A stretch of 64,000 nt of DNA from Lentisphaerae bacterium WC36 (GTDB lineage: Bacteria > Verrucomicrobiota > Lentisphaeria > Victivallales > SZUA-371). Below are positions 1 through 64,000 of the stretch, piece by piece (positions within the stretch are counted from its first letter, which is position 1; each line of letters begins with the position of its first letter). The notes under the pieces are model-generated. The model was not told the DNA's origin. It saw only the letters and a list, made by a program, of their open reading frames with translations, and made no database searches. A program made the translations under genes and the position numbers. The stretch spans positions 3,280,230 to 3,344,229 of the forward strand of contig CP085689.1 of assembly GCA_020683205.1 (NCBI GenBank), in the 5' to 3' direction.

Positions 1-1
1 A

Positions 2-418
2 AAATGGTATGGTCGTGGACCTTTTGAAAGTTACTGGGATAGAAAAACATCTGCATTTGTTGGATTGTACCAAATGAACGTTGAAGATATGTTTTTCTAT
101 TATTTAGAGCCTCAAGAAAGTGGAAACCGTACTGATACTAGAGCTTTAATGCTTTCTGGTAATGAAGACTATGCTCTTCAAATTATTGGTAAGCCAACAA
201 TTGACTTTGCTGTTGTTCAATATAGTGAAGGTAATGTTGATAAAGCTAGTCACCCTTACAAATTGAAAAAAGATGTGAATAATCATCTTTACATTGATTA
301 CAAACAAATGGGTGTTGGTGGTGATAATAGCTGGGGAGCAAGAACTCACAGTCAGTATACATTACAGCCAAAGAAAACATTTGAGTACAGCTTTGTAATT
401 AAGCCAATGGTTGATTAA
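2..418 (+). CDS. lacZ: Beta-galactosidase (GH2), C-terminal small-chain domain, 5'-truncated by window
   Basis: The frame is open from the window edge, so only the last 138 residues are present. They match domain 5 (the Bgal small chain) of GH2 LacZ-type beta-galactosidases. The characteristic segments are WYGRGP, then SYWDRKTSAFVGLY, then PQESGNRTDTR, and near the end GVGGDNSW and TLQPKKTFEYSF. This domain completes the active-site pocket in LacZ, which hydrolyses terminal beta-galactosides. The catalytic glutamates lie upstream of the window and cannot be checked. The gene ends in TAA at 416-418 and is followed by a terminator hairpin. Family assignment is firm; the natural substrate, milk sugar or host glycan galactose, is not known. 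Confidence 0.9.
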   Translation, partial: KWYGRGPFESYWDRKTSAFVGLYQMNVEDMFFYYLEPQESGNRTDTRALMLSGNEDYALQIIGKPTIDFAVVQYSEGNVDKASHPYKLKKDVNNHLYIDYKQMGVGGDNSWGARTHSQYTLQPKKTFEYSFVIKPMVD

Positions 419-463
419 ATGCTTTACTATTAACATTATTTAAAATTGTTAATTAATAAAAAG

Positions 464-500
464 AAAGCTAGAGATTTTATAAGTCTCTAGCTTTTTTATT
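464..500 (+). terminator. Rho-independent terminator after lacZ
   Basis: A perfect 11-bp stem (AAAGCTAGAGA at 464-474 with TCTCTAGCTTT at 484-494) is followed by a T tract to about 497. It lies 45 nt past the lacZ stop. Confidence 0.9.
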
Positions 501-529
501 TGTTAAATTATGAGAATAAGTAACTGACT

Positions 530-553
530 AAAAATATCATTTTTGATATTTTT
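530..553. repeat. AT-only 10-bp inverted repeat in the lacZ-AraC gap
   Basis: AAAAATATCA and TGATATTTTT pair around a 4-nt loop. This is one of three hairpins in the 419-775 intergenic stretch, the other two being terminators. It has no T tract and no obvious role. The rest of the gap is AT-rich with no supportable ORF. Confidence 0.4.
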
Positions 554-742
554 GTGTTTTATTAAAAGGATATTTTTAGAACTGGGTCAATAAATAGAGT
601 TAAAAAATCATCAATATATTAATACTTTTATATTATTTTATTTAAAAAAGTTATTTTTATTTATATAATTCGCAGTTTGCAGTATAGCTTTATTAAAAAT
701 AAGGTATGAATTTTATATTTAATATAGAAAAAGTGGATGGGG

Positions 743-769
743 ATAAGTAGGGCTTTTAGCCCTACTTAT
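743..769 (-). terminator. Hairpin terminator of the AraC gene at 776-1603
   Basis: ATAAGTAGGGCT (743-754) pairs with AGCCCTACTTAT (758-769) around a TTT loop, 7 nt past the stop of the minus-strand regulator. The T-rich stretch on the minus strand starts only about 10 nt beyond the stem, so it may act as a stabilising 3' end rather than a classic terminator. Confidence 0.6.
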
Positions 770-775
770 TTGTAA

Positions 776-1603
776 TTATAAACCTCTTTTACGGTATTGA
801 GTCGGAGTGACCGCAAAATAACTTTTAAACTGTTTAGAAAAATCATATTGAGTAGAGTAGCCTAGTTGGCTTGCAACAACTTTAATTGGTTTGTCTAAAT
901 CACTTAATAGTTCAATTGCTTTGTCCATGCGACATTGAATACGGTATTTATGTGGAGATACTCCATACTTGTCCTTGAAGTTCTTACGTAGTTTAGCATA
1001 ACTGACACCATTTTTCTTGGCGAAAAGTTCCATATCTAGCTTTTGATCATGCTGAGAATTTAAGAAACTTTTGGTTTTCTTTAAAAAAGCAGACTCTTTT
1101 ATTATTGTAGAATTATTTATACAGCCAGTGACTAAGTAGCATAATTTCGGCAATAACAAACTTGCATTGTTGTCTTTAATAGAAGCGAGCAAGTCCAAGT
1201 ACTCGTTAAAGCTTATTAATAAGTCATGGTTTAAGGATGTATAACCAATTTTACCATTTAAATTTTCACAATTTGTTGCAACAAACAGCTCGAACAAAGG
1301 AACTGGAATCGTTGCATAGAAAATTTTCCAATTTTGAGGACAATTAATGTTGATATTACATGATTGCCCAGGTGCAATTTGGAAAAAATTACCTCTTACT
1401 AATTTACAACTTGCTTGTTGTCTTTGGGAAGTTAATTCACCTTCACCACTTAAAACCACGACAAAAGTATAGCATGACAAAGAACTGTTTAGCTGCAAAT
1501 TTTCTTCACATATCAAGCCAGCGGCAAATGAAAAATTTACTCCACTACTACTAACAGTAGCTAATCCTTCGTGGCGTGTGCATAGTTTACTCTCTAAAAA
1601 CAT
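776..1603 (-). CDS. AraC-family transcriptional regulator (cupin-like sensor plus double HTH)
   Basis: The 275-residue protein has a beta-rich sensor half (about residues 1-165). It contains a cupin-like stretch VVVLSGEGEL followed by RGNFFQIAPGQ. The C-terminal half is a canonical AraC domain (about 175-275) with two helix-turn-helix units; YGVSPHKYRIQCRMDKA and LGYSTQYDFSKQFKSYF are diagnostic. It is divergent from the pseudopilin-like gene at 1878 across a 274-bp gap that holds a palindrome. It is a paralog of the regulator at 7648-8484 (47% length-for-length similar layout, not computed) and of the shortened proteins at 4462 and 5306. By family knowledge it binds a small molecule and controls a nearby promoter, most plausibly that of the 1878 gene (inference). 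SD AAGGTGA precedes the ATG. Confidence 0.9.
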   Translation of the reverse strand: MFLESKLCTRHEGLATVSSSGVNFSFAAGLICEENLQLNSSLSCYTFVVVLSGEGELTSQRQQASCKLVRGNFFQIAPGQSCNININCPQNWKIFYATIPVPLFELFVATNCENLNGKIGYTSLNHDLLISFNEYLDLLASIKDNNASLLLPKLCYLVTGCINNSTIIKESAFLKKTKSFLNSQHDQKLDMELFAKKNGVSYAKLRKNFKDKYGVSPHKYRIQCRMDKAIELLSDLDKPIKVVASQLGYSTQYDFSKQFKSYFAVTPTQYRKRGL

Positions 1604-1757
1604 ACATTCACCTTACATTTTAAAATTTTACTATCAACTTTCTCTCTACAAAAAGTTAAGGACTCGAATACAAGAACCCTCGTATATAATTATATTAATT
1701 TTTTTTTAATATTCAATGACAAAGCCAAGATATATAAAAAAAAATATCAAAAATATC

Positions 1758-1783
1758 AAATTTCCCATTTTTATTTGGGAAAA
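1758..1783. promoter_or_regulatory. Candidate operator palindrome between divergent AraC and pseudopilin genes
   Basis: AAATTTCCCA (1758-1767) and TGGGAAA (1776-1782) form an inverted repeat with an 8-nt AT spacer. It lies about 95-120 nt upstream of the start at 1878 and about 155 nt upstream of the AraC start. Direct copies of AAATATCA precede it. An AT-rich segment resembling a -10 element (TATAAATAA, near 1800) follows. Position and symmetry suggest a regulator site; the binding protein is not shown by the sequence. Confidence 0.4.
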
Positions 1784-1877
1784 TTTAATTATAATAACAA
1801 TATAAATAACTTTTGTAGAGAAGAAGTTTAATAATAGGCTTTATAAAAAAAGAAGTTTAAAAAAAATAGGTGTTATT

Positions 1878-2798
1878 ATGAAAAAAATGAAATTTACTCT
1901 TATCGAGCTTTTAGTTGTAGTTGCAATTATTGCAATTCTTGCTGGTATGTTAATGCCTGCACTAAGTGCTGCCCGCGAACAAGCAAAAACAACTTTCTGT
2001 TTAAACAGTAAAAAACAATGTGGTAACTATTTAGCAATGGAACAATCTGACATTGGTAAAATTTTACACGCTGCTGGTGGTGGTGGTGCTCAAGATAACT
2101 GTTTACAATGGGTAACAGTACTAGCAGATGGTCCAATGTCTCGTCATGAAGGCGGTCAAATGAATGGTACATGGCCTGCAGGAAATTTGAATGGTTTAGG
2201 TTATTTTAAAATTTATGGATCTCAAGCGTCAAAAGTATTTAGATGTGAAAAAACAAAATATTTCCAAGGTAGTGATCGTGGTATGAGTAGTCCTGGTAAT
2301 AATGAATATGAAGGACGTAACCGTTACACATATGCAAACAGTGAAATTGCTATGGGTATGCCAATTGGTGATGGTTTAAATAGTTCAGGAAGCTACAGTT
2401 GGACACCTTCAAGTGGTTGGGATAGTAATTTCCCAAATAGTGTTGGCAAACAAAACACTTTGTTTACTGACAAATGGGGTGAAGGGTCATCAACATTATT
2501 ATTAGCTGACTCTGTAAGACAAGATAGTGGTAAATACTTATTCCAAAAAAGCCATAGCGCATTAGGTTCTGGTACAACTGGCACAGGAGCAATTTCAGGA
2601 CCAGGTTATGTTAATATGTGTCATGGTGGTAAATCAACTGTATTATTAGGTGACTTACACGCAGAAGTACTTGATAAAAATGGATTAGGTAGTATTTGGT
2701 ACAAGAAAAATAATCTTGGTAGTACAGATGCAAGAAATGGTATTAAAATTACAAGATACCATAATGAAGCAAACGGTCTAGTTTGGACTGACCTGTAA
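1878..2798 (+). CDS. Prepilin-type N-terminal cleavage/methylation domain protein (pseudopilin-like, H-X9-D)
   Basis: This 306-residue protein starts [20 protein letters not shown]. That is a type IV prepilin/type II pseudopilin leader: prepilin peptidase would cut before F6 and methylate it, with E at +5 and a hydrophobic assembly helix. The body is Gly/Ser/Asn rich. Near the end, [14 protein letters not shown] fits the H-X9-D signature of the large Planctomycetes/Lentisphaerae family (pre-pil H-X9-DG), with Leu in place of the usual Gly. Members are abundant in these phyla and probably form surface or secretion filaments, but their exact role is unproven. The protein is a close paralog of the one at 5958-6908. 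SD AGGTG precedes the ATG, and a strong terminator follows. Confidence 0.9.
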
Positions 2799-2837
2799 GA
2801 AGATTAAGAAATTATCTTTCAAAAGTTATATATATTT

Positions 2838-2863
2838 TGGGTGTTTATACACCCATTTTTTTT
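2838..2863 (+). terminator. Rho-independent terminator of the 1878 pseudopilin gene
   Basis: TGGGTGT (2838-2844) and ACACCCA (2849-2855) pair with a TTAT loop, followed by eight T. Confidence 0.9.
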
Positions 2864-2892
2864 ACGCAATTTCTTAGGTTTTTATTCTATTT

Positions 2893-2916
2893 AAGTAGCT
2901 TTTCCAAAAATTAATC
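2893..2916 (+). repeat. Left copy of a 22-nt inverted repeat flanking the EEP-NPCBM gene
   Basis: The segment begins AAGTAGCTTTTCC and ends ATTAATC. Its reverse complement recurs at 4402-4423, identical apart from two extra A in this copy. It lies about 100 nt upstream of the gene at 3018, where an operator or recombination site could sit. Confidence 0.6.
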
Positions 2917-3017
2917 GACAAAACAATTAACAAAAAATCACTTTAATTTTGTAATCTTAATAATATATAATATATAAAAAAATTAATGATTTACAATTTT
3001 GAAGTAAGGAACCAAAA

Positions 3018-4319
3018 ATGAATAAAATTAAAAAATTAAAAGAAGTAGTTTTATTATCTTTGTTAGTATTACCTTTTTGTGCTCAAATTGCAAAAGCTGA
3101 GGATGGAAAACTTAAAGTTTTGACCTATAATATTGCAGCATTACCTTGGCCTGCATATTATGATAATGCGGCTGGAGATCCAGAAGATCGAGTCCAATAT
3201 ATTGGTCAAAAATTGTATCCTTTTGATATTGTAGGCGTTCAAGAGCAATTTTCAGAAATTGATTTGTTTAGAACTGACGTGCGTATGCCTTTTTATACTG
3301 CTGGAAAACATCTATATAGCGGTGGAAGTGGATTGGATTTATTTTCAAAATTCCCAACCACTCCATGGCCTACACGCATAACTTTTAATGACCGCCCATG
3401 GTATGTTAAAAAGGGGTTTACAAAAAATACTGTGACATTGTATCCTGGAGTATATGTAGATGTGTATAATACTCATACTGGTGATGATGAAAGTGACATT
3501 GAAAAACAACTTGATCAAATCAGTGCATATATTCAGGCTAATAGTCCTTCTAACCGTGCTGTAATTGTGATGGGGGATTTAAATGCTACTTTAGATGGTC
3601 GTGGAAATGTAAGAAGCAGATTAGCAACTCCAAATAATTTACGTGATGGTTACGAAGAATTTTTCGGTAATCCAGGACATAGTTACTGGGAAATTGACCG
3701 TATTTTATTTAGAAATGGTGATGACGTCACTTTTACGGTTTCACATTTTGAGCGTTGTAATTATGGTTCTACTCAAAGTTATGCTTACCATGGATGGTTT
3801 GTTCATAATGGTATAAGTTTATCAGATCATAAAGCGGCTTATGCTGAGTTATCGTATACTATTAATGACGCGAAAAAATTACAAACTGGTGACAAGCATT
3901 ATCTATCTGAAATTAAAATTGATGATGCCTGGAACAGTGGTTTTGAAAATGGTCCAATTAAATTAGACCGTGGTATTGATCGTGGCTATTTAGAGATGAA
4001 TGGAGTTGTTTACGAAAAAGGAATTTGCATACATGCGGATTCTCATATTGAAATTAATTTAGATCAAAAATATAGCAATTTCCATGCAAAAGTTGGTATT
4101 GATGAAGAGGTAGGTTCAAAAGCAACTACGGTTAGGTTCAAAGTTATTGCAGATGGTACAACTGTATTTGATAGTGGTAGTATGAGTGCATATTCAGCAA
4201 CTCAAACTGTCAATCTCGACGTTAGTAACGTAAATAAAATTGTACTAGAATGTGATGATGAAGGTAATGAAAATTACGATCACGCTGATTGGGCTGATGC
4301 GTATTTTATTGTAAAATAA
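3018..4319 (+). CDS. Secreted endonuclease/exonuclease/phosphatase-fold hydrolase with C-terminal NPCBM domain
   Basis: The 433-residue protein has a signal peptide (cut near residue 27, AKA|ED). The EEP fold spans about residues 31-285 and has the expected active-site pieces: N38 in TYNIA, E76 in GVQEQF, H153 in NTHTG, D187/N189 in GDLNA, and D270/H271 in SDH. Such secreted EEP proteins include sphingomyelinase-like phosphodiesterases and DNases. The C-terminal part (about 293-433) is an NPCBM carbohydrate-binding module, with YEKGICIHA, KVGIDEEVGS and DHADWADA. The fusion suggests a phosphodiesterase or phosphatase targeted to glycans or glycolipids (inference). SD AAGGA lies just upstream, and no same-strand partner is adjacent. 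Inverted repeats bracket the gene. Confidence 0.87.
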   Translation: MNKIKKLKEVVLLSLLVLPFCAQIAKAEDGKLKVLTYNIAALPWPAYYDNAAGDPEDRVQYIGQKLYPFDIVGVQEQFSEIDLFRTDVRMPFYTAGKHLYSGGSGLDLFSKFPTTPWPTRITFNDRPWYVKKGFTKNTVTLYPGVYVDVYNTHTGDDESDIEKQLDQISAYIQANSPSNRAVIVMGDLNATLDGRGNVRSRLATPNNLRDGYEEFFGNPGHSYWEIDRILFRNGDDVTFTVSHFERCNYGSTQSYAYHGWFVHNGISLSDHKAAYAELSYTINDAKKLQTGDKHYLSEIKIDDAWNSGFENGPIKLDRGIDRGYLEMNGVVYEKGICIHADSHIEINLDQKYSNFHAKVGIDEEVGSKATTVRFKVIADGTTVFDSGSMSAYSATQTVNLDVSNVNKIVLECDDEGNENYDHADWADAYFIVK

Positions 4320-4401
4320 TTAACTTAATGCTATATGAAGCTGTTGTAATTTTTAATAACACTTCTTCATAGAGTATATGAAAAAAAAGAATCTAGCAAA
4401 A

Positions 4402-4423
4402 GATTAATTTGGAAAAGCTACTT
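4402..4423 (-). repeat. Right copy of the 22-nt inverted repeat flanking the EEP-NPCBM gene
   Basis: This is the reverse complement of 2893-2916 with two A missing. It lies between two convergent genes, where an operator would be unusual, so a recombination or transcript-end role is also possible. Confidence 0.6.
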
Positions 4424-4461
4424 TTGTTGCAGATATATTGAGAATAGAAAAGAGAAAGAGA

Positions 4462-5148
4462 TTATTTATTTTTACTGCAATAATGATTTATTAAATCAGT
4501 TGGAGTTAATCCGCTGTAGTTCAATATTTCCTTAATAAGAAGGGTTTCATCACATTTATTATTTGTGCAGTAATCGTTAAAATTTATATTTAAATGAAAA
4601 TTGTCCTTAGCGAAATTATGAAAATCTATTGTTTGCTGAGAAAAGTTTTTATAGAGGTTTTTTTTATGTAAACATCCAAATATAAGTTGACAAGTTGTTG
4701 CTAAAAATGATGGTGTATTTATAATATTATTGTGCTTTATAATTGAGTGGTAGGATTCAAGTTGATCATATATTTTTTTATTAAGAAAAATTTCTCCAAC
4801 GTAATTAGCTGAACAAATTGCGTTTGTATTTTTAAAAAGATTATAAACCATTTTGGGAAGAGAAATAAAAAGAGTCCGAAATTTATTATTTGTTTTGATA
4901 TGACATTTTTCATATGGATGTAGTTGAAAAACCGTACCAGTTTGTAAATTGCAAATAATTTTTGAATTTTCTACTTCTAATGTAGCCGCCCCAGTTAAAA
5001 CAATAAATAAATTATAGTTTTCTTCAAGTTTACTAATTACCTTTAAATCTCCACAGGGTAGGGATCCCATGGCAAAAAAGACATCAGACTTATTTTCATT
5101 TTTGATACTTGTAAAAACGCAATCTAAAAAATTATATTCTTTAAACAT
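4462..5148 (-). CDS. AraC-like regulator with truncated DNA-binding domain
   Basis: The start is taken at the ATG at 5148, because GGAG stands 7 nt upstream; an in-frame TTG two codons earlier overlaps the SD. The sensor half aligns by eye with the full AraC proteins at 776 and 7648: FIVLTGAATLEV, then LQTGTVFQLHPYEKCHI, then LFISLPKMVYNLF. The C-terminus has one degenerate helix-turn-helix (FNDYCTNN to LTPTDLINHYCSKNK) and stops where the second HTH should begin. No second-HTH remnant is visible in the 60 nt past the stop. It could be a non-binding modulator of its paralogs or a decaying copy. It is convergent with the EEP-NPCBM gene. Confidence 0.75.
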   Translation of the reverse strand: MFKEYNFLDCVFTSIKNENKSDVFFAMGSLPCGDLKVISKLEENYNLFIVLTGAATLEVENSKIICNLQTGTVFQLHPYEKCHIKTNNKFRTLFISLPKMVYNLFKNTNAICSANYVGEIFLNKKIYDQLESYHSIIKHNNIINTPSFLATTCQLIFGCLHKKNLYKNFSQQTIDFHNFAKDNFHLNINFNDYCTNNKCDETLLIKEILNYSGLTPTDLINHYCSKNK

Positions 5149-5239
5149 TAGCAAACTCCGAATTGTAATATTTAATAGATAAATTATCCTGAAAATAAAA
5201 AAAGAATAGTTTTTTCTAGAAAAAATACAAAAATTAATT

Positions 5240-5258
5240 GGAGTTTTCCAAAAATGAT
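5240..5258. promoter_or_regulatory. Candidate regulator half-site upstream of the truncated AraC gene
   Basis: GGAGTTTTCCAAAAATGA resembles CTTTTCCAAAAATTAA at 2899 and CATTTTGCCAAAAATG at 7582. All lie in 5' regions of genes in this island. A shared TTTTNCCAAAAAT core suggests a common site for the AraC paralogs. AT-richness makes chance similarity a real alternative. Confidence 0.3.
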
Positions 5259-5305
5259 AAGATTTATGGGTTTAATGATATTAATTTGTAAATGATTATT
5301 ATTTT

Positions 5306-5884
5306 TTATTTAAAAATTGCGTCTATAAAAAGAGGAGTAGGTTTGCTTTTTTTGTTCTGAGATAATTGTTCTGTGACATTATAATTGTCTAAGGATAATT
5401 TTTTAATAAAATCATGGCAGATATTTTTATCGCAATTATTAGCCATATTATGTGTTTTTTTTGCTTTTCTATAGAAATCTCTACATACTTCATTTGTGTT
5501 TATTGAAGCATTGATTTGCTGTAATAAGGGAGTTTTATTATTTTTATTGTTTATAATTCCAAAATTTATGATATGAGTTTCATTGATTGTAAGGAAAAAA
5601 GGATGATTTTGTTCTTGGTCTGATTGTACAATATTAAAATTGTCACTGCTTGGTATAACTAAGGCTTGATTTTTTCTTAAGGAATAATTTTTTTTATTAA
5701 TTTTAAAAGTTGTTTTCCCATATAGACCGATAAAAATGATATAATAGTCTTTTGGAAACTTAAGATTTTTAAAGGAAGAATCATTCTCTTTGAAATACCC
5801 TGTCATATAAAAATCTTTACACTTCAAATATTTTTTACAACAAAATAAATTCTCGCTATTATTGTTAAAATAAGCTTCGCCCAT
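5306..5884 (-). CDS. Stand-alone AraC-type sensor-like protein without HTH domain
   Basis: The 192-residue, Asn/Lys-rich protein matches only the cupin-like sensor half of the local AraC family (YYIIFIGLYGKTTFKINKKNYSLRK style strands, then NQALVIPSSDNFNIV). The expected LP/Y segment and both HTH units are absent. The C-terminal tail after residue 130 is low-complexity and not recognised. SD AGGAA lies upstream of the ATG, and the gene sits immediately downstream of the pseudopilin gene at 5958-6908 on the same strand (73-nt gap). It may be co-transcribed and act as a ligand-binding or dimerisation partner, or it may be a remnant. Homology to the AraC sensor is judged by eye only. Confidence 0.6.
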   Translation of the reverse strand: MGEAYFNNNSENLFCCKKYLKCKDFYMTGYFKENDSSFKNLKFPKDYYIIFIGLYGKTTFKINKKNYSLRKNQALVIPSSDNFNIVQSDQEQNHPFFLTINETHIINFGIINNKNNKTPLLQQINASINTNEVCRDFYRKAKKTHNMANNCDKNICHDFIKKLSLDNYNVTEQLSQNKKSKPTPLFIDAIFK

Positions 5885-5957
5885 TATTCTTCCTATTTGT
5901 TTAATAAATTTTTATTAAGAATCAAAGAAAAAGTCTTTGATTCTTAAATTATAATTA

Positions 5958-6908
5958 CTAATAAGAAATTGTTTGGAATGCTCGAATAGCTTTTTTAGGA
6001 TCCCAGTACTGAGTAATGCGAATACCAGTTTTTCCGTTAGCGTTTCCAAGGTTGTTTTTCTTATACCAAACATTTCTTAATCCATTAGCATCTACAGACT
6101 CAACGTGTAAGTCACTTAATAGTACTGTTGCTCTTCCTCCATGATTTAGTGCAACACGTGAATATCCTAAACCACTGTTGTTAAGCTCTGTCCCATCACA
6201 AAGAGCATTGCCAGGTTTACTAAATTGATGAGTTGAACCAGCCCAAGCCCCTTGGATTGAATCAATTAATAAAATTGTGCTACTAGCTTCGCCATACTTT
6301 TCAGTAAAAAGACAGCTACGAGCCTGCACACTTGTTGGGAAATTACTATCCCATCCACTAGCTGGGGCAAATTGATAACTCCCACCTTCTACACCATCAC
6401 CAACGGGCATACCGAAACAGTTATCACTGTTTGATCCTGTATAGCGGTTAGCTCCAGGGAAATCATCGAAGGCTTGAACCCCACGAGAATGTTGAGTGAA
6501 GTAAGGATTTTTTGTACAACGAATAGTTTCAGCTCCTTTTGATTGATAAAGTTTGACATACCCAAGTCCATTTAAATTACCTGCTGGCCATTCCGTATAG
6601 TATACATTCTCTTTTATTTGTGAACTTGAATGACGATTCATTGGTCCATCATTTAAAACCGTTGCCCACTGCAAAGTATTTTGGGTGTTGCCTGGCGAGT
6701 GAAAAGCATTTAATACTTTGCCAATGTCATTAATTTCCATTGTAAGGTACAAACCACATTGTTTTTTATTATTTTGGCAAACCGTTTCTTTTGCTTTTTC
6801 TCGAGCTGCATTAAGAGCCGGAAGCAACATGCCCGCTAAAATTGCGATAATTGCCACAACCACTAACAATTCAATTAATGTAAAACCTGACTTGCTAAAC
6901 TTCTTCAT
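5958..6908 (-). CDS. Prepilin-type N-terminal cleavage/methylation domain protein, paralog of 1878-2798
   Basis: The 316-residue protein has the leader [20 protein letters not shown] (cut after G8, E at +5) and the body motifs shared with the copy at 1878: [27 protein letters not shown]. Near the end, [14 protein letters not shown] again fits H-X9-D with Leu after Asp. A perfect SD (GAGGTGA, 4 nt) precedes the ATG. The pair of paralogs, each next to AraC-type genes, looks like a duplicated regulator-plus-filament module. Surface location is inferred from family knowledge. The 739-bp region upstream is shared with the divergent AraC gene at 7648. Confidence 0.9.
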
Positions 6909-7647
6909 AACTTCACCTCATCGTTTTTAGTTTTTAGTGTAGTGTATTCAAAAGTATCAGTAATCTAAATTATAGCTTAAATTTTTACGCTTATCAATAA
7001 TAAATTATTACTAAATATGATCAAAAAATTACTATTTTTTATCAATTTCTGACGCTTTCAAAAATAACTGTATAAATTTAAAAAAAATACATAATTTTTA
7101 TTATACTTACATATTATCATAAATAAATATTTAAAATGGGAGAAATAATATTTAATGTGGTAAAAATATGAATTACACAACAGAATATTTTTGATAATAA
7201 CTTTTGATATGATAAATTGAAAAAGTACTAATTAAGGTGCTATATTTTTTTTAAAAAAAATAATACAATATTTATATTCTTATGGACCTTAATTTGCGTA
7301 AGGATAATCAATATAAAAACAAAAAAAGACCAAATTTTTTTTTATATAAAACAAAAACCTTTATATAGAAAATTTAGGGTTTGATAATTTTATAAAATTA
7401 TGGTTGTTCAATTTATTTAATTATACATAAATAATAGTTTACTGGCAAAAAAATGTGGATTATGGCATTTTGCGAAAACCACTTTTTATGATGTAAATTG
7501 TTTCGTGACAAAAGAAAAAAATTTAAAAGAAAGAGGCAAAAATAAAATGAGAGAATGTAAAAAATGTTCTTTTTTTGTAGACATTTTGCCAAAAATGTTA
7601 TATTATAAATGCTTAGAGAGAAAGTAATAATGAGATGAGGTTTTATT
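6909..7647. other. 739-bp AT-rich divergent intergenic region
   Basis: No supportable ORF or known RNA is visible. It contains the promoters of the divergent pseudopilin (6908) and AraC (7648) genes. There are three related T/A-flanked GGCA or GCC motifs: GGCAAAAAAATGTG near 7443, GGCATTTTGCGAAAA near 7462, and the near-palindrome at 7581. The very high A+T content limits further reading. Confidence 0.5.
7581..7598. promoter_or_regulatory. Near-palindromic operator candidate at the AraC (7648) promoter
   Basis: ACATTTT and AAAATGT flank a GCCA centre. It directly abuts TATATTATAA, a plausible -10 region about 45 nt before the start codon. The position suggests autoregulation. Confidence 0.4.
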
Positions 7648-8484
7648 ATGATGTTTGGATATAACTATAAAAAAAATTTAGGACTTAAGACTGTCGAATT
7701 TAATGATGATGAATATAAATTTGGAGCTGGGTTTCTAACTGCCGACAGTGAAGAGATTGTAAATTTAAATTCAAACAAAAATTATTATCTTAGAATTATT
7801 TTAAATGGAACAGGTACCGTTTCTGATACGGGGAGCAATGGTGTCGAAAGAAAAGTAAAGGCGGGAGCTTTTTTTATTATTGGTCCACATAAAGATATTG
7901 AATTTTCGCCCAATAAAAACTCCGATTATGCAGAATTTTGTTTAATTATACCTGCTAAATTATATCAATTAATTATTGAACTAAATAGTTTTGATAAGAA
8001 TCTTGTTGCTGGGTCAATAAAATTAAATAGTAAACGCATTACCTTGTTCAATAAATATTTAAATTTAATAGAGCATACTTCGATTGATGAAGCATACAAA
8101 CTTTTACCAGAAACTTGTACGCTGGTTGTTGATTGTTTAAAAAAATTAGATGAGGAAACTTTTTTCTTTAGTGATTTTAGTAAAATTGCAAAATATTTAG
8201 AAGAGAATTGCAGTAAGCGCACAAGCTTGCATAAGCTTGCTCATGATAATGGTTATGGATATGAAAATTTTAGAAAAAAATTTCGTCAGCATTTTGGAGT
8301 GTCTCCATATAGATATTTAGTAAATTGCCGCATGGATCGTGCTCTTAAATTACTAGAGGACTCACATGACTCTATCAAAGAAATTGCTGATGACTTAGGG
8401 TATGCAAATCAATATGAATTTAGTAATCATTTTAAAAGACATTTTCACCGTACGCCATCTGAATACCGTAAAAAAGGTTTTTAA
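7648..8484 (+). CDS. AraC-family transcriptional regulator
   Basis: The 278-residue protein has a cupin-like sensor (RIILNGTGTVSD, then AGAFFIIGPHKDIEF, then FCLIIPAKLYQLI) and an intact AraC DNA-binding domain (about 178-278). FGVSPYRYLVNCRMDRALKL and DDLGYANQYEFSNHFKRHF mark the two helix-turn-helix units. It is a full-length paralog of 776-1603 and the parent type for the shortened proteins at 4462 and 5306. SD GAGG lies 7 nt before the first of two ATGs. It is divergent from the pseudopilin at 5958-6908, which is the obvious candidate target. It ends at a bidirectional terminator shared with hpf. Confidence 0.92.
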   Translation: MMFGYNYKKNLGLKTVEFNDDEYKFGAGFLTADSEEIVNLNSNKNYYLRIILNGTGTVSDTGSNGVERKVKAGAFFIIGPHKDIEFSPNKNSDYAEFCLIIPAKLYQLIIELNSFDKNLVAGSIKLNSKRITLFNKYLNLIEHTSIDEAYKLLPETCTLVVDCLKKLDEETFFFSDFSKIAKYLEENCSKRTSLHKLAHDNGYGYENFRKKFRQHFGVSPYRYLVNCRMDRALKLLEDSHDSIKEIADDLGYANQYEFSNHFKRHFHRTPSEYRKKGF

Positions 8485-8514
8485 TTCATTGCCATCATTT
8501 TTAGATTATTATAT

Positions 8515-8544
8515 AAAAAAAGCCAGCTTAAAAAGCTGGCTTTT
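8515..8544. terminator. Bidirectional terminator between AraC and hpf
   Basis: AGCCAGCTT (8521-8529) pairs with AAGCTGGCT (8533-8541). The stem is flanked by A6 on the left and T4 on the right, so it can serve both convergent genes. Confidence 0.85.
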
Positions 8545-8571
8545 GTATTAACTATTTAATTTAAGGAATTG

Positions 8572-8964
8572 CTATACTTCTTTGTAAGCATACTCTGCTG
8601 CTAACTCTAAATACATTTCTTCTTCTGGAGTTAACTCTTCTTCATCAGAAGTTGCTGTAGCTAGATTTTCGTGGTGATGATTTTGTACTTTATCGAGAAT
8701 TTTCCTCATTTGACGTTCAACTCTGTGAACAGCTTTGTCGATAGAAAGGAACATATCTTCCGTTTCTGTATCGGCCTCAACTGTGTGGTTTTTCATATTT
8801 ACAATAATTTCTGCAAAATGCCTATCTTTAACAATATCTAACACTAAACGAGCTGAAGATATTTTTAAGTTTCCATGATTTAAAACTGCTTCTAAGCGAG
8901 CTTGACCGTACTCTTTCATTTCTTGAGTAACTTCACCATGGCGACTGCTGATAATAATTTGCAT
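8572..8964 (-). CDS. hpf: Ribosome hibernation-promoting factor, HPF/YfiA family
   Basis: The 130-residue protein begins MQIIISSRHGEVTQEMKEYG and keeps the beta-alpha-beta-beta-beta-alpha HPF fold: RLVLDIVKDRHFAEIIVNMK, then AVHRVERQMRKILDKV. It binds the small ribosomal subunit and inactivates ribosomes in starvation. The acidic tail (SDEEELTPEEEMY) replaces the long C-terminal dimerisation domain, so this is a short-type factor. The ATG at 8964 is chosen because AGGAG lies 8 nt upstream; an in-frame TTG two codons earlier is too close to the SD. It is the last gene of the Lpt operon. In many proteobacteria hpf also follows lptB, usually with rpoN between, and rpoN is absent here. Confidence 0.92.
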   Translation of the reverse strand: MQIIISSRHGEVTQEMKEYGQARLEAVLNHGNLKISSARLVLDIVKDRHFAEIIVNMKNHTVEADTETEDMFLSIDKAVHRVERQMRKILDKVQNHHHENLATATSDEEELTPEEEMYLELAAEYAYKEV

Positions 8965-9205
8965 AATCAAATCTCCTATAAAATATGTTAAATCCTCCGG
9001 TCTTGCGTAGAAAACATAATCTACAAAATAACAAAGACCAAAAGTTGATGTTTGTTTTTAAAAATGATATACAAACCCTTTATTAAACAACAACTGGTTT
9101 ATCAATCATTTTTCTTATAATCATCCACCTCCGTATATTATTGATATTTTAAATTTTAGTACTTTCAATTCTTATATTAATGTTTCGCTATAAAAGCGTA
9201 CTTGG

Positions 9206-9937
9206 TTACATTGAAAACTGCGGACCTAGATAAACATCTTTAGCTTTTTCATCATTTACTAAGAAATCACTTGTTCCTTCACAAACAATGTTACCTTGAG
9301 CCATTAAATAAGCTCGATCCACAACTGATAAAGTTTCTCTTACATTATGGTCTGTAATTAGAATTGCCATGTTACGTTGTTTTAATTGTAAAATAATTTG
9401 TTGAACATCATGAACTGCTATAGGGTCAACTCCACTAAAGGGTTCGTCAAGCATCAAGAATGCAGGGTTTGTCACCAATGCGCGAGTGATTTCTAAGCGA
9501 CGTCGCTCTCCACCACTAAGTGTCATCGCTTTTTGTTTTGCTAAACGGGTTAGTTCTAATTCATCAAGCAATGTGTTTAATCGTTCTTTACGCTCTTTGC
9601 GGCTAATCGCTAAAGTTTCAAGAATCGCCATAATATTATCTTCAACTGTTAATTTTCTAAAAATAGAAGGCTCCTGAGCTAGATACCCCATGCCCATGCG
9701 AGCTCGTTTAAACATTGGTTGATGAGTGATATCTTGTCCTTGGAAAGTTAGTTCTCCTCCATCAGGGCGAACAAGTCCAGTAATCATATAAAAACTAGTG
9801 GTTTTTCCAGCTCCATTTGGACCTAAAAGTCCAACAACTTCTCCAACTTTTACGTTGATGGATACCCCATTTACGACAGTTCTTCCGTGGTATGCTTTTA
9901 CTAATTTATTTGCACTTAAAAGAATTTCTTGACTCAT
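9206..9937 (-). CDS. lptB: LPS export ABC transporter ATP-binding protein LptB
   Basis: The 243-residue ATPase has Walker A GPNGAGKT (about 39-46), a Q-loop segment YLAQEPSIF, the signature LSGGERRRLEI, Walker B FLMLDEPFSGVDP and H-loop ITDHNV. The LptB-type details YHGRTVVNGVS and LTDHN-like ending separate it from other ABC ATPases. It powers extraction of LPS from the inner membrane with LptFG, which are not in this window. It follows lptA (206-bp gap) and precedes hpf (241-bp gap) on the minus strand. Confidence 0.96.
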   Translation of the reverse strand: MSQEILLSANKLVKAYHGRTVVNGVSINVKVGEVVGLLGPNGAGKTTSFYMITGLVRPDGGELTFQGQDITHQPMFKRARMGMGYLAQEPSIFRKLTVEDNIMAILETLAISRKERKERLNTLLDELELTRLAKQKAMTLSGGERRRLEITRALVTNPAFLMLDEPFSGVDPIAVHDVQQIILQLKQRNMAILITDHNVRETLSVVDRAYLMAQGNIVCEGTSDFLVNDEKAKDVYLGPQFSM

Positions 9938-10143
9938 TTTAATTTAACCTTTTTTGTTAGGGTTTGCAACAAAATAACCCTATATACATAGTATAAGCCA
10001 ATTGCAGAAAAAAATGAAACACTTTTCTAATAAAAACTTTAATTTTTTTAAATAAAAATATTTTGTTTTTGTAATTGGCTGTCTCTTAATTAATTGCTGT
10101 TGTTTTAATATTTGCGGTTTTAACTATTAAATAACACAAATTA

Positions 10144-11361
10144 CTATTTTTTATTAAAATTATCTATATCAGCTTGTGGGATTTCAGCCGAAAACCCTGT
10201 GAATTTAACCGTTTCAGTTTTTAAATTCACTGCGATAGTATCTCCAGATGCCAATGTGTCTCCTCGTGAAATAATTGGGCGAACATCTTTAACTTTTGCT
10301 AGCAGCAAGAGCGAATCTTCATTGGTAAATACAGCTTTTTGCGAGGTAGCTTTTTGTTCTCCCGCTGCAATGTCGCCCTCTGAGTATAAATTACGTTTAA
10401 TGACGACATCTCCAACACAAACAATTTGATCAACAGTTTTATTTTTACCATCTATTGGGAAATATGGAATTGAACTCGCTTCAGTAGAGGCTAGTTGTTG
10501 ATCATCGGTTAAATAAATATCCATATTGTTACATTTTAAATCTGCCATTGCGTCGTCAATATGTACACTACCTACGAGATGAGCAATATTCTTGTTAATA
10601 TTTATATCAGATGAATCACTTTTAATTATGGTTGGTTTTTTGGGAACATTTGGGTTTTGCTTTAAGAATTCCTGACGTTTTTCGTTATCATTGACATCAT
10701 ATTTTATAACCGAATTCCCATCAACTTTCATTCGGTTTTCATCAATATAAATAGTGATAATTTTTCCACTAATGCTGTTCTCTCTCATGCTGATAACTGG
10801 GTTATTTTCAGTCAAAGTGATAATTGATTTTGGAACGTCAAAAACTGCTTTATTTGCTTTTGCTGTCTGAGGTCCATTAGCTTTATCTTTTTCATCAAAA
10901 ACTTTTTTAGTGATGATTACGTTGCCAATACAAACAATGGTTGAAACTTCCTTGCTGTTGCCTCCTAAACTAAAATTTGAAACAGCGGCAGCACTTTTTG
11001 AAGTATTTTTGGCTTTTTTCGTATCGCCATTATTATCTTCTTGAGATTTTTCAGCAGCTTTTTTCTTTTTTTCTTTAGGTTTATCTTGTAAATTGATAAT
11101 CATTTTATCACATTTTAGCGTCATGTCTGGATGGTCAATAAAAACATCACCTGTTAATTTAGCAACATTATTATTAACATCAATATCCATACTATTGGAT
11201 TTTATAAATGCTGATTTTTGTGTTTTGTTTTTACTTTTTGATCCTGCAAATGATTTCAGATCAAGTCCATAACTGCTTTGTGTACACAAAAAAGCTGTCG
11301 TTATAAAGACTGTTGAGGCTAAAACTATCCTATGTGCAAATTTGTTTAATTTATTTTTCAT
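10144..11361 (-). CDS. lptA: LptA/OstA-domain periplasmic LPS transport protein with two OstA repeats
   Basis: The 405-residue protein is about twice the length of E. coli LptA. A signal peptide (to about residue 32) is followed by two OstA-like beta-jellyroll units. Their openings are clearly repeated: KSNSMDIDVNNNVAKLTGDV (about 54) and KSDSSDININKNIAHLVGSV (about 247). A Lys-rich linker (residues about 93-130) lies between sub-blocks. The start overlaps the end of lptC by 11 nt, with SD AGGTAGAG, which indicates translational coupling. By position and fold it forms the periplasmic bridge from LptC to LptD, and the duplicated domain could lengthen that bridge (inference). Confidence 0.85.
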   Translation of the reverse strand: MKNKLNKFAHRIVLASTVFITTAFLCTQSSYGLDLKSFAGSKSKNKTQKSAFIKSNSMDIDVNNNVAKLTGDVFIDHPDMTLKCDKMIINLQDKPKEKKKKAAEKSQEDNNGDTKKAKNTSKSAAAVSNFSLGGNSKEVSTIVCIGNVIITKKVFDEKDKANGPQTAKANKAVFDVPKSIITLTENNPVISMRENSISGKIITIYIDENRMKVDGNSVIKYDVNDNEKRQEFLKQNPNVPKKPTIIKSDSSDININKNIAHLVGSVHIDDAMADLKCNNMDIYLTDDQQLASTEASSIPYFPIDGKNKTVDQIVCVGDVVIKRNLYSEGDIAAGEQKATSQKAVFTNEDSLLLLAKVKDVRPIISRGDTLASGDTIAVNLKTETVKFTGFSAEIPQADIDNFNKK

Positions 11362-11968
11362 TCTCTACCTTTTTACTGTTACTTGCTGCTTTTTTTTCAG
11401 TTTGTTTTTTTTGAAACTCTTGAATTTTATCCAAGCGGATAACAATTTTAACATTACTTTTTATATTGAGGGTTTTATTCTCGTAATCTGCAAAAAAACC
11501 TTTACCATCTAAGTCAATTGCTCTTGAGCGAAATTTAACTTCATCCTCACTACGAGCCGTTTTATCTATAGTGTTAATAAAAGTATTAGCAGTGTGAACA
11601 AATGCTTCTGCATGCTGATAAAACTTCCAGAATTCATCAATTTCTTTATTATTGTCTACAGCCAATTTATAAAGCTTTAAATCCTGTGTCGCATTAATTA
11701 AATTTATGTCTACCAAATCTGGTTTAATAAAATCAACTAACATACTATCTAAAGACAATTCAACCCCTTGAGTTATTCCCTTGTTGCCGAAGATAATATA
11801 TTGCAAACGACCATCTTTATTAGGTATTTGCCATACAACACTTGATGCTTGTCCACTAACATTTTTGTTTGCACTTAAATTAATAGCTTGTGAATCGTTA
11901 ACGAAAATGAGTGAAAAAAGTCCTAAAACAGAGGTAAATACAGCAAATTTTTTGCGGATATTAAACAT
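11351..11968 (-). CDS. lptC: LptC-like LPS export protein
   Basis: The 205-residue protein has an N-terminal hydrophobic segment (about 9-28, ending DSQA), either a signal or an anchor. It has an OstA/LptC-like last third (FRSRAIDLDGKGFFADYENKTLNIKSNVKIVI) and a Lys/Glu-rich tail. It sits between kdsC and lptA, exactly where lptC lies in other Gram-negatives. Overlaps are tight on both sides: TAATG with kdsC and 11 nt with lptA. Sequence identity to classic LptC is low, so the call rests on fold pattern and position. Confidence 0.7.
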   Translation of the reverse strand: MFNIRKKFAVFTSVLGLFSLIFVNDSQAINLSANKNVSGQASSVVWQIPNKDGRLQYIIFGNKGITQGVELSLDSMLVDFIKPDLVDINLINATQDLKLYKLAVDNNKEIDEFWKFYQHAEAFVHTANTFINTIDKTARSEDEVKFRSRAIDLDGKGFFADYENKTLNIKSNVKIVIRLDKIQEFQKKQTEKKAASNSKKVENEK

Positions 11969-12507
11969 TATTTTACATAACGCTCCATTAGTTTATTCCA
12001 AGAATTTTGACCTTTTAAAATCATGACGATTAGTTCTCGAACAGCTCCATGTCCGCCGCATAAATTAGTACGATAATTGACAAAATCATCTAGTTCAACA
12101 GGCGCATTATTTACAGCAACCGCTAAGCCAACTTGGCGAAGGATTGGAATATCAATAACATCATCACCAATATATGCACACTCTTCTGCGGTAACGTTGA
12201 ATTCATCTAAAACTTTTTCAAATGCAACGCGTTTATCAAGCTGTCTTTCATAAAGAAAATCAAAATCTAGTTCAGTAGCTCGACGTTGATTAGCTGCCGC
12301 TTGGCGGCCAGAAATGGCTCCAGTAATTAAGTTACCACGTTTTGCCATTTTTAACGCATGACCATCTTGAACATTAAAAAATTTAATTTCGTTGCCACTA
12401 TTGTCATAACCAACTCGGCCATCAGTTAAAACCCCATCAATATCCATAATTAAAACTTTAATTTTTTTGATTCTTTCAACTAAATCACTTTTATAATCAA
12501 TCGCCAT
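11968..12507 (-). CDS. kdsC: 3-deoxy-D-manno-octulosonate 8-phosphate phosphatase KdsC
   Basis: The 179-residue HAD-superfamily phosphatase has the nucleophile motif MDIDGVLTDG (about 20-29), SGR in motif II, and YIGDDVIDIPIL in the metal-binding motif. This is the compact C0-type HAD layout of KdsC. It removes phosphate from KDO-8-P, the product of KdsA two genes away. SD AAGG precedes the ATG. Its stop shares a base with the start of lptC. Confidence 0.95.
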   Translation of the reverse strand: MAIDYKSDLVERIKKIKVLIMDIDGVLTDGRVGYDNSGNEIKFFNVQDGHALKMAKRGNLITGAISGRQAAANQRRATELDFDFLYERQLDKRVAFEKVLDEFNVTAEECAYIGDDVIDIPILRQVGLAVAVNNAPVELDDFVNYRTNLCGGHGAVRELIVMILKGQNSWNKLMERYVK

Positions 12508-12578
12508 AATATACCTTTATTTTTGATGAGGGAAAATATTACGCCCTCTCGTTAAAATTAGTTTTTGCTTTTCTTAAC

Positions 12579-13400
12579 TTAGTTAAGTTCTTTATTTAGT
12601 TCAAAAATTGCTTTAACCTGTTTTAAAACTTTTTCTGCTTCTGCAAAATTTAATGAATTAGCACCATCAGACAACGCTTTTGTTGGATTCGGATGAATTT
12701 CTGCAAACAAGCAGTCTATACCAACCGCCGCCGCCGCTTTTGCTAATGGTAAAATAAATTCTTTTTCTCCACCTGAAGTTGTACCTTGTCCTCCAGGTAA
12801 TTGCACTGAATGTGTTGCATCAAACACTACAGGCATGTTCATTGAGTTAAAAATTGCCATTCCGCGCATATCAACCACCAAATTATTGTAACCAAATGAG
12901 GTTCCACGCTCTGTCAACATAATTTTTTCATTGCCAGTAGAACGAACTTTTTCAACCACTGTAGCCATATCTCGTGCTGACATAAATTGAGCTTTTTTAA
13001 TATTTACAACTTTATTTGTGTTGCCTGCTGCCACTAATAAATCGGTTTGACGGCATAAAAATGCTGGAATTTGAAGAATATCTACAACCTCAGCGGCAAT
13101 TTCTGCTTCATGGCTTTCATGAATGTCGGTAACCGTTGGAACATTATATTTTTCTTTGATAGTGTTAATTACTTCAAGACCTTTTTCAATTCCAAGTCCA
13201 CGAAATGAGTTAATTGAAGAACGATTAGCCTTATCAAATGATGCTTTAAAAACGTAATTGATATCTAACTTATCACACGTTTCCGTTAAAAAAGCCGCAA
13301 TTTCATCACAGGTAGCTAAACTTTCTGCAACGCATGGGCCTCCTAGAAGCGTTAATTTTTCACCAACTTCAAAATTTCCAATATCAAAATATTTGTTCAT
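12579..13400 (-). CDS. kdsA: 3-deoxy-8-phosphooctulonate synthase KdsA
   Basis: The 273-residue TIM-barrel synthase joins arabinose-5-phosphate and PEP to make KDO-8-P. Diagnostic stretches are LLGGPCVAES near the start, FKASFDKANRSS, PTVTDIHE, LQIPAFLCRQTDLL, LTERGTSFGYNNLVVDMR, and the HPNP-containing end FAEIHPNP. The two-base gap after the kdsB stop and the SD-like AGGATTGG within the kdsB tail indicate coupling. Confidence 0.97.
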   Translation of the reverse strand: MNKYFDIGNFEVGEKLTLLGGPCVAESLATCDEIAAFLTETCDKLDINYVFKASFDKANRSSINSFRGLGIEKGLEVINTIKEKYNVPTVTDIHESHEAEIAAEVVDILQIPAFLCRQTDLLVAAGNTNKVVNIKKAQFMSARDMATVVEKVRSTGNEKIMLTERGTSFGYNNLVVDMRGMAIFNSMNMPVVFDATHSVQLPGGQGTTSGGEKEFILPLAKAAAAVGIDCLFAEIHPNPTKALSDGANSLNFAEAEKVLKQVKAIFELNKELN

Positions 13401-13402
13401 AA

Positions 13403-14152
13403 CTAAACCAATCCTAATTCTTTAATTTTATTTTCTGCAGCTGTTAAATCTTCTTCTGTATCAACACCAATGCTTTCTAAATTGCTTTGAATGGTGAAAA
13501 TTTCAATACCATTTTCCATTGCTCTTAGCTGCTCTAATTTCTCACTTTTTTCTAAATTACCTTCGGGGGAACCCACAAATTTTTCTAAAACTTCTGGGCG
13601 GTATCCATAAATTCCCCAATGTAGGTAACTCGTCATTCCCTCGCCACTATCTTTGCGTAAAAACGGAATATTTGCTCTGCTAAAATATAAAGCTTTGCCA
13701 TTATTTGCAATTACTACTTTAACACGGTTTGGATCATCGCCAATTTCGCTACGCTTTTTCGGAACGATTACTGTTGCCATTAATTTTTCAGCATCATTTT
13801 GCATTAATCTTATTAATTCATCAATTACTGAAACTGGGATTAATGGTTCATCGCCTTGCACATTGATAACAATGTCAATATCATCACGATCTTTGATGAC
13901 TTCATAAATACGGTCTGTTCCCGAAGGATGTTTATCGCTAGTCATTATTACATTTGAAGTAAAATTTTGGCATTTATCAATAACTTCTTGTGCATCAGTT
14001 GCAATAATAACTTCATCTGCAATTGATTTTTTTGCATTTTCATAAACCCATTGAATCATCGGTTTACCGCATAAATTGGCAATTACTTTTGCAGGAAACC
14101 TGCTACTATTCATTCTTGCTGGAATGACTATTAATGTTTTTTTCTTATTCAT
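13403..14152 (-). CDS. kdsB: 3-deoxy-manno-octulosonate cytidylyltransferase KdsB
   Basis: The 249-residue CMP-KDO synthetase has the nucleotidyltransferase opening VIPARMNSSRFPAK, IATD, TSDKHPSGTDRIYE, VQGDEPLI, and HWGIYGYRPEVLEKF. It activates KDO with CTP for lipid A inner-core transfer. Its start lies 2 nt past the rfaE1 stop and its stop 2 nt before kdsA, within one operon. Confidence 0.97.
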   Translation of the reverse strand: MNKKKTLIVIPARMNSSRFPAKVIANLCGKPMIQWVYENAKKSIADEVIIATDAQEVIDKCQNFTSNVIMTSDKHPSGTDRIYEVIKDRDDIDIVINVQGDEPLIPVSVIDELIRLMQNDAEKLMATVIVPKKRSEIGDDPNRVKVVIANNGKALYFSRANIPFLRKDSGEGMTSYLHWGIYGYRPEVLEKFVGSPEGNLEKSEKLEQLRAMENGIEIFTIQSNLESIGVDTEEDLTAAENKIKELGLV

Positions 14153-14154
14153 AT

Positions 14155-15171
14155 TTAAAAAATCGTTTTATTATCAAAACTTGCTAATAATTCATCTTTA
14201 GTTACGGTTACTGTTCCAACTTTTTCAACAACAACACCCGCCGCATGGTTAGCTATTTCGGCGGCGTCACTTGAGTTTGCTCCAGCTGCTAATGCTAGAG
14301 AAAATGCACTAATAACAGTATCCCCTGCACCAGAAACATCAAACACTTCATACGCACGCGTCGGGCTAACAGTTAATGACCCATCGCGTTTGAAAATAGC
14401 CATTCCTTGGGCTGCTAATGAAATTAATAAATATTTAGGGTTATATCGTTCCATTAGAACTTTTGCAACCTGATGAAGATTTTCATCATCTTCAACGTTT
14501 GCTGTTGGCTCTGTATAAACCATTCCCGCTATAGCAAACGCCTCTAAGCGATTTGGTTTCATTACGGTTAAATCTTTAATATTCATTAAATGGCGTGGGT
14601 TAGGATCTAGTGCCGTGATACAGTTATGTTGTTTTGCTACGTCAACAACTTTTTGTACCATTGTATCATTTAGCATTCCTTTTGCATAATCTTCGAAAAT
14701 AATTGCGTCTAGGTGATTTTTCTTAATTAAATCAATTAAGTCGTTTGCAATTTTTTCTCGAATTGAGTCTGCTACAGGGTGTAAATCTTCATAATCAATA
14801 CGCATTAATTGTTGTGAATCAGCAATAATACGTTGTTTTTCAATGGTTGTCCAATTTTCATCGAAACAAATTGATTCAGTGTTAATATTGTACTCTTTTA
14901 GAAGTTTGACTAGTTCATCGCCGCGAGCATCATGACCTAAAATACCAAATGCTTCAACTTCTCCTCCCATTGTGATGATATTGCGCATAACATTTGCAGC
15001 TCCACCCAGAGTTGACGTTCTACGCTTGACATGAACTACAGGTACTGGCGCTTCGGGAGAAATTCTTGTTGCACGACCCCAAATATAAACATCGATCATT
15101 AGGTCTCCAACGACCGCAATTCTTTTATTTTTAAAATTATTTAAAATATTGATTAGTTTTTTCTTTCGCAT
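14155..15171 (-). CDS. rfaE1: D-glycero-beta-D-manno-heptose-7-phosphate kinase (HldE domain I, stand-alone)
   Basis: The 338-residue PfkB/ribokinase-family enzyme matches domain I of HldE/RfaE: VVGDLMIDVYIWG, RISPEAPVPVV, LGGAANVMRN, DPNPRH and the catalytic DVSGAGDT. The C-terminal nucleotidyltransferase domain of fused HldE is missing, so a separate domain-II gene must exist elsewhere if ADP-heptose is made. It feeds the pathway completed by HldD at 29241. It is the first gene of the LPS cluster; the ATG at 15171 lacks a clear SD. Confidence 0.93.
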   Translation of the reverse strand: MRKKKLINILNNFKNKRIAVVGDLMIDVYIWGRATRISPEAPVPVVHVKRRTSTLGGAANVMRNIITMGGEVEAFGILGHDARGDELVKLLKEYNINTESICFDENWTTIEKQRIIADSQQLMRIDYEDLHPVADSIREKIANDLIDLIKKNHLDAIIFEDYAKGMLNDTMVQKVVDVAKQHNCITALDPNPRHLMNIKDLTVMKPNRLEAFAIAGMVYTEPTANVEDDENLHQVAKVLMERYNPKYLLISLAAQGMAIFKRDGSLTVSPTRAYEVFDVSGAGDTVISAFSLALAAGANSSDAAEIANHAAGVVVEKVGTVTVTKDELLASFDNKTIF

Positions 15172-15214
15172 CGGAATTAATTTTTTTAACCTTTACTTTT
15201 TATAATATTCATCT

Positions 15215-15766
15215 CTATTTAATATTTTTAACTAAATTAGTTTTTTGATTAGATATTTTTTCAGGCTGCTTTTGATCATCGTCTTTAATAATCTTTGGCA
15301 TATTCATTTTTATCTTATCTAATGATTGAACAGTTTTTTTAGCAAAATTTTTAATCTTTACATTGTATTGTTTGCCGTAACTCTTTTTTTGTTTGTTAAA
15401 CATATTTAAATCACCCGCAAATCTTTGCACCATCAAATTAATTTTATGAATTTCATCCAGTGTTAAGAGTTCACGGTTGTTACGAATATATTCAGTAATT
15501 TCCATCATAAAGTCACTACCCAAGCTCGCTTGGCTTTGTATAATGATATCGCTACTTTTGATTTTTTGAAATTCTGATCTCACATGATCAACCTTTTCTG
15601 TTAATTGTTGAAGTGATGCCTCTGTGTCCCACAGTGAAGAATCCCTGAGTTTCATAGGCATATAAAATGCTAAAAAAACTTCAGAAATAAACGTGAAAAC
15701 AAACAATACAATTACAGCAAATGTAATGTAATCTTTTTTGAAATTAGCACTGTATTTGATACTCAA
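15215..15766 (-). CDS. Unrecognised small membrane-anchored protein
   Basis: The 183-residue protein has one N-terminal transmembrane helix (about residues 13-34), a helical, probably coiled-coil middle (about 45-135) and a Lys-rich tail. I do not recognise a family. The start is TTG at 15766, supported by AAAGGAG 8 nt upstream. It lies 43 nt before rfaE1 on the same strand, so it may be the first gene of the LPS operon, and an envelope scaffolding role is possible but not shown. Confidence 0.6.
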   Translation of the reverse strand: MSIKYSANFKKDYITFAVIVLFVFTFISEVFLAFYMPMKLRDSSLWDTEASLQQLTEKVDHVRSEFQKIKSSDIIIQSQASLGSDFMMEITEYIRNNRELLTLDEIHKINLMVQRFAGDLNMFNKQKKSYGKQYNVKIKNFAKKTVQSLDKIKMNMPKIIKDDDQKQPEKISNQKTNLVKNIK

Positions 15767-15954
15767 AACAGCTTCTCCTTTATGCTTAATATTATTTTAT
15801 AACGCTAAAATAATTTTAATTTTATCTTTTTTTATTAATGACAATTTATCGCTATTAATTTACTAACCTTTTTATCTTTTTGCAATTTACTAATTAATAA
15901 TATTGCTTTTTTTATTTAAGCTTTTTAAATATTCTAAACTTGAGAATTTATTTT

Positions 15955-16989
15955 TTAAGATTGATTCTTAATTTTTAAATTAAATACTTGAAATATAAAC
16001 TCTGGGTCAAGAGATCTTTTAGAATGTCGTAGTCCAGCAATTCCTAAATCTTGTTCACGGTTCATATATATACAATCATAATTCCTCAATAAATAAATTG
16101 CGGTTGAATAATTTAAAAACTGAGATGCTCCTGCAATTTTATGATCAATTTTTTCGAAATGAATTGTTACGGTGTTGCTATTTTGTTGAGTGAAAAGAGC
16201 GAATGCAATGATTTTATTTTTTAAATAAATAACAATACCATCAAGATGGATGTCATCAGCATACTCCATTGCTTTCATAATTGCAGTGAAGTCTTCATTC
16301 CTGCTGTTGCTTTGTTTTTGCGATATTTTATTTTGTTTATTTAAAAAAGTACGGCAATCATTGATAATCTTTTGACGTTGTTCCGTAGGTGATGATTCAG
16401 CTTTTAATTTTTCTTTACAAATATTTTGGGTATCGAAATTAATTTTTTGAAATGGGATGTTTTTAATTTCTTTTAAACTTTTCACAACAATTTCATTATC
16501 GCAATTATTCTCTAAAAATTTAATAACATGACGCTTTTTTTTGCGCAGTTTTTTCCCTTTCAAATTCACTAATTTTTCGATACAGTAAATATATTCAGCA
16601 AAATCCTCACTATCTTGAATTTCAAAATAATTGTTAATATCAAGATGTTTTGCTAGATAATCTTTGGTTACATTTGTTACTACAAATGGCGAATTATTTT
16701 CACCAATATCCTGTGATAAAGAATGTAGTTGTTGCGGAGTAATCTCCAAATTTGGCAACATTAAAATGTTCTCATCTTCATAAAAAAGGACTAAGTCATC
16801 ACTATTATTTAGCTGGGTGAATTTCATAGGATAGTGTTCTGACCATGAAAAAATGTTTGCAAAATTCAATTCACAACTTAAAAAATTATGTTTATTAATA
16901 TAAGTAGTAATTTCATTATAATCATCAATTGTAATTGGGCGCAAGCTATTTTTGCCACCATTTTTTAAAAGAGAAGCTTGTTTATTCAT
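15955..16989 (-). CDS. DUF2156-family protein (phosphatidylglycerol lysyltransferase C-terminal-like)
   Basis: The 344-residue soluble protein has the tandem GNAT-like fold of DUF2156/MprF C-terminal domains. It opens with LRPITIDDYNEITTYI and CELNFANIFSW. The conserved LKGKKLRKKKRHVIKFLE lies in the middle, and the end has INREQDLGI-like MNREQDLGIAGLRHSKRS. Soluble DUF2156 proteins transfer aminoacyl groups or act in unknown acylations; no membrane segment is present, so true MprF function is unlikely. The start overlaps the stop of the upstream GNAT gene by 8 nt. Confidence 0.85.
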   Translation of the reverse strand: MNKQASLLKNGGKNSLRPITIDDYNEITTYINKHNFLSCELNFANIFSWSEHYPMKFTQLNNSDDLVLFYEDENILMLPNLEITPQQLHSLSQDIGENNSPFVVTNVTKDYLAKHLDINNYFEIQDSEDFAEYIYCIEKLVNLKGKKLRKKKRHVIKFLENNCDNEIVVKSLKEIKNIPFQKINFDTQNICKEKLKAESSPTEQRQKIINDCRTFLNKQNKISQKQSNSRNEDFTAIMKAMEYADDIHLDGIVIYLKNKIIAFALFTQQNSNTVTIHFEKIDHKIAGASQFLNYSTAIYLLRNYDCIYMNREQDLGIAGLRHSKRSLDPEFIFQVFNLKIKNQS

Positions 16990-17392
16990 ATTTCATTGGA
17001 ATGTAGCCTTTCATAATTTTGAAACCTATTTTTTCATAAAAGCTTTGAGTGTTTGGTTCGCCAATTAGACTAATCCAGTCGATCTCCATTTTTTGTAATT
17101 CTTTAATTAATTTTTTTACTAAGTTGCCACCAATGCCGTGATTTTGATATTTATTCAAAACTATGACATCTTGGATATAAGCATCGCTACAATGATCGGC
17201 AATAGCGCGTGCCATGCCAATGATTTTATCTTTATTACGTGCAATCATAAAACAGCAACTGTTTTCTACCATTTCAGAAATGAAACTTTTGTTCCATTGT
17301 GAATCCCACCATTGTGCGTCTTTATATAATTTGACAATTTCATCAATTTCACGCTCGGTGACTTTTTTTATAACAATATAATCAATTTGCAT
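16982..17392 (-). CDS. GNAT-family N-acetyltransferase
   Basis: A start at the ATG at 17392 (MQIDYIVI, 136 residues) is preferred because AAAGGAT lies 6 nt upstream; the frame stays open to 17488 without a good SD. The GNAT fold is evident from IGMARAIADHCSDAYIQDVIVLNKYQNHGIGGNLVKKLI (acetyl-CoA site around NHGIGG) and the ending SFYEKIGFKIMKGYIPM. The substrate is unknown. It overlaps the DUF2156 gene and follows nhaD, so the three are probably co-transcribed. Confidence 0.88.
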   Translation of the reverse strand: MQIDYIVIKKVTEREIDEIVKLYKDAQWWDSQWNKSFISEMVENSCCFMIARNKDKIIGMARAIADHCSDAYIQDVIVLNKYQNHGIGGNLVKKLIKELQKMEIDWISLIGEPNTQSFYEKIGFKIMKGYIPMKYE

Positions 17393-17492
17393 AAAGCTAT
17401 CCTTTGGTTTCAGAGGCTTGATTAAAAAATCAAATTTATATAAAATGTTTTTTAACTTTAGCCTCCTGTTGAAATAATGACTGCTCAAACTT

Positions 17493-18932
17493 TTAAATTT
17501 TAATTTCTACATAAAAGCGTGCTACAATATAAATTGACGCTAAAACTAAACTGCCTAATGTTACAGGAACACCATAACGTAAAAATTCTTTAAAGGTAAT
17601 TTTAATACCAGATTTTTCTGCAACTCCAGCTGTTACCAGGTTTGCTGCTGCCCCAACAATTGTTCCATTACCCCCTAAACAAACCGCTAAAGCTAAACCC
17701 CACCACATAAGTTCTTTTAAATCAGTATTACCTGTAAACATAATATTGTCTTGAGCTGCTAAAAATGCGCCAATTACAGACACAATTGCGGCGGTAAAAG
17801 ATACATTGTTGGTGACCGCTGCTGCAATACCGCTAACCCACATTACTACTAAAATTGTCAATAATGGATGCCATGATTTTGTAAACGCCAAAAGTTTACC
17901 AAATTCATCCATAAGCCCAGCCTGCTGAGCTCCATTAACTACAATAAATAATCCCATAAAGAAAAATAACGTAGACCATTCAATCTTTTCAAGCTGATGA
18001 TCAACATCAATTTTGCAAATAACTAGCGCTAATGTTGCTCCACCCATTGCGACCACACTAGGTTGTAAGTGTAATGCTCCATGAAGCAAAAATCCAATAA
18101 TGGTTATAATCATTACAGCCCCTCCACGACGCATGTTATCAACGTCTGTAATCGCTGCATTTTCATCTAATTCCATAATCCGGGCACGCTTTTCAACATT
18201 AACTTCCATTTTTTTCCCATAATGTAAGTATAATGCTATGCAATAAATTATCAGCACTATTATGATAAATGGGGATAAATTAATCAAAAATTGAGAAAAA
18301 TTTAGTCCTGCGTATGAACCTATAATCAAGTTTGGAGGATCCCCAATTAATGTTGCACTACCTCCAATATTTGATGACATTGTTTCAGCCATTAAAAATG
18401 GAATTGGGTTTACATCAAGTTCTGCTGCTACTAACAATGTAACAGGAGCAATCAATAAAACAGTTGTTACATTATCAAGGAACGCCGATAAAATGGCGGT
18501 TGCTAAAACCAATAAAATCATTGTTCTAATTGGCGATCCTCGTGAATATTTTGCACATTTAATTGCAATATATTGGAACACTCCCGTTCCGCTTAAGATG
18601 TTAACTAGTAACATCATTCCTGCTAATGTGAAAATTACGTCAAAATCAACATATCGGGAAAAGCCGTTAAGTCTATCATAAGTTTCTGCTTTTTCGATAA
18701 CGTTGCTAACCTGATTATGATACTCTTTACCCATTACTGATTGACTAATAACTTCAGTAATTGTTGGCTTGCTATGATCAATTTCACTATGGCTAGGACC
18801 TTCTAAAATAACAAAAAACATCATCATTGCACCAGCTAATGCAACGGTTGTTTTATGAAACTTTTCAGTTGCAATCGCAATGTATGTTCCGAAAAACACA
18901 ATTGTTGCGAACCAAAATAAATATACACTCAT
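17493..18932 (-). CDS. nhaD: Na+/H+ antiporter, NhaD type (ArsB/NhaD superfamily)
   Basis: The 479-residue, about 12-helix membrane protein carries NhaD hallmarks: FAGMM-like FTLAGMMLLVNILSGTGVF, LSAFLDNVTTVLLIAPV, SSNIGGSATLIGDPPNLIIGS, and CLGGNGTIVGAAANLVTAG. The repeated DN and GDPPN / GNGT motifs fit the inverted-repeat ion site. It exports Na+ (or Li+) for protons. SD AGAGG precedes the ATG. The EIIA-CBS gene lies 46 nt upstream and may regulate it. Confidence 0.93.
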   Translation of the reverse strand: MSVYLFWFATIVFFGTYIAIATEKFHKTTVALAGAMMMFFVILEGPSHSEIDHSKPTITEVISQSVMGKEYHNQVSNVIEKAETYDRLNGFSRYVDFDVIFTLAGMMLLVNILSGTGVFQYIAIKCAKYSRGSPIRTMILLVLATAILSAFLDNVTTVLLIAPVTLLVAAELDVNPIPFLMAETMSSNIGGSATLIGDPPNLIIGSYAGLNFSQFLINLSPFIIIVLIIYCIALYLHYGKKMEVNVEKRARIMELDENAAITDVDNMRRGGAVMIITIIGFLLHGALHLQPSVVAMGGATLALVICKIDVDHQLEKIEWSTLFFFMGLFIVVNGAQQAGLMDEFGKLLAFTKSWHPLLTILVVMWVSGIAAAVTNNVSFTAAIVSVIGAFLAAQDNIMFTGNTDLKELMWWGLALAVCLGGNGTIVGAAANLVTAGVAEKSGIKITFKEFLRYGVPVTLGSLVLASIYIVARFYVEIKI

Positions 18933-18977
18933 TCTTTAAACCTCTTGAAATTATATAAAAATTAAGCTAAATATTGA

Positions 18978-19886
18978 TTACCCACGTAGAACTTTGTGGA
19001 TAATACTTCTTAACGCAATAGTTCCTAATAATTGATTATTTTCATCACTAACCAAAACAACATCAGCATCGCCTCTTGACAATGGGACGGTAAACTGAAT
19101 TAACGGAGTATCTTTGTTAATAATTAAATCAGGAGTTTTAGTGAACTCTTTAATTTTATGATTGTGTTCTTCTTTAAAAATTTTGTCAAAAGGTTCAAAG
19201 CTGGTGATAAATTTTAAATTGCTCATATCAAGAATGTATTGAGGGATGTAGCTTTTAATAATATCTTTTGCTCTTAAAACCCCTGAAATTTTTCCTTCAT
19301 TGTTTAAAACAACTAACTGTTGACGTTTTTCTGCAGTCATAATGTTAAGTGCGTTACTAAGCAAATCGTCTTCGGTAACAGTAATTAGATCTCTATTCAT
19401 TACATCTTCAGCAGTAACGTGTGATTTAATAGTAACTTTTTCACGGTTTAGTAAGTTGAGTAGTTCACTAGGATTTTTTTGTCCCACAAAATTGTTAAAA
19501 TTGTCTTTGTTTAATAAAAATCGGGTGAATGCAGCTAGACTTTTTAAATATAAATCACTCATTTCATCGGTGATTAAGGACATAATAACAACTTGCGACT
19601 CACCAAGGTCATAGTCTTTTAGTTTAACAGCATTAGGAAGTATGCCAATAATAACATATAAATCATTGACTTTATTGTTGCGCACATGTGGCAAGGCAAT
19701 TGATTCGTATGGCATTTTGATTGAGTCTTCGCGCTCAATGATTTCTTGATAAAGTCCATCAACGCTTAAAGAGTCAGGAAGTTGATTGATAACTTTTTCG
19801 AGCATCTCCTTATAAATTTCTTCTCGAGTATTCCCTGATAGATTACAAACAATATAATCTGGATTTAATATTGAGGTTAACTTCAT
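18978..19886 (-). CDS. PTS EIIA (fructose/nitrogen type)-like protein with CBS domain pair
   Basis: The start is placed at 19886 (MKLTSILN, 302 residues), with GGAG 7 nt upstream; an in-frame ATG 16 codons earlier encodes a basic stretch without support. Residues about 1-150 are an EIIA-2 domain with the phosphorylatable His in SIALPHVR. Residues about 170-300 hold two CBS motifs (AEDVMNRDLITVTEDD, then LLGTIALRSIIHKVL). No sugar EIIB or EIIC is nearby, so a regulatory role is more likely than sugar uptake. Location directly before nhaD suggests it senses energy or adenylate state to tune the antiporter (inference). Confidence 0.85.
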   Translation of the reverse strand: MKLTSILNPDYIVCNLSGNTREEIYKEMLEKVINQLPDSLSVDGLYQEIIEREDSIKMPYESIALPHVRNNKVNDLYVIIGILPNAVKLKDYDLGESQVVIMSLITDEMSDLYLKSLAAFTRFLLNKDNFNNFVGQKNPSELLNLLNREKVTIKSHVTAEDVMNRDLITVTEDDLLSNALNIMTAEKRQQLVVLNNEGKISGVLRAKDIIKSYIPQYILDMSNLKFITSFEPFDKIFKEEHNHKIKEFTKTPDLIINKDTPLIQFTVPLSRGDADVVLVSDENNQLLGTIALRSIIHKVLRG

Positions 19887-19986
19887 GTTTTTTCTCCGTT
19901 TTCTTTGATTATAAAAAAAATTACGGTTAAGCATTTAGGTTGCTTAATTTTTTATATAGCCTCAAAAATTTGTTTTGACCTCTTTT

Positions 19987-20012
19987 AAAAGGGTATTTTT
20001 TTAATACCCTTA
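19987..20012 (-). terminator. Hairpin terminator of icd
   Basis: AAGGGTATT (19989-19997) pairs with AATACCCTT (20003-20011) around T5. It lies 55 nt past the icd stop. The minus-strand T tract is short. Confidence 0.6.
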
Positions 20013-20066
20013 AAGAGGATTTTCGTTTACTGAAACTTTTAAGTAAACAAAAAAGAAACAGCTTAA

Positions 20067-21314
20067 TTAAGCCATATTTGCAACTACAAGGTCTGCAAAT
20101 TCGCTACAGCTAACTAGTTTTGCATTATCCATTAATGCGGCAAAGTCGCTTGTAACTGTTTTATCTTGAATTGTTTTTTCAACTGCGTTGATCACTAAAT
20201 CAGCAGCTTCTGTCCACCCTAAGTGTCGTAACAACATTTCGCCAGAAAGAGTTAATGAACATGGATTGCATTTTCCCGTTCCTGCGATTGTTGGTGCAGT
20301 TCCGTGAGTTGCTTCAAAAATTGCACGACCAGATACATAGTTAATATTTGCTCCTGGAGAAATACCAATTCCCCCAACGCACGCTGCTAATGCGTCAGAA
20401 ACATAGTCGCCGTTTAAGTTTAATGTGGCAATTACGTCATATTCTTCTGGGCGGATTAAAATTTCTTGTAAGAATGCATCACAAATACAATCTTTAATAA
20501 TGATTTTGCCTTCTGGAGCAGTGCCATTACAATCTGCGTATGATACCACTTTGTCGCCAAATTCTTTTTTAGCTAATTCATAACCCCAGTTTTTAAATCC
20601 GCCTTCAGTAAACTTCATGATGTTACCTTTGTGAACTAAAGTTACGCTTTTGCGATTGTTGTCAATAGCGTATTGAATTGCAGCGCGAACTAAACGTTCT
20701 GTACCTTCAATAGAAACAGGCTTAACACCAATAGAAGAAGTTTCAGGGAAACGAATTTTGCTCACACCCATCTCTTCTTGTAAGAATTTGATAACCTTTT
20801 TCACATCTTCAGTACCGCTCATCCATTCGATACCAGCATAGATATCTTCTGAGTTTTCACGGAAAATAACCATATCAGTTTTTTCTGGATGCTTAACAGG
20901 ACTTGGTACTCCTTGGAAGTATTGCACTGGACGTAGGCATACATATAAATCTAAATCTTGACGTAATGTTACATTCAATGAACGAATACCTTCGCCAACA
21001 GGAGTTGTCAATGGCCCTTTAATTGCTACAAGATAATCTTCAACCGCAGTCATTGTCTCAGCTGGTAACCATGTTTCATTACCATAAGTATTTACTGCTT
21101 TTTCTCCCGCATAAATTTCCATCCAAGAGATTTTCTTTTCATTATTATAAGCTTTTGCAACTGCCGTATTTAAGATTTTTTGTGTTGCTTCAGTAATTTC
21201 TGGTCCAATACCGTCTCCTTCAATAAATGGAACGATTGGGTTGTTTGGTACAGATAATACACCATTACTGTCAACAGTAATTTTTTCACCAGTAGGTACT
21301 ACAATTTTAGTCAT
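20067..21314 (-). CDS. icd: NADP-dependent isocitrate dehydrogenase
   Basis: The 415-residue enzyme has the length and layout of E. coli-type Icd. Substrate residues are visible in [21 protein letters not shown] (Ser, Asn and three Arg). The flanking signatures are [24 protein letters not shown], the catalytic [11 protein letters not shown] region, [10 protein letters not shown] and [11 protein letters not shown]. It makes 2-oxoglutarate and NADPH in the oxidative TCA arm, probably for glutamate synthesis in an anaerobe. SD AGGAAA precedes the ATG. The gene is monocistronic, between a terminator and a divergent rlpA. Confidence 0.97.
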
Positions 21315-21448
21315 AAATATTTCCTATTATGTTTTACTATTTTATAAATAACATTAATTATTATCATTATGTTTGTTTTATTTAGAAATAAAATTATCTT
21401 AATTTATACCATAAGAATAATAATTGCAAATTTTACAAGGCTGTATAA

Positions 21449-22093
21449 ATGAACAACAAGGGTAAAATAAAGAAGTTAGGAGTGTTTTTGCAGAAATTAG
21501 TGGCAAAGATTTGGATAATTATAAATTTTCTATTAACAGTTGTAGTTTGGATCTTAAGTTTTATAGAACAATCTTTGCAAAAAATTGGGAAAAAGAAAAA
21601 ATTGCGAAAAATTAAGGTGATTTTTAGTTTTTTCGCAAAAAAATGTCATTATTTAGAAGGTAGTATAAAGTGGAGTTGTAAAAAAATTTCTAGGAGTCAG
21701 GGTTTGCAGTGTATTTCAGTCGGAGGGGTCGTGCTTTTAGCATCATGGAGTTTGTTTAGTTCAATTAGAGCAAATTATGTTCAATATGGTGAAGCGTCAT
21801 GGTATGGCGGGCAGTTTATTGGCAAAAAGACTGCTAATGGTGAAATTTACACAGGGCGTGATGATACTTGTGCCCACTTAACATGGCCCAAAAACAGCAT
21901 TATAATGGTAACAAACCTTGATAATGGTAGGAGACTAAAAGTTCGTATTAATGATAGAGGTCCATATGCAAAAGGGCGAATTATTGATTTATCAGTTGCT
22001 GCTGCTGAAAAATTAGCAATGAAAGAGAAAGGCGTTGCAAATGTAAAATTAGAGATGATAAAGCGTGGTGACGATAAGTATAAAAAACCATAA
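21449..22093 (+). CDS. rlpA: RlpA-like double-psi beta-barrel protein with long basic N-terminal membrane region
   Basis: The 214-residue protein ends in an RlpA domain (about 112-210): GEASWYGGQFIGKKTANGEIY, then NSIIMVTNLDNGRRLKVRINDRGPY, then GRIIDLSVAAAEKL. The Asp in NDRGP is the catalytic residue of the family. RlpA proteins bind or cleave denuded peptidoglycan glycan strands at septa. Instead of a lipobox there are about 110 basic residues with hydrophobic segments at about 20-42 and 86-104, so it is probably an inner-membrane anchored form. No SPOR domain is present. Confidence 0.82.
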   Translation: MNNKGKIKKLGVFLQKLVAKIWIIINFLLTVVVWILSFIEQSLQKIGKKKKLRKIKVIFSFFAKKCHYLEGSIKWSCKKISRSQGLQCISVGGVVLLASWSLFSSIRANYVQYGEASWYGGQFIGKKTANGEIYTGRDDTCAHLTWPKNSIIMVTNLDNGRRLKVRINDRGPYAKGRIIDLSVAAAEKLAMKEKGVANVKLEMIKRGDDKYKKP

Positions 22094-22333
22094 AAATGGG
22101 CTAGTTTGGTTCTAAAAATACCCTAGAAAGCAACTTAGCGAAAAAGAAAAAATGCACTTTTATTTAAAAATTACGGAAATTTTCCGAAAAAATAATTGAA
22201 TTATTGAAAATAAAAGCTATATTCAAAATCCGTGTTACTTAGTTATTTTATTTTAATAATGACCGTAACATGTTGAGAAAATTGAAAATAATTATAAAAT
22301 AATAATATTAAATATAAACTGGAGATTGTTGAA

Positions 22334-22582
22334 ATGGCACATAAGAAAGGTCAGTCAAGCAGTAGAAACGGAAGAGATAGTAATCCTAAATATTTAGGAG
22401 TTAAAAAATATGGTGGCGAAACTGTAGTTGCTGGTAACATCATCGTTCGTCAACGTGGTACTAAATTTCATCCTGGAAAAAATGTTGGTTGCGGTAGAGA
22501 TTTCACATTATTCGCTTTAACAGATGGCGAAGTTTCTTTTGATAAGAAAAACCGCAGAGTAAGCGTTGTTCCTTGCTCATAA
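22334..22582 (+). CDS. rpmA: 50S ribosomal protein L27
   Basis: The 82-residue protein is full-length L27: [44 protein letters not shown] and a basic end. No Firmicutes-type cleavable leader precedes AHKKG. SD GGAG lies upstream. rplU, the usual upstream partner, is not adjacent. A terminator separates it from obgE, which is the usual downstream neighbour. Confidence 0.97.
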
Positions 22583-22653
22583 TTTTATAGAAAAGATTAT
22601 TAAATTGCTAAACTTTAGCGAATAATATTCAAACTTTATAAAGTTATTGAATG

Positions 22654-22684
22654 AAAAGCCCGGCCATAAATCCGGGCTTTTTCG
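22654..22684 (+). terminator. Rho-independent terminator of rpmA
   Basis: AAAGCCCGG (22655-22663) and CCGGGCTTT (22672-22680) form a GC-rich stem followed by T5. This is the most GC-rich terminator in the window. Confidence 0.9.
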
Positions 22685-22770
22685 TTATATAGGGACTGCA
22701 GTTAGATTTTTTTACAGAGAGCGTTTTCTAATTGCATGAAAGAAAAGTTAATAAATTTTGGAAATAAAAA

Positions 22771-23796
22771 ATGTTTGTAGATAAAGCATGTATTACGGTT
22801 AAAGGCGGCGATGGCGGTAATGGTTGTAGCAGTTTTCGTCGTGAGAAATTCGTACCAAAAGGAGGTCCTGATGGTGGCGACGGAGGCCGTGGTGGCGATG
22901 TTATTTTGGAAACTAAAAGTGGTGAGCAAAGTTTAGCGTCATTGGTGTTCAACCGTCACTTCAAAGCTAAAAGTGGTCCGCATGGTAGTGGAAAAAAACA
23001 GCATGGTCGTCGTGGTGAAGATTGCCGTTTATCAGTACCTGTTGGGACAATTATTCGTGATGCTGAAACTAAAGAGTTTATTGTAGACTTAAACGAGGAA
23101 GGCATGAGTTTTGTAATTGCTGAAGGTGGTCGTGGTGGTCGTGGTAACGCACGTTTCGCTACAAGTACCAATCGTGCTCCACGTCGTTGTGAGCCTGGAA
23201 TTGAAGGGCAAGAACGAATTATTGAATTAGAGTTAAAAACGATTGCAGATGTTGGCTTAGTGGGATTTCCTAATGCTGGGAAGTCAACCCTTTTAGGCGC
23301 TGTTTCAGCAGCAAAACCGAAAACAGCTCCATATCCATTTACGACGCTTCATCCAATGGTTGGAGTGGTTGAGTTTGAAGATTTTACTCGTTTAACAATT
23401 GCTGATATTCCTGGATTAATTGAAGGAGCGCATGATAATGTAGGTCTTGGTCATGAATTCTTAAAACATATCGAGCGTACAAAATTATTATGTTATGTTC
23501 TTGATATGGCTGGAGTTGATGGACGTCATCCTTGGGAAGATTTTGAAGCTTTGAAACGTGAACTTGATCTTTATATGAAAGGACTTTCAGAACGTCCAAC
23601 AGTAGTGATTGCCAATAAAATGGATATTGAAATTTCTCAGGAAAATCTTGAATTATTAGAGCAAGATTATCCAAACATAACAATCATTCCGATGAGCGCT
23701 GCTAATGACAACGATTTTGAATTATTACGCAGCTCATTGCGTGAAAAATTAGCCGAAGTGCGTGCTAAAGAGGAATTAATTAGCTATAAAAGTTAG
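22771..23796 (+). CDS. obgE: GTPase ObgE/CgtA
   Basis: The 341-residue protein has the Gly-rich Obg fold (about 1-158; GGDGGNGCSSFRREKFVPKGGP and GGRGGRGNARF). Next is an Obg-type G domain: GFPNAGKST (P-loop), switch region YPFTTLHP, DIPGLIEGAH (G3), NKMD (G4) and MSAAN (G5). The C-terminal OCT domain is absent or very short. It is an essential ribosome-assembly GTPase. The rpmA-obgE order is conserved in bacteria. The start codon has no strong SD. Confidence 0.97.
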   Translation: MFVDKACITVKGGDGGNGCSSFRREKFVPKGGPDGGDGGRGGDVILETKSGEQSLASLVFNRHFKAKSGPHGSGKKQHGRRGEDCRLSVPVGTIIRDAETKEFIVDLNEEGMSFVIAEGGRGGRGNARFATSTNRAPRRCEPGIEGQERIIELELKTIADVGLVGFPNAGKSTLLGAVSAAKPKTAPYPFTTLHPMVGVVEFEDFTRLTIADIPGLIEGAHDNVGLGHEFLKHIERTKLLCYVLDMAGVDGRHPWEDFEALKRELDLYMKGLSERPTVVIANKMDIEISQENLELLEQDYPNITIIPMSAANDNDFELLRSSLREKLAEVRAKEELISYKS

Positions 23797-23823
23797 TCTT
23801 TATAGCAATTTATATAGATTATT

Positions 23824-23853
23824 AAAGCGTAGTTTAAAAGCTACGCTTTTTTT
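23824..23853 (+). terminator. Rho-independent terminator of obgE
   Basis: AAAGCGTAG (23824-23832) pairs with CTACGCTTT (23841-23849), followed by T7. Confidence 0.9.
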
Positions 23854-23882
23854 ATATCATTTTACAGTAAAGGATGAGTAAT

Positions 23883-24283
23883 ATGATGAAACAAACGATT
23901 AAAGTTGTGCTAGGGGTAATAGGAATAATAGGTATAACATTTGGACCAATGTTGTTTCACGGAATAATAGGAGTTGTTTTTTTTCCAGAACATGGCTACG
24001 AGTATGAAAGTTCATATTTTGCAACTTTTTAATTGGCATAATTTATTTTGCAATTTGGATTTATCCTTTATCAAATATAAAATATGAATTTAAAAAAGAG
24101 CTAAAAAACGTAAGTCTTATTTTTGTTTTAAACTATTTTATTTATCTTAATCTCTATATTTTGTATCAAAATGGGCACCTAAGATGGGACCTTGCACCGA
24201 TTATAATAATACCTTTCATGGTTGTAGGTTTGATTGTAGCTATAATAATTAGCTATTTTCGTTATTATAAAAATAAAAAATAA
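23883..24283 (+). pseudogene. Small multi-helix membrane protein gene, frameshifted at a T5 run
   Basis: The first frame (ATG ATG at 23883, SD AAAGGATGAG) encodes about 49 residues with a hydrophobic helix (VVLGVIGIIGITFGPMLF) and stops at 24030-24032. The -1 frame then stays open from 24029 to 24283, adding about 84 residues with three more hydrophobic segments (LIGIIYFAIWIYPL, SLIFVLNYFIYLNLY, PIIIIPFMVVGLIVAIIIS). One extra T in the run at 24026-24030 would join them into a protein of about 133 residues with four helices. The family is not recognised. A real mutation, a sequencing indel or a slip in translation are all possible. Confidence 0.65.
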
Positions 24284-24410
24284 TTGTTTTTTTTTAAGAA
24301 ACCGTTATCTTAAAATATTCAAATATTATTTTTTAACGACAATAAATAAGAGGGTTGAATCGTTATTTAATATCATTGATGAAATAAAATAAATTTAAGG
24401 AAAAGAGACA

Positions 24411-25970
24411 ATGACTAAATATTTTTTCAGTGGAGCTTTATTAAGTTGCATTGCTTTTGCTGCAAATGCTCAGGATGCTAAGCGTTATAACATTTTATAT
24501 ATTATGAGTGATGACCACTCATTTCAGACTATCAGTGCATATAACCATATTTTGGGGAAGTACGCTCAGACTAAAAACATTGATCGTATTGCTAAAGATG
24601 GAGTTCTTTTTGAGCGAGCTTATGTTGCAAATTCAATTTGTTCGCCAGCTCGTGCTACTCTTTTAACTGGACAACATAGTCATATGAATGGTAAATATAC
24701 TAATCGTGGAGGCTTCGATTACAATGTTAATAAAAATACGTTACCAGAACTGTTGCAGCAAAATGGTTATCAAACAGCTATCATTGGGAAATGGCATTTA
24801 ACAACTACTCCAAAAGGGTTTGACTACTCAGATGTTCTCATCGGGCAGGGATTGTATTATAACCCTGTATTTATTAAAAATGGAGGGAAAAAGCATACAG
24901 TGAAAGGCTACAATACAGATATCACTGGGGATATAGCACTGAATTGGTTTAAAGAACAACGCAAAACAGAAAAACCGTTTGCGATGTTTTTACATTTCAA
25001 AGCTGCACACCGTTCTTTTTCGCCAGCGACTCGTCATTTAAATTTATTCAACGATTGTGAAATTCCAATGCCTGAAAATTATTTTGATAATTATAGCACT
25101 CGTGGAAAACCTTTAGAAATAAGTAAAATGTCTGTTGCAAGAGACTTTACACGCAGAGATTTAAAAGTTGATTTTACTTATGATAATATTCAGATTAAAA
25201 AATTACCAGAAGAATATAAAATTTGGACTGAACATTACAAAAAGGAAAATGCGCCATACATCAATAAAACTTTTGCAAGTAAGAAAGACGCTGCGAAATT
25301 TAATTATCAACGCTATATGAAAGATTATTTGCGAGTGATTCGTGCTCTTGATGAAAATATTGGGCGCGTTCTTGATTACCTAGAACAGGCAAATTTAGCT
25401 GATGATACAGTTATAATTTATACCTCGGATCAGGGCTTTTATATGGGTGAACATGGCTGGTTTGATAAACGTTATATGTTTGAAGAGTCATATCGTACTC
25501 CATTATTAATTAGGGTTCCTGGAAACAAAAATAAAGGAGTTAAAAATCATAACTTAGTGCAAAATATTGATTATGCCCCGACAATTTTAGATTTTGCTAA
25601 TATTAAAATTCCTGCTGAAATGCAAGGAGTGAGCTTAAAAAAACTTCTCGATAAGGGCGAAGTTGCTGAAGATCAATGGCGTGATAGTTTGTACTATCAT
25701 TACTATGAAACTCAAACAGCGCACAAAACCCCTCGTCATGATGGAGTTTCTACGAAACGTTGGAAATTAATTAATTTTTATGAGCTAAAAGAATGGCAAT
25801 TATTTGATCTAAAAAATGATCCTAGTGAAATGAATAATATTTATAATGACCCACAGTATGCTACTGTAATAAAAGAGCTCAAAGGGAAATATGCTCAACT
25901 CAAAAAACATTATCATGTTCCAGAAGAGATATATAGCATTCATGCTGGTAAATTAAAAAGTTATAAGTAA
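24411..25970 (+). CDS. Secreted type I sulfatase
   Basis: The 519-residue protein has a signal peptide (cut near ANA|QD, residue 20) and the sulfatase fold. D34/D35 in MSDDH bind calcium. C77 in CSPAR is the Cys converted to formylglycine, with TGQH following. HLTTTPKGFD-like and YTSDQGFYMGEHGWFDKR supply the remaining metal and sulfate ligands. A matching anaerobic sulfatase-maturating enzyme is needed and is not in the window. Its likely targets are sulfated host glycans (mucin or glycosaminoglycan), which fits the chondroitinase-type lyase at 53-56 kb (inference). SD AAGGAAAAG precedes the start. Confidence 0.93.
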   Translation: MTKYFFSGALLSCIAFAANAQDAKRYNILYIMSDDHSFQTISAYNHILGKYAQTKNIDRIAKDGVLFERAYVANSICSPARATLLTGQHSHMNGKYTNRGGFDYNVNKNTLPELLQQNGYQTAIIGKWHLTTTPKGFDYSDVLIGQGLYYNPVFIKNGGKKHTVKGYNTDITGDIALNWFKEQRKTEKPFAMFLHFKAAHRSFSPATRHLNLFNDCEIPMPENYFDNYSTRGKPLEISKMSVARDFTRRDLKVDFTYDNIQIKKLPEEYKIWTEHYKKENAPYINKTFASKKDAAKFNYQRYMKDYLRVIRALDENIGRVLDYLEQANLADDTVIIYTSDQGFYMGEHGWFDKRYMFEESYRTPLLIRVPGNKNKGVKNHNLVQNIDYAPTILDFANIKIPAEMQGVSLKKLLDKGEVAEDQWRDSLYYHYYETQTAHKTPRHDGVSTKRWKLINFYELKEWQLFDLKNDPSEMNNIYNDPQYATVIKELKGKYAQLKKHYHVPEEIYSIHAGKLKSYK

Positions 25971-26001
25971 AATTTTCTAAAAAATATACAATTTTAATTA
26001 A

Positions 26002-26033
26002 AACATTGAGAAATATTGCTCAATGTTTTTTTT
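26002..26033 (+). terminator. Rho-independent terminator of the sulfatase gene
   Basis: AACATTGAG (26002-26010) pairs with CTCAATGTT (26019-26027), followed by T7. Confidence 0.9.
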
Positions 26034-26223
26034 GCTCTTGTTTTTATTATTGATAGTTTATATAATAAATAAAAGTACTCTAAAGGCTGTTTGATTTTAT
26101 TGGCTTTTTTAGATAAGTTTAGTGAGTGATAAAAGTTGTCTAGAGTTTTATATTTTATAAAGTTTATGTTGTTTAAAAAGTAATATAATTAATTTATATA
26201 ACTAAGCTTTTACTTTAGGACTC

Positions 26224-28338
26224 ATGAAAATGAAACAGCTATTTTATCATAAAAATTTTGTACTGCTTTTTTTAATTTTGGTTATTCCTGAACTTTTTTC
26301 AGGATATTTTTCATTGACTCCGCTTACTTCAACCTTGCTGCTATGCTTGGGGACGATTTTTTATACATATTTTATTTACTCATTGTGTTTATTTAATAAG
26401 CACAAAAATAGTTTTTGCGCAGTAGTTTTAATTACAGTGTTCTCAGCTCTTTTTTTTACTTTTAATATGCTTGAATTGGTTTGCTATTATTTGAGTGCTG
26501 AATCATTTAATTTTGGTTTTTTTTACCATTTTAACCTTAATACTTTAGATGAAGAGGTATTCAATGCTTTCAAGTGGCAAATTATAGTTTTCATTTGCGT
26601 TGTTATAGTGGCGATGGTTCTTTTTTATTTTAATTCACGATCACTGGTAAAACGAAAATATTATCATAAAAGTATAAAAATTAAAAGTAACTACCATAAA
26701 CGAATTTTTACAAAAACACTATTGATATTATTTTTCTTAGGTGGATTTATTTATTGTGAAGCTTCCCCTGTTAAATTTTTAAAAGTATATTGGCAGATGT
26801 ATAAAATTGAAGTTGCTCCTTTTAATAAAAAAATGGGGGAAAAGTATCATTTTCCTCTTAATTTTGTTACAAAAAACAAGGTTAAAATAGAAAAAAATTC
26901 TCAAAAAAATTTAATTATTATATTTTTAGAAGGCTATGATAACGCATTTTTAAACAACAATTTTTATCCAGATCTTACACCAAGGTTAAATAAACTTTTA
27001 ACTCAAAAAAATGATGGGATTAGAGTGACAAATTTTACAAATATTTCTGAAGCTCGCAATGCTTCATTTACTCTTTCTGGAACATATACGGCTCTAACAG
27101 GAAGTGTTTTTAGTCGTTTACATTTAGCGCAAAATAATAAAAGTGATTTTAATGAAGAAGATAGCAATAAAGGGTTCAATCTTACAACAGCTAATCAGTT
27201 TTCATCGTTGCCATTAATTTTAAAAAAAGCATATTATTATCAAGTTTTTATTAAGAGCGCGCCACTAGAATTTGCTGGGACAAAAGTATTTCTTGAAAAT
27301 CAAGGCTATGATGAAAAAATTAGTTCAGCCAATTTTAAAACATCACAAATGCAAGGCGGGCAGTGGGGTGTTTATGATGTTGAATTGTATAAAGTCGTTA
27401 AGAAAAAAATAGTAGAATTATCGAAGTTAAATCAGTCGTTTCATTTAACAATGACGACCGTTGATTCGCATCCGCCTGGAATGTCAAATCCACGTGGCAA
27501 AAAATACCAAATATCGGCAAGCTTTCCTCTTAAAGAATATAATAAAAAAATGCTCGATGCAATTTATGATGGAGATTCATTAGTTGTTGATTTTATTGAT
27601 TATATTAAAAATTCAGCATTAGCAAAGAATACAATGATTGCGTTAGCTTCTGATCACACTGTTAAAGAGGGATGCTTTCGGCGCTTCAATTTGGCAAATA
27701 ATATCGGAGGCATGACATTTATGCTTATTGAGTTTAATGATAAGGCAGACCGCTCTATTAATAAAGCTGGAGCAACCTTTGATATTGCTCCGACTATTCT
27801 TGATGCTTTAGGAGTTCAGAGTAACTATATTTTTCCTGTAGGAGAAAGTTTACTAAAGGAAAATACAAATGATCAACGATTAAAATGGTCAGAAAGTCGT
27901 GAGCGTGCATGGGAATCGTTCTGTCAGTTTCATAGTGATAAAATTTCACAAAGATTAACTAAAATTTCGATAAAACAGGAACCATTTTTTCACCTTCTAT
28001 TAAATGGGAAAAATCAAATTACTTTGTTTACTGATAATGTTGCAAAAGTTTCGATGCCAAAGGTTAATATGGTATTTTTTGTTGAATTATCTAAAACACG
28101 CTCTGTCTTAAAAAAAGGTTGTATTGTTAAAGAAGATTTTAATTTTTCAACTGCACTTAATAACAAGTTCAATGAATATATCTATATTATGGATAGTTCC
28201 TTGGCAAAAAAATATCGCTATATTGAGGAGAGCGAACCAAGTAATAATTATGCCTTAGTTCATATCAAAAATGGTCAAATTACCTATAAAATAGCTGGGA
28301 AAAATGCAGTTGAAAAATTAAGTATTACTTTGCCTTAA
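26224..28338 (+). CDS. LtaS-like membrane sulfatase / phosphoglycerol transferase
   Basis: The 704-residue protein starts with four or five transmembrane helices (about 1-190). An alkaline-phosphatase-superfamily catalytic domain follows: LIIIFLEGYDNAF (first metal site), ARNASFTLSGTYTALTG (nucleophile Ser/Thr region), MTTVDSHPPG, ALASDHTVKEG and FDIAPTILDALG. This matches the LtaS/MdoB/OpgB group, which moves phosphoglycerol from phosphatidylglycerol to glycans. In an LPS-making cell it more likely decorates periplasmic or outer-membrane glycans than lipoteichoic acid (inference). An in-frame ATG two codons in has better SD spacing (9 nt from AGGA). The 3' end overlaps the convergent gene by 14 bp. 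Confidence 0.87.
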   Translation: MKMKQLFYHKNFVLLFLILVIPELFSGYFSLTPLTSTLLLCLGTIFYTYFIYSLCLFNKHKNSFCAVVLITVFSALFFTFNMLELVCYYLSAESFNFGFFYHFNLNTLDEEVFNAFKWQIIVFICVVIVAMVLFYFNSRSLVKRKYYHKSIKIKSNYHKRIFTKTLLILFFLGGFIYCEASPVKFLKVYWQMYKIEVAPFNKKMGEKYHFPLNFVTKNKVKIEKNSQKNLIIIFLEGYDNAFLNNNFYPDLTPRLNKLLTQKNDGIRVTNFTNISEARNASFTLSGTYTALTGSVFSRLHLAQNNKSDFNEEDSNKGFNLTTANQFSSLPLILKKAYYYQVFIKSAPLEFAGTKVFLENQGYDEKISSANFKTSQMQGGQWGVYDVELYKVVKKKIVELSKLNQSFHLTMTTVDSHPPGMSNPRGKKYQISASFPLKEYNKKMLDAIYDGDSLVVDFIDYIKNSALAKNTMIALASDHTVKEGCFRRFNLANNIGGMTFMLIEFNDKADRSINKAGATFDIAPTILDALGVQSNYIFPVGESLLKENTNDQRLKWSESRERAWESFCQFHSDKISQRLTKISIKQEPFFHLLLNGKNQITLFTDNVAKVSMPKVNMVFFVELSKTRSVLKKGCIVKEDFNFSTALNNKFNEYIYIMDSSLAKKYRYIEESEPSNNYALVHIKNGQITYKIAGKNAVEKLSITLP

Positions 28339-29149
28339 CGAGCCTGACAGTATGCTCTTTAGGCTCATTTTTGCTTAATGTTATTTTTTTTTGCTTGTAT
28401 TCTTGGCACTCGATTGTAATAACAGGGGCTCTTGAAGCTGGGAGTCCGAGTGTAGCTTTGCCATTTGGACCGAAACGTGTTGATATATAAGGATCTTGAA
28501 TTTTTTTGCCAAATACTTTTGCATTATCAAGAGGAGTAATAATAGGCTCTGTTGCAATAGAGTAGTAACGAATGGTTTTATTAGTCTCATCATCTACGAC
28601 ATGAATAACATATTCAATTTTATTATTTTTAGCATTATTTTTATATGTTATAAAAGCATAATAACTTGCTCCACAGACGATTATTGAAACAATTAAGCAT
28701 AAACATAAAATTTTTATAAACAATGGCTTTACTGTTGGCAAATTGTCTTGCTTGAAAAAGTTTTTAATATTTTCTTTTGCTAAAAATTGCCAAATATAAT
28801 AGCATAACGCAATCAAAAATAATGGGACAAAAATTGATGTCAACCGAAATGTTATGTTTTCAAATTCAACAGTTTTAAAGATTACAAAGAAGGGGTAAAA
28901 TGCTATTAAAGCAGCCATATTCAAGAGAAAAATAAATTTTGTGATTGCATAGGCAGCATAGCTTTTTTTCAGTAAATAATAACCAAGCAATGGTAGCATA
29001 ACTGCTGATGTGTCAATATGAACCTTGCCTCCAATTAGTATTGTAAAGATCACTGAAATTAGCGATAATGTCCCTCCGAATATAAAAAATATTGCCAGCG
29101 CATTAATAGCAAACTTTTGTTTTTTTGTTAAAACAATTTTGTCGTCCAT
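28325..29149 (-). CDS. Unrecognised membrane protein with C-terminal beta-sandwich-like domain
   Basis: The 274-residue protein has four or five hydrophobic helices: about 13-37, 44-60, 64-88, 100-122 and 140-163. An extracytoplasmic domain of about 100 residues follows, rich in beta strands (YVIHVVDDETNKTIRYYSI, FGPNGKATLGLPASRAPVITIECQEYKQKKITLSKNE). That pattern resembles carboxypeptidase-regulatory or Ig-like folds (weak, by eye). SD AAAGGAG precedes the ATG. No function is assigned. Confidence 0.65.
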   Translation of the reverse strand: MDDKIVLTKKQKFAINALAIFFIFGGTLSLISVIFTILIGGKVHIDTSAVMLPLLGYYLLKKSYAAYAITKFIFLLNMAALIAFYPFFVIFKTVEFENITFRLTSIFVPLFLIALCYYIWQFLAKENIKNFFKQDNLPTVKPLFIKILCLCLIVSIIVCGASYYAFITYKNNAKNNKIEYVIHVVDDETNKTIRYYSIATEPIITPLDNAKVFGKKIQDPYISTRFGPNGKATLGLPASRAPVITIECQEYKQKKITLSKNEPKEHTVRLVKAK

Positions 29150-29177
29150 AAATAGTTTCTCCTTTAAATATACCCTT

Positions 29178-29213
29178 AAAAAAAGAGCAATTTTAATTTA
29201 TTAAAACTGCTCT
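29178..29213 (-). terminator. Rho-independent terminator of hldD
   Basis: AGAGCAATTTTAA and TTAAAACTGCTCT pair with one mismatch. On the minus strand the stem is followed by T6. Confidence 0.75.
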
Positions 29214-29240
29214 ATCAAAATCTATGTTTTATAATAAAAA

Positions 29241-30224
29241 TTACTCATCACCGAGGAATTTATCAACAATCATGTAGTTGCAAATATAGTCATGAATGGA
29301 ATCTTTTAAACCCATTGTCCCGCCATCGTACCCCAGAGATAAAAGTTTACCCATTTCGGCTTTAGTATAGTATTGATATTTATCTTTTAAATGCTCAGGC
29401 ATTTCAATATATTCAATATTAATAGGTTTATCAAAAGCCTTAAAGGCGGCATCTGCTAATGCATTCCATGTTTCAGCAATTCCGCTACCAATATTAAATA
29501 AACCGCCACTATTTTGATGATTTAATAAAAATAGCACCATTTTAACTGCATCTTTAACATATAAAAAATCACGCATTTGTTCGCCATCTTTATATTCTGA
29601 GCGATATGATTTAAATAATTGTAATTTTCCACCTTCGCTAATTTGTTCATAAGCTCGGCATACCACCGAACGCATGTGCGCTTTATGGCGTTCATTTGGA
29701 CCATAGACATTGGTGAATTTTAAACCAGTAATTTCAGAAAATAAACCTTTACGTTTTGCCCATAAATCGAACATATGTTTTGAATACCCATACATATTCA
29801 TTGGGCGTAGATAATCTAAGTTATCTTCATCATCCACATAACCATTTGCGCCATCACCATAAGTTGCAGAACTTGACGCATAGATAAATTTAATACCTTT
29901 TTTTACGCAGTATAGTGCTAATTCTTTAGTTACTTCAAAATTATTATCTATTAAATAACTCGCATCAGTTTCAGTCGTTGCTGAGCAGGCACCCATGTGA
30001 ATAATCGCTGTCACATTTTGTGGTAAATTCCCGCTTAAAAGCATTTCACGAAATACATCTTTTTCTAAATAATCAGCATATTTTAAAGCTCGTAAATTTT
30101 TCCATTTTTCACTTGAACGTAAATTATCAACTAATATTATATCATTAATCCCAGCTTGGTTTAATCCCCAAACTATACTGCTGCCGATAAGTCCAGCTGC
30201 ACCTGTAACAATAATCATATCCAT
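29241..30224 (-). CDS. hldD: ADP-L-glycero-D-manno-heptose 6-epimerase
   Basis: The 327-residue short-chain dehydrogenase-type epimerase opens with the NAD(P)-binding IVTGAAGLIGSSIVWGLN. It keeps family-specific stretches: MGACSATTETDASYLIDNN, YASSSATYGDG, the catalytic YGYSKHMFD, KFTNVYGPNE and GEQMRDFLYVKD. It makes the last step to ADP-L,D-heptose, so it shares a pathway with rfaE1 at 14155. Start at ATG 30224, or the in-frame ATG at 30218, which has better spacing from AGGAG. It follows lptD by 43 nt on the same strand. Confidence 0.96.
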   Translation of the reverse strand: MDMIIVTGAAGLIGSSIVWGLNQAGINDIILVDNLRSSEKWKNLRALKYADYLEKDVFREMLLSGNLPQNVTAIIHMGACSATTETDASYLIDNNFEVTKELALYCVKKGIKFIYASSSATYGDGANGYVDDEDNLDYLRPMNMYGYSKHMFDLWAKRKGLFSEITGLKFTNVYGPNERHKAHMRSVVCRAYEQISEGGKLQLFKSYRSEYKDGEQMRDFLYVKDAVKMVLFLLNHQNSGGLFNIGSGIAETWNALADAAFKAFDKPINIEYIEMPEHLKDKYQYYTKAEMGKLLSLGYDGGTMGLKDSIHDYICNYMIVDKFLGDE

Positions 30225-30267
30225 AAAACTCCTGTTATATTTTTATCATTATACCAATAGTAAAAAC

Positions 30268-32934
30268 TTATGGCTTAAATGGCGTCTCACGACTTTTTAC
30301 TGCATAGCTCGGGCTCGTATGCAAGTAAATTGACCCCATAAAGGAGTATTTTGATTCTTTGTCGTTGTTGCTATCAGCGCGGTTTGTTCTTTGAGCTGCC
30401 TCAAATGCAACTTCCCAGCAGTGAATTTGGCGCTTTATTGACAAACGTTGTTCTCTAATATAACCTGCTTCAAAGTCGTAGTAAATATTATATGCGGCCA
30501 GCATTTTTTCATCAAATGGTACAACTCCTTCAACACCAAAACGAATTGTTTGACGACGTTCTGGAGAAAAACTACCAAAGAATTCACTACCACCGTCAAT
30601 TTGTGTTAAGGTACTACCCATTGAGTAAATTGGGCGTGTACGGTAAATATCTGAATAGATATAAGCAAAGTTAAACCATAAATCTTCAATAACTTTAATT
30701 TTTAAATTAGTTTCCCATTTGTTTAGCCAGTCAACATCAATTCCCCCTTTATCATCAGGAGTTTCGGTTGCGCGAGCGACGTCATTACTATTGTTATTAC
30801 CTAAGTCTACTAAGATAATTGACTGAAGACTAATTCTATCATTTGGTGTTACTGTTAAAATAGTTCCTAAGTCACCAATTTGACTAAAATTATCTTCATC
30901 ATTAAAGTGATAGTTTAAGTAATTTTCCATTAATGCAATTGTTGTAATGTCTTCTTCTCCATATCCCCCTCGGCGAGTTTGTAATTCATTACGCATACCG
31001 AAACGCATTGAATTTTGACCACGATAAAGATCAACATCATTAAAATAGAGAATCTTATCCTCATTATTCGTTGGGTTTGTAATAAAGGTGTAGTTAATAT
31101 ATGGAACCACTACATGACGCAAACCATCAATATTAAAAAATGCATTTTTGAGGTTTACCTTTGCAATAGAAAGCTTAGTGTTAAGTTCTCCACCAATCTC
31201 TCCTAAGAGCCTAAATGTTCCGCCACGCCCTGTATCGTAATTGGTGACAGGTGTACTGTTTATTCCGTCAGGTAGGTCTGCAACTAATAATCGTTCAATG
31301 TCAAGCATATTTAAAGCTTGATTTGATGATCGTGTATAGTATGTGAAACGCAAACCCGCACGAGGAACAAAGTTAAAAAATTTTTCTTTAAATGGATAGT
31401 ATAAAAATGCTGCATCATCAAAACGTACTGATTGATAATTATCTAATTCGTAATCGGGACCATTAGGGTTTGCAATATCAAAATCACGCCAATCTCTTTC
31501 GTAGTAACCAATACTACCTTCATTTTGGAAATAGATATTACTAAATAACTCTTGGCGTTGTACATCTAAACGAATTTCTGGGAGTTGCTCTACAGCACTA
31601 AAAAAGCTGTTTAACTTGGGACGAACTCCAAATGCTAATGAGAAATAATCGTTTTGATATTCCAGTGATGCATAATTTGCAACTTCGTATTCATTCGCAA
31701 AGCGGTCGCGGAAAAAGTCTTTTAGAAAGTTAATATCACTAACTTTTTCGAAATTAACTTTGAAGTCTAACTGTGGAGTGAGATGACTCAAATGGGTGAA
31801 TTTTACATCATAACGAAACGATGGAATTGTAATCAAATGATCTTCTAAATAATCTCTTTCATTTCCATATTCACGATACGGGTCGGTATCATAAATACCC
31901 CAGAATAGGACATTACTTTTGCTGTTTTCTGTATACGCTGTGGTTTGATTACCAAATCCTACTCCACGTTCTGAAAATATATCAACCAAAATATTGGTAT
32001 CAATCCAAGGGTAATCACTTAGGTGAAATTTTTTCGAGTTAAAAATGGTTACGCCATAATCTGCCTGATACCCAGCTCGAACTGTCCACCACCCTAAATT
32101 TTCTTCGTTAGGTTTATAAAACATTGGTAGCCAAGCTACAGGAAGTTCACCAACTTTGATTGAGCAATTATATGCCCAAATACTATGATCTCCTGGGTCA
32201 GGGTTATATCCCTTTAAACCAAATGTTTTCTGTGGAGATGGAAAAATTTTTGCTTTTTGTGCGCTAACAGAATAATGTTCTTGATGGAAATCTGCATATT
32301 CACAAGTTGTTAAATCAACTTGATCTAATTCTATTGAACCGTCCGCGAAACGTTCTGCCTTTTTTGCTTTTGCAGTAAATGTCATAAATTTAGCTCTAAA
32401 GTCAGTAAACTTTAGCGTTCCACTATTTAGGTTTCCTGATATTTTATCCGCTAAAAAATAATCACTTTTACGGCGAATTAAACAATTTACACTTTTTTGC
32501 CCAGAGGCGGATGTTAAAAAGCTCAAAATCTTAATTTGAGTTCGAAATTCTTTTTTGATTTGTAAGTATTGTTTGAATGGAATTGTTGCGTATTCAACAA
32601 CTTCTTTAGTAATTTCAACATTTCCATGTGCTTCAATATCTTTGCTTTTTTGATTTACAATTGCTTTATCAGCATGAACAATTAAGTTTTTATACTTAAT
32701 TCGCACATCTCCGCTAACAATTAAGTTATCTCCAATATATTCAACATTATCAGCTTTTATTTTAATTTTATCAGACAGCCCCTTTAGTTTAAGCGGATTG
32801 CCAAAACTACGGTTAAAGTCAATATTCTGAAAAGGAAGTGTTGCCGCTTGAGCAATATTTAATGATATAAAGTAACAAACCGTTGCAATTAGCAGAATTG
32901 TTGCTTTAATCGAAATAAACGATAAATTTTTCAC
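30268..32934 (-). CDS. lptD: LPS-assembly outer-membrane protein LptD
   Basis: The 888-residue protein has a signal peptide (to about residue 30), an N-terminal OstA domain (KIKADNVEYIGDNLIVSGDV to EAHGNVEITKE) and a long beta-barrel rich in alternating aromatic strands (about 230-888). WAYNCSIKVGELPVAWLPMFYKP is typical of the LptD barrel entry. It inserts LPS into the outer leaflet, receiving it from LptA. The predicted start is GTG with a weak SD. It forms a two-gene unit with hldD. Divergent from rubrerythrin. Confidence 0.93.
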   Translation of the reverse strand: MKNLSFISIKATILLIATVCYFISLNIAQAATLPFQNIDFNRSFGNPLKLKGLSDKIKIKADNVEYIGDNLIVSGDVRIKYKNLIVHADKAIVNQKSKDIEAHGNVEITKEVVEYATIPFKQYLQIKKEFRTQIKILSFLTSASGQKSVNCLIRRKSDYFLADKISGNLNSGTLKFTDFRAKFMTFTAKAKKAERFADGSIELDQVDLTTCEYADFHQEHYSVSAQKAKIFPSPQKTFGLKGYNPDPGDHSIWAYNCSIKVGELPVAWLPMFYKPNEENLGWWTVRAGYQADYGVTIFNSKKFHLSDYPWIDTNILVDIFSERGVGFGNQTTAYTENSKSNVLFWGIYDTDPYREYGNERDYLEDHLITIPSFRYDVKFTHLSHLTPQLDFKVNFEKVSDINFLKDFFRDRFANEYEVANYASLEYQNDYFSLAFGVRPKLNSFFSAVEQLPEIRLDVQRQELFSNIYFQNEGSIGYYERDWRDFDIANPNGPDYELDNYQSVRFDDAAFLYYPFKEKFFNFVPRAGLRFTYYTRSSNQALNMLDIERLLVADLPDGINSTPVTNYDTGRGGTFRLLGEIGGELNTKLSIAKVNLKNAFFNIDGLRHVVVPYINYTFITNPTNNEDKILYFNDVDLYRGQNSMRFGMRNELQTRRGGYGEEDITTIALMENYLNYHFNDEDNFSQIGDLGTILTVTPNDRISLQSIILVDLGNNNSNDVARATETPDDKGGIDVDWLNKWETNLKIKVIEDLWFNFAYIYSDIYRTRPIYSMGSTLTQIDGGSEFFGSFSPERRQTIRFGVEGVVPFDEKMLAAYNIYYDFEAGYIREQRLSIKRQIHCWEVAFEAAQRTNRADSNNDKESKYSFMGSIYLHTSPSYAVKSRETPFKP

Positions 32935-33085
32935 TATCTATAATTTTCCTATGATTTCTCAATGTTATTTTTAGACTATTTAAGTTTTTTAAATTACCCC
33001 TTGAAGTTTTCAATTGCAAATCTATAGAATAAATCATATAGTATTTTTATTATTTCACTTGCAAAACTTGAAGCATTGCAATACA

Positions 33086-33104
33086 TTTAGTAATCATTAC
33101 TAAA
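33086..33104. promoter_or_regulatory. Fur/PerR-like operator: perfect 9-1-9 palindrome upstream of rubrerythrin
   Basis: TTTAGTAAT and ATTACTAAA flank a single C. The 7-1-7 spacing and the A/T pattern match Fur-family boxes such as the PerR box (TTATAATNATTATAA). It lies 32 nt before the rubrerythrin start, where peroxide-responsive repression is expected. Confidence 0.65.
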
Positions 33105-33135
33105 AATTAACAAATTTATTAAGGATGAAATTATT

Positions 33136-33654
33136 ATGAGTAAAACAATTGAAAACTTAATGGCAGCTTTTGCTGGCGAGTCTCAAGCTAGAAATAAATA
33201 TACATACTGGGCTGCTGCTGCTCGAAAAGAAGGTTTTCATTACATTGCAGACATTTTTGAAGAAACAGCGATGAATGAAATGCAGCACGCTAAAGATGAA
33301 TTTAAGCTTCTTGGAGGGATTAAATCTACGTTAGAAAATTTAAAAACTGCAGCAGCTGGCGAGCAATATGAAACTGAAGATATGTACCCAACTTTTGCTA
33401 AAGAAGCAGAAGAAGAAGGAGAAATGGACGCAGCACGTTTATTTGCAAATATTGGCAAAGTTGAGAAGCATCATGAGCAACGCTATGAAAAATTATTAGC
33501 TTTAGTTGAGTCTGGTGGAGTTTTTGAACGTCCAGAGCCAATTACATGGAAATGTGGAAAATGTGGTTATGTTCATGTTGGTACAACTCCTCCACAAAAA
33601 TGCCCAACTTGTCATCATCCATATAATTACTATATTCCAAATGATATTGATTAA
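33136..33654 (+). CDS. rbr: Rubrerythrin
   Basis: The 172-residue protein has an N-terminal ferritin-like four-helix bundle with the di-iron ligands (AGESQARNKY, EETAMNEMQHA, AEEEGEMDAARLF, EKHHEQRYE). A C-terminal rubredoxin domain has CGKCG and CPTCH. It reduces hydrogen peroxide to water in anaerobes and is a strong sign of anaerobic life with oxidative defence. SD AAGGATG lies upstream. A Fur/PerR-like palindrome sits at the promoter. Confidence 0.97.
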   Translation: MSKTIENLMAAFAGESQARNKYTYWAAAARKEGFHYIADIFEETAMNEMQHAKDEFKLLGGIKSTLENLKTAAAGEQYETEDMYPTFAKEAEEEGEMDAARLFANIGKVEKHHEQRYEKLLALVESGGVFERPEPITWKCGKCGYVHVGTTPPQKCPTCHHPYNYYIPNDID

Positions 33655-33661
33655 TCATGTA

Positions 33662-33720
33662 TCATAATAGTAGTTTTACTGATTAATAAACTATAATCAG
33701 CTAAAACTGTCATATTATGA
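33662..33720. repeat. 59-nt imperfect palindrome downstream of rubrerythrin
   Basis: Arms TCATAATA / TATTATGA, AGTTTTA / TAAAACT and CTGATTA / TAATCAG are nested around the loop ATAAACTA, with small bulges. It lies between the rubrerythrin stop and its terminator. It may be a small palindromic element or a structured 3' UTR. Confidence 0.55.
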
Positions 33721-33722
33721 GG

Positions 33723-33757
33723 AAAGCTCAACGTTCATATGTAACGTTGAGCTTTTT
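33723..33757 (+). terminator. Rho-independent terminator of rubrerythrin
   Basis: A perfect 13-bp stem (AAAGCTCAACGTT with AACGTTGAGCTTT) is followed by T5. Confidence 0.92.
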
Positions 33758-33851
33758 ATATTTGTAAAAAATGGAAAATAACGCTATTTTATTAGAGATA
33801 AACTTCTAATTCTATAATTACAATTGAAATTTAACAAAGGAGCTGTTTTTA

Positions 33852-34871
33852 GTGTATTTGTATTTTTTAAAAAGAATATGTTTAGCCATTTTTACACTAT
33901 TTGTGATACTAACGGTATCATACACATTATTAAGGCTTGCTCCGGGTGATCCGACCAAAAGCTCAATGTTGAGTGAAAACTCCTCTAGTAATCAAGGTCT
34001 TGATAGTGAAAAGGGGCTTGAAGAAACTGGTAATTATCTTGAAAAGAAGTTACACCTTGATAAACCCATATATGTGGGGTTATTTTATTGGTTTAAAGAT
34101 GCGCTGCGTGGCGATTTCGGTGTTTCAGCTTCATTTGATAAGGGCGAACCTGTCAAAGATATTATTTTGCGTCGGATGTGGGTTTCTTTACGACTTAATA
34201 TTTGGGCGATTTTAATAAGTTACTTTATCGCAGTGCCGTTAGGAATTTATTCGGCTGTATTTACAAAAAGCCATAGTGATAAGGTTATCACTTTGTGGTT
34301 ATTCATTCTGTATTCATTACCCGTTTTTTGGGTGGCAATTTGCTTGCAGGCACTGTTATGTAAAGGCGGATTTTATGGAGTGTTCCCAATCAGCGGTCAA
34401 CCAGACTTTCCAACAGAGTCGTTAAGTACGTGGGAAATTTTTTGCAAAAGTGCAATGTACTATATTTTGCCTGTGGCGTGTTTGAGTTACGGTGGGTTGG
34501 CCAGTTTATCGCGTTATGTACGAAGTGGCATGCTTGAAGTTTTACACAAAGAATATATTAGAACTGCTCGTTCAAAAGGAGTGCCAGAAAGCGTTGTGAT
34601 TATGAAACATGCATTTAGGAATGCATTAATATTAATGATCACGATTTTTGCGGGATTACTGCCAGGTCTTATTGCTGGTAGCGTTATGGTTGAGTGGGTT
34701 TTTAATATTGAAGGAATGGGCTGGTTGTCAATGTCAGCATTAAGTAGTAGAGATTATCCAATTTTGATGGCATTATTTGCAATCAGTGGTATCTTAACGT
34801 TGACAGGAATTTTCATTTCTGATATGTTATATGTTTTAGCTGATCCAAGAATTTCATTTAAGGGTCGCTAA
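33852..34871 (+). CDS. DppB/OppB-type ABC transporter permease (orphan)
   Basis: The 339-residue permease starts at GTG 33852, with AAAGGAG 9 nt upstream. It has the DppB features: first helix RICLAIFTLFVILTVSYTLLRLAPGDP, conserved GLFYWFKDALRGDFGVS, and the EAA-type loop YIRTARSKGVPESVVIMKHAFRNAL near the end. It should import oligopeptides, dipeptides or nickel with DppC, two ATPases and a binding protein. None of these is nearby; the next gene is trpB. The partners must be elsewhere, or the gene is a leftover of a rearrangement. Six transmembrane helices are visible. Confidence 0.9.
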   Translation: MYLYFLKRICLAIFTLFVILTVSYTLLRLAPGDPTKSSMLSENSSSNQGLDSEKGLEETGNYLEKKLHLDKPIYVGLFYWFKDALRGDFGVSASFDKGEPVKDIILRRMWVSLRLNIWAILISYFIAVPLGIYSAVFTKSHSDKVITLWLFILYSLPVFWVAICLQALLCKGGFYGVFPISGQPDFPTESLSTWEIFCKSAMYYILPVACLSYGGLASLSRYVRSGMLEVLHKEYIRTARSKGVPESVVIMKHAFRNALILMITIFAGLLPGLIAGSVMVEWVFNIEGMGWLSMSALSSRDYPILMALFAISGILTLTGIFISDMLYVLADPRISFKGR

Positions 34872-34927
34872 AGATAAAATAATTAGAATAATTTAATATA
34901 AAAATACGGAGTTTTAAAAGAAGTAGT

Positions 34928-36157
34928 ATGAAAGGAAATGTAGAAAATAATGCAATGCGGGACTTAAATAATGTACCAGATAATAACGGTTTTTTTGGTG
35001 AATTTGGCGGACAGGCTGTTCCAGAAGATTTAAAGAAAATTATGGATGAAATCGCAGAAGCATATAAAAATATTTGTAAAAGTGAAGATTTCATAAATGA
35101 ATTGCAAAGTTTAGCAAAGTATTATGTCGGTCGTCCAAGTCCAATTTATTTCGCTCAACGCCTCACCGAAAAATGTGGCGGAGCAAAAATTTTCATCAAA
35201 CGTGAAGACTTAAATCATACTGGTGCACATAAAATTAATCACTCAATCGGTGAAGCATTATTAGCAAAATATATGAATAAAACCAAAGTTATTGCTGAAA
35301 CAGGCGCTGGGCAGCATGGAGTTGCAATGGCAACTGCGTGTGCTTTAGTTGGCTTAGATTGTGAAATTCATATGGGTGAAGTTGATGTTATTAAAGAACA
35401 TCCAAATGTTACTAAAATGAAAATTTTAGGGGCTAATGTTATTACCGTAACAAGTGGAACAAAAACGTTAAAAGATGCTGTAGATAGTGCTTTTGTTGAG
35501 TATTTAAAAGATCCGCAAAACTACTTTTATGCAATTGGTTCAGTGGTTGGTCCACACCCATTCCCAATGATGGTACGTGACTTTCAATCGGTTATTGGTC
35601 GTGAAGCAAAAGAACAATTTGCTGAAATGAATAATGGGGCATTGCCTGATTATGTAGTTGCATGTGTCGGAGGCGGAAGTAATGCTATTGGTATGTTCAG
35701 TGGATTTATGAATGACTTAGGTGTAAAGTTAATTGGTGTTGAGCCTGCGGGTCATGGTTTAGATACCGACCATCATGCAGCAACAATGACAAAAGGAACT
35801 AAAGGTGAAATTCATGGGTTTAAGTGCTACGTATTGCAAGATGAGCAAGGCGAGCCATTGCCTGTTCACTCTATCGCGTCTGGTCTTGATTATCCAGGGG
35901 TTGGTCCTCAACACTGTCTATTAAAAGATATTAAGCGTGCAGAGTATGTTAGTGCAACTGACAAAGAGTGTTTAGATGCATTTATTACTTTATCAAGAAC
36001 AGAGGGGATTATTCCTGCACTTGAGAGTTCACATGCTATTGCTTATACAATGAAATTAGCAAAAACATTGCCAAAAGAAGCGACAATTTTAGTTAATTTA
36101 AGCGGACGTGGAGATAAAGATGCTGATTATGTTGCGAAAAAATTAAACTTGATATAA
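34928..36157 (+). CDS. trpB: Tryptophan synthase beta subunit
   Basis: The 409-residue PLP enzyme condenses indole and serine. [16 protein letters not shown] carries the PLP Lys, followed by [27 protein letters not shown] and the phosphate-binding [22 protein letters not shown] and LSGRGDKD mark the C-terminal part. The usual HKINN is HKINH here, and the E-DV segment reads [13 protein letters not shown], so it is a slightly divergent TrpB1. trpA is not adjacent. The start is ATG 34928 or the internal ATG at 34961. Confidence 0.95.
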
Positions 36158-36168
36158 ATTAATTAGGA

Positions 36169-36200
36169 GTGCGGAGTGTAAAATATACTATACTTCGCAC
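36169..36200 (+). terminator. Hairpin in the trpB-36236 gap
   Basis: GTGCGGAGTGTA (36169-36180) pairs with TATACTTCGCAC (36189-36200), with two G-U pairs. It is 11 nt past the trpB stop and has no T tract, so it is a processing or attenuation site rather than a clear terminator. Confidence 0.5.
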
Positions 36201-36235
36201 CATAAATTACAAGACACATAATTTTGGAGAGAATA

Positions 36236-36724
36236 ATGGACGAAAAAGCAGCTTCAAGAAATGACTACAAGGGTTTATATCGTGAAATTAATGGACGAGT
36301 TGCGCAGTTTTTGAATAGTTACCATAACGATGAACTATTGTTGCAAGATGCAGTCTATGAACTCAAAAAAATTAATGATTATGTGCGTGCGATTGAAAAA
36401 GAGATGCAAGGCTTGGAGTTAAAGAATTCACAAGCGAATAATTTAGATAACACAATATTTGAACAACAATTTGAGCGTTTAGAGCGTATTAGACTTGATT
36501 TAATTAAGTATAATTGCGAGGTTGAAAGTTTATTGCCATACCGTTCAAATGGATCGACATCAGCTGCAAGTTCAAACAATGCCAATTTTATTCACGAATT
36601 AATTTCTCTGAATAAACTTCAATTGATAAGAATGGGGTTCTTTTTTATGCTTCCTTTCATTATTGGGGTAATGGTTGCTATTTTATTTTTAGGACTTATG
36701 CTTCGTTTTGCTTGGGGAGGGTAA
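36236..36724 (+). CDS. Unrecognised coiled-coil protein with C-terminal membrane anchor
   Basis: The ATG at 36236 (MDEKAASR, 162 residues) is preferred over an in-frame TTG at 36224, because GGAGAG sits just upstream. Residues about 20-110 are helical and likely coiled coil. A single hydrophobic helix near the end (about 138-160, MGFFFMLPFIIGVMVAILFLGLMLRF split by a short loop) would anchor the tail. It overlaps nothing and is followed 4 nt later by another small membrane gene. No family is recognised. Confidence 0.65.
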   Translation: MDEKAASRNDYKGLYREINGRVAQFLNSYHNDELLLQDAVYELKKINDYVRAIEKEMQGLELKNSQANNLDNTIFEQQFERLERIRLDLIKYNCEVESLLPYRSNGSTSAASSNNANFIHELISLNKLQLIRMGFFFMLPFIIGVMVAILFLGLMLRFAWGG

Positions 36725-36728
36725 GTGA

Positions 36729-36923
36729 ATGGGGCTGTTTTCAAAAAAACAACCTGAGAATAATTACCACAATATGTTAATTGATTCATATATGCAATCA
36801 GGTAGAATTAAGCAACAGTTTGATGGTGAATTTGCTATTTCGCTCGGAAATAAAGCTGTAAAAATTATTAGTTATATTGTTTTTATTAGCATTTTTGTGC
36901 TGGGAATTATTTATATTTTTTAG
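36729..36923 (+). CDS. Small tail-anchored membrane protein, unknown
   Basis: The 64-residue protein (MGLFSKKQPENNY) has a polar N-terminal half and one C-terminal transmembrane helix (IISYIVFISIFVLGIIYIF). It starts 4 nt after the preceding gene and ends 8 nt before the MBL gene, so it is very probably co-transcribed with both. Tight packing and a good hydrophobic tail support a real gene; no function is recognised. Confidence 0.6.
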   Translation: MGLFSKKQPENNYHNMLIDSYMQSGRIKQQFDGEFAISLGNKAVKIISYIVFISIFVLGIIYIF

Positions 36924-36931
36924 GAGATTGG

Positions 36932-37594
36932 ATGAAAAGATTTTCAGTTGAGCAATTGCTGGTAGGCGGATTTGATCATAATTTTAGCTATGTGGTTGCA
37001 AATTTTGCAGCGAAGACTGGGTTTGTAATTGATCCATGTGGTAGTGCGGTGATGATTAAGAACGCAATTGATAAATTTTATAAAGAAAATGAGATAAAAA
37101 TTTCAACAATTTTGGTGACGCATGGTCATCATGACCATACTGAAAAAGTTGCCGAAATCTCACAATATTTAGCAAAACTTAATGGCTGTAAAACTACTGT
37201 AATTTTAGGAAAAGAGGCGAAGCTGCAGGTTGCAAACGTAAATATGATTTTTGCTGAGGATCAACATGAATTTAAAGATTTGGGTTTTAAAGTTTTAGCG
37301 ACTCCTGGGCATACTAATGATGCAGTGTGCTTTTTGCTTGATGATGATAGTGCTGTTTTTACAGGTGATACATTATTTGTTGACGATATAGGTTATTGTA
37401 ATGCAAAAAGAATGTATGATTCATTAAGAAATAAATTGTGGAATTTGCCTAATCAATGTATTATTTACAGTGGGCATAATTATGGACATATTAAAGCGTG
37501 TTCGATTGAGTTGGCAAAAAAGTTAAATCTTTTTTTTGCCGCGAGTCAAAAAAGTTTAGCAGAATTTAAAAAACAATTACAAAACTTAATTTAG
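36932..37594 (+). CDS. MBL-fold metallo-hydrolase (glyoxalase II-like)
   Basis: The 220-residue protein has the metal-binding THGHHDHTEK (HxHxDH, about residues 66-75), ATPGHTNDAVCF (third His), TGDTLF (bridging Asp) and SGHNYGH. This resembles hydroxyacylglutathione hydrolase-like and YcbL-type enzymes, shorter than true GloB. The substrate is unknown, probably a thioester or similar. SD AGGAG lies upstream. It is part of the compact 36236-37891 gene cluster. Confidence 0.88.
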   Translation: MKRFSVEQLLVGGFDHNFSYVVANFAAKTGFVIDPCGSAVMIKNAIDKFYKENEIKISTILVTHGHHDHTEKVAEISQYLAKLNGCKTTVILGKEAKLQVANVNMIFAEDQHEFKDLGFKVLATPGHTNDAVCFLLDDDSAVFTGDTLFVDDIGYCNAKRMYDSLRNKLWNLPNQCIIYSGHNYGHIKACSIELAKKLNLFFAASQKSLAEFKKQLQNLI

Positions 37595-37603
37595 GAGAGA
37601 AAA

Positions 37604-37891
37604 ATGAGAATTGTCGGAATGTTAATATCAGTTGGTATTATTATGGTTTTAGCAATGTTAATGTTAAGAAGCCCAAGTTCACTGGAAACTGCGGCAAGCG
37701 GTGAAGATGATTTGACCCAAGTTGACAGTGCTGCCGGATCAACGCCAAAAGAAGAGGGTGCAAACAAGAAACAAGCTAAAAAAACTTTGGCAGGGCGTGC
37801 AACATTAAAACAGTTTAAGTCAGTTGGCAAAGCGTTAGATAAAACTGATGAATACAATAAAAAAGCAGAAGAAGCTTTGAATGATCAATAA
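37604..37891 (+). CDS. Small exported or membrane-anchored protein, unknown
   Basis: The 95-residue protein has a hydrophobic N-terminus (IVGMLISVGIIMVLAMLML), then an acidic Ser/Gly-rich stretch and a basic tail (KKQAKKTLAGRATLKQFKSVGKAL). It has a strong SD (AGGAG) and lies 9 nt after the MBL gene. It ends at a terminator, so it closes the cluster. No family is recognised. Confidence 0.6.
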   Translation: MRIVGMLISVGIIMVLAMLMLRSPSSLETAASGEDDLTQVDSAAGSTPKEEGANKKQAKKTLAGRATLKQFKSVGKALDKTDEYNKKAEEALNDQ

Positions 37892-37899
37892 ATTTTGCA

Positions 37900-37938
37900 A
37901 AAAAATCTTTCATAAATTAATGTGAAAGATTTTTTTTA
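37900..37938 (+). terminator. Rho-independent terminator closing the trpB-MBL cluster
   Basis: An 11-bp stem of the form AAAATCTTTCA / TGAAAGATTTT is followed by a T tract. Confidence 0.85.
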
Positions 37939-37951
37939 GAGGGGATCTGAA

Positions 37952-39031
37952 GTGCACTTTTTAAAGAAAAATAATCTTTTAAAGGTTAATGTTGATTATG
38001 ATGAAGCAACTATTGAAGATTTAAAATGGTACTTTATTCAAAAAATTTGTTCTCCTGCTTCGAGTTATGTAGTAAATAATTCGAGTAATGATATTTTAAA
38101 ATTAAAGTATCAATTTAAGTATAGTAATATTTTTAAACCTCATAAATATTCATTTTTGATTACAACAAGCTTTGAATTTTATTTCAAAAAAGATGATGAT
38201 GGACTATTGCAGATAATATATTCATATCATAAATCTAACCTAAATATATGGCTTTTTTTAGGAGTCTTATCTTGTTTTATAATTACTAAAAATCTACCAG
38301 TTTTGATTTTGTTTTTAATATTTGGAGGAGCAATATTTCTCTTTTTAACAATGATTTTACCTGATTTGGTAATTGATTATTTAACAAAAAAATTTGTTCG
38401 CAAAACATTCGGGGATGTTGAAATTTTTAGACCATCAAAGCTGAACTTACTGCAATTAAAACAACTTGATGCTATTGATAATATTAAAGAATTAAAAGAT
38501 ATTCGGGCAATTCCAAAATCATTCAAAAAATATTTTATGAGTGATATAAATCAGCAATTAGAATTGTTGCTTTTAATTTGCTTTGTGCCATTATTTCTTT
38601 ATGTTGGTTATATTATTTATGATACTGTTTTTAATAATTTGAAAATTAATATATCATCTTTCATGCCGTTGTTGATATATCCAATTATTACTATTTTAAT
38701 ACTATTGATGGGGATTTTATTCTATTCTGTTGCATGGCTTAAAATGAGAAAACAACTAAGAATTTTTGTTAAAGGAAATGAATACAACGCAGAAGTTACA
38801 AGAATTAAACACCTTTGTTATAAAAAGGGGCAAAACTATTTATATTCAAAAATTTATGTTAAAGTATTAATTCAGAGTGGTGAAGAAATAAATTGCTACG
38901 ATATTGTAAGGCGTGATACGGGCGAATTCATTGAAAACTTACCACTGCAACAAATTAAAGTTATTTATGCTCCAGAGATAGCAAAAAACCGTATTTTTAT
39001 TCCAATAAAATTATTAACGAAAGATAAGTAA
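37952..39031 (+). CDS. Unrecognised four-helix membrane protein
   Basis: The 359-residue protein starts at GTG 37952 with AGGGG upstream. Hydrophobic segments lie at about 92-103, 105-130, 206-228 and 240-262, giving two hairpins. The C-terminal cytoplasmic part (VKGNEYNAEVTRIKHL, then YSKIYVKVLIQSGEEINCYDIV, then VIYAPEIAKNRIFIP) resembles the DUF3592-type strand pattern seen in some secretion-linked membrane proteins. That resemblance is weak and by eye. It is separated from the preceding cluster by a terminator. Confidence 0.65.
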   Translation: MHFLKKNNLLKVNVDYDEATIEDLKWYFIQKICSPASSYVVNNSSNDILKLKYQFKYSNIFKPHKYSFLITTSFEFYFKKDDDGLLQIIYSYHKSNLNIWLFLGVLSCFIITKNLPVLILFLIFGGAIFLFLTMILPDLVIDYLTKKFVRKTFGDVEIFRPSKLNLLQLKQLDAIDNIKELKDIRAIPKSFKKYFMSDINQQLELLLLICFVPLFLYVGYIIYDTVFNNLKINISSFMPLLIYPIITILILLMGILFYSVAWLKMRKQLRIFVKGNEYNAEVTRIKHLCYKKGQNYLYSKIYVKVLIQSGEEINCYDIVRRDTGEFIENLPLQQIKVIYAPEIAKNRIFIPIKLLTKDK

Positions 39032-39071
39032 GAACTATACATTAATAAATTTTTGTTAAAAAAAAAGGCAT

Positions 39072-39240
39072 AAAAAAGAAGAGTCACTGTTGTAGGATGG
39101 ACAGTGACTCATCGGAGAGTACCTTAAATACAGCTATTGCAAAAGCTACAGCATATTTTCTCCGAAAGGGATTCTCTAAAAAATAACTTTTAGATTACCC
39201 ATAAGATGTTTTATTAACTCGCACTTTTAATAAAACAACA
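39072..39240 (-). ncRNA. Candidate structured small RNA with intrinsic terminator, downstream of ftsH
   Basis: Read on the minus strand, four hairpins follow one another. The first is a perfect 10-bp stem (39208-39217 with 39227-39236, loop AAGTGCGAG). The second pairs GGG/CCC and UCUAAAA/UUUUAGA (39168-39200). The third is a long composite stem closed by TCGGAGA/TCTCCGA (39159-39165 with 39112-39118); inside it AAAUAU/GUAUUU and GCUGUAGC/GCAAUAGC pair under a UUUU loop. The fourth is a perfect 10-bp terminator stem (39081-39110) followed by TTCTTTTTT. No ORF fits. It lies between the ftsH terminator and a convergent gene, so it is not a riboswitch leader. A TATATATAAA box lies just upstream (about 39250-39259). 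It does not look like 4.5S, tmRNA or RNase P RNA, and a single 6S-type rod is not evident. Confidence 0.6.
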
Positions 39241-39364
39241 TGGTTAGTTTATATATATGTCGTGAGACTTTGTTATTTATTAGGGAAAATTAGAAAAAAA
39301 ACTAAAAAAAATTATATTTTTTTGAAATATTATCTTTTGGGCTTAAAATTTAGGGATTAAAAAT

Positions 39365-39400
39365 AAAAAAAGCAACGATATAATAAATCGTTGCTTTTTT
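39365..39400 (-). terminator. Rho-independent terminator of ftsH
   Basis: AGCAACGAT (39371-39379) and ATCGTTGCT (39387-39395) are flanked by A6 and T6, so it is active in either direction. Confidence 0.9.
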
Positions 39401-39422
39401 TATTTTTAATGAATTGTAGCGC

Positions 39423-41588
39423 TTAGAAAATTGTTCTGTCGTTACTTTTATTTTCGTTTTCAGAGTCTTCTGAAGAAAGTTCTTCACTACTTTTATCCTG
39501 AACTGGTATATCAACAGAATTAACTGTAAAGGATTTCTCTTCTGCTGGGGCTTCAGTTTCTTCATCTGGATCGATTTTGAAATTAACATCAATTTCTTCA
39601 TAAGGCATGTCTAAGAGAGTTTTAACTTCTTTAACGTCCATAGTTTCTTTTTCTAATAACTCAAGACTTAGTGCTTCTAACTGATGACGGTAGGTTGTTA
39701 GAATTTCTTTTGCACGATTTTGACCATATTCAACTAATTTTTTAACTTCAATATCAATTTCGCGAGCAGTTTCTTGACTGCAACTATCCATGCCCTCACC
39801 ATGTTTTGTAGAATACGGATTTTCACTTTGAATGCGATATTTGATTGGACCAATTTTTTCATTCATACCGAATAAGCAAACCATTGAACGTGCAATGCGT
39901 GAAGCATGGTCAATGTCGCTTGATGCGCCGCTGGTTACATCGCTAAATACGATATCTTCGGCAACACGTCCACCCATTAACACTGCTAATTGGTCTAAAT
40001 ATTGTTGTTTGCTTTTCGTATAAACTTCTTCTTCTGGTAATGTTAATGTCACCCCTAAAGCTTGTCCGCGAGGAATAATTGTTACTTTATGTAACGGATC
40101 GGCAAATTCACAATGTAATGAAACTAATGCGTGTCCTGCTTCATGGTATGCTGTTAATTTACGCTCACGTTCGCTAATTTTGCGACTACGACGCTCTTTT
40201 CCCCAACAAACTTTATCGCGAGCCTCTTCGAAATCTGCCATAATTGCAGCATCACGCTCTTCACGAGCAGCTCCAAGAGCTGCTTCATTAACTAAGTTTG
40301 CTAAATCTGCACCACTGAAACCAGGAGTTCCACGTGCAATTAAATCTAAATTAACATTTTTATCCGCGCGAATTTTTGCTGTATGAACTTCTAAAATTTT
40401 CTTTCTGCCACGAATATCAGGTAAGTCAAGTACTAATTGACGGTCAAAACGTCCTGGACGTAGCAATGCTTGGTCTAGTACATCTGGGCGGTTGGTTGCT
40501 GCTAAAACAATCACTCCGCTTTGGGTTTCAAGACCATCCATTTCAACCAGCATTGCATTAAGTGTTTGCTCTCGTTCATCATTTCCTCCACCCATTCCTG
40601 AGAAGCGTGAACGCCCAACAGCATCAATTTCGTCGATGAAAATTAAGCATGGGCTATGTTTGCGTGCTTGTTCAAACATATCACGTACACGACTTGCTCC
40701 AACTCCAACAAACATTTCCATGAAATCTGAACCACTAATTGAGAAAAATGGCACACCAGCTTCACATGCAACAGCTTTTGCTAATAACGTTTTACCTGTT
40801 CCTGGAGGACCTGTTAATAATGCTCCTTTTGGAATTTTTCCGCCGAGCATTTGATATTTTAGTGGATCTTTTAAGAAGTCCACAATCTCTTTTACATCGT
40901 CTTTAGCTTCATCAGCCCCTGCAACATCGTCAAACTTAATATTTAAATCTTCTGGGAGTACCATACGGGCACGACTTTTTCCAAATTGCATTGCCCCCTT
41001 GCCAGCACTTTTTAGCTGTCTTGAAAAAATAAAATATAAAACAATTAGCAATAAAATAAATGGTAAAATCGAAATTAAAATTTTTGAAAATGTTCCTTTT
41101 TGCTGGAATGTAACAACTGGAGACTTGCCCATAATTGTTTTAATATTATGAATATTATTTAACAAAGCATCACTTTCATTTGATTTCCCAATAGTCGTAT
41201 AATAATTACCTAATTTATAAGACTCAGCGCTAATAACAATTTTTTTGATTTCAGCAGCTTTTTTTTGAGTTTTTTCTTCACTTGAGATTGTTTTTTGATC
41301 TTTAGTTTCAAGCTTCATATTCTCTTTTGGTAAATAGTAGTACTTACCAGAAATTGACATCATATTTGCTTCAATATTATTTACTTCAGCAGTTTTGATT
41401 AAACCTGCTTTGAACTTTTCAACAAATTCAGTTCCGCTAAACTTTTTTGTTGAACCAAAAATGTCTACACTTCTATTAAAAAGCATCACAAAGAAAAGTG
41501 ATAGCACTATCATCCAAATTATTACTGCTGGTGAAAATGCTTTCCCTTTAAAACTTTGTGGTAACTTATTTTTTTCTTTATTTTCCAT
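39423..41588 (-). CDS. ftsH: ATP-dependent zinc metalloprotease FtsH
   Basis: The 721-residue protein has two N-terminal transmembrane helices (about 17-37 and 168-188) around a periplasmic domain. An AAA+ module follows ([16 protein letters not shown], and the second region of homology [18 protein letters not shown]). The M41 protease has the zinc motif HEAGH and a [10 protein letters not shown] segment carrying the third ligand. The acidic, Glu/Ser-rich tail after the protease is longer than in E. coli. It degrades membrane and regulatory proteins, including LpxC in some LPS-making bacteria. It is monocistronic, with its own terminator. Confidence 0.97.
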
Positions 41589-41755
41589 AGTATAAGTAAA
41601 ATTCTGTTGGTTGTTTTTGTTTTATCGTATATACAAAAAATATTTCTAAAGAATTGCTCTTTCATACTTGTTAATATAACTTCTCAAACTTAAAACAGGT
41701 GAAGTATGTGGGCACTTATGCAAACTATTTAGAAATATTTATTAAAAACAGTTCA

Positions 41756-41777
41756 ATAAACTTTAATTTAAGTTTAT
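41756..41777 (-). terminator. Hairpin downstream of the FHA gene
   Basis: ATAAACTT (41756-41763) pairs with AAGTTTAT (41770-41777), 12 nt past the stop. The stem is all but AT-only and the minus-strand T tract is broken, so strength is doubtful. Confidence 0.45.
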
Positions 41778-41788
41778 CATAAACTTCA

Positions 41789-42298
41789 TTAATTCATAAA
41801 CTTTGTTAAAAGAGTAATTAGAATTGCTAGTAAGATAATTACTAGAACAACAATCGCACCAATCATCAATAATTGTATTTTATCTTTACTTTTATTAACA
41901 ACTTTAGATTCTTCCTGCTCCATTGTTTTGATTGTAGTTACACCAATATCTGTATTATTAATATCTATGTTCGTTTGAGTCTTCATAACAGTAGAAACAT
42001 TGTTGTTATTGTCAAATAAAATTTCGACTCCTCCAAGCTGGATAATATCGCTACCTTTTAGCTCTTGTTCTTCTACAGGAACATTGTTTACACGCGTGCC
42101 GTTAGTACTATTATTATCTTTAATTACATACGTGTCACCTTTTTTTACAAGATCACAATGATACGTACTAATTGTAGGGTCTTTAATTACAATGTCTTGT
42201 GTTTCAGATCTACCGATCGTATATACATCGTTTTCAAGCTCAAAACTTGTACCTCTTTGTTGAGCAGACAACAATACTAATTTAGGTGAACCAACCAT
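41789..42298 (-). CDS. FHA-domain protein with C-terminal membrane anchor
   Basis: The 169-residue protein has an FHA domain (about 20-95): YTIGRSETQDIVIKDPTIS, then HCDLVKKGDTYVIKDNNSTNGTRVNN. GR, S, H, and NSTNGT are the phosphothreonine-binding signature. A Ser/Thr-rich linker leads to one C-terminal helix (about 143-165). It probably docks a kinase or secretion partner to the inner face of the membrane. No Ser/Thr kinase is nearby. SD AGGAG lies 5 nt before the ATG. Confidence 0.9.
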   Translation of the reverse strand: MVGSPKLVLLSAQQRGTSFELENDVYTIGRSETQDIVIKDPTISTYHCDLVKKGDTYVIKDNNSTNGTRVNNVPVEEQELKGSDIIQLGGVEILFDNNNNVSTVMKTQTNIDINNTDIGVTTIKTMEQEESKVVNKSKDKIQLLMIGAIVVLVIILLAILITLLTKFMN

Positions 42299-42800
42299 GG
42301 CATCTCCTGTTGTTTATTATATTAATTATTACGTCTATAATTGTTTAATGTAAGAGATGTCTTTAGAAAGTCAAAATTCTATCAATAAGATTATTAAAAA
42401 TATCAAAAATTGTCCCTAAAATGCTCTCTTAAAAAGATTTTTCTAAAAACTGTTTAACAAAAAAGTTTTTTTAAAGCTAGAAAAATCATATTAATAACGA
42501 TAAAATATAGTTTCTATGAACACACTTGTCAAAAGACAAAGTGATAAAAAATGCCCTATTTTATGTTTTTTTTAAAAAATATTTGAGAAATTATCAAAAA
42601 AAACTTTAAAAAATAAGAATTTGTGCAAAATTTATAGTCTTTGAAGTTTCTTTTTCTTAAAGAGCGAGTTAGATAAAATTATCTATACATGAATATAAAG
42701 ATTGAAGTTTTAGATTATTATTAAGAAGAAGAATTTGTGTGTGTAAATTAAAATAAATGTAAATTATTAGATTTAAAATAAATAAAGGACAAATCAAGAT
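42299..42800. other. 502-bp AT-rich divergent intergenic region (FHA / tig)
   Basis: No gene is supported. Small symmetric elements are present: TAGATAA AA TTATCTA at 42670-42685, close to the tig promoter region, and CACTTGTC/GACAAAGTG with a bulge at 42523-42543. Nothing recognisable as an RNA gene is seen. Confidence 0.5.
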
Positions 42801-44135
42801 ATGTCAAATTTAAAAGATTCTATCGTGATGGTTGCAACTGATGTTCAGCCTTGCCAAAAGAAGATTGAATTTTCTTTGTCTCAAGAAGTTGTAGAAAATG
42901 AAACAAAAAGTGTTGTAAAAGAATTTACTAACTACGCTAGTGTGCCTGGTTTCCGTAAAGGTAAAGCGCCTGTGGCAATGTTGATGCGCAGATACAAAAA
43001 TGAGATTCTTGATGAATTACGTCGCCGCGTCTTTTCTACTTCAATGGATAAAGTTACAGAAAATGATGAGTTTGAAGTTGTTTCTTACGCTATGGAAGAA
43101 GGCGGAGAGTTTCCAGAATTAGAGTTAAACAAAGAATATAAATTTGCTTTAGTATTTGATATCGCTCCTGAATTCGCGATGCCAGAATATAAAGGTTTAA
43201 CAGTTGAAGCTGAAACTGAAGAAGTTACAGATGAAAAAGTTGATGAAAAAATTCAACAATATAAAGATATGTATGCTGAATTTAAATCAGTAGAAGAAGC
43301 TGCAGTTGCTGGCGATATGATCAAAGCTGATTACGCTGCAAATATTGAATTAAGTGATGATGCATCTGCTGGTGCTCAACGTTTAGTTAAGAGTGAAGAT
43401 GGCTGGTTATGGTTAAGTGAACCAGAAATGATTCCTGGCGTCATTGAAGCATTAACTGGTGCTGAAGCTGGTAAAGAATATAAGTTTACTGCTAAATTTG
43501 CTGCAGATTTCCGCGAAGCTGAATTGGCTGACAAAGAAGTTGAATATACAGTGAACGTTAAAGAAGTTCAAAAACGTGTTGCTGTTGAATCTGAAGAAGC
43601 TTTATGCGAAAAAATGCAAGTTGAATCTGTTGAAGATTTACGCAAAAACATCAAGGAAGGTTTAGAAACTGAACTAGAGATGCAGAACGAACACGCTTTA
43701 CGTACAAAAGCAATGGAATTAGTCGTTGACGCTGCTGGTAAATTTGATTTACCTCCTGCAGTTTTAGATAATGAAGTTCAAAAAGAATTAAGACGCATTG
43801 CAAATGCAACAGTGAAAACGGAAGAAGAAGCTGAAGAATTCAAAAATAATTTAGACTCTCACCGTGAAGAAGCTGAAAAAGCTGCAAAAGAAAAATTAAC
43901 GAAAATTTTCGTTTTAAAGAAAATTGCTCAAGCTGAAGAAATTACAGTTACTCAAGATGAAGTTGATACACAAATTGAAATGTTAAGCCAATACTATGGT
44001 TATAAACCTAGCGATTTGCGTAAAACAATGGAAGAGAATGGCGGTATGGATGATGTACAAATTGAGATGATGATGGCTAAAGTTGCTGATTTTATCGTTG
44101 AAAATAGTGCAAACAAAGCTGAAGACGCTGAGTGA
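42801..44135 (+). CDS. tig: Trigger factor
   Basis: The 444-residue ribosome-associated chaperone has the N-terminal ribosome-binding signature VPGFRKGKAP (about 51-60). The remainder is acidic and helical, fitting the chaperone arms; the middle region (EYKFTAKFAADFREAELADKEVEYTVNVKEV) corresponds to the PPIase domain. It lies directly upstream of clpP and clpX, the classic tig-clpP-clpX order. SD AAAGGA precedes the ATG. Confidence 0.95.
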   Translation: MSNLKDSIVMVATDVQPCQKKIEFSLSQEVVENETKSVVKEFTNYASVPGFRKGKAPVAMLMRRYKNEILDELRRRVFSTSMDKVTENDEFEVVSYAMEEGGEFPELELNKEYKFALVFDIAPEFAMPEYKGLTVEAETEEVTDEKVDEKIQQYKDMYAEFKSVEEAAVAGDMIKADYAANIELSDDASAGAQRLVKSEDGWLWLSEPEMIPGVIEALTGAEAGKEYKFTAKFAADFREAELADKEVEYTVNVKEVQKRVAVESEEALCEKMQVESVEDLRKNIKEGLETELEMQNEHALRTKAMELVVDAAGKFDLPPAVLDNEVQKELRRIANATVKTEEEAEEFKNNLDSHREEAEKAAKEKLTKIFVLKKIAQAEEITVTQDEVDTQIEMLSQYYGYKPSDLRKTMEENGGMDDVQIEMMMAKVADFIVENSANKAEDAE

Positions 44136-44226
44136 TATTTTGATATAGAAAATTATAAATTAATATAATTTTGAGAATATCATACATAAAGTAGTGACTT
44201 TAACAGTTATTATTTTAAATAATTAA

Positions 44227-44287
44227 AAATTGTCGTGGAATTTTGTTGGGTTTATGCCATATTATAATTTCACGACAATTTATTTTT
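44227..44287 (+). terminator. Large hairpin in the tig-clpP gap
   Basis: AAATTGTCGTG (44227-44237) pairs perfectly with CACGACAATTT (44271-44281) across a 33-nt loop, followed by a T-rich stretch. It probably attenuates read-through into clpPX, leaving them a partly separate unit. Confidence 0.65.
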
Positions 44288-44361
44288 GTAAGCTAAATTT
44301 GATTTAATTGAAATTCTTTGCAGATATTGTAGAGAATAAATATATAGATAGGAGAATAGTT

Positions 44362-44955
44362 ATGAATAATTCTGTATTAGTGCCGATGGTTATTGAGAAA
44401 ACTGGAGCTGGTGAACGTGCGTGTGATATTTATTCTCGTTTGCTGAAGGACCGAATTATCATTTTAGGGACAGCTGTTGATGACCATGTAGCAAATTCAA
44501 TTGTTGCTCAGATGTTATTTTTACAGTCTGATGATCCTAAAAAAGATATTGAGTTTTATATCAATAGCCCTGGTGGATCAATTACTGCAGGATTGGCAAT
44601 TTATGATACGATGCAACTACTATCATGTGATGTTAAAACATATTGCATGGGGCAAGCTGCAAGTATGGGTGCGGTGCTATTATGTGCAGGAGCTAAAGGT
44701 AAACGTTATGCGTTACCAAATTCACGTATCATGATTCATCAACCATGGGGTGGAGCGCAAGGAACTGCTGCTGATATTGATATTCAAGCACAAGAAATTT
44801 TACGCATGAAAACTTCATTAAATAAAATTATTGCATCACACACTGGGCAAACTGCACGTAAGATAGCTCGTGATACTGAGCGTGATAATTTTATGTCTGC
44901 TGAAGAAGCTGTTACGTATGGTTTAATTGATGCTGTAGTTGGTAATGCGAAATAG
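44362..44955 (+). CDS. clpP: ATP-dependent Clp protease proteolytic subunit
   Basis: The start is set at ATG 44362 ([12 protein letters not shown], 197 residues), with AGGAG 8 nt upstream; the frame is open further 5' but encodes a tail not seen in ClpP. The catalytic triad is visible: Ser in [12 protein letters not shown], His in [11 protein letters not shown], and Asp in the DRDNFM-like [13 protein letters not shown] segment. It forms the tetradecameric chamber used with ClpX, the next gene, 30 nt downstream. Confidence 0.97.
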
Positions 44956-44985
44956 ACGTATAGTTTTGTAAAAAGGATTTTTATA

Positions 44986-46335
44986 ATGAGTGAAAACAAT
45001 AATAATAAATATGGTGCGGGGGTTTGTTCATTTTGCGGACGAAGCGCAGATGAAGTTTCTGGACAGTTAATTACCAGTCCAAATGGAGCATCAATTTGTC
45101 AGCATTGCGTAGAGATTTGTGGAGATATTTATGGACAAAACAACGCAGTTGAAGAGGAAAAACACAACGAAGCGTTGACGGCAATTGCGGAAATGGAAGT
45201 GCCAACCCCTAAGGAATTGCATGCACATTTAGATAATTATGTAATTGGTCAAGAGCATGCGAAGAAAGTTTTATCAGTGGCAGTTCACAACCATTACAAA
45301 CGTTTGCAGTTTTTGCATAATCGTGAAGAGCGTCGCTCAGCGATGCTTAATGGAGAGGACGCAATTGAGCAAGATGATTTCGCTGATATTGAATTAGATA
45401 AAAGCAATGTGTTGTTTATTGGACCAACTGGTTCGGGAAAAACATTATTGGCGCAGACATTGGCTAAGTCACTGCACGTGCCATTTTGTATTTGTGATGC
45501 GACAACTGTGACTGAAGCTGGTTATGTTGGTGAAGATGTTGAAAATATTATTTTGCGCTTGGTTCAAGCTGCTAATTATGATATTGAATCGGCTCAACTT
45601 GGTATTATTTATATTGATGAAATTGATAAAGTGGCACGCCGTACTGAAAATGTTTCAGTAACACGTGATGTCTCCGGTGAAGGAGTTCAGCAGGCGTTGT
45701 TGAAAATTTTAGAAGGTACGGTTGCTAATATTCCTCCAAAAGGCGGACGTAAGCACCCTCAACAAGAATATTTACAAATTGATACTTCAAATATTTTATT
45801 TATTTGTGGTGGAGCATTTGTTGGCTTAGAAAAAATTATTAGCCGCCGTAGTGGGCAACAAGTTGTTGGTTTTGATAATATTAAGAAAAATAGTGAAGTT
45901 GCTGCCAAAAAGGATGCTGAAAGTGATGAAGTTTTAGCACAATGTCAGGCTGAAGATTTAATCAAGTTTGGCTTAATTCCTGAATTTATCGGCCGTTTAC
46001 CAGTCTTTTCATTTTTAAATAAATTGCAAAAAGATGATTTGAAACGTATCCTCCTAGAGCCTAAAAATTCATTGGTTCAACAATATAAGAAATTGTTAGA
46101 AATTGATGGGGTAGAATTAGAATTTACAGAAGATGCGATTGATGAATTAGCTGAAAAAGCAGTTTCAAAAGGAACTGGAGCACGTGGACTTCGCTCAATT
46201 TTAGAACAGTTAATGCTTGAAATTATGTACACCGTTCCGTCTGATAGAGATGTTACCAAATGTACAATAAATGGCGCAGTTGTTAAAGACGAAGCTGAAC
46301 CAAAGGTTGTTCGCAAAAAGTCAAAGAAAAAATAA
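44986..46335 (+). CDS. clpX: ATP-dependent Clp protease ATP-binding subunit ClpX
   Basis: The 449-residue AAA+ unfoldase opens with the C4 zinc finger [11 protein letters not shown] ... CQHCVEIC. It contains GPTGSGKT (Walker A), IIYIDEIDK (Walker B), the pore loop YVGEDVE and the C-terminal arginine and sensor-2 region ([12 protein letters not shown]). An insert with [19 protein letters not shown]-like acidic residues lies before Walker A. It delivers substrates to ClpP. Confidence 0.97.
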
Positions 46336-46370
46336 TCTTAAGAGTTAAGATATTTTTTGAAAAATATTGA

Positions 46371-46406
46371 AAAAAAAGCGAGTATTGAGCTACTCGCTTT
46401 TTTTTT
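46371..46406. terminator. Bidirectional terminator between clpX and gadB
   Basis: GCGAGTA (46378-46384) and TACTCGC (46391-46397) are flanked by A7 and T9. Confidence 0.9.
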
Positions 46407-46452
46407 ATGTTTCTAGAGATGCACTTCTTGATGTAAAAAATATAATTATGTT

Positions 46453-47838
46453 TTAACAAATATTGGTAGTCGTGGACGGTGTGGCAGATTCGATTGAGGA
46501 ATTTTGTTCTAACTCAAGTAATACTTTATTTACATCTTCAATAAAATTTTCAGCCATATCAAGAGTAAAACGTTCTCGGCAAACAATTCTCAAAACTGCG
46601 ATATGCTCTGCTTTTGGGGGGAGGGTATAAGCTGGGACGACCCATCCGTATTCATGTAGTAGCTTAGATATTTGAAAAACATTGTATTTGTTGTCATTAA
46701 GTAAACAAACAGCAGTAACAGGTAAATAATTACAGTCGGTTAAAATTTTAAATTTGCCTGTTTCTAAAAGTTTAGCCTCAACGTAGCGTGCCACTTTAAG
46801 AATATTATTAATGATGTTATGATAGCCAGTTTTGCCAAGGCGTAAAAAATTATAGTATTGCGCAATTACTAAAGAGCTTGGTTTTGAGAAATTTAAGCTA
46901 TAATTTGGCATACTGCCTCCTAAATAATTTATGTGGAAAATTAGTTCTTCTGGGATAACTTCTTTGTTTTTAAACAATACTGTTCCCATTCCGACATAAA
47001 CTAAGCCAAATTTATGGTTTGAAATATTAATGGACTTAACTTGCTCCAATCTGAAATCCCATTTTAGGTCTGGAAAGGCAAATGGGGCAACAAATCCACC
47101 ACTTGCCGCATCAACATGAATTGGAATATCTAAATTTTGTTCTTTTTTTAGTTTAAGCAAATACTTGTTAATACTTGTAAAATCATCAATTTGTCCTGTA
47201 AAAGTTGTTCCTAAAACTGCTCCAACGGCAATAGTGTTTTCGTCGACATAGTCAATAATGTCTTTGCCATTTATAGTGTATTTATCTTCTGTCATTGGAA
47301 TAACACGCATTTCGACATCAAAATATAACGCAAATTTTTCCCAACAAGAATGAACATCTGCGCCAAAAACTATATTAGGTCTTGAAAAATCTTTGCCCTC
47401 AGCTTCACGGCGTTTGCGCCAGTTCCATTTATGAACCAAAAGCGCCAACATAATGGCTTCACTTGAACCAATTGTCGCAGTGCCTGCACTATCGTCGCTA
47501 TGACACATATTGCCCATCATGCGAATAACTCGATCATGAATAATACGAGTTTGTGGATATTCATCTTCGTCAATATAATTTTTATTCAATGATTCAATGA
47601 TGATTTTTTCGGCTTCATCTTCCATCCATGTAGTTACGAAAGATGCTAAGTTTAATGATGGGTTGCAGTCTAAATTTAATTCATCGTGGATAAAAAGATA
47701 GGTTGCCCTTGGGTCTAGTGATTCATCTGGTATTTTGTCTTTTGGAATTTCTTGAGTGACCCAGCGTCCAGAATAAGATTCTTCGGGCGGACGTTGAATT
47801 AATTCAGAACGGCGACTATCTTTTTTATTGTGATACAT
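46453..47838 (-). CDS. gadB: Glutamate decarboxylase
   Basis: The 461-residue group II PLP decarboxylase matches GadA/GadB over its full length. TATIGSSEAIMLALL, HVDAASGGFVAPF and SINISNHKFGLVYVGMG are visible, the last carrying the PLP Lys in NHKFG. It turns glutamate and a proton into GABA and CO2, a widespread acid-tolerance route in gut bacteria. The GadC antiporter that usually accompanies it is not in the window. SD GAGGAA precedes the ATG. It is convergent with clpX. Confidence 0.96.
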   Translation of the reverse strand: MYHNKKDSRRSELIQRPPEESYSGRWVTQEIPKDKIPDESLDPRATYLFIHDELNLDCNPSLNLASFVTTWMEDEAEKIIIESLNKNYIDEDEYPQTRIIHDRVIRMMGNMCHSDDSAGTATIGSSEAIMLALLVHKWNWRKRREAEGKDFSRPNIVFGADVHSCWEKFALYFDVEMRVIPMTEDKYTINGKDIIDYVDENTIAVGAVLGTTFTGQIDDFTSINKYLLKLKKEQNLDIPIHVDAASGGFVAPFAFPDLKWDFRLEQVKSINISNHKFGLVYVGMGTVLFKNKEVIPEELIFHINYLGGSMPNYSLNFSKPSSLVIAQYYNFLRLGKTGYHNIINNILKVARYVEAKLLETGKFKILTDCNYLPVTAVCLLNDNKYNVFQISKLLHEYGWVVPAYTLPPKAEHIAVLRIVCRERFTLDMAENFIEDVNKVLLELEQNSSIESATPSTTTNIC

Positions 47839-48053
47839 TTTATTCCTCGTTAGTTGATGGCATTTTTTTATAGAATATATGCATGGAAATTAATTCTTTT
47901 TATAAAATTATAGGTGGTGAAAACTGTTATATAAAGAGTTTATTCTTAAATATTTAATTTTTTTGACAATAAAAATTTTATAATTACGTTTTTTGTATTA
48001 ATGTAAAGAAGGTTAATTTTTATTTAAATTACAAGAGAGAAAAAGAGAAAGTT

Positions 48054-50176
48054 ATGAAAAAAAATTTATATTTTTGTTGTTGGTTTTGACATTTTTGTTT
48101 ATAAATATGTCATTTGGAGCAGAAATTAACAAACTTAAAAATGCTTCTGTTGAGTTTAAAGATAATGTTTTAACGTTGTCTACAGGTAAAGTTGTTCGTA
48201 AACTTAAAGTCACTAACGCAGGGTTAAAAACATTTTTCATTGGATTAATCAATAAAGATAAATCTATTAGAGAAGTTGTTAGTTTAACTCCTAATGATTT
48301 GTCAGGTTCTGATTTTACTGTTAACGCTACTTATTGGTCAAAAGCATATAGTAGTAGTTTTCGAGAATCTTTAAAAAATAATTTCACAGCGAAATTATTG
48401 GATATTAAAACTTCAATTGATGATGATAACCATTTCACCACACCACACTTTAAAACGGTAGTAGAATTTGAATATAGTAAAAGTTTTATTCTTCGCTACA
48501 CTGCTTGGACATATCCAAATGCGACGGGATTTCGTTCTCAAATTTCAGTTAAAGGTATGGCTGTAAGTTTAAAAAAAGAGATAAATCCTATCAGTTACTG
48601 TGATGCTGTGACATTACCAAAATCATTTGATAATTTTACAAAAATTGGATATTACTCAGATACACAAAATCGTAATAGTATTGAAGAGGAAATTGTTTAC
48701 AAAACAAAAAATATTAATGATAAAAAATATGCCAATTTAATTATTGCTGATAATAATAAAGATCTTGGATTGATGCTAGTTAAAGAGAATAGTGGCTGTG
48801 TTAATACACCAAAGGTAAAAATAAAATTTGGAAAGTTTTTACTTATAAATAATGATTTGTTAGTAAATGAAGGATTAGGTTGGAGGGCTAAAGATTTATG
48901 TTTACAGCATAAAGAGTTTCGTAAATGTTTTGCATCATGGTTAATTGTTTACCAAAAAGAGTGTGAGGCTAATAATTTAGATGATAGTCGCCAGTTGGCT
49001 CTTAAAGAATTTGATCGTTCGCGCTATGTTGTTAATAAAAAACTAGATATGTATATTTTAGCGAATAGTTGGGGTTCAGGAAATACATATGATCAGAGTA
49101 AATATGCAAGTCGTGAGGAAAATATTCTTAAGGAAATAATTTCGCAGGCTGATTTAGGGATCGACGTTCAGCAAATTGATGATGGTTGGCAAGGCTGGGG
49201 ATATAAAAATTGGCGCACCGTTCCTCAAATTGTTAACAAGGGGCGTAAAGAACCTAAAAAAACTTATGATATGTATCCACAGGGATGGAAAAATGTTAAA
49301 GCTTTAGCAAAGGAAAAGAATATGCGATTAGGTTTGTGGGCGTCAAATGCGATTGATGGAGACAGCTTATTTTATAATTATCAAAAAGGAGGATTCAATT
49401 ATTATAAAATTGACTTTGCTTATTTAAGCACAATGCCAAAATTGCGTGCACTAGAAAATAAAATTCGCACTTTTATTACAAAAGCAAACCACAATGTGCG
49501 AGTTAATTGGGACGTAACAGAAAAAAATCCTCGTATGGGGTATTTCTTTGGACGTGAATATGGCAATATTTTCTTAGCAAACCGTAAACCAAATACACCA
49601 GAGAGTGTTGTTTATAAGCCATTTTTAGTTTTGCGTGATGCATGGCAAATTAGTGAAAATCTAAACCTTAATAAATTTCAAGTAACAGTGCAAAATGGAC
49701 TTGATACTAACAAAAAAGAAAGCGATGCATATTTATATAAACAAGATTACTTGACGGCAATTGCTTTAATGAGTTCGCCTTTATTTTTCCACTTAACACA
49801 AAAATATGATGATGAACAACGTGATGCGGTTCGAGCTTTATTAAAAAAATATAAGGGAATTCGTAGTAATCTTTATGATTGCTATACTTTTCCAATTGGT
49901 AATAAGCCAGATAATAAATCATATGTTGGTTTTCAGGCTGTTGATGTAAAAAACAACTATAAGACAGGCTATTTATTGATTTTTAGAGAAAGACTAAATC
50001 AAGAATCAAAAAAGAAAATTCAATTAAAATTTAATGGTAATAAAGAGCAAGAATACCATTTTGTAAATCTAATGATGGGAAGCTCTTTTAGTGCAAAATC
50101 TGATAGTGCAAATTGTATTGAATTCTCTATTGCTAATGGAGGTCAGTATTTATTTTTGAGTTATCAAAAAAAGTAA
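48054..50176 (+). pseudogene. Alpha-galactosidase-like glycoside hydrolase (GH36/GH27 type), start out of frame at an A8 run
   Basis: The main frame (from about 48074, 700 residues) has the melibiase core: ADLGIDVQQIDDGWQGWG, MRLGLWASNA and the nucleophile region FNYYKIDFAYLS, then FFGREYGN. A typical Clostridial/PVC clan-D alpha-galactosidase reading is likely. The best start, ATG 48054 with a GAGAAA SD, is followed by A8 and hits TGA after 11 codons. With nine A it would read MKKKFIFLLLVLTFLF..., a textbook signal peptide, straight into the hydrolase. As read here, only a TTG start at 48074 or an internal ATG is available, leaving a damaged or absent export signal. Slippage (phase variation) or a base-call loss are both possible. 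Confidence 0.8.
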
Positions 50177-50205
50177 AACTAGAACTAAATAGTATAATAA
50201 CAATT

Positions 50206-50239
50206 AAAAGCCCTATTCAAAATTATGAATAGAGCTTTT
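50206..50239. terminator. Bidirectional terminator between the alpha-galactosidase and the 50244 gene
   Basis: AAAAGC-CCTATTCA and TGAATAG-AGCTTTT pair with one unpaired base, with A and T tracts on the outer sides. Confidence 0.7.
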
Positions 50240-50243
50240 AATG

Positions 50244-50657
50244 TTAATTTTTATCGGCAATTAAGACCGCGCCATTTTCTTTATATTGTGCAAAATCTTC
50301 GTTGAGTGATCTAATAGCAATATCTCCATTACTGTCCTCTTTATAATATTTTACAACTAAGGATGCATCACCTTTTCGTTCTCCCGTAATCTGACTGCCA
50401 ATAACGTTTTTCGCAATAAACTCCTTGAGCAGAGCGCAGTTTGCTTCATCCAATTCTCCAACGCCATGCAAAAAACCTGTGCGTGGACCGAGTTCGCCTT
50501 TTATATCCCTGTTAACACAGCTAACTGTCACCATTCCATTTTCAGAAATATTAACAATATGGCAAGGTAGGTCAGAAATATTCTTGGTCATCATTACTTT
50601 ACAGTGTAATAGGAGAGCCACAAATATAAAGATCGCAAATGTAACAAGGTATTTCAT
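50244..50657 (-). CDS. Small exported protein, possibly a degenerate SNase-like fold
   Basis: The ATG at 50657 (MKYLVTFAIFIF, 137 residues) is preferred because AAGGTGA stands at the right distance; a GTG three codons earlier overlaps the SD. A hydrophobic N-terminus ending LLLHC could be a signal anchor or a weak lipobox. The body (VNISENGMVTVSC, LLKEFIAKNVIG, then IRSLNEDFAQYKENGAVL) resembles the strand-helix order of staphylococcal-nuclease-like proteins, but the catalytic arginines are not evident. The family is therefore unsure. Confidence 0.55.
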   Translation of the reverse strand: MKYLVTFAIFIFVALLLHCKVMMTKNISDLPCHIVNISENGMVTVSCVNRDIKGELGPRTGFLHGVGELDEANCALLKEFIAKNVIGSQITGERKGDASLVVKYYKEDSNGDIAIRSLNEDFAQYKENGAVLIADKN

Positions 50658-50892
50658 TTGCTTCACCTTTAAGATTGTTTTTTTTTGTAATAATATTTTA
50701 AGTTAAGAAATTTAAAAATACAAGAAAAAATTAATAATATTAATACTTTTTTAGTAAAAATTGCCATTTTACATAAATGTTTTGCTAAATTATAGGTATT
50801 TATTCGGTAAATTAAATTAAAATACATTAAGAAAAGTGTTACTACATTTTGATAATAAAGCTGTTGCAAAAGTAAACTGTAAGAATAAAAAA

Positions 50893-50969
50893 TGGCAGGA
50901 GCGGTGAGGCTCGAACTCACGACCTGCGGTTTTGGAGACCGCTGCTCTAGCCAACTGAGCTACACTCCT
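50893..50969 (-). tRNA. tRNA-Trp (anticodon CCA)
   Basis: A 77-nt cloverleaf on the minus strand starts AGGAGTG and pairs with CGCTCCT. It has TAGCTCAGTTGG in the D arm, an anticodon loop CTCCAAA, a GTTCGAGCC T arm, and the encoded CCA end. Confidence 0.97.
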
Positions 50970-51480
50970 GCATGGTAATTATAGTTAATTACTGTGAGCT
51001 ATTTACTATAGCTTGAAAAGTTGTTTTTGCAAGGATAATTACGCTCAAAAAGGCAAAATATTATAAGTAATAAACAAATGGAAGAAATGGTTTTAATTGT
51101 AAATGTATTATAGTAAAACGGTTGCTATAGGAAAAGAACTTCAAGGCGAGGTGGCTTTAAATAATAATGTTGGTATGAAATTTAAATAAACTAAAGAGCC
51201 GGGAGCAGCTATGGATTTCAACTTTTAAGCACTGAAAGAATGCCCAATTTACGGCTTTAATACGCAAAGAGTATTAACCGCATTTCTCAAAACCTAAAAA
51301 TATTCCAACTACTACAAAAACAAAACTTGAAATAAAAGCTAAGATAAATTAGCTTGAAAAGAGGGAGGGATGGTAGTTAAGCTTATGAATTTATTAAAGA
51401 TTATAGTGTTGTAAAGGAATTTTTACTAATAATTATATTTAATTTTTAAAAATATAGCCTGTTTATAATGCCCTGATTGT
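50970..51480. other. Stretch of decayed sequence between tRNA-Trp and the Fic remnant
   Basis: No intact gene is supported. Short open pieces (for example 51102-51188, with GKELQGEVALNNN) are broken by stops and look like remnants. One hairpin, TTAATAC / GTATTAA at 51258-51277, is visible. The stretch is probably eroded accessory DNA beside a tRNA. Confidence 0.45.
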
Positions 51481-51499
51481 TAATATGTTATGTTTTTTT

Positions 51500-52342
51500 A
51501 AGGTGGAATTTTATTTTTATAAAAAATATTACTATTGATTTGCTTTTTAAAGGTTTATCTTTAAGTAAGAATGGTTCTTTAAAACCAGGTTTTTATTGAA
51601 CTGTGGATGTAAGTATTTCCAAATCAATTCATCAGCCTCCGCCTCACTACCTTGTGGAAGATTATATGAATGAATTGTATAGCTTTATCAATAGTGAAAA
51701 TGATGAAGAAAAGTATCATCTGATAAAAATAGCACAAGCTCATCATCGTTTTGCATGGATTCACCCTTTTCAAGACGGAAATGGCAGAACTGTCAGAGCT
51801 TTAACTTATGCTATGCTTATAAAATATGGTTTTCAAGTTGATTTGGCAGGGCGTCTTCTTAACCCGACTGCTATATTTTGTAGTAATAGAGCCCTTTATT
51901 ATAGAGCATTGTCGTGGGCTGACACAAATGAAAAAGAAAAAATGTTGGCCTGGTGTGAATATGTTTTTAAAGGCTTAAGTCATGAAATTGAAAAAGTTGA
52001 TAAACTTTTAGATTATGACTATCTTTCTAGTAATATTTTAATGAAGTCTTACATGATGCGAAAGAGCGAAAAATAATATATGAAAGAGAGTTTAAAATTT
52101 GTAGTTATATGGTTCAAAAAAATCAGTGCAAAATTCAACCGAAAGACTTGAGAGATGTATTAAAAATGGATTCTGCTCCTATGCGATCAAAAATTTTAAA
52201 ATCAATGAAAGATTATAATTTATTGATGAAATGTGATAATTTTGGACTGAAAAAAACGGAATATATTCTTTGTTTGAAGCCAATAATGACTTGTATTATA
52301 AAGCAACTTAGGGACTTAGATTTTATAGATAAAAATATTTAA
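51500..52342 (+). pseudogene. Decayed Fic (AMPylation-domain) protein gene
   Basis: The core 51603-52076 encodes the Fic motif HPFQDGNGRTVR (about residues 54-65 of that piece) preceded by HQPPPHYLVEDYMNEL. In-frame upstream codons read KPGFY, then TGA at 51597-51599, then TVDVSIS; a CGA to TGA change would explain the stop. After residue 150 the frame ends early. A +1-type shift near 52053 restores DAKERKIIYEREFKI... and the winged-helix-like tail up to 52342 (KDLRDVLKMDSAPMRSKIL). No valid start remains upstream. Fic proteins transfer AMP to target hydroxyls and are often toxin-like or accessory genes. Here it is inactive. Confidence 0.8.
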
Positions 52343-52364
52343 ATTAACCTTTAATACCCCAACG

Positions 52365-52409
52365 TTAGTGGAGCGAGAATGGGCATGGCTAGTTCACCTT
52401 AGTGACACT
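52365..52409. repeat. Inverted repeat ACGTTAGTG ... CACTAACGT
   Basis: Nine-bp arms lie about 27 nt apart, just past the Fic remnant. They could be a hairpin or an old element end. Confidence 0.4.
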
Positions 52410-52509
52410 AACGTCTGCATTGACTTCTTCTACTATTTCAAATTATACCACCTAAAAAGAAATTCATTGTCGTTTGATTAACATTCACATTTTTTAACAA
52501 ATGCTCGTT

Positions 52510-52577
52510 CGGCTTCGCCGTTGAACCTTTTATCGGTTCTGCGAATAAATTCGTATTCTATTATGACTACGTCATAA
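52510..52577. repeat. Cluster of three short GC- and AT-type palindromes
   Basis: CGGC-TTC-GCCG (52510-52520), CGAAT-AA-ATTCG (52542-52553) and TTATGAC-TAC-GTCATAA (52561-52577) follow one another within 70 bp. The texture is REP- or attC-like, but no second array is seen in the window, so its nature is open. Confidence 0.45.
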
Positions 52578-52648
52578 GAATTCTGTAAAAATATTGATAA
52601 CTCTATATGAAGTTTTTAATTGAATTAAGTGAGTTGAATAAAAAAAAA

Positions 52649-52726
52649 TGGTCGGGGTAGCAGGATTCGAACCTGCGACCCTTTGGTCCCAAACCAAATG
52701 CGCTAGCCAGACTGCGCTATACCCCG
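52649..52726 (-). tRNA. tRNA-Pro (anticodon TGG), copy 1
   Basis: A 78-nt minus-strand cloverleaf with acceptor CGGGGTA/TACCCCG, D arm TAGCGCAGTCTGG, anticodon loop TTTGGGA, T arm GGTTCGAATCC and an encoded CCA. It is identical to the copies at 52759 and 52893. Confidence 0.97.
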
Positions 52727-52758
52727 ACTTGAGGTGAACTTCATAAAAGCTTGAAAAA

Positions 52759-52836
52759 TGGTCGGGGTAGCAGGATTCGAACCTGCGACCCTTTGGTCCC
52801 AAACCAAATGCGCTAGCCAGACTGCGCTATACCCCG
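52759..52836 (-). tRNA. tRNA-Pro (anticodon TGG), copy 2
   Basis: Identical to copy 1 over all 78 nt, with a 32-nt unrelated spacer on the left and 56 nt on the right. Confidence 0.97.
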
Positions 52837-52892
52837 GATCAAAATTTTATTCAGTTGTAATTGCCAAAAAATAACCATAATTAGAAAAAAAA

Positions 52893-52970
52893 TGGTCGGG
52901 GTAGCAGGATTCGAACCTGCGACCCTTTGGTCCCAAACCAAATGCGCTAGCCAGACTGCGCTATACCCCG
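52893..52970 (-). tRNA. tRNA-Pro (anticodon TGG), copy 3
   Basis: Identical to copies 1 and 2. On the minus strand this is the first of the three to be transcribed. Confidence 0.97.
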
Positions 52971-53109
52971 GTTCTTTAACAATTGAGCTATTAAGTTACT
53001 CTTTTTTTCAAATAAAGCAAGTGTTATTTATAGTTTTTTTCAAAAAAAAAAAAACTTATTTTTTCGCCGCAAATCAACCTTGCTGTAAAATTGTTTAAAA
53101 GTTTATGGT

Positions 53110-56100
53110 TCACCTAATAGTAGGCTTAAATTTTTTTAGTGAAATCTGTTTTGAAATACCAGAATGTAGCAACATTTTAATCATAGTTTTATTATTAGAT
53201 TGAACAACTTTTACTCCCTTTAATTTTTCAACTAGTTGAAAATTTCCTTTTAAAACTACTGAAATAATTTTGGATTTGCTATAGCCCCAGTTACTATCTC
53301 CCAAGCGAGTATGGTTTTTTTAACTGTAAATCAGGATAAGCTATTGCAACATCTAATTGATTTTTCTCGCTATTCTTCTTAATAATTAATGTACATTTAC
53401 TACTTATTGCTATAACATTACCTAGGTTTATCTTTGGCAAATCGCGCCATGCAGAAATTGCTAAGGCTTTATTTCTTGAATCATATACTGCTTGAACTGA
53501 GCTTGAATTGGTAATTATTTTTACTGACGCATTTTTTGCACTCATTTTTTTTGCAAATTCTGCCGTTTTTTCTGGAGTTGAATATGGCAAAATAATATAG
53601 CTATATCTTGCTTTATTTGGAGCTGTTCCATGGTTAAAATAAGCTGTTGCATAATTACCAGTGCTTTCTTTTTTACCGTTAGCATTTGGGGATTTTTGAT
53701 GTCCACGTTTGAAATATAGTCGTTGTTTATCAAAAATGTAATAACCATGCTCTGAATCAAATATTGATACGGCTGCATTTTTAATTTCAGGAACTAAGTT
53801 TGCACCACTATTGGTTTTGGTTGAAATTTTATTATTATTTAGATATATTGCATCGCTACCATGCAAATAATCTTGAAAAATTGTTGTTACGGTTTCACCA
53901 TCTTTAAGCTTGTTTTTTATATCAATTCCTAAACAAACAACCTTATCATTGAGAAAAAAATAGCTTTTTTTTGCTCTAAAACTTGCCAATCCTTGTGCTT
54001 TGCTACCATGAATATCAATTGCTGAAACTCCAAAACTTCCCAATTCAACTCCACCTGCATAAGTATGCGGAGCACGGTAACGTTTATAATCTTTTTTCTT
54101 AACTTTTTCCCAGTGATCCCATGCCACAGTAGTTGTTCCAGGCATAAAACGCCAATCCCAACCTGGTTCGCCGATATCGTATTTTAATTTTATAGCTCCA
54201 CTGCGTAGCAATGTATCACGGAAAAATAATAAAGTCCCGTAGCCAAGATAGGTAGAATAATTAAATGATTCAGCTTCATACTGGAATTTAGAGTGTAACT
54301 TTAAGACTCCCAGCCAGTTTTGATGACGTTGAATTGCTGCTGCGCCCCAGTTCATTGCTAAATGGCCTTGTTGTTCACTTGTTGCTGCTTGGACATTATT
54401 TTTTTCGGCTTCTTTGATAGCTAAATTATAGATATTTTTGTTTTTTACTAATGTTTTATTTGCTTTTTTGGTAAGTCTTTCGCATTGTAGTAAATATAAC
54501 CTTAAAGCTTCTCTGTCAATTTTTGATTTACGGTCAATGGTTCCTGCTAATGCCATATAAGCAAGCTTATCTCCTAAATTAGTTCCAGATCCCCCATAAC
54601 GCTTCGGGTCAAATCCTTTACCAGATAGCGTTGGAGGGTGCATTGTTAATTTATTATAAAAATCGTGTTTAAAGACTACTGAACGAATTAAGTTATGTGA
54701 ATAAGGATTTATTGCAAATTCTGTTTGAGATAGAATCCAAACTATTTTTGCTGAGATTTCAATGGCACTTTTTGCATAGTGGTCTAAAAATCCCAAATGA
54801 TGATATCCTGCTCCATCAGGCTTAAAGCCATCGGCAGCTCCAGGAGAATAACGAAAAACTATATTATTTAGCCAGCGAGTGAATTTTTTTAAATGAAAAA
54901 CTTTTTCGCGTTTGCTAGGAAACAGCAATGTATACATTGGGTAATCAAGCAATCTCATACGCATGTAGTCAATATCTTCACCTCGGTGATTACGTTCATA
55001 GCCTTTTCTTCCCGATAAGTAGTATGAATAATTTAAATACATACGGTTAAATGATAATCGTGATGCCATATTTTTGACGACAGCATTAGTTAATCGTTTG
55101 TGATTGTAGAGCACTTTTCTCATAGAAAATAATGATGAAACATAACGATCTCCACTGCCACTCCAACTGTCAGGCATTCCGCCGATGTACCAATGGTAGT
55201 CAAACATCATGATAAACATATTTTCAAGTTTGTTGCGTTGTTTAATGTCATTGCTTAACCAGTAAGCATTAGCAATATCATGTAGTAATATGGCAAAATC
55301 ATTTTCGGGAGATTGCCAACTACTATAATTAGGTATAATTGTAACATTAATCCCATTCATTGCCCAAGGAGTACGTGTTATTTTTAACTTTTTATAACGT
55401 TCAGAAATACTTTTAAATTTTTTAGCATCTAGTCCAGTCGCTTCTGAAACTGAAATGTTAGCATTTAACAATAAATCTAAACGCTGCTCTACTTTAGCGA
55501 TATCAGCCAAATCTTTTGTGTTTGGAGCAGGGAGCAGTGTGCTTTTTGGCATTTTAATACGTAATTTTTTGTCACTTCCATCGCTAGCTGTATCCATTCG
55601 AAAATCTTTAGATTTTTTTCCTCCTCCAAGTTTTGGGTTTTTGATGTAGGAAATACAGCCAATGTAAACATCTTTTGAGCCGTTTAAAGCAGTAATACGT
55701 AAATGTGTAGTTCCATTAATTAGTTCGTTTCTTGATTTATTCCACAAGTTATAGGTGTGAGTTAACGTTTTATAACGAAAGTCAGCTCTGAACTGAGTGT
55801 GGTTCCAGTAACGGCGTGAGGAAGTAAATTGATAGCTAAGTAAAGTGTTTTTCTTGTCGTTTAGAAATTCGATGCGGAATTTACGAACTTCACCTCCGTC
55901 GACAAGAAGTGCCAAAAAAAATTGTAGCATTCTAATTTTACCTAAGTTCATAGGTATGGTCAGTGAATCATTAACTTTACATTTCCATAAAATTGAGTCG
56001 ATATTATCATTGAAAATATATTTATTTGAAAGAACTAGTCTTGATTTAGTGGATGTCTTAAATTTTTTTAAGTCACGGTTTGAAAATTTCTGCCAATTTT

Positions 56101-56275
56101 TTGCTTTTGATAATTCAGTTAGTTGAACTTTGGTGTGCTTTTTTGATTGCTCATTGATAGGCATATACCTTGGAGCAAAGCTGGCATTAAGCTTGGCTGA
56201 ACCAGTTAGCATTAATGCCAACGAAACAACACTAATGTTTTTCCTAAAAAAAGTAAAAAAATAGATTTTTCTCAT
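53110..56275 (-). pseudogene. Chondroitinase-ABC-type polysaccharide lyase (PL8-like), C-terminus frameshifted at an A7 run
   Basis: The start is at ATG 56275 (MRKIYFFTFF, AAAGGAT upstream), giving a signal peptide to about residue 30. The lyase core has DGAGYHHLGFLDHYAKS, in which His and the Tyr seven residues on match the chondroitinase ABC catalytic pair. The later GEPGWDWRFMPGTTTVAWD and ESFNYSTYLGYGTL support PL8. The segment corresponding to the catalytic Arg reads TLSGKG, so that residue may be Lys or displaced. In the given frame the protein ends LKKPYSLGR at 53294. One more A in the run at 53315-53321 would instead read NHTRLGDSNWGYS and add about 68 residues to 53110, a normal lyase C-domain. 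Chondroitin/dermatan degradation is inferred. Confidence 0.82.
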
Positions 56276-56497
56276 ACTACAAATCCTTTTCTGCTTCATA
56301 ATCATACATTTGCGAATATGATAGTAGCTCAAAAGGAAAAAATCAATTAAAAGAGCTTTTAAAAAATAAAAAAAACAAGAAAAAGTCGATATAATGGAAT
56401 AAAAATCATAAAAGCACTAATTATTTATTGTATTTTCTTAAAGTAGCTATTATTATTTACTGTAGTATTCAAAAATAATAATGAGATTATAGCTATA

Positions 56498-58066
56498 ATG
56501 ATAAAATTTAAAAATATATTGAAGTTGAGAGCTGTTTTTTTAATCAGCTTGTTTATGTTGTTTAACAGTTGTCAAAATGAAGACCCTTCAATTTCCTCCT
56601 ATACTTCTCCTAAAATGTATGAAAAATTTCAATATAGTGAAGTAGCTCAAAAGACATTTAAAAAGCATATTGGACCAGTACGTAATCCTGTTATTTTAGT
56701 GCATGGTTTTTTGGGCTCAAAGCTTGAAAATATTCGAACTAAAGAGATTGTCTGGGGTGAAATGACTTCTCGTATGATTTTGAGAGGTTACAGCGATGAT
56801 TATTTACGTCAATTAAGTTTGCCGATGGGAAAAGGAAAGAGTTTGGCACAATTAACTGATAATATTCGCCCTATTAGCGTGCTGGATAGTTTCAATGTTG
56901 TTCTTTGGTCAATAAATTTTCAAATTAGTGGCTATAACAAAATGATTGAAATTTTATCACGAACTGGTTACGTTTTGAACAATGATTTTGCTGTAGAAGA
57001 TATTAAAAGTGCTGAAGACATTCCTTCAATGTTTACATTTTATTATGATTGGCGCAGAAGTTTACCAGAAAATGCCGCTCGCTTACATGATTTTGTATTA
57101 GAGAAACGTAAAAAAATTCAAATGCTTTATCAAAAATATTATCGTGTAAAAGATTTTGACTTGCAATTTGATATTTTGGCTCATTCTATGGGAGGGCTTG
57201 TTAGCCGTTACTACTTAAGATATGGGGATCAACAGTTGCCAGCGGATGGCTCTTTGCCAAAGTTTGATTGGCGTGGCAGCAAATATATTGATACATTAGT
57301 AATTATTGGTACACCAAACTCTGGATATTTAGATACATTTAGAGAGTTGGTTGAAGGATTGAAACTTGATGAACGTGCGCCTATCTACCCTAGAGCTACA
57401 ATTGGAACGTTTCATTCGTATTATCAAATGTTGCCTTTAACTAGTACCAGAAGTGTTGTTTATGATGACGCTGGCGGCGAAAATATTGATATGTATGATG
57501 TTAATAATTGGATTCTTAATGGTTGGGGACTTGCAGATCCTGAAATTGATAGTGAATTACAAATTTTATTGCCAAATATTAAAACAGTTGGTGAACGACG
57601 AGCTATTGCGATTGATCATTTAACAAAGTGTTTGAAAAAAGCAGAGCAGTTTAATCGTGCAATGCGTATTTATAAAAAAGCTCCAATTGACGTGCGATTA
57701 ATTTTGTTTGCTGGAGATGCTGTGGATACACCGCGTCAAGCAATTATTGATCGTGGAACAGGAAAAATAATTAAAACTAATTATGATGCTGGGGATGGAA
57801 AAGTTTTAGCTACAAGTGCAGTTATGGATGAACGTGATGGGCGTGATTGGGCAGCCTTTGCTCATACTCCAATTGACTGGGATGTTATAATTTTCCTAAA
57901 AGCTGCTCATATGGGAATTACAGAAAGCTATTCATTTGCTGACAATGTAACTTTTTATTTGTTGTCAATGCCATCAGAAAAGGATAAACAGCGCTTGAAT
58001 TATTATCGAAAATATTACGATAAAAATATTCGTGATAAAGGGTATGAGCATAGTATAATTGACTAA
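56498..58066 (+). CDS. LCAT-like alpha/beta hydrolase lipoprotein
   Basis: The 522-residue protein has a lipobox-like LFNSC (Cys about 25), so it is probably a lipoprotein. ILVHGFLGSKLEN marks the oxyanion region and ILAHSMGGLVSRYYLRYG the nucleophile elbow (Ser in AHSMGG). DAGDGKVLATSA supplies the Asp region and the late TPIDWDVI/AHMGI the His region. This matches lecithin:cholesterol acyltransferase / phospholipase-type hydrolases and suggests a surface lipase or acyltransferase. No partner gene is nearby. Confidence 0.85.
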   Translation: MIKFKNILKLRAVFLISLFMLFNSCQNEDPSISSYTSPKMYEKFQYSEVAQKTFKKHIGPVRNPVILVHGFLGSKLENIRTKEIVWGEMTSRMILRGYSDDYLRQLSLPMGKGKSLAQLTDNIRPISVLDSFNVVLWSINFQISGYNKMIEILSRTGYVLNNDFAVEDIKSAEDIPSMFTFYYDWRRSLPENAARLHDFVLEKRKKIQMLYQKYYRVKDFDLQFDILAHSMGGLVSRYYLRYGDQQLPADGSLPKFDWRGSKYIDTLVIIGTPNSGYLDTFRELVEGLKLDERAPIYPRATIGTFHSYYQMLPLTSTRSVVYDDAGGENIDMYDVNNWILNGWGLADPEIDSELQILLPNIKTVGERRAIAIDHLTKCLKKAEQFNRAMRIYKKAPIDVRLILFAGDAVDTPRQAIIDRGTGKIIKTNYDAGDGKVLATSAVMDERDGRDWAAFAHTPIDWDVIIFLKAAHMGITESYSFADNVTFYLLSMPSEKDKQRLNYYRKYYDKNIRDKGYEHSIID

Positions 58067-58540
58067 AGCTAGCTATTTATTATGCGAGCGTATATCTTTT
58101 CCGTAGTAAAGAATATCGAATCTTTGGTTTGCATATTTCACAGAATATTTTACTTTACCCCATAATGAAAATCCATATTTCTTTAACAGTGCCACGCTGT
58201 GTTTATTAGCGCAGATAACTGTTGCGAATAGAACCTCAAAGTTTAACGTTGGTGCTTTTTTAAGTAGGAATTCAATTAACACTGAGCCAATATCTCGTCC
58301 TTGAAAATCTTTATGAATGTATTTACTAATTTCTGAGGTGTGACTGGTTGCTTCTCGATTATAGTATGGACTAAATAAACACCACGCAACAACGTTATTA
58401 TTAACGCAGTAAACATAAATATTATAACGCCCCTGTTGGTGGTCATTGAACCATTTAGTCGTTGAACTTAGTGATTGAGGCTCCGTGTTTGCAGTTTGAT
58501 ACCCAGCTGTGATAGCGAGCGTGGTTGTAGATTTTGTTTA

Positions 58541-59277
58541 GGTTCATGACAACTAAACTTGAAAATATTTTAATTTAAGTTTTTTTATTAAATGAGTAAT
58601 AAATATATAAAACGGTCGAAAATTTCTGATGCGAAGTTTCTTGAGATTTTGAAGTATTTTGTCTACGATATTGAAGCATCAAAAATTGCAGAATTAACGA
58701 ACCTAAATAGCAGCAGTGTCAACAAGATTTTAAAGGCTTTTCTATTAAGAATTGTTGTGATTTGCGAGCAGTAATGCATTTTTGCAGATGGTAGCGTTGA
58801 ACTTGATGAAAGCTACTTTGGAGCTCGTCGTATACGTGGCGTTCGAGGGCGTGGATCACGAGGCAAAAGCATTGTTTTTGGTATGATTAAGCGTGGAGGG
58901 AAGGTATACACCCAACAATTGGATAACTGTTCTCGCCAGCAACTTTACCCAATAGTCAGCAAGAAAATTGCCAAAAATGCAACAATTTACACCGATTCTT
59001 TCAGAACTTACAACGGATTGGTTGACTTTGGCTATCGGAGGCACGATCGTGTTAAACACGGCGAAAATGAATTCGCCGATGGACACAATCACATCAATGG
59101 GATTGGGAATTTTTGGGGCATTGCCAAAACTAGGCTTGCTCGTTTTAAAGGTATTTCCAAAAACACGTTCTATTTGCACTTTAAAGAATGTGAATTCAGA
59201 TTCAATTATAGGTATAAAAATATCTATAAATTTCTTCTGAAAAATTTTAGAAATAAGCTGCTTAAGTTGTCATGAAC
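58541..59277 (+). mobile_element. IS1595-family (IS1016-type) insertion sequence, 737 bp
   Basis: Terminal inverted repeats GGTTCATGACAACT (58541-58554) and AGTTGTCATGAACT (59264-59277) match at 13 of 14 positions. The flanks TTTTGTTTA at 58532-58540 and 59278-59286 are a 9-bp direct repeat, or 8 bp if one end base is counted inside, in line with the 8-bp duplication known for the family. It carries one transposase gene and splits the GNAT gene. Confidence 0.9.
58592..59275 (+). pseudogene. ISXO2-like transposase with an internal stop
   Basis: One frame reads from MSNKYIKRSKISDAK to a TAA at 58772-58774 and continues as CIFADGSVELDESYFGARRIRGVRGRG (first Asp of the DDE-like triad in VELDESYFG). 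Next come YTDSFRTYNGL (second Asp) and HGENEFADGHNHINGIGNFWG (the N-type third catalytic position of IS1595). It ends RNKLLKLS at 59275. A GAA to TAA change would explain the stop in a place where the family usually has a Glu. The IS is therefore probably immobile unless helped in trans. Confidence 0.9.
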
Positions 59278-59332
59278 TTTTGTTTATTGCTTTAATGTCA
59301 TCAGTTGATGCTAAGCTAATCATTAGTTAGTG

Positions 59333-60031
59333 CTATTCTTTTGTATAAATTGTTTGATCCTCTAATTCTGCGTCAGCAAACCCTTTTTTGCGTAAGAAAC
59401 AGCTATCGCATTTTCCGCAAGCACCGCCATCTTTACCAGGATTATAGCAACTATTTGTTAAGCGATAATCAAGACCAAGCTTAACGCCTAACTTAATAAT
59501 TTCCTCTTTTTTAAGGAATTGTAATGGTGCTTGAATGTTAAAACTCCATCCTTCATCATCGGCTTTTGTGCCTAAATTTGCACATTTTCTAAAAGCTTCA
59601 ATAAATTGAGGACGACAATCAGGATATCCAGAATAATCCACGCTATTTACACCAATAAAAATATCTCGGCAACCTAAAACTTCTGCCCAACCAACTGCAA
59701 ATGATAAAAAGATGGTATTACGAGCTGGTACGTAAGTTATTGGAATGCCCTCTTCGCTATTTGCTTCAGGAACTTCAACATCGCTAGTTAATGCAGAACC
59801 GCCCCACTGGCGTAAATCAATATTAATAACAATATGTTGCTTCACTTTTTCTCCGTAAAAGTCAACAACTTGCTTAGCATATTTTAATTCGGCTTCAGCA
59901 CGCTGTCCGTAATTAAAGCTAAGTGCATAAACTTCAAATTCTTTCTCTAATGCATCGGCTAAACATGTTGCAGAATCAAGTCCGCCACTTAATAAAACTA
60001 CCGCTTTTTTAGGATTATTTTCTTGGATCAT
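59333..60031 (-). CDS. queC: 7-cyano-7-deazaguanine synthase
   Basis: The 232-residue enzyme has the PP-loop [13 protein letters not shown] and the C-terminal zinc site ([17 protein letters not shown]), with [13 protein letters not shown] and [17 protein letters not shown] between. It converts carboxy-deazaguanine to preQ0, the precursor of queuosine in tRNA. SD AAGGAG lies upstream, inside the end of queE. It is the last gene of queD-queE-queC. Confidence 0.97.
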
Positions 60032-60033
60032 AA

Positions 60034-60735
60034 TTATACTCCTTGCTCGTCTGGATGCCAGATTATTTTATGAATTTGTAGCTGGATACGGCAATTTTTA
60101 ATGTTATCTTTGACTAACCACTCAACTATTTGACTTGGTTCAACTTTTGTCCACATCGGGCTAAATAATAATTCGTTAACTTTATCTGCTAAAGAATACT
60201 TTTTTATGTAGCTTACAGCAAAATCATAATCAGCACTAGAGCCAATAACAAATTTTATTTGATCATGTTTCGCTAAATAATCAACATTATTAATGTTAAA
60301 TGACTTTCCTTCATTACTGGATGGTGTTTTAATGTCGATAATCTTTACTACATCTTCGGGGATATTTTTAATTGAAATACTGCCATTAGTTTCAATTAAT
60401 ACCGTAATATCATGCTCTAAAAGTTTTTTGCATAATTCAATTACAGGTTTAGTTTGTAATAATGGTTCACCGCCAGTGATTTCAACTGTTTGAAATTTTG
60501 ATTTTAAAACTCTTTGAAGTATTTCATCAATAGTAGTGATCTTACCATCATTTGCTTTTTTTGCATAAAGTGTATCGCAATAAGAGCAGGATAAATTGCA
60601 GCCAGCTAAACGTATAAAATAACATAGTCTGCCAGTATAAGAACTCTCGCCTTGAATGCTACAAAATTCCTCAACAACATTTAATGCTGTATCTTTGGAG
60701 CTTTTTTTAATATCTGGGGCAAAAAAATTAGTCAA
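60034..60735 (-). CDS. queE: 7-carboxy-7-deazaguanine synthase (radical SAM)
   Basis: The radical-SAM motif is CNLSCSYC (CX3CX2C) within [14 protein letters not shown], after [27 protein letters not shown] and ETNGS follow. The reading frame is open up to an ATG at 60801, but that start would overlap queD by 74 nt and lacks an SD. A TTG at 60735 (overlap 8 nt, GGAG 12 nt upstream) leaves a normal-length enzyme of 233 residues, so it is preferred with moderate certainty. It makes the deazaguanine ring from carboxy-tetrahydropterin. Confidence 0.93.
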
Positions 60736-61099
60736 TTGAGTATGTTGCTCCACTTTTAGCTGATTCGCAAATACGCACTTTTTCAACTTCAACACGCTCA
60801 TCGTTTAAAGCTTTTGATAATGAATCAAAAACAACTTTAGCGATTTGTTCGCTAGTTGGGTTTTTTGTTGAAAAATATGGTAATTCATTTAAATGAGCGT
60901 GATCAAATTCATCAAGAATCGCATCAAGTTCACGCTTTAAAATTTTAAAATCAACCGCCATGCCGATTTCATCTAACTCTTTTGCTTTAACGACAACTTG
61001 GACTTGCCAGTTATGGCCGTGTAATTTTGCGCAATCTCCTTGGTATCCACATAAATTATGCGCCGCTGAAAATTCTCTTTCGATATCTACTCTATACAT
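60728..61099 (-). CDS. queD: 6-carboxy-5,6,7,8-tetrahydropterin synthase
   Basis: The 123-residue protein has zinc ligands in FSAAHNL and LHGHNW, and catalytic features in FDHAHLNEL and ESAKSGATY. It acts on dihydroneopterin triphosphate as the first committed step to queuosine. It heads the operon with SD AGGAAG. No preQ1 riboswitch pattern was found in its leader. Confidence 0.95.
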   Translation of the reverse strand: MYRVDIEREFSAAHNLCGYQGDCAKLHGHNWQVQVVVKAKELDEIGMAVDFKILKRELDAILDEFDHAHLNELPYFSTKNPTSEQIAKVVFDSLSKALNDERVEVEKVRICESAKSGATYSID

Positions 61100-61155
61100 A
61101 TTTGATTTACTTCCTATTTAAATTAATTTTATTATTCAACACACTTAATATAAGG

Positions 61156-61203
61156 TTTTAAGTGAAAAATCAACACTTTTCACTTAAAAAGTGCCACTTT
61201 TTT
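61156..61203. promoter_or_regulatory. 13-bp inverted repeat and overlapping palindrome upstream of queD
   Basis: TTTTAAGTGAAAA (61156-61168) and TTTTCACTTAAAA (61177-61189) are perfect complements, separated by 8 nt. A second palindrome, AAAAAGTG-C-CACTTTTT, overlaps its right arm. The four AAGTG/CACTT elements lie 57-104 nt before the queD start. Confidence 0.55.
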
Positions 61204-61536
61204 ATATTACAAGGCAAATTAAATCGTAAACTATGATTATTTCTTGATTGAATTTACGAAAAATAGGGACAATTTTGTAATAACTTTTAGGTAAATATTT
61301 TTAACTAATATTTGTTTTTATTGATAGATATTTTTTTATCTATATTTTAATAAAAAAAGAGCTATTTTCGCTATTTTATTAGATATAAAAGTATCTAAGA
61401 GCGCCTTTAAGGGGGAATTTTTACAAAAAAAAACAAAATTAACAAAAAATCTGCAAAAATTTAGATTGTAAAGACTTAAAACAATATCTATATATAAGTT
61501 AACTAATTATTATAATGAACTACTTGGAGGTAAGTA
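61204..61536. other. Upstream region of the nuoE-type gene
   Basis: The stretch is AT-rich with no supportable gene. Symmetric pieces GATAGATA ... TATCTATA (about 61323-61343) and TTAGATA ... TATCTAA (about 61379-61398) precede the promoter and may be regulator sites or hairpins in the leader. No known riboswitch pattern is recognised. Confidence 0.4.
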
Positions 61537-62085
61537 ATGTCATCATGTACATGTAGCAAAGATGGTGGTTGTTCAGGAATCGAAGAGATTAATTTAATTA
61601 AATTATTCCCTGAAAAAACTAGTGAGTTAGACCGATATATTGAAACATTGAATATTACCAGTGATATTGAACAAAATCGAGGGTATTTAATTCAGGTATT
61701 ACACCGTGCCCAAGGAATTTTTTCCTATCTGCCTGAAGATGTTCAGTTGCACGTTGCAAATAAATTATCTTTACATTTATCGGAAGTATACGGCGTAATC
61801 AGTTTTTATTCATATTTTACAGACAAACCAGTCGGAAAATATAAAATTAATGTTTGCACAGGAACAGCATGTTTTGTAAAAGGGGCAGGGCGTATTTTAG
61901 ATGAATTAAAAAGATATTTAAGTATTGAAGAGGGTGAAACTACTGCTGATGGTAAGTTTTCACTTGGCGGACTTCGTTGCGTTGGAGCTTGCAGCTTGGC
62001 ACCAGTTGTGATGGTGAATGATAAAGTTTACGGTAATGTTACTACTGATATGGTCCCACAAATTATTAACGATTGTAGCGAATAA
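61537..62085 (+). CDS. NuoE-type [2Fe-2S] subunit (HndA/HydC-like) of NAD(P)-linked hydrogenase or dehydrogenase
   Basis: The 182-residue protein is a thioredoxin-like ferredoxin: NVCTGTACFVKGAGR gives the first two Cys, and GGLRCVGACSLAPVVMVND the second pair. The helical N-terminal part (SYLPEDVQLHVANKLSLHLSEVYGVISFYSYF) is typical of NuoE. With the next gene this looks like the gamma and beta subunits of a bifurcating [FeFe]-hydrogenase rather than complex I (inference from order). SD GGAGG lies upstream. Confidence 0.93.
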   Translation: MSSCTCSKDGGCSGIEEINLIKLFPEKTSELDRYIETLNITSDIEQNRGYLIQVLHRAQGIFSYLPEDVQLHVANKLSLHLSEVYGVISFYSYFTDKPVGKYKINVCTGTACFVKGAGRILDELKRYLSIEEGETTADGKFSLGGLRCVGACSLAPVVMVNDKVYGNVTTDMVPQIINDCSE

Positions 62086-62171
62086 GAAAAGAAAATATAA
62101 ACTAAATTGTGTCATAAAAATAGAAATTCGGTAGCAAAGTTTATATTTAAAAATTTAGAGGTAATTATATT

Positions 62172-64000
62172 ATGATTAAAGATGCAAATGGGTTAATTGA
62201 CTACACTGAGGCTTTGAAAAATCAAAGCAGTAGTGAGTTGAAATTGTACGTTTCAATGGGAACGTGTGGAATTGCTGCAGGAACGACACCTGTATTAAAT
62301 AAAATTTACCAAACAATTGAAGAAAAAAATTTAAAAGATATTATTGATGTTGTTGAAGTTGGTTGTATGGGATTGTGCCATAGTGAACCATGTATTTGCT
62401 TAGAAAACAAGGAAACGAATGAAAAAGTATATTATGGGAATTTAAGCGAAGAGCAAGTTGTTCAAATTTTAGAAGCTAAATTTGATACAGAGTTGGCTGG
62501 AGCTAAAGTTTTAAATAAGACGTGGAATACTCCGGAAGATGAAGAAATCAGCGATCAAATTCAAACTCGTATTGTATTACGTAATAGCGGAGTAATTAAC
62601 CCTGAAAAAATTGAAGATTACGTGATGCGAGACGGTTACAAGGCTTTAGCTAAAGCTTTAACAGAGATGAAACCTGCTGGAGTTGTGAGTGAAATTGAAT
62701 TGTCAGGGCTTCGTGGTCGTGGTGGCGGTGGCTTCCCTACTGGAAGAAAATGGCAATTTGCTGCAAGCCAAGATGCCGATCAAAAATATTTAATTTGTAA
62801 TGCTGACGAAGGTGATCCAGGCGCATTTATGGATCGTGCTGTTTTAGAGGGCGATCCGCATTCAGTTCTTGAGGCGATGGTGATTGCTGGGTACGGGATT
62901 GGTGCTGATAAAGGATATATTTATATTCGTGCAGAATATCCACTAGCAATTAAACGTTTAGAAATTGCGATTGCTCAAGCAGAAGAATTAGGATTTTTAG
63001 GAGAAAATATTTTAGGAAGTGGTTTTAATTTCACTATTGAATTAAAATATGGTGCGGGAGCATTTGTTTGCGGAGAAGAAACAGCGTTAATTCATTCAAT
63101 TGAGGGTAAACGTGGTGAACCAACATTTAAGCCTCCTTTCCCTGCAATTAGTGGACTTTGGGGAAAACCAACGATTGTAAATAATGTTGAAACATTTGCG
63201 AATGTTGCAGCAATTATCCGTAATGGTGCAGATTGGTTTAAAAGTATCGGTACTGAAGGTTCTCCTGGTACGAAAGTTTTTGCTTTAGCAGGAAAAATTA
63301 ACAAGGTAGGTTTGGTTGAAGTACCTATGGGAACTGTTTTACGCGATATTATTTATGGACTAGGTCATGGTATTGTTGATGGACGTGAATTTAAAGCAGT
63401 GCAAACAGGAGGGCCATCTGGTGGCTGTATTAAGGCTGATAAATTAGATACTCCAATTGATTACGAATCATTAAAAGCATTAGGATCGATGATGGGATCT
63501 GGTGGTATGATCGTAATGGATGAAGATGATTGTATGGTTGATATTGCGAAATTCTTTTTAGATTTCACTTTAGAAGAGTCATGCGGAAAATGTACTCCAT
63601 GCCGTATTGGTAATACTCGTTTACATGAGTTACTAGAAGATATTTGTAGCGGAAATGGTACAATGGAGACGATTGAAAAATTAAAAACTTTATCAGCAGC
63701 GATTAAGGATACTGCACTTTGTGGACTTGGGCAAACTTCGCCAAATCCAGTTATTTCTACATTAAATAATTTTTACGACGAATATATGCAGCACGTTGAC
63801 CGCAAAAAATGTCCTGCAGGCGTATGTACTAAATTAGTTTCATATACAATTAACGACAAATGTGTTGGCTGTACATTGTGTGCTCGAAATTGCCCAGTTA
63901 GTTGTATTAGTGGTGAACGAAAAGAGTTGCATCATATTGATCAAAGTAAATGTATTAAATGTGGTGTTTGCTATACTGCTTGTAAATTCCACGCAATCGA
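62172..64000 (+). CDS. NuoF-type flavoprotein subunit (HndC/HydB-like), 3'-truncated by window
   Basis: The frame is open to the window edge (609 full codons). It begins with a thioredoxin-like [2Fe-2S] domain (CGIAAGTTPV, VGCMGLCHSEP), as in HydB and unlike simple NuoF. The NuoF core has LRGRGGGGFPTGRKW (FMN/NADH), NADEGDPGAFMDRAV, GAGAYVCGEE-like GAGAFVCGEETALI, and ESCGKCTPCRIGN (iron-sulfur). A C-terminal two-[4Fe-4S] ferredoxin segment follows (CVGCTLCARNCPV, CIKCGVCYTACKF). It oxidises or reduces NAD(P)H in the complex. SD AGAGG is 10 nt upstream. Confidence 0.95.
   Translation, partial: MIKDANGLIDYTEALKNQSSSELKLYVSMGTCGIAAGTTPVLNKIYQTIEEKNLKDIIDVVEVGCMGLCHSEPCICLENKETNEKVYYGNLSEEQVVQILEAKFDTELAGAKVLNKTWNTPEDEEISDQIQTRIVLRNSGVINPEKIEDYVMRDGYKALAKALTEMKPAGVVSEIELSGLRGRGGGGFPTGRKWQFAASQDADQKYLICNADEGDPGAFMDRAVLEGDPHSVLEAMVIAGYGIGADKGYIYIRAEYPLAIKRLEIAIAQAEELGFLGENILGSGFNFTIELKYGAGAFVCGEETALIHSIEGKRGEPTFKPPFPAISGLWGKPTIVNNVETFANVAAIIRNGADWFKSIGTEGSPGTKVFALAGKINKVGLVEVPMGTVLRDIIYGLGHGIVDGREFKAVQTGGPSGGCIKADKLDTPIDYESLKALGSMMGSGGMIVMDEDDCMVDIAKFFLDFTLEESCGKCTPCRIGNTRLHELLEDICSGNGTMETIEKLKTLSAAIKDTALCGLGQTSPNPVISTLNNFYDEYMQHVDRKKCPAGVCTKLVSYTINDKCVGCTLCARNCPVSCISGERKELHHIDQSKCIKCGVCYTACKFHAI

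Follow-up and report, generated by a model that had tools for sequence, protein, structure and literature searches.

A 64,000-nucleotide window of the genome of Lentisphaerae bacterium WC36, a single contig of 3.66 Mb, carries a structured minus-strand element between ftsH and a convergent membrane-protein gene. From its sequence and predicted fold we consider this element a plausible candidate for an orphan sRNA, ordinary in kind. The reading that we favour, tentatively and with somewhat less than an even chance of being right, is that of a lineage-restricted, free-standing intergenic sRNA of ~170 nt, which would extend from 39241 to ~39072 on the minus strand and pair with mRNAs through exposed segments.

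Folding of the minus strand from 39241 to 39072 yields four successive hairpins, with energies of approximately -5.6, -9.3, -18.7 and -13.5 kcal/mol. Hairpin 1 (39207-39237) has an 11-bp A+U-rich stem and a 9-nt loop; hairpin 2 (39168-39200) has an 8-bp stem, a UUAU loop and a weak GGG/CCC base (pair probability ~0.54); and hairpin 3 (39112-39165) combines a UCGGAGA/UCUCCGA base, a one-sided 7-nt bulge (AAGGUAC), an upper stem with two G.U pairs and a UUUU loop. Hairpin 4 (39072-39110), which reads as a one-way intrinsic terminator, joins the arms GAGUCACUGU and ACAGUGACUC (39110-39081) in a perfect 10-bp stem with the 10-nt loop CCAUCCUACA, followed by UUCUUUUUU at 39080-39072. Folding thus confirms the four consecutive minus-strand hairpins of the earlier note, the last with a perfect 10-bp stem and a U tract, at a level beyond that of shuffled sequences. 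Its description of all four as strong holds for hairpins 3 and 4 only, hairpin 1 being A+U-rich and hairpin 2 weak at its base.

The minimum free energy (MFE) of the element (minus strand, 39240-39072) is -51.5 kcal/mol, against a mean of -28.8 in 200 dinucleotide shuffles (z -6.46), none of which folded as well. Because long perfect terminators abound in the genome, several single ones within the window having a lower z than the element, this total energy is not in itself unusual; what stands out is how many hairpins there are. A set of four domains, each at -5 kcal/mol or lower, arose in one of 600 shuffles and in three of 169 intergenic regions within 464 kb of this genome (the window and 20 sampled stretches). 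These counts, together with the one-way terminator at the end of the element, make it very improbable that the hairpins are functionless chance palindromes in a fast-evolving, AT-rich spacer, an explanation that could otherwise draw on the lack of conservation and on the strong folds in other intergenic regions of this genome.

The U tract of hairpin 4 is found on the minus strand only, with none after the plus-strand version of the hairpin; several other terminators in the window have A and U tracts on both flanks and would work both ways. Similarly, three G.U pairs form on the minus strand (A.C if read on the plus strand) as opposed to one on the plus strand, and the MFE on the minus strand compares with -46.8 kcal/mol on the plus strand. 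The plus strand holds a 29-codon ORF, not mentioned in the earlier note, over hairpins 3 and 4 (39097-39186; MDSDSSESTLNTAIAKATAYFLRKGFSKK), with a codon score above that of 95.5% of the 25-40-codon ATG ORFs in the window, and if this frame were translated, or a relic, the hairpins could be incidental. We think this scarcely likely, as the score falls only in the bottom part of the range for real genes, the sole AGG abuts the ATG so that no ribosome site stands at the proper spacing, the peptide had no relative in 60 genomes, phages or Pfam, and the four hairpins and minus-strand U tract would be left unexplained.

The gene ftsH occupies 39423-41588 on the minus strand and is followed by a strong, near-perfect terminator of the A-stem-U type (~39364-39404). 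This terminator is bidirectional, ending ftsH on the minus strand and the convergent transcript on the plus strand, which bears out the earlier statement that the element is separated from ftsH by ftsH's own terminator. No minus-strand gene was found between this terminator and hairpin 4. A one-way terminator without a gene in front of it, in addition to ftsH's own, points to a further, separate transcript of ~170 nt, and this terminator preceded by no gene is the best argument for it. The element's behaviour as an independent transcript, proposed earlier, is supported on the same grounds. An sRNA is also expected to have its own 3' Rho-independent terminator, not shared with a gene, and hairpin 4 with UUCUUUUUU is such a terminator.

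It is rather unlikely that the element is instead an extended 3' untranslated tail of ftsH in which hairpin 4 acts as a back-up terminator for read-through transcripts. The element lies on the same strand, begins ~180 nt past the ftsH stop, and has hairpin 4 in the minus direction, all in keeping with such a tail, but the first terminator is near-perfect, three extra hairpins are unneeded for tandem terminators, and relatives have a different gene after ftsH and no comparable tail. The stem of the ftsH terminator (AAAAAAGCAACGAT...ATCGTTGCTTTTTT) has a near-identical second site in another sampled stretch of the genome (L160, ~19826-19870), giving two copies in the 464 kb sampled, and this suggests a copied terminator.

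The convergent gene, on the plus strand at 37952-39031, encodes a membrane protein of 359 aa without a relative in 60 related genomes. The nearest named relatives of FtsH are mostly from Lentisphaeria MAGs, and among the comparison genomes the closest three belong to the bacterium's family, none to its genus; in the two same-family genomes that gave a match, the C-terminal halves of FtsH are 63-66% identical. Synteny is not kept in relatives, where another gene (DUF167-like, judged by eye) comes after ftsH. Taken together, the absence of the convergent gene from 60 relatives and the different gene after ftsH there indicate that this entire locus is specific to the lineage.

Among the rival readings that name a definite target, the strongest is that the element acts as antisense RNA against this convergent gene's 3' tail. 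The RNA would then be a cis-antisense RNA whose hairpin loops kiss the complementary loops of the plus-strand mRNA, leading to RNase III cleavage or a block to read-through. No hairpin with a U tract was found on the plus strand between 39031 and 39364, and the plus mRNA therefore has no intrinsic terminator before 39364-39404, a point absent from the earlier note. Its 3' tail may thus run across the whole sequence complementary to the RNA; hairpin 4's loop is necessarily complementary throughout to its plus-strand counterpart, and the convergent gene and the RNA are both missing from relatives. We nevertheless judge antisense action somewhat improbable, since the overlap would fall in the 3' tail, outside the coding part, the plus gene could terminate by Rho or another route, and some such overlap occurs in many convergent pairs.

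Under the free-standing sRNA reading, transcription would start from an AT-rich promoter just upstream of the element. A -10-like TATAAA, read from the sequence at 39248-39253 on the minus strand, together with ATAACA (39271-39276) and a 17-nt spacer, matches nine of 12 sigma-70 consensus bases, and a start at ~A39241 is predicted from this weak candidate promoter. The TATAAA is part of a TATATATAAA box (39248-39257), which the earlier note had placed upstream of the hairpins; the box is indeed present on the minus strand at 39257-39248, but it carries no weight as evidence because chance alone would put 1.08 copies in the window, such boxes occurring at chance level in this AT-rich DNA. It is missing from the promoter scanner's list, base 6 of the second hexamer being A.

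To look for relatives, a covariance model was built from the single sequence. No homologs were recovered with it in 137 genomes of the order, in 12 genomes with laxer settings, or in 197 genomes of the class, and in its own genome the model found only the element itself, which is therefore single-copy by this measure. The sole match below 0.01 was a look-alike terminator hairpin; the matches in genome G078 represent a different hairpin, GGGCUGUUGC-UUUU-GCAACAGCCC, which is similar to hairpin 3 in the upper stem alone and has the look of a terminator of that genus. BLAST for copies in the own and related genomes, plasmids and phages returned only short AT-rich matches, and the exact hairpin-4 pattern was absent from viral contigs. 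The lineage-specific character suggested earlier is supported, with no relatives among the 197 class genomes even within the same taxonomic family. Because only fairly close relatives are within reach of a model built on one sequence, and searches with more than 40 genomes used stricter filters, absence outside the genus is what would be expected of a fast-evolving sRNA and is no proof against function.

Comparison with Rfam, both at gathering cut-offs and at E up to 10, gave chance matches only, far below the cut-offs, consistent with the earlier failure to match the element to 6S, 4.5S, tmRNA or RNase P by eye. 6S RNA is like the element in length (about 170-190 nt) and in intergenic position, but it folds as a single long, irregular hairpin opened by a central bubble, unlike the four separate hairpins here, and neither RF00013 nor RF01685 (6S-flavo) matched; 6S RNA was set aside for these reasons. 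In the order more broadly, RF00013 was above cut-off in none of 41 genomes (the own genome and 40 relatives), the best signal being a weak match of 24.4 bits, below cut-off, in genome G036, and 6S RNA may be diverged or missing in this order. Acido-Lenti-1 (RF01687), a structured RNA described in Lentisphaerae (PMC2864571), had no match up to E = 10. A tracrRNA was ruled out, there being no Cas9 in the genome (no cas_Csn1 match), and a sponge RNA of the CsrB/RsmY type was rejected, GGA being absent from all four loops and from the bulge AAGGUAC. Hfq (TIGR02383) was not found in the genome, which speaks against an Hfq-dependent trans-sRNA.

If the element is a free-standing sRNA, hairpin 1 would cap its 5' end and hairpin 4 its 3' end, making for a stable RNA. 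Its unpaired segments are the loop CCAUCCUACA of hairpin 4, hairpin 1's loop and the 7-nt bulge in hairpin 3; these could base-pair in trans with mRNAs, without Hfq and most probably at their translation starts. The UCCU within CCAUCCUACA is complementary to AGGA-type ribosome-binding sites, and since many genes in the window have AGGA/GGAG-type sites ahead of them, such sites could be targets of this loop. Pairing through a terminator loop has a precedent in RepG (HPnc5490) of Helicobacter pylori (PMC8295292), likewise an independent intergenic sRNA with an exposed terminator-loop pairing region, although that role is only proposed here; RepG has no sequence relation to the element, and the G-repeat that it binds is recognized by a C/U-rich loop (PMC8295292). 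The more far-reaching idea, that the element represents an Hfq-free new class of regulatory RNA confined to one little-studied Lentisphaeria lineage, with the ten-base terminator loop directed against ribosome-binding sites, or a diverged functional stand-in for the 6S RNA that escapes Rfam in this order, is unlikely.

Of the earlier proposal of a regulatory RNA specific to this lineage, the structured minus-strand element, its one-way terminator and its lack of relatives stand, with transcription and regulation still putative. An orphan intergenic sRNA candidate is a common kind in itself; species-limited sRNAs are frequent, and over half of the sRNAs of C. glutamicum seemed species-specific (PMC4046766). 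The open literature searched appears to contain hardly any description of small RNAs of Lentisphaerae, and this one, if confirmed, would offer a starting point for the study of RNA regulation in a phylum whose member here appears to be free of Hfq.

Other sites in the sampled sequence also contain RNA genes or strong folds. Three tRNA-Pro(TGG) genes stand in tandem in the window (52649-52970) and score identically in Rfam. At 4522-4760 of sampled stretch L162 the plus strand forms very strong intergenic hairpins (MFE -58 to -62) that match nothing in Rfam, and an intergenic region of stretch L167 (7600-8180), with four strong hairpins and a repeated sequence (TTGGCGT...GCTAACAAAATTAACTC...) on both sides, looks recently duplicated.
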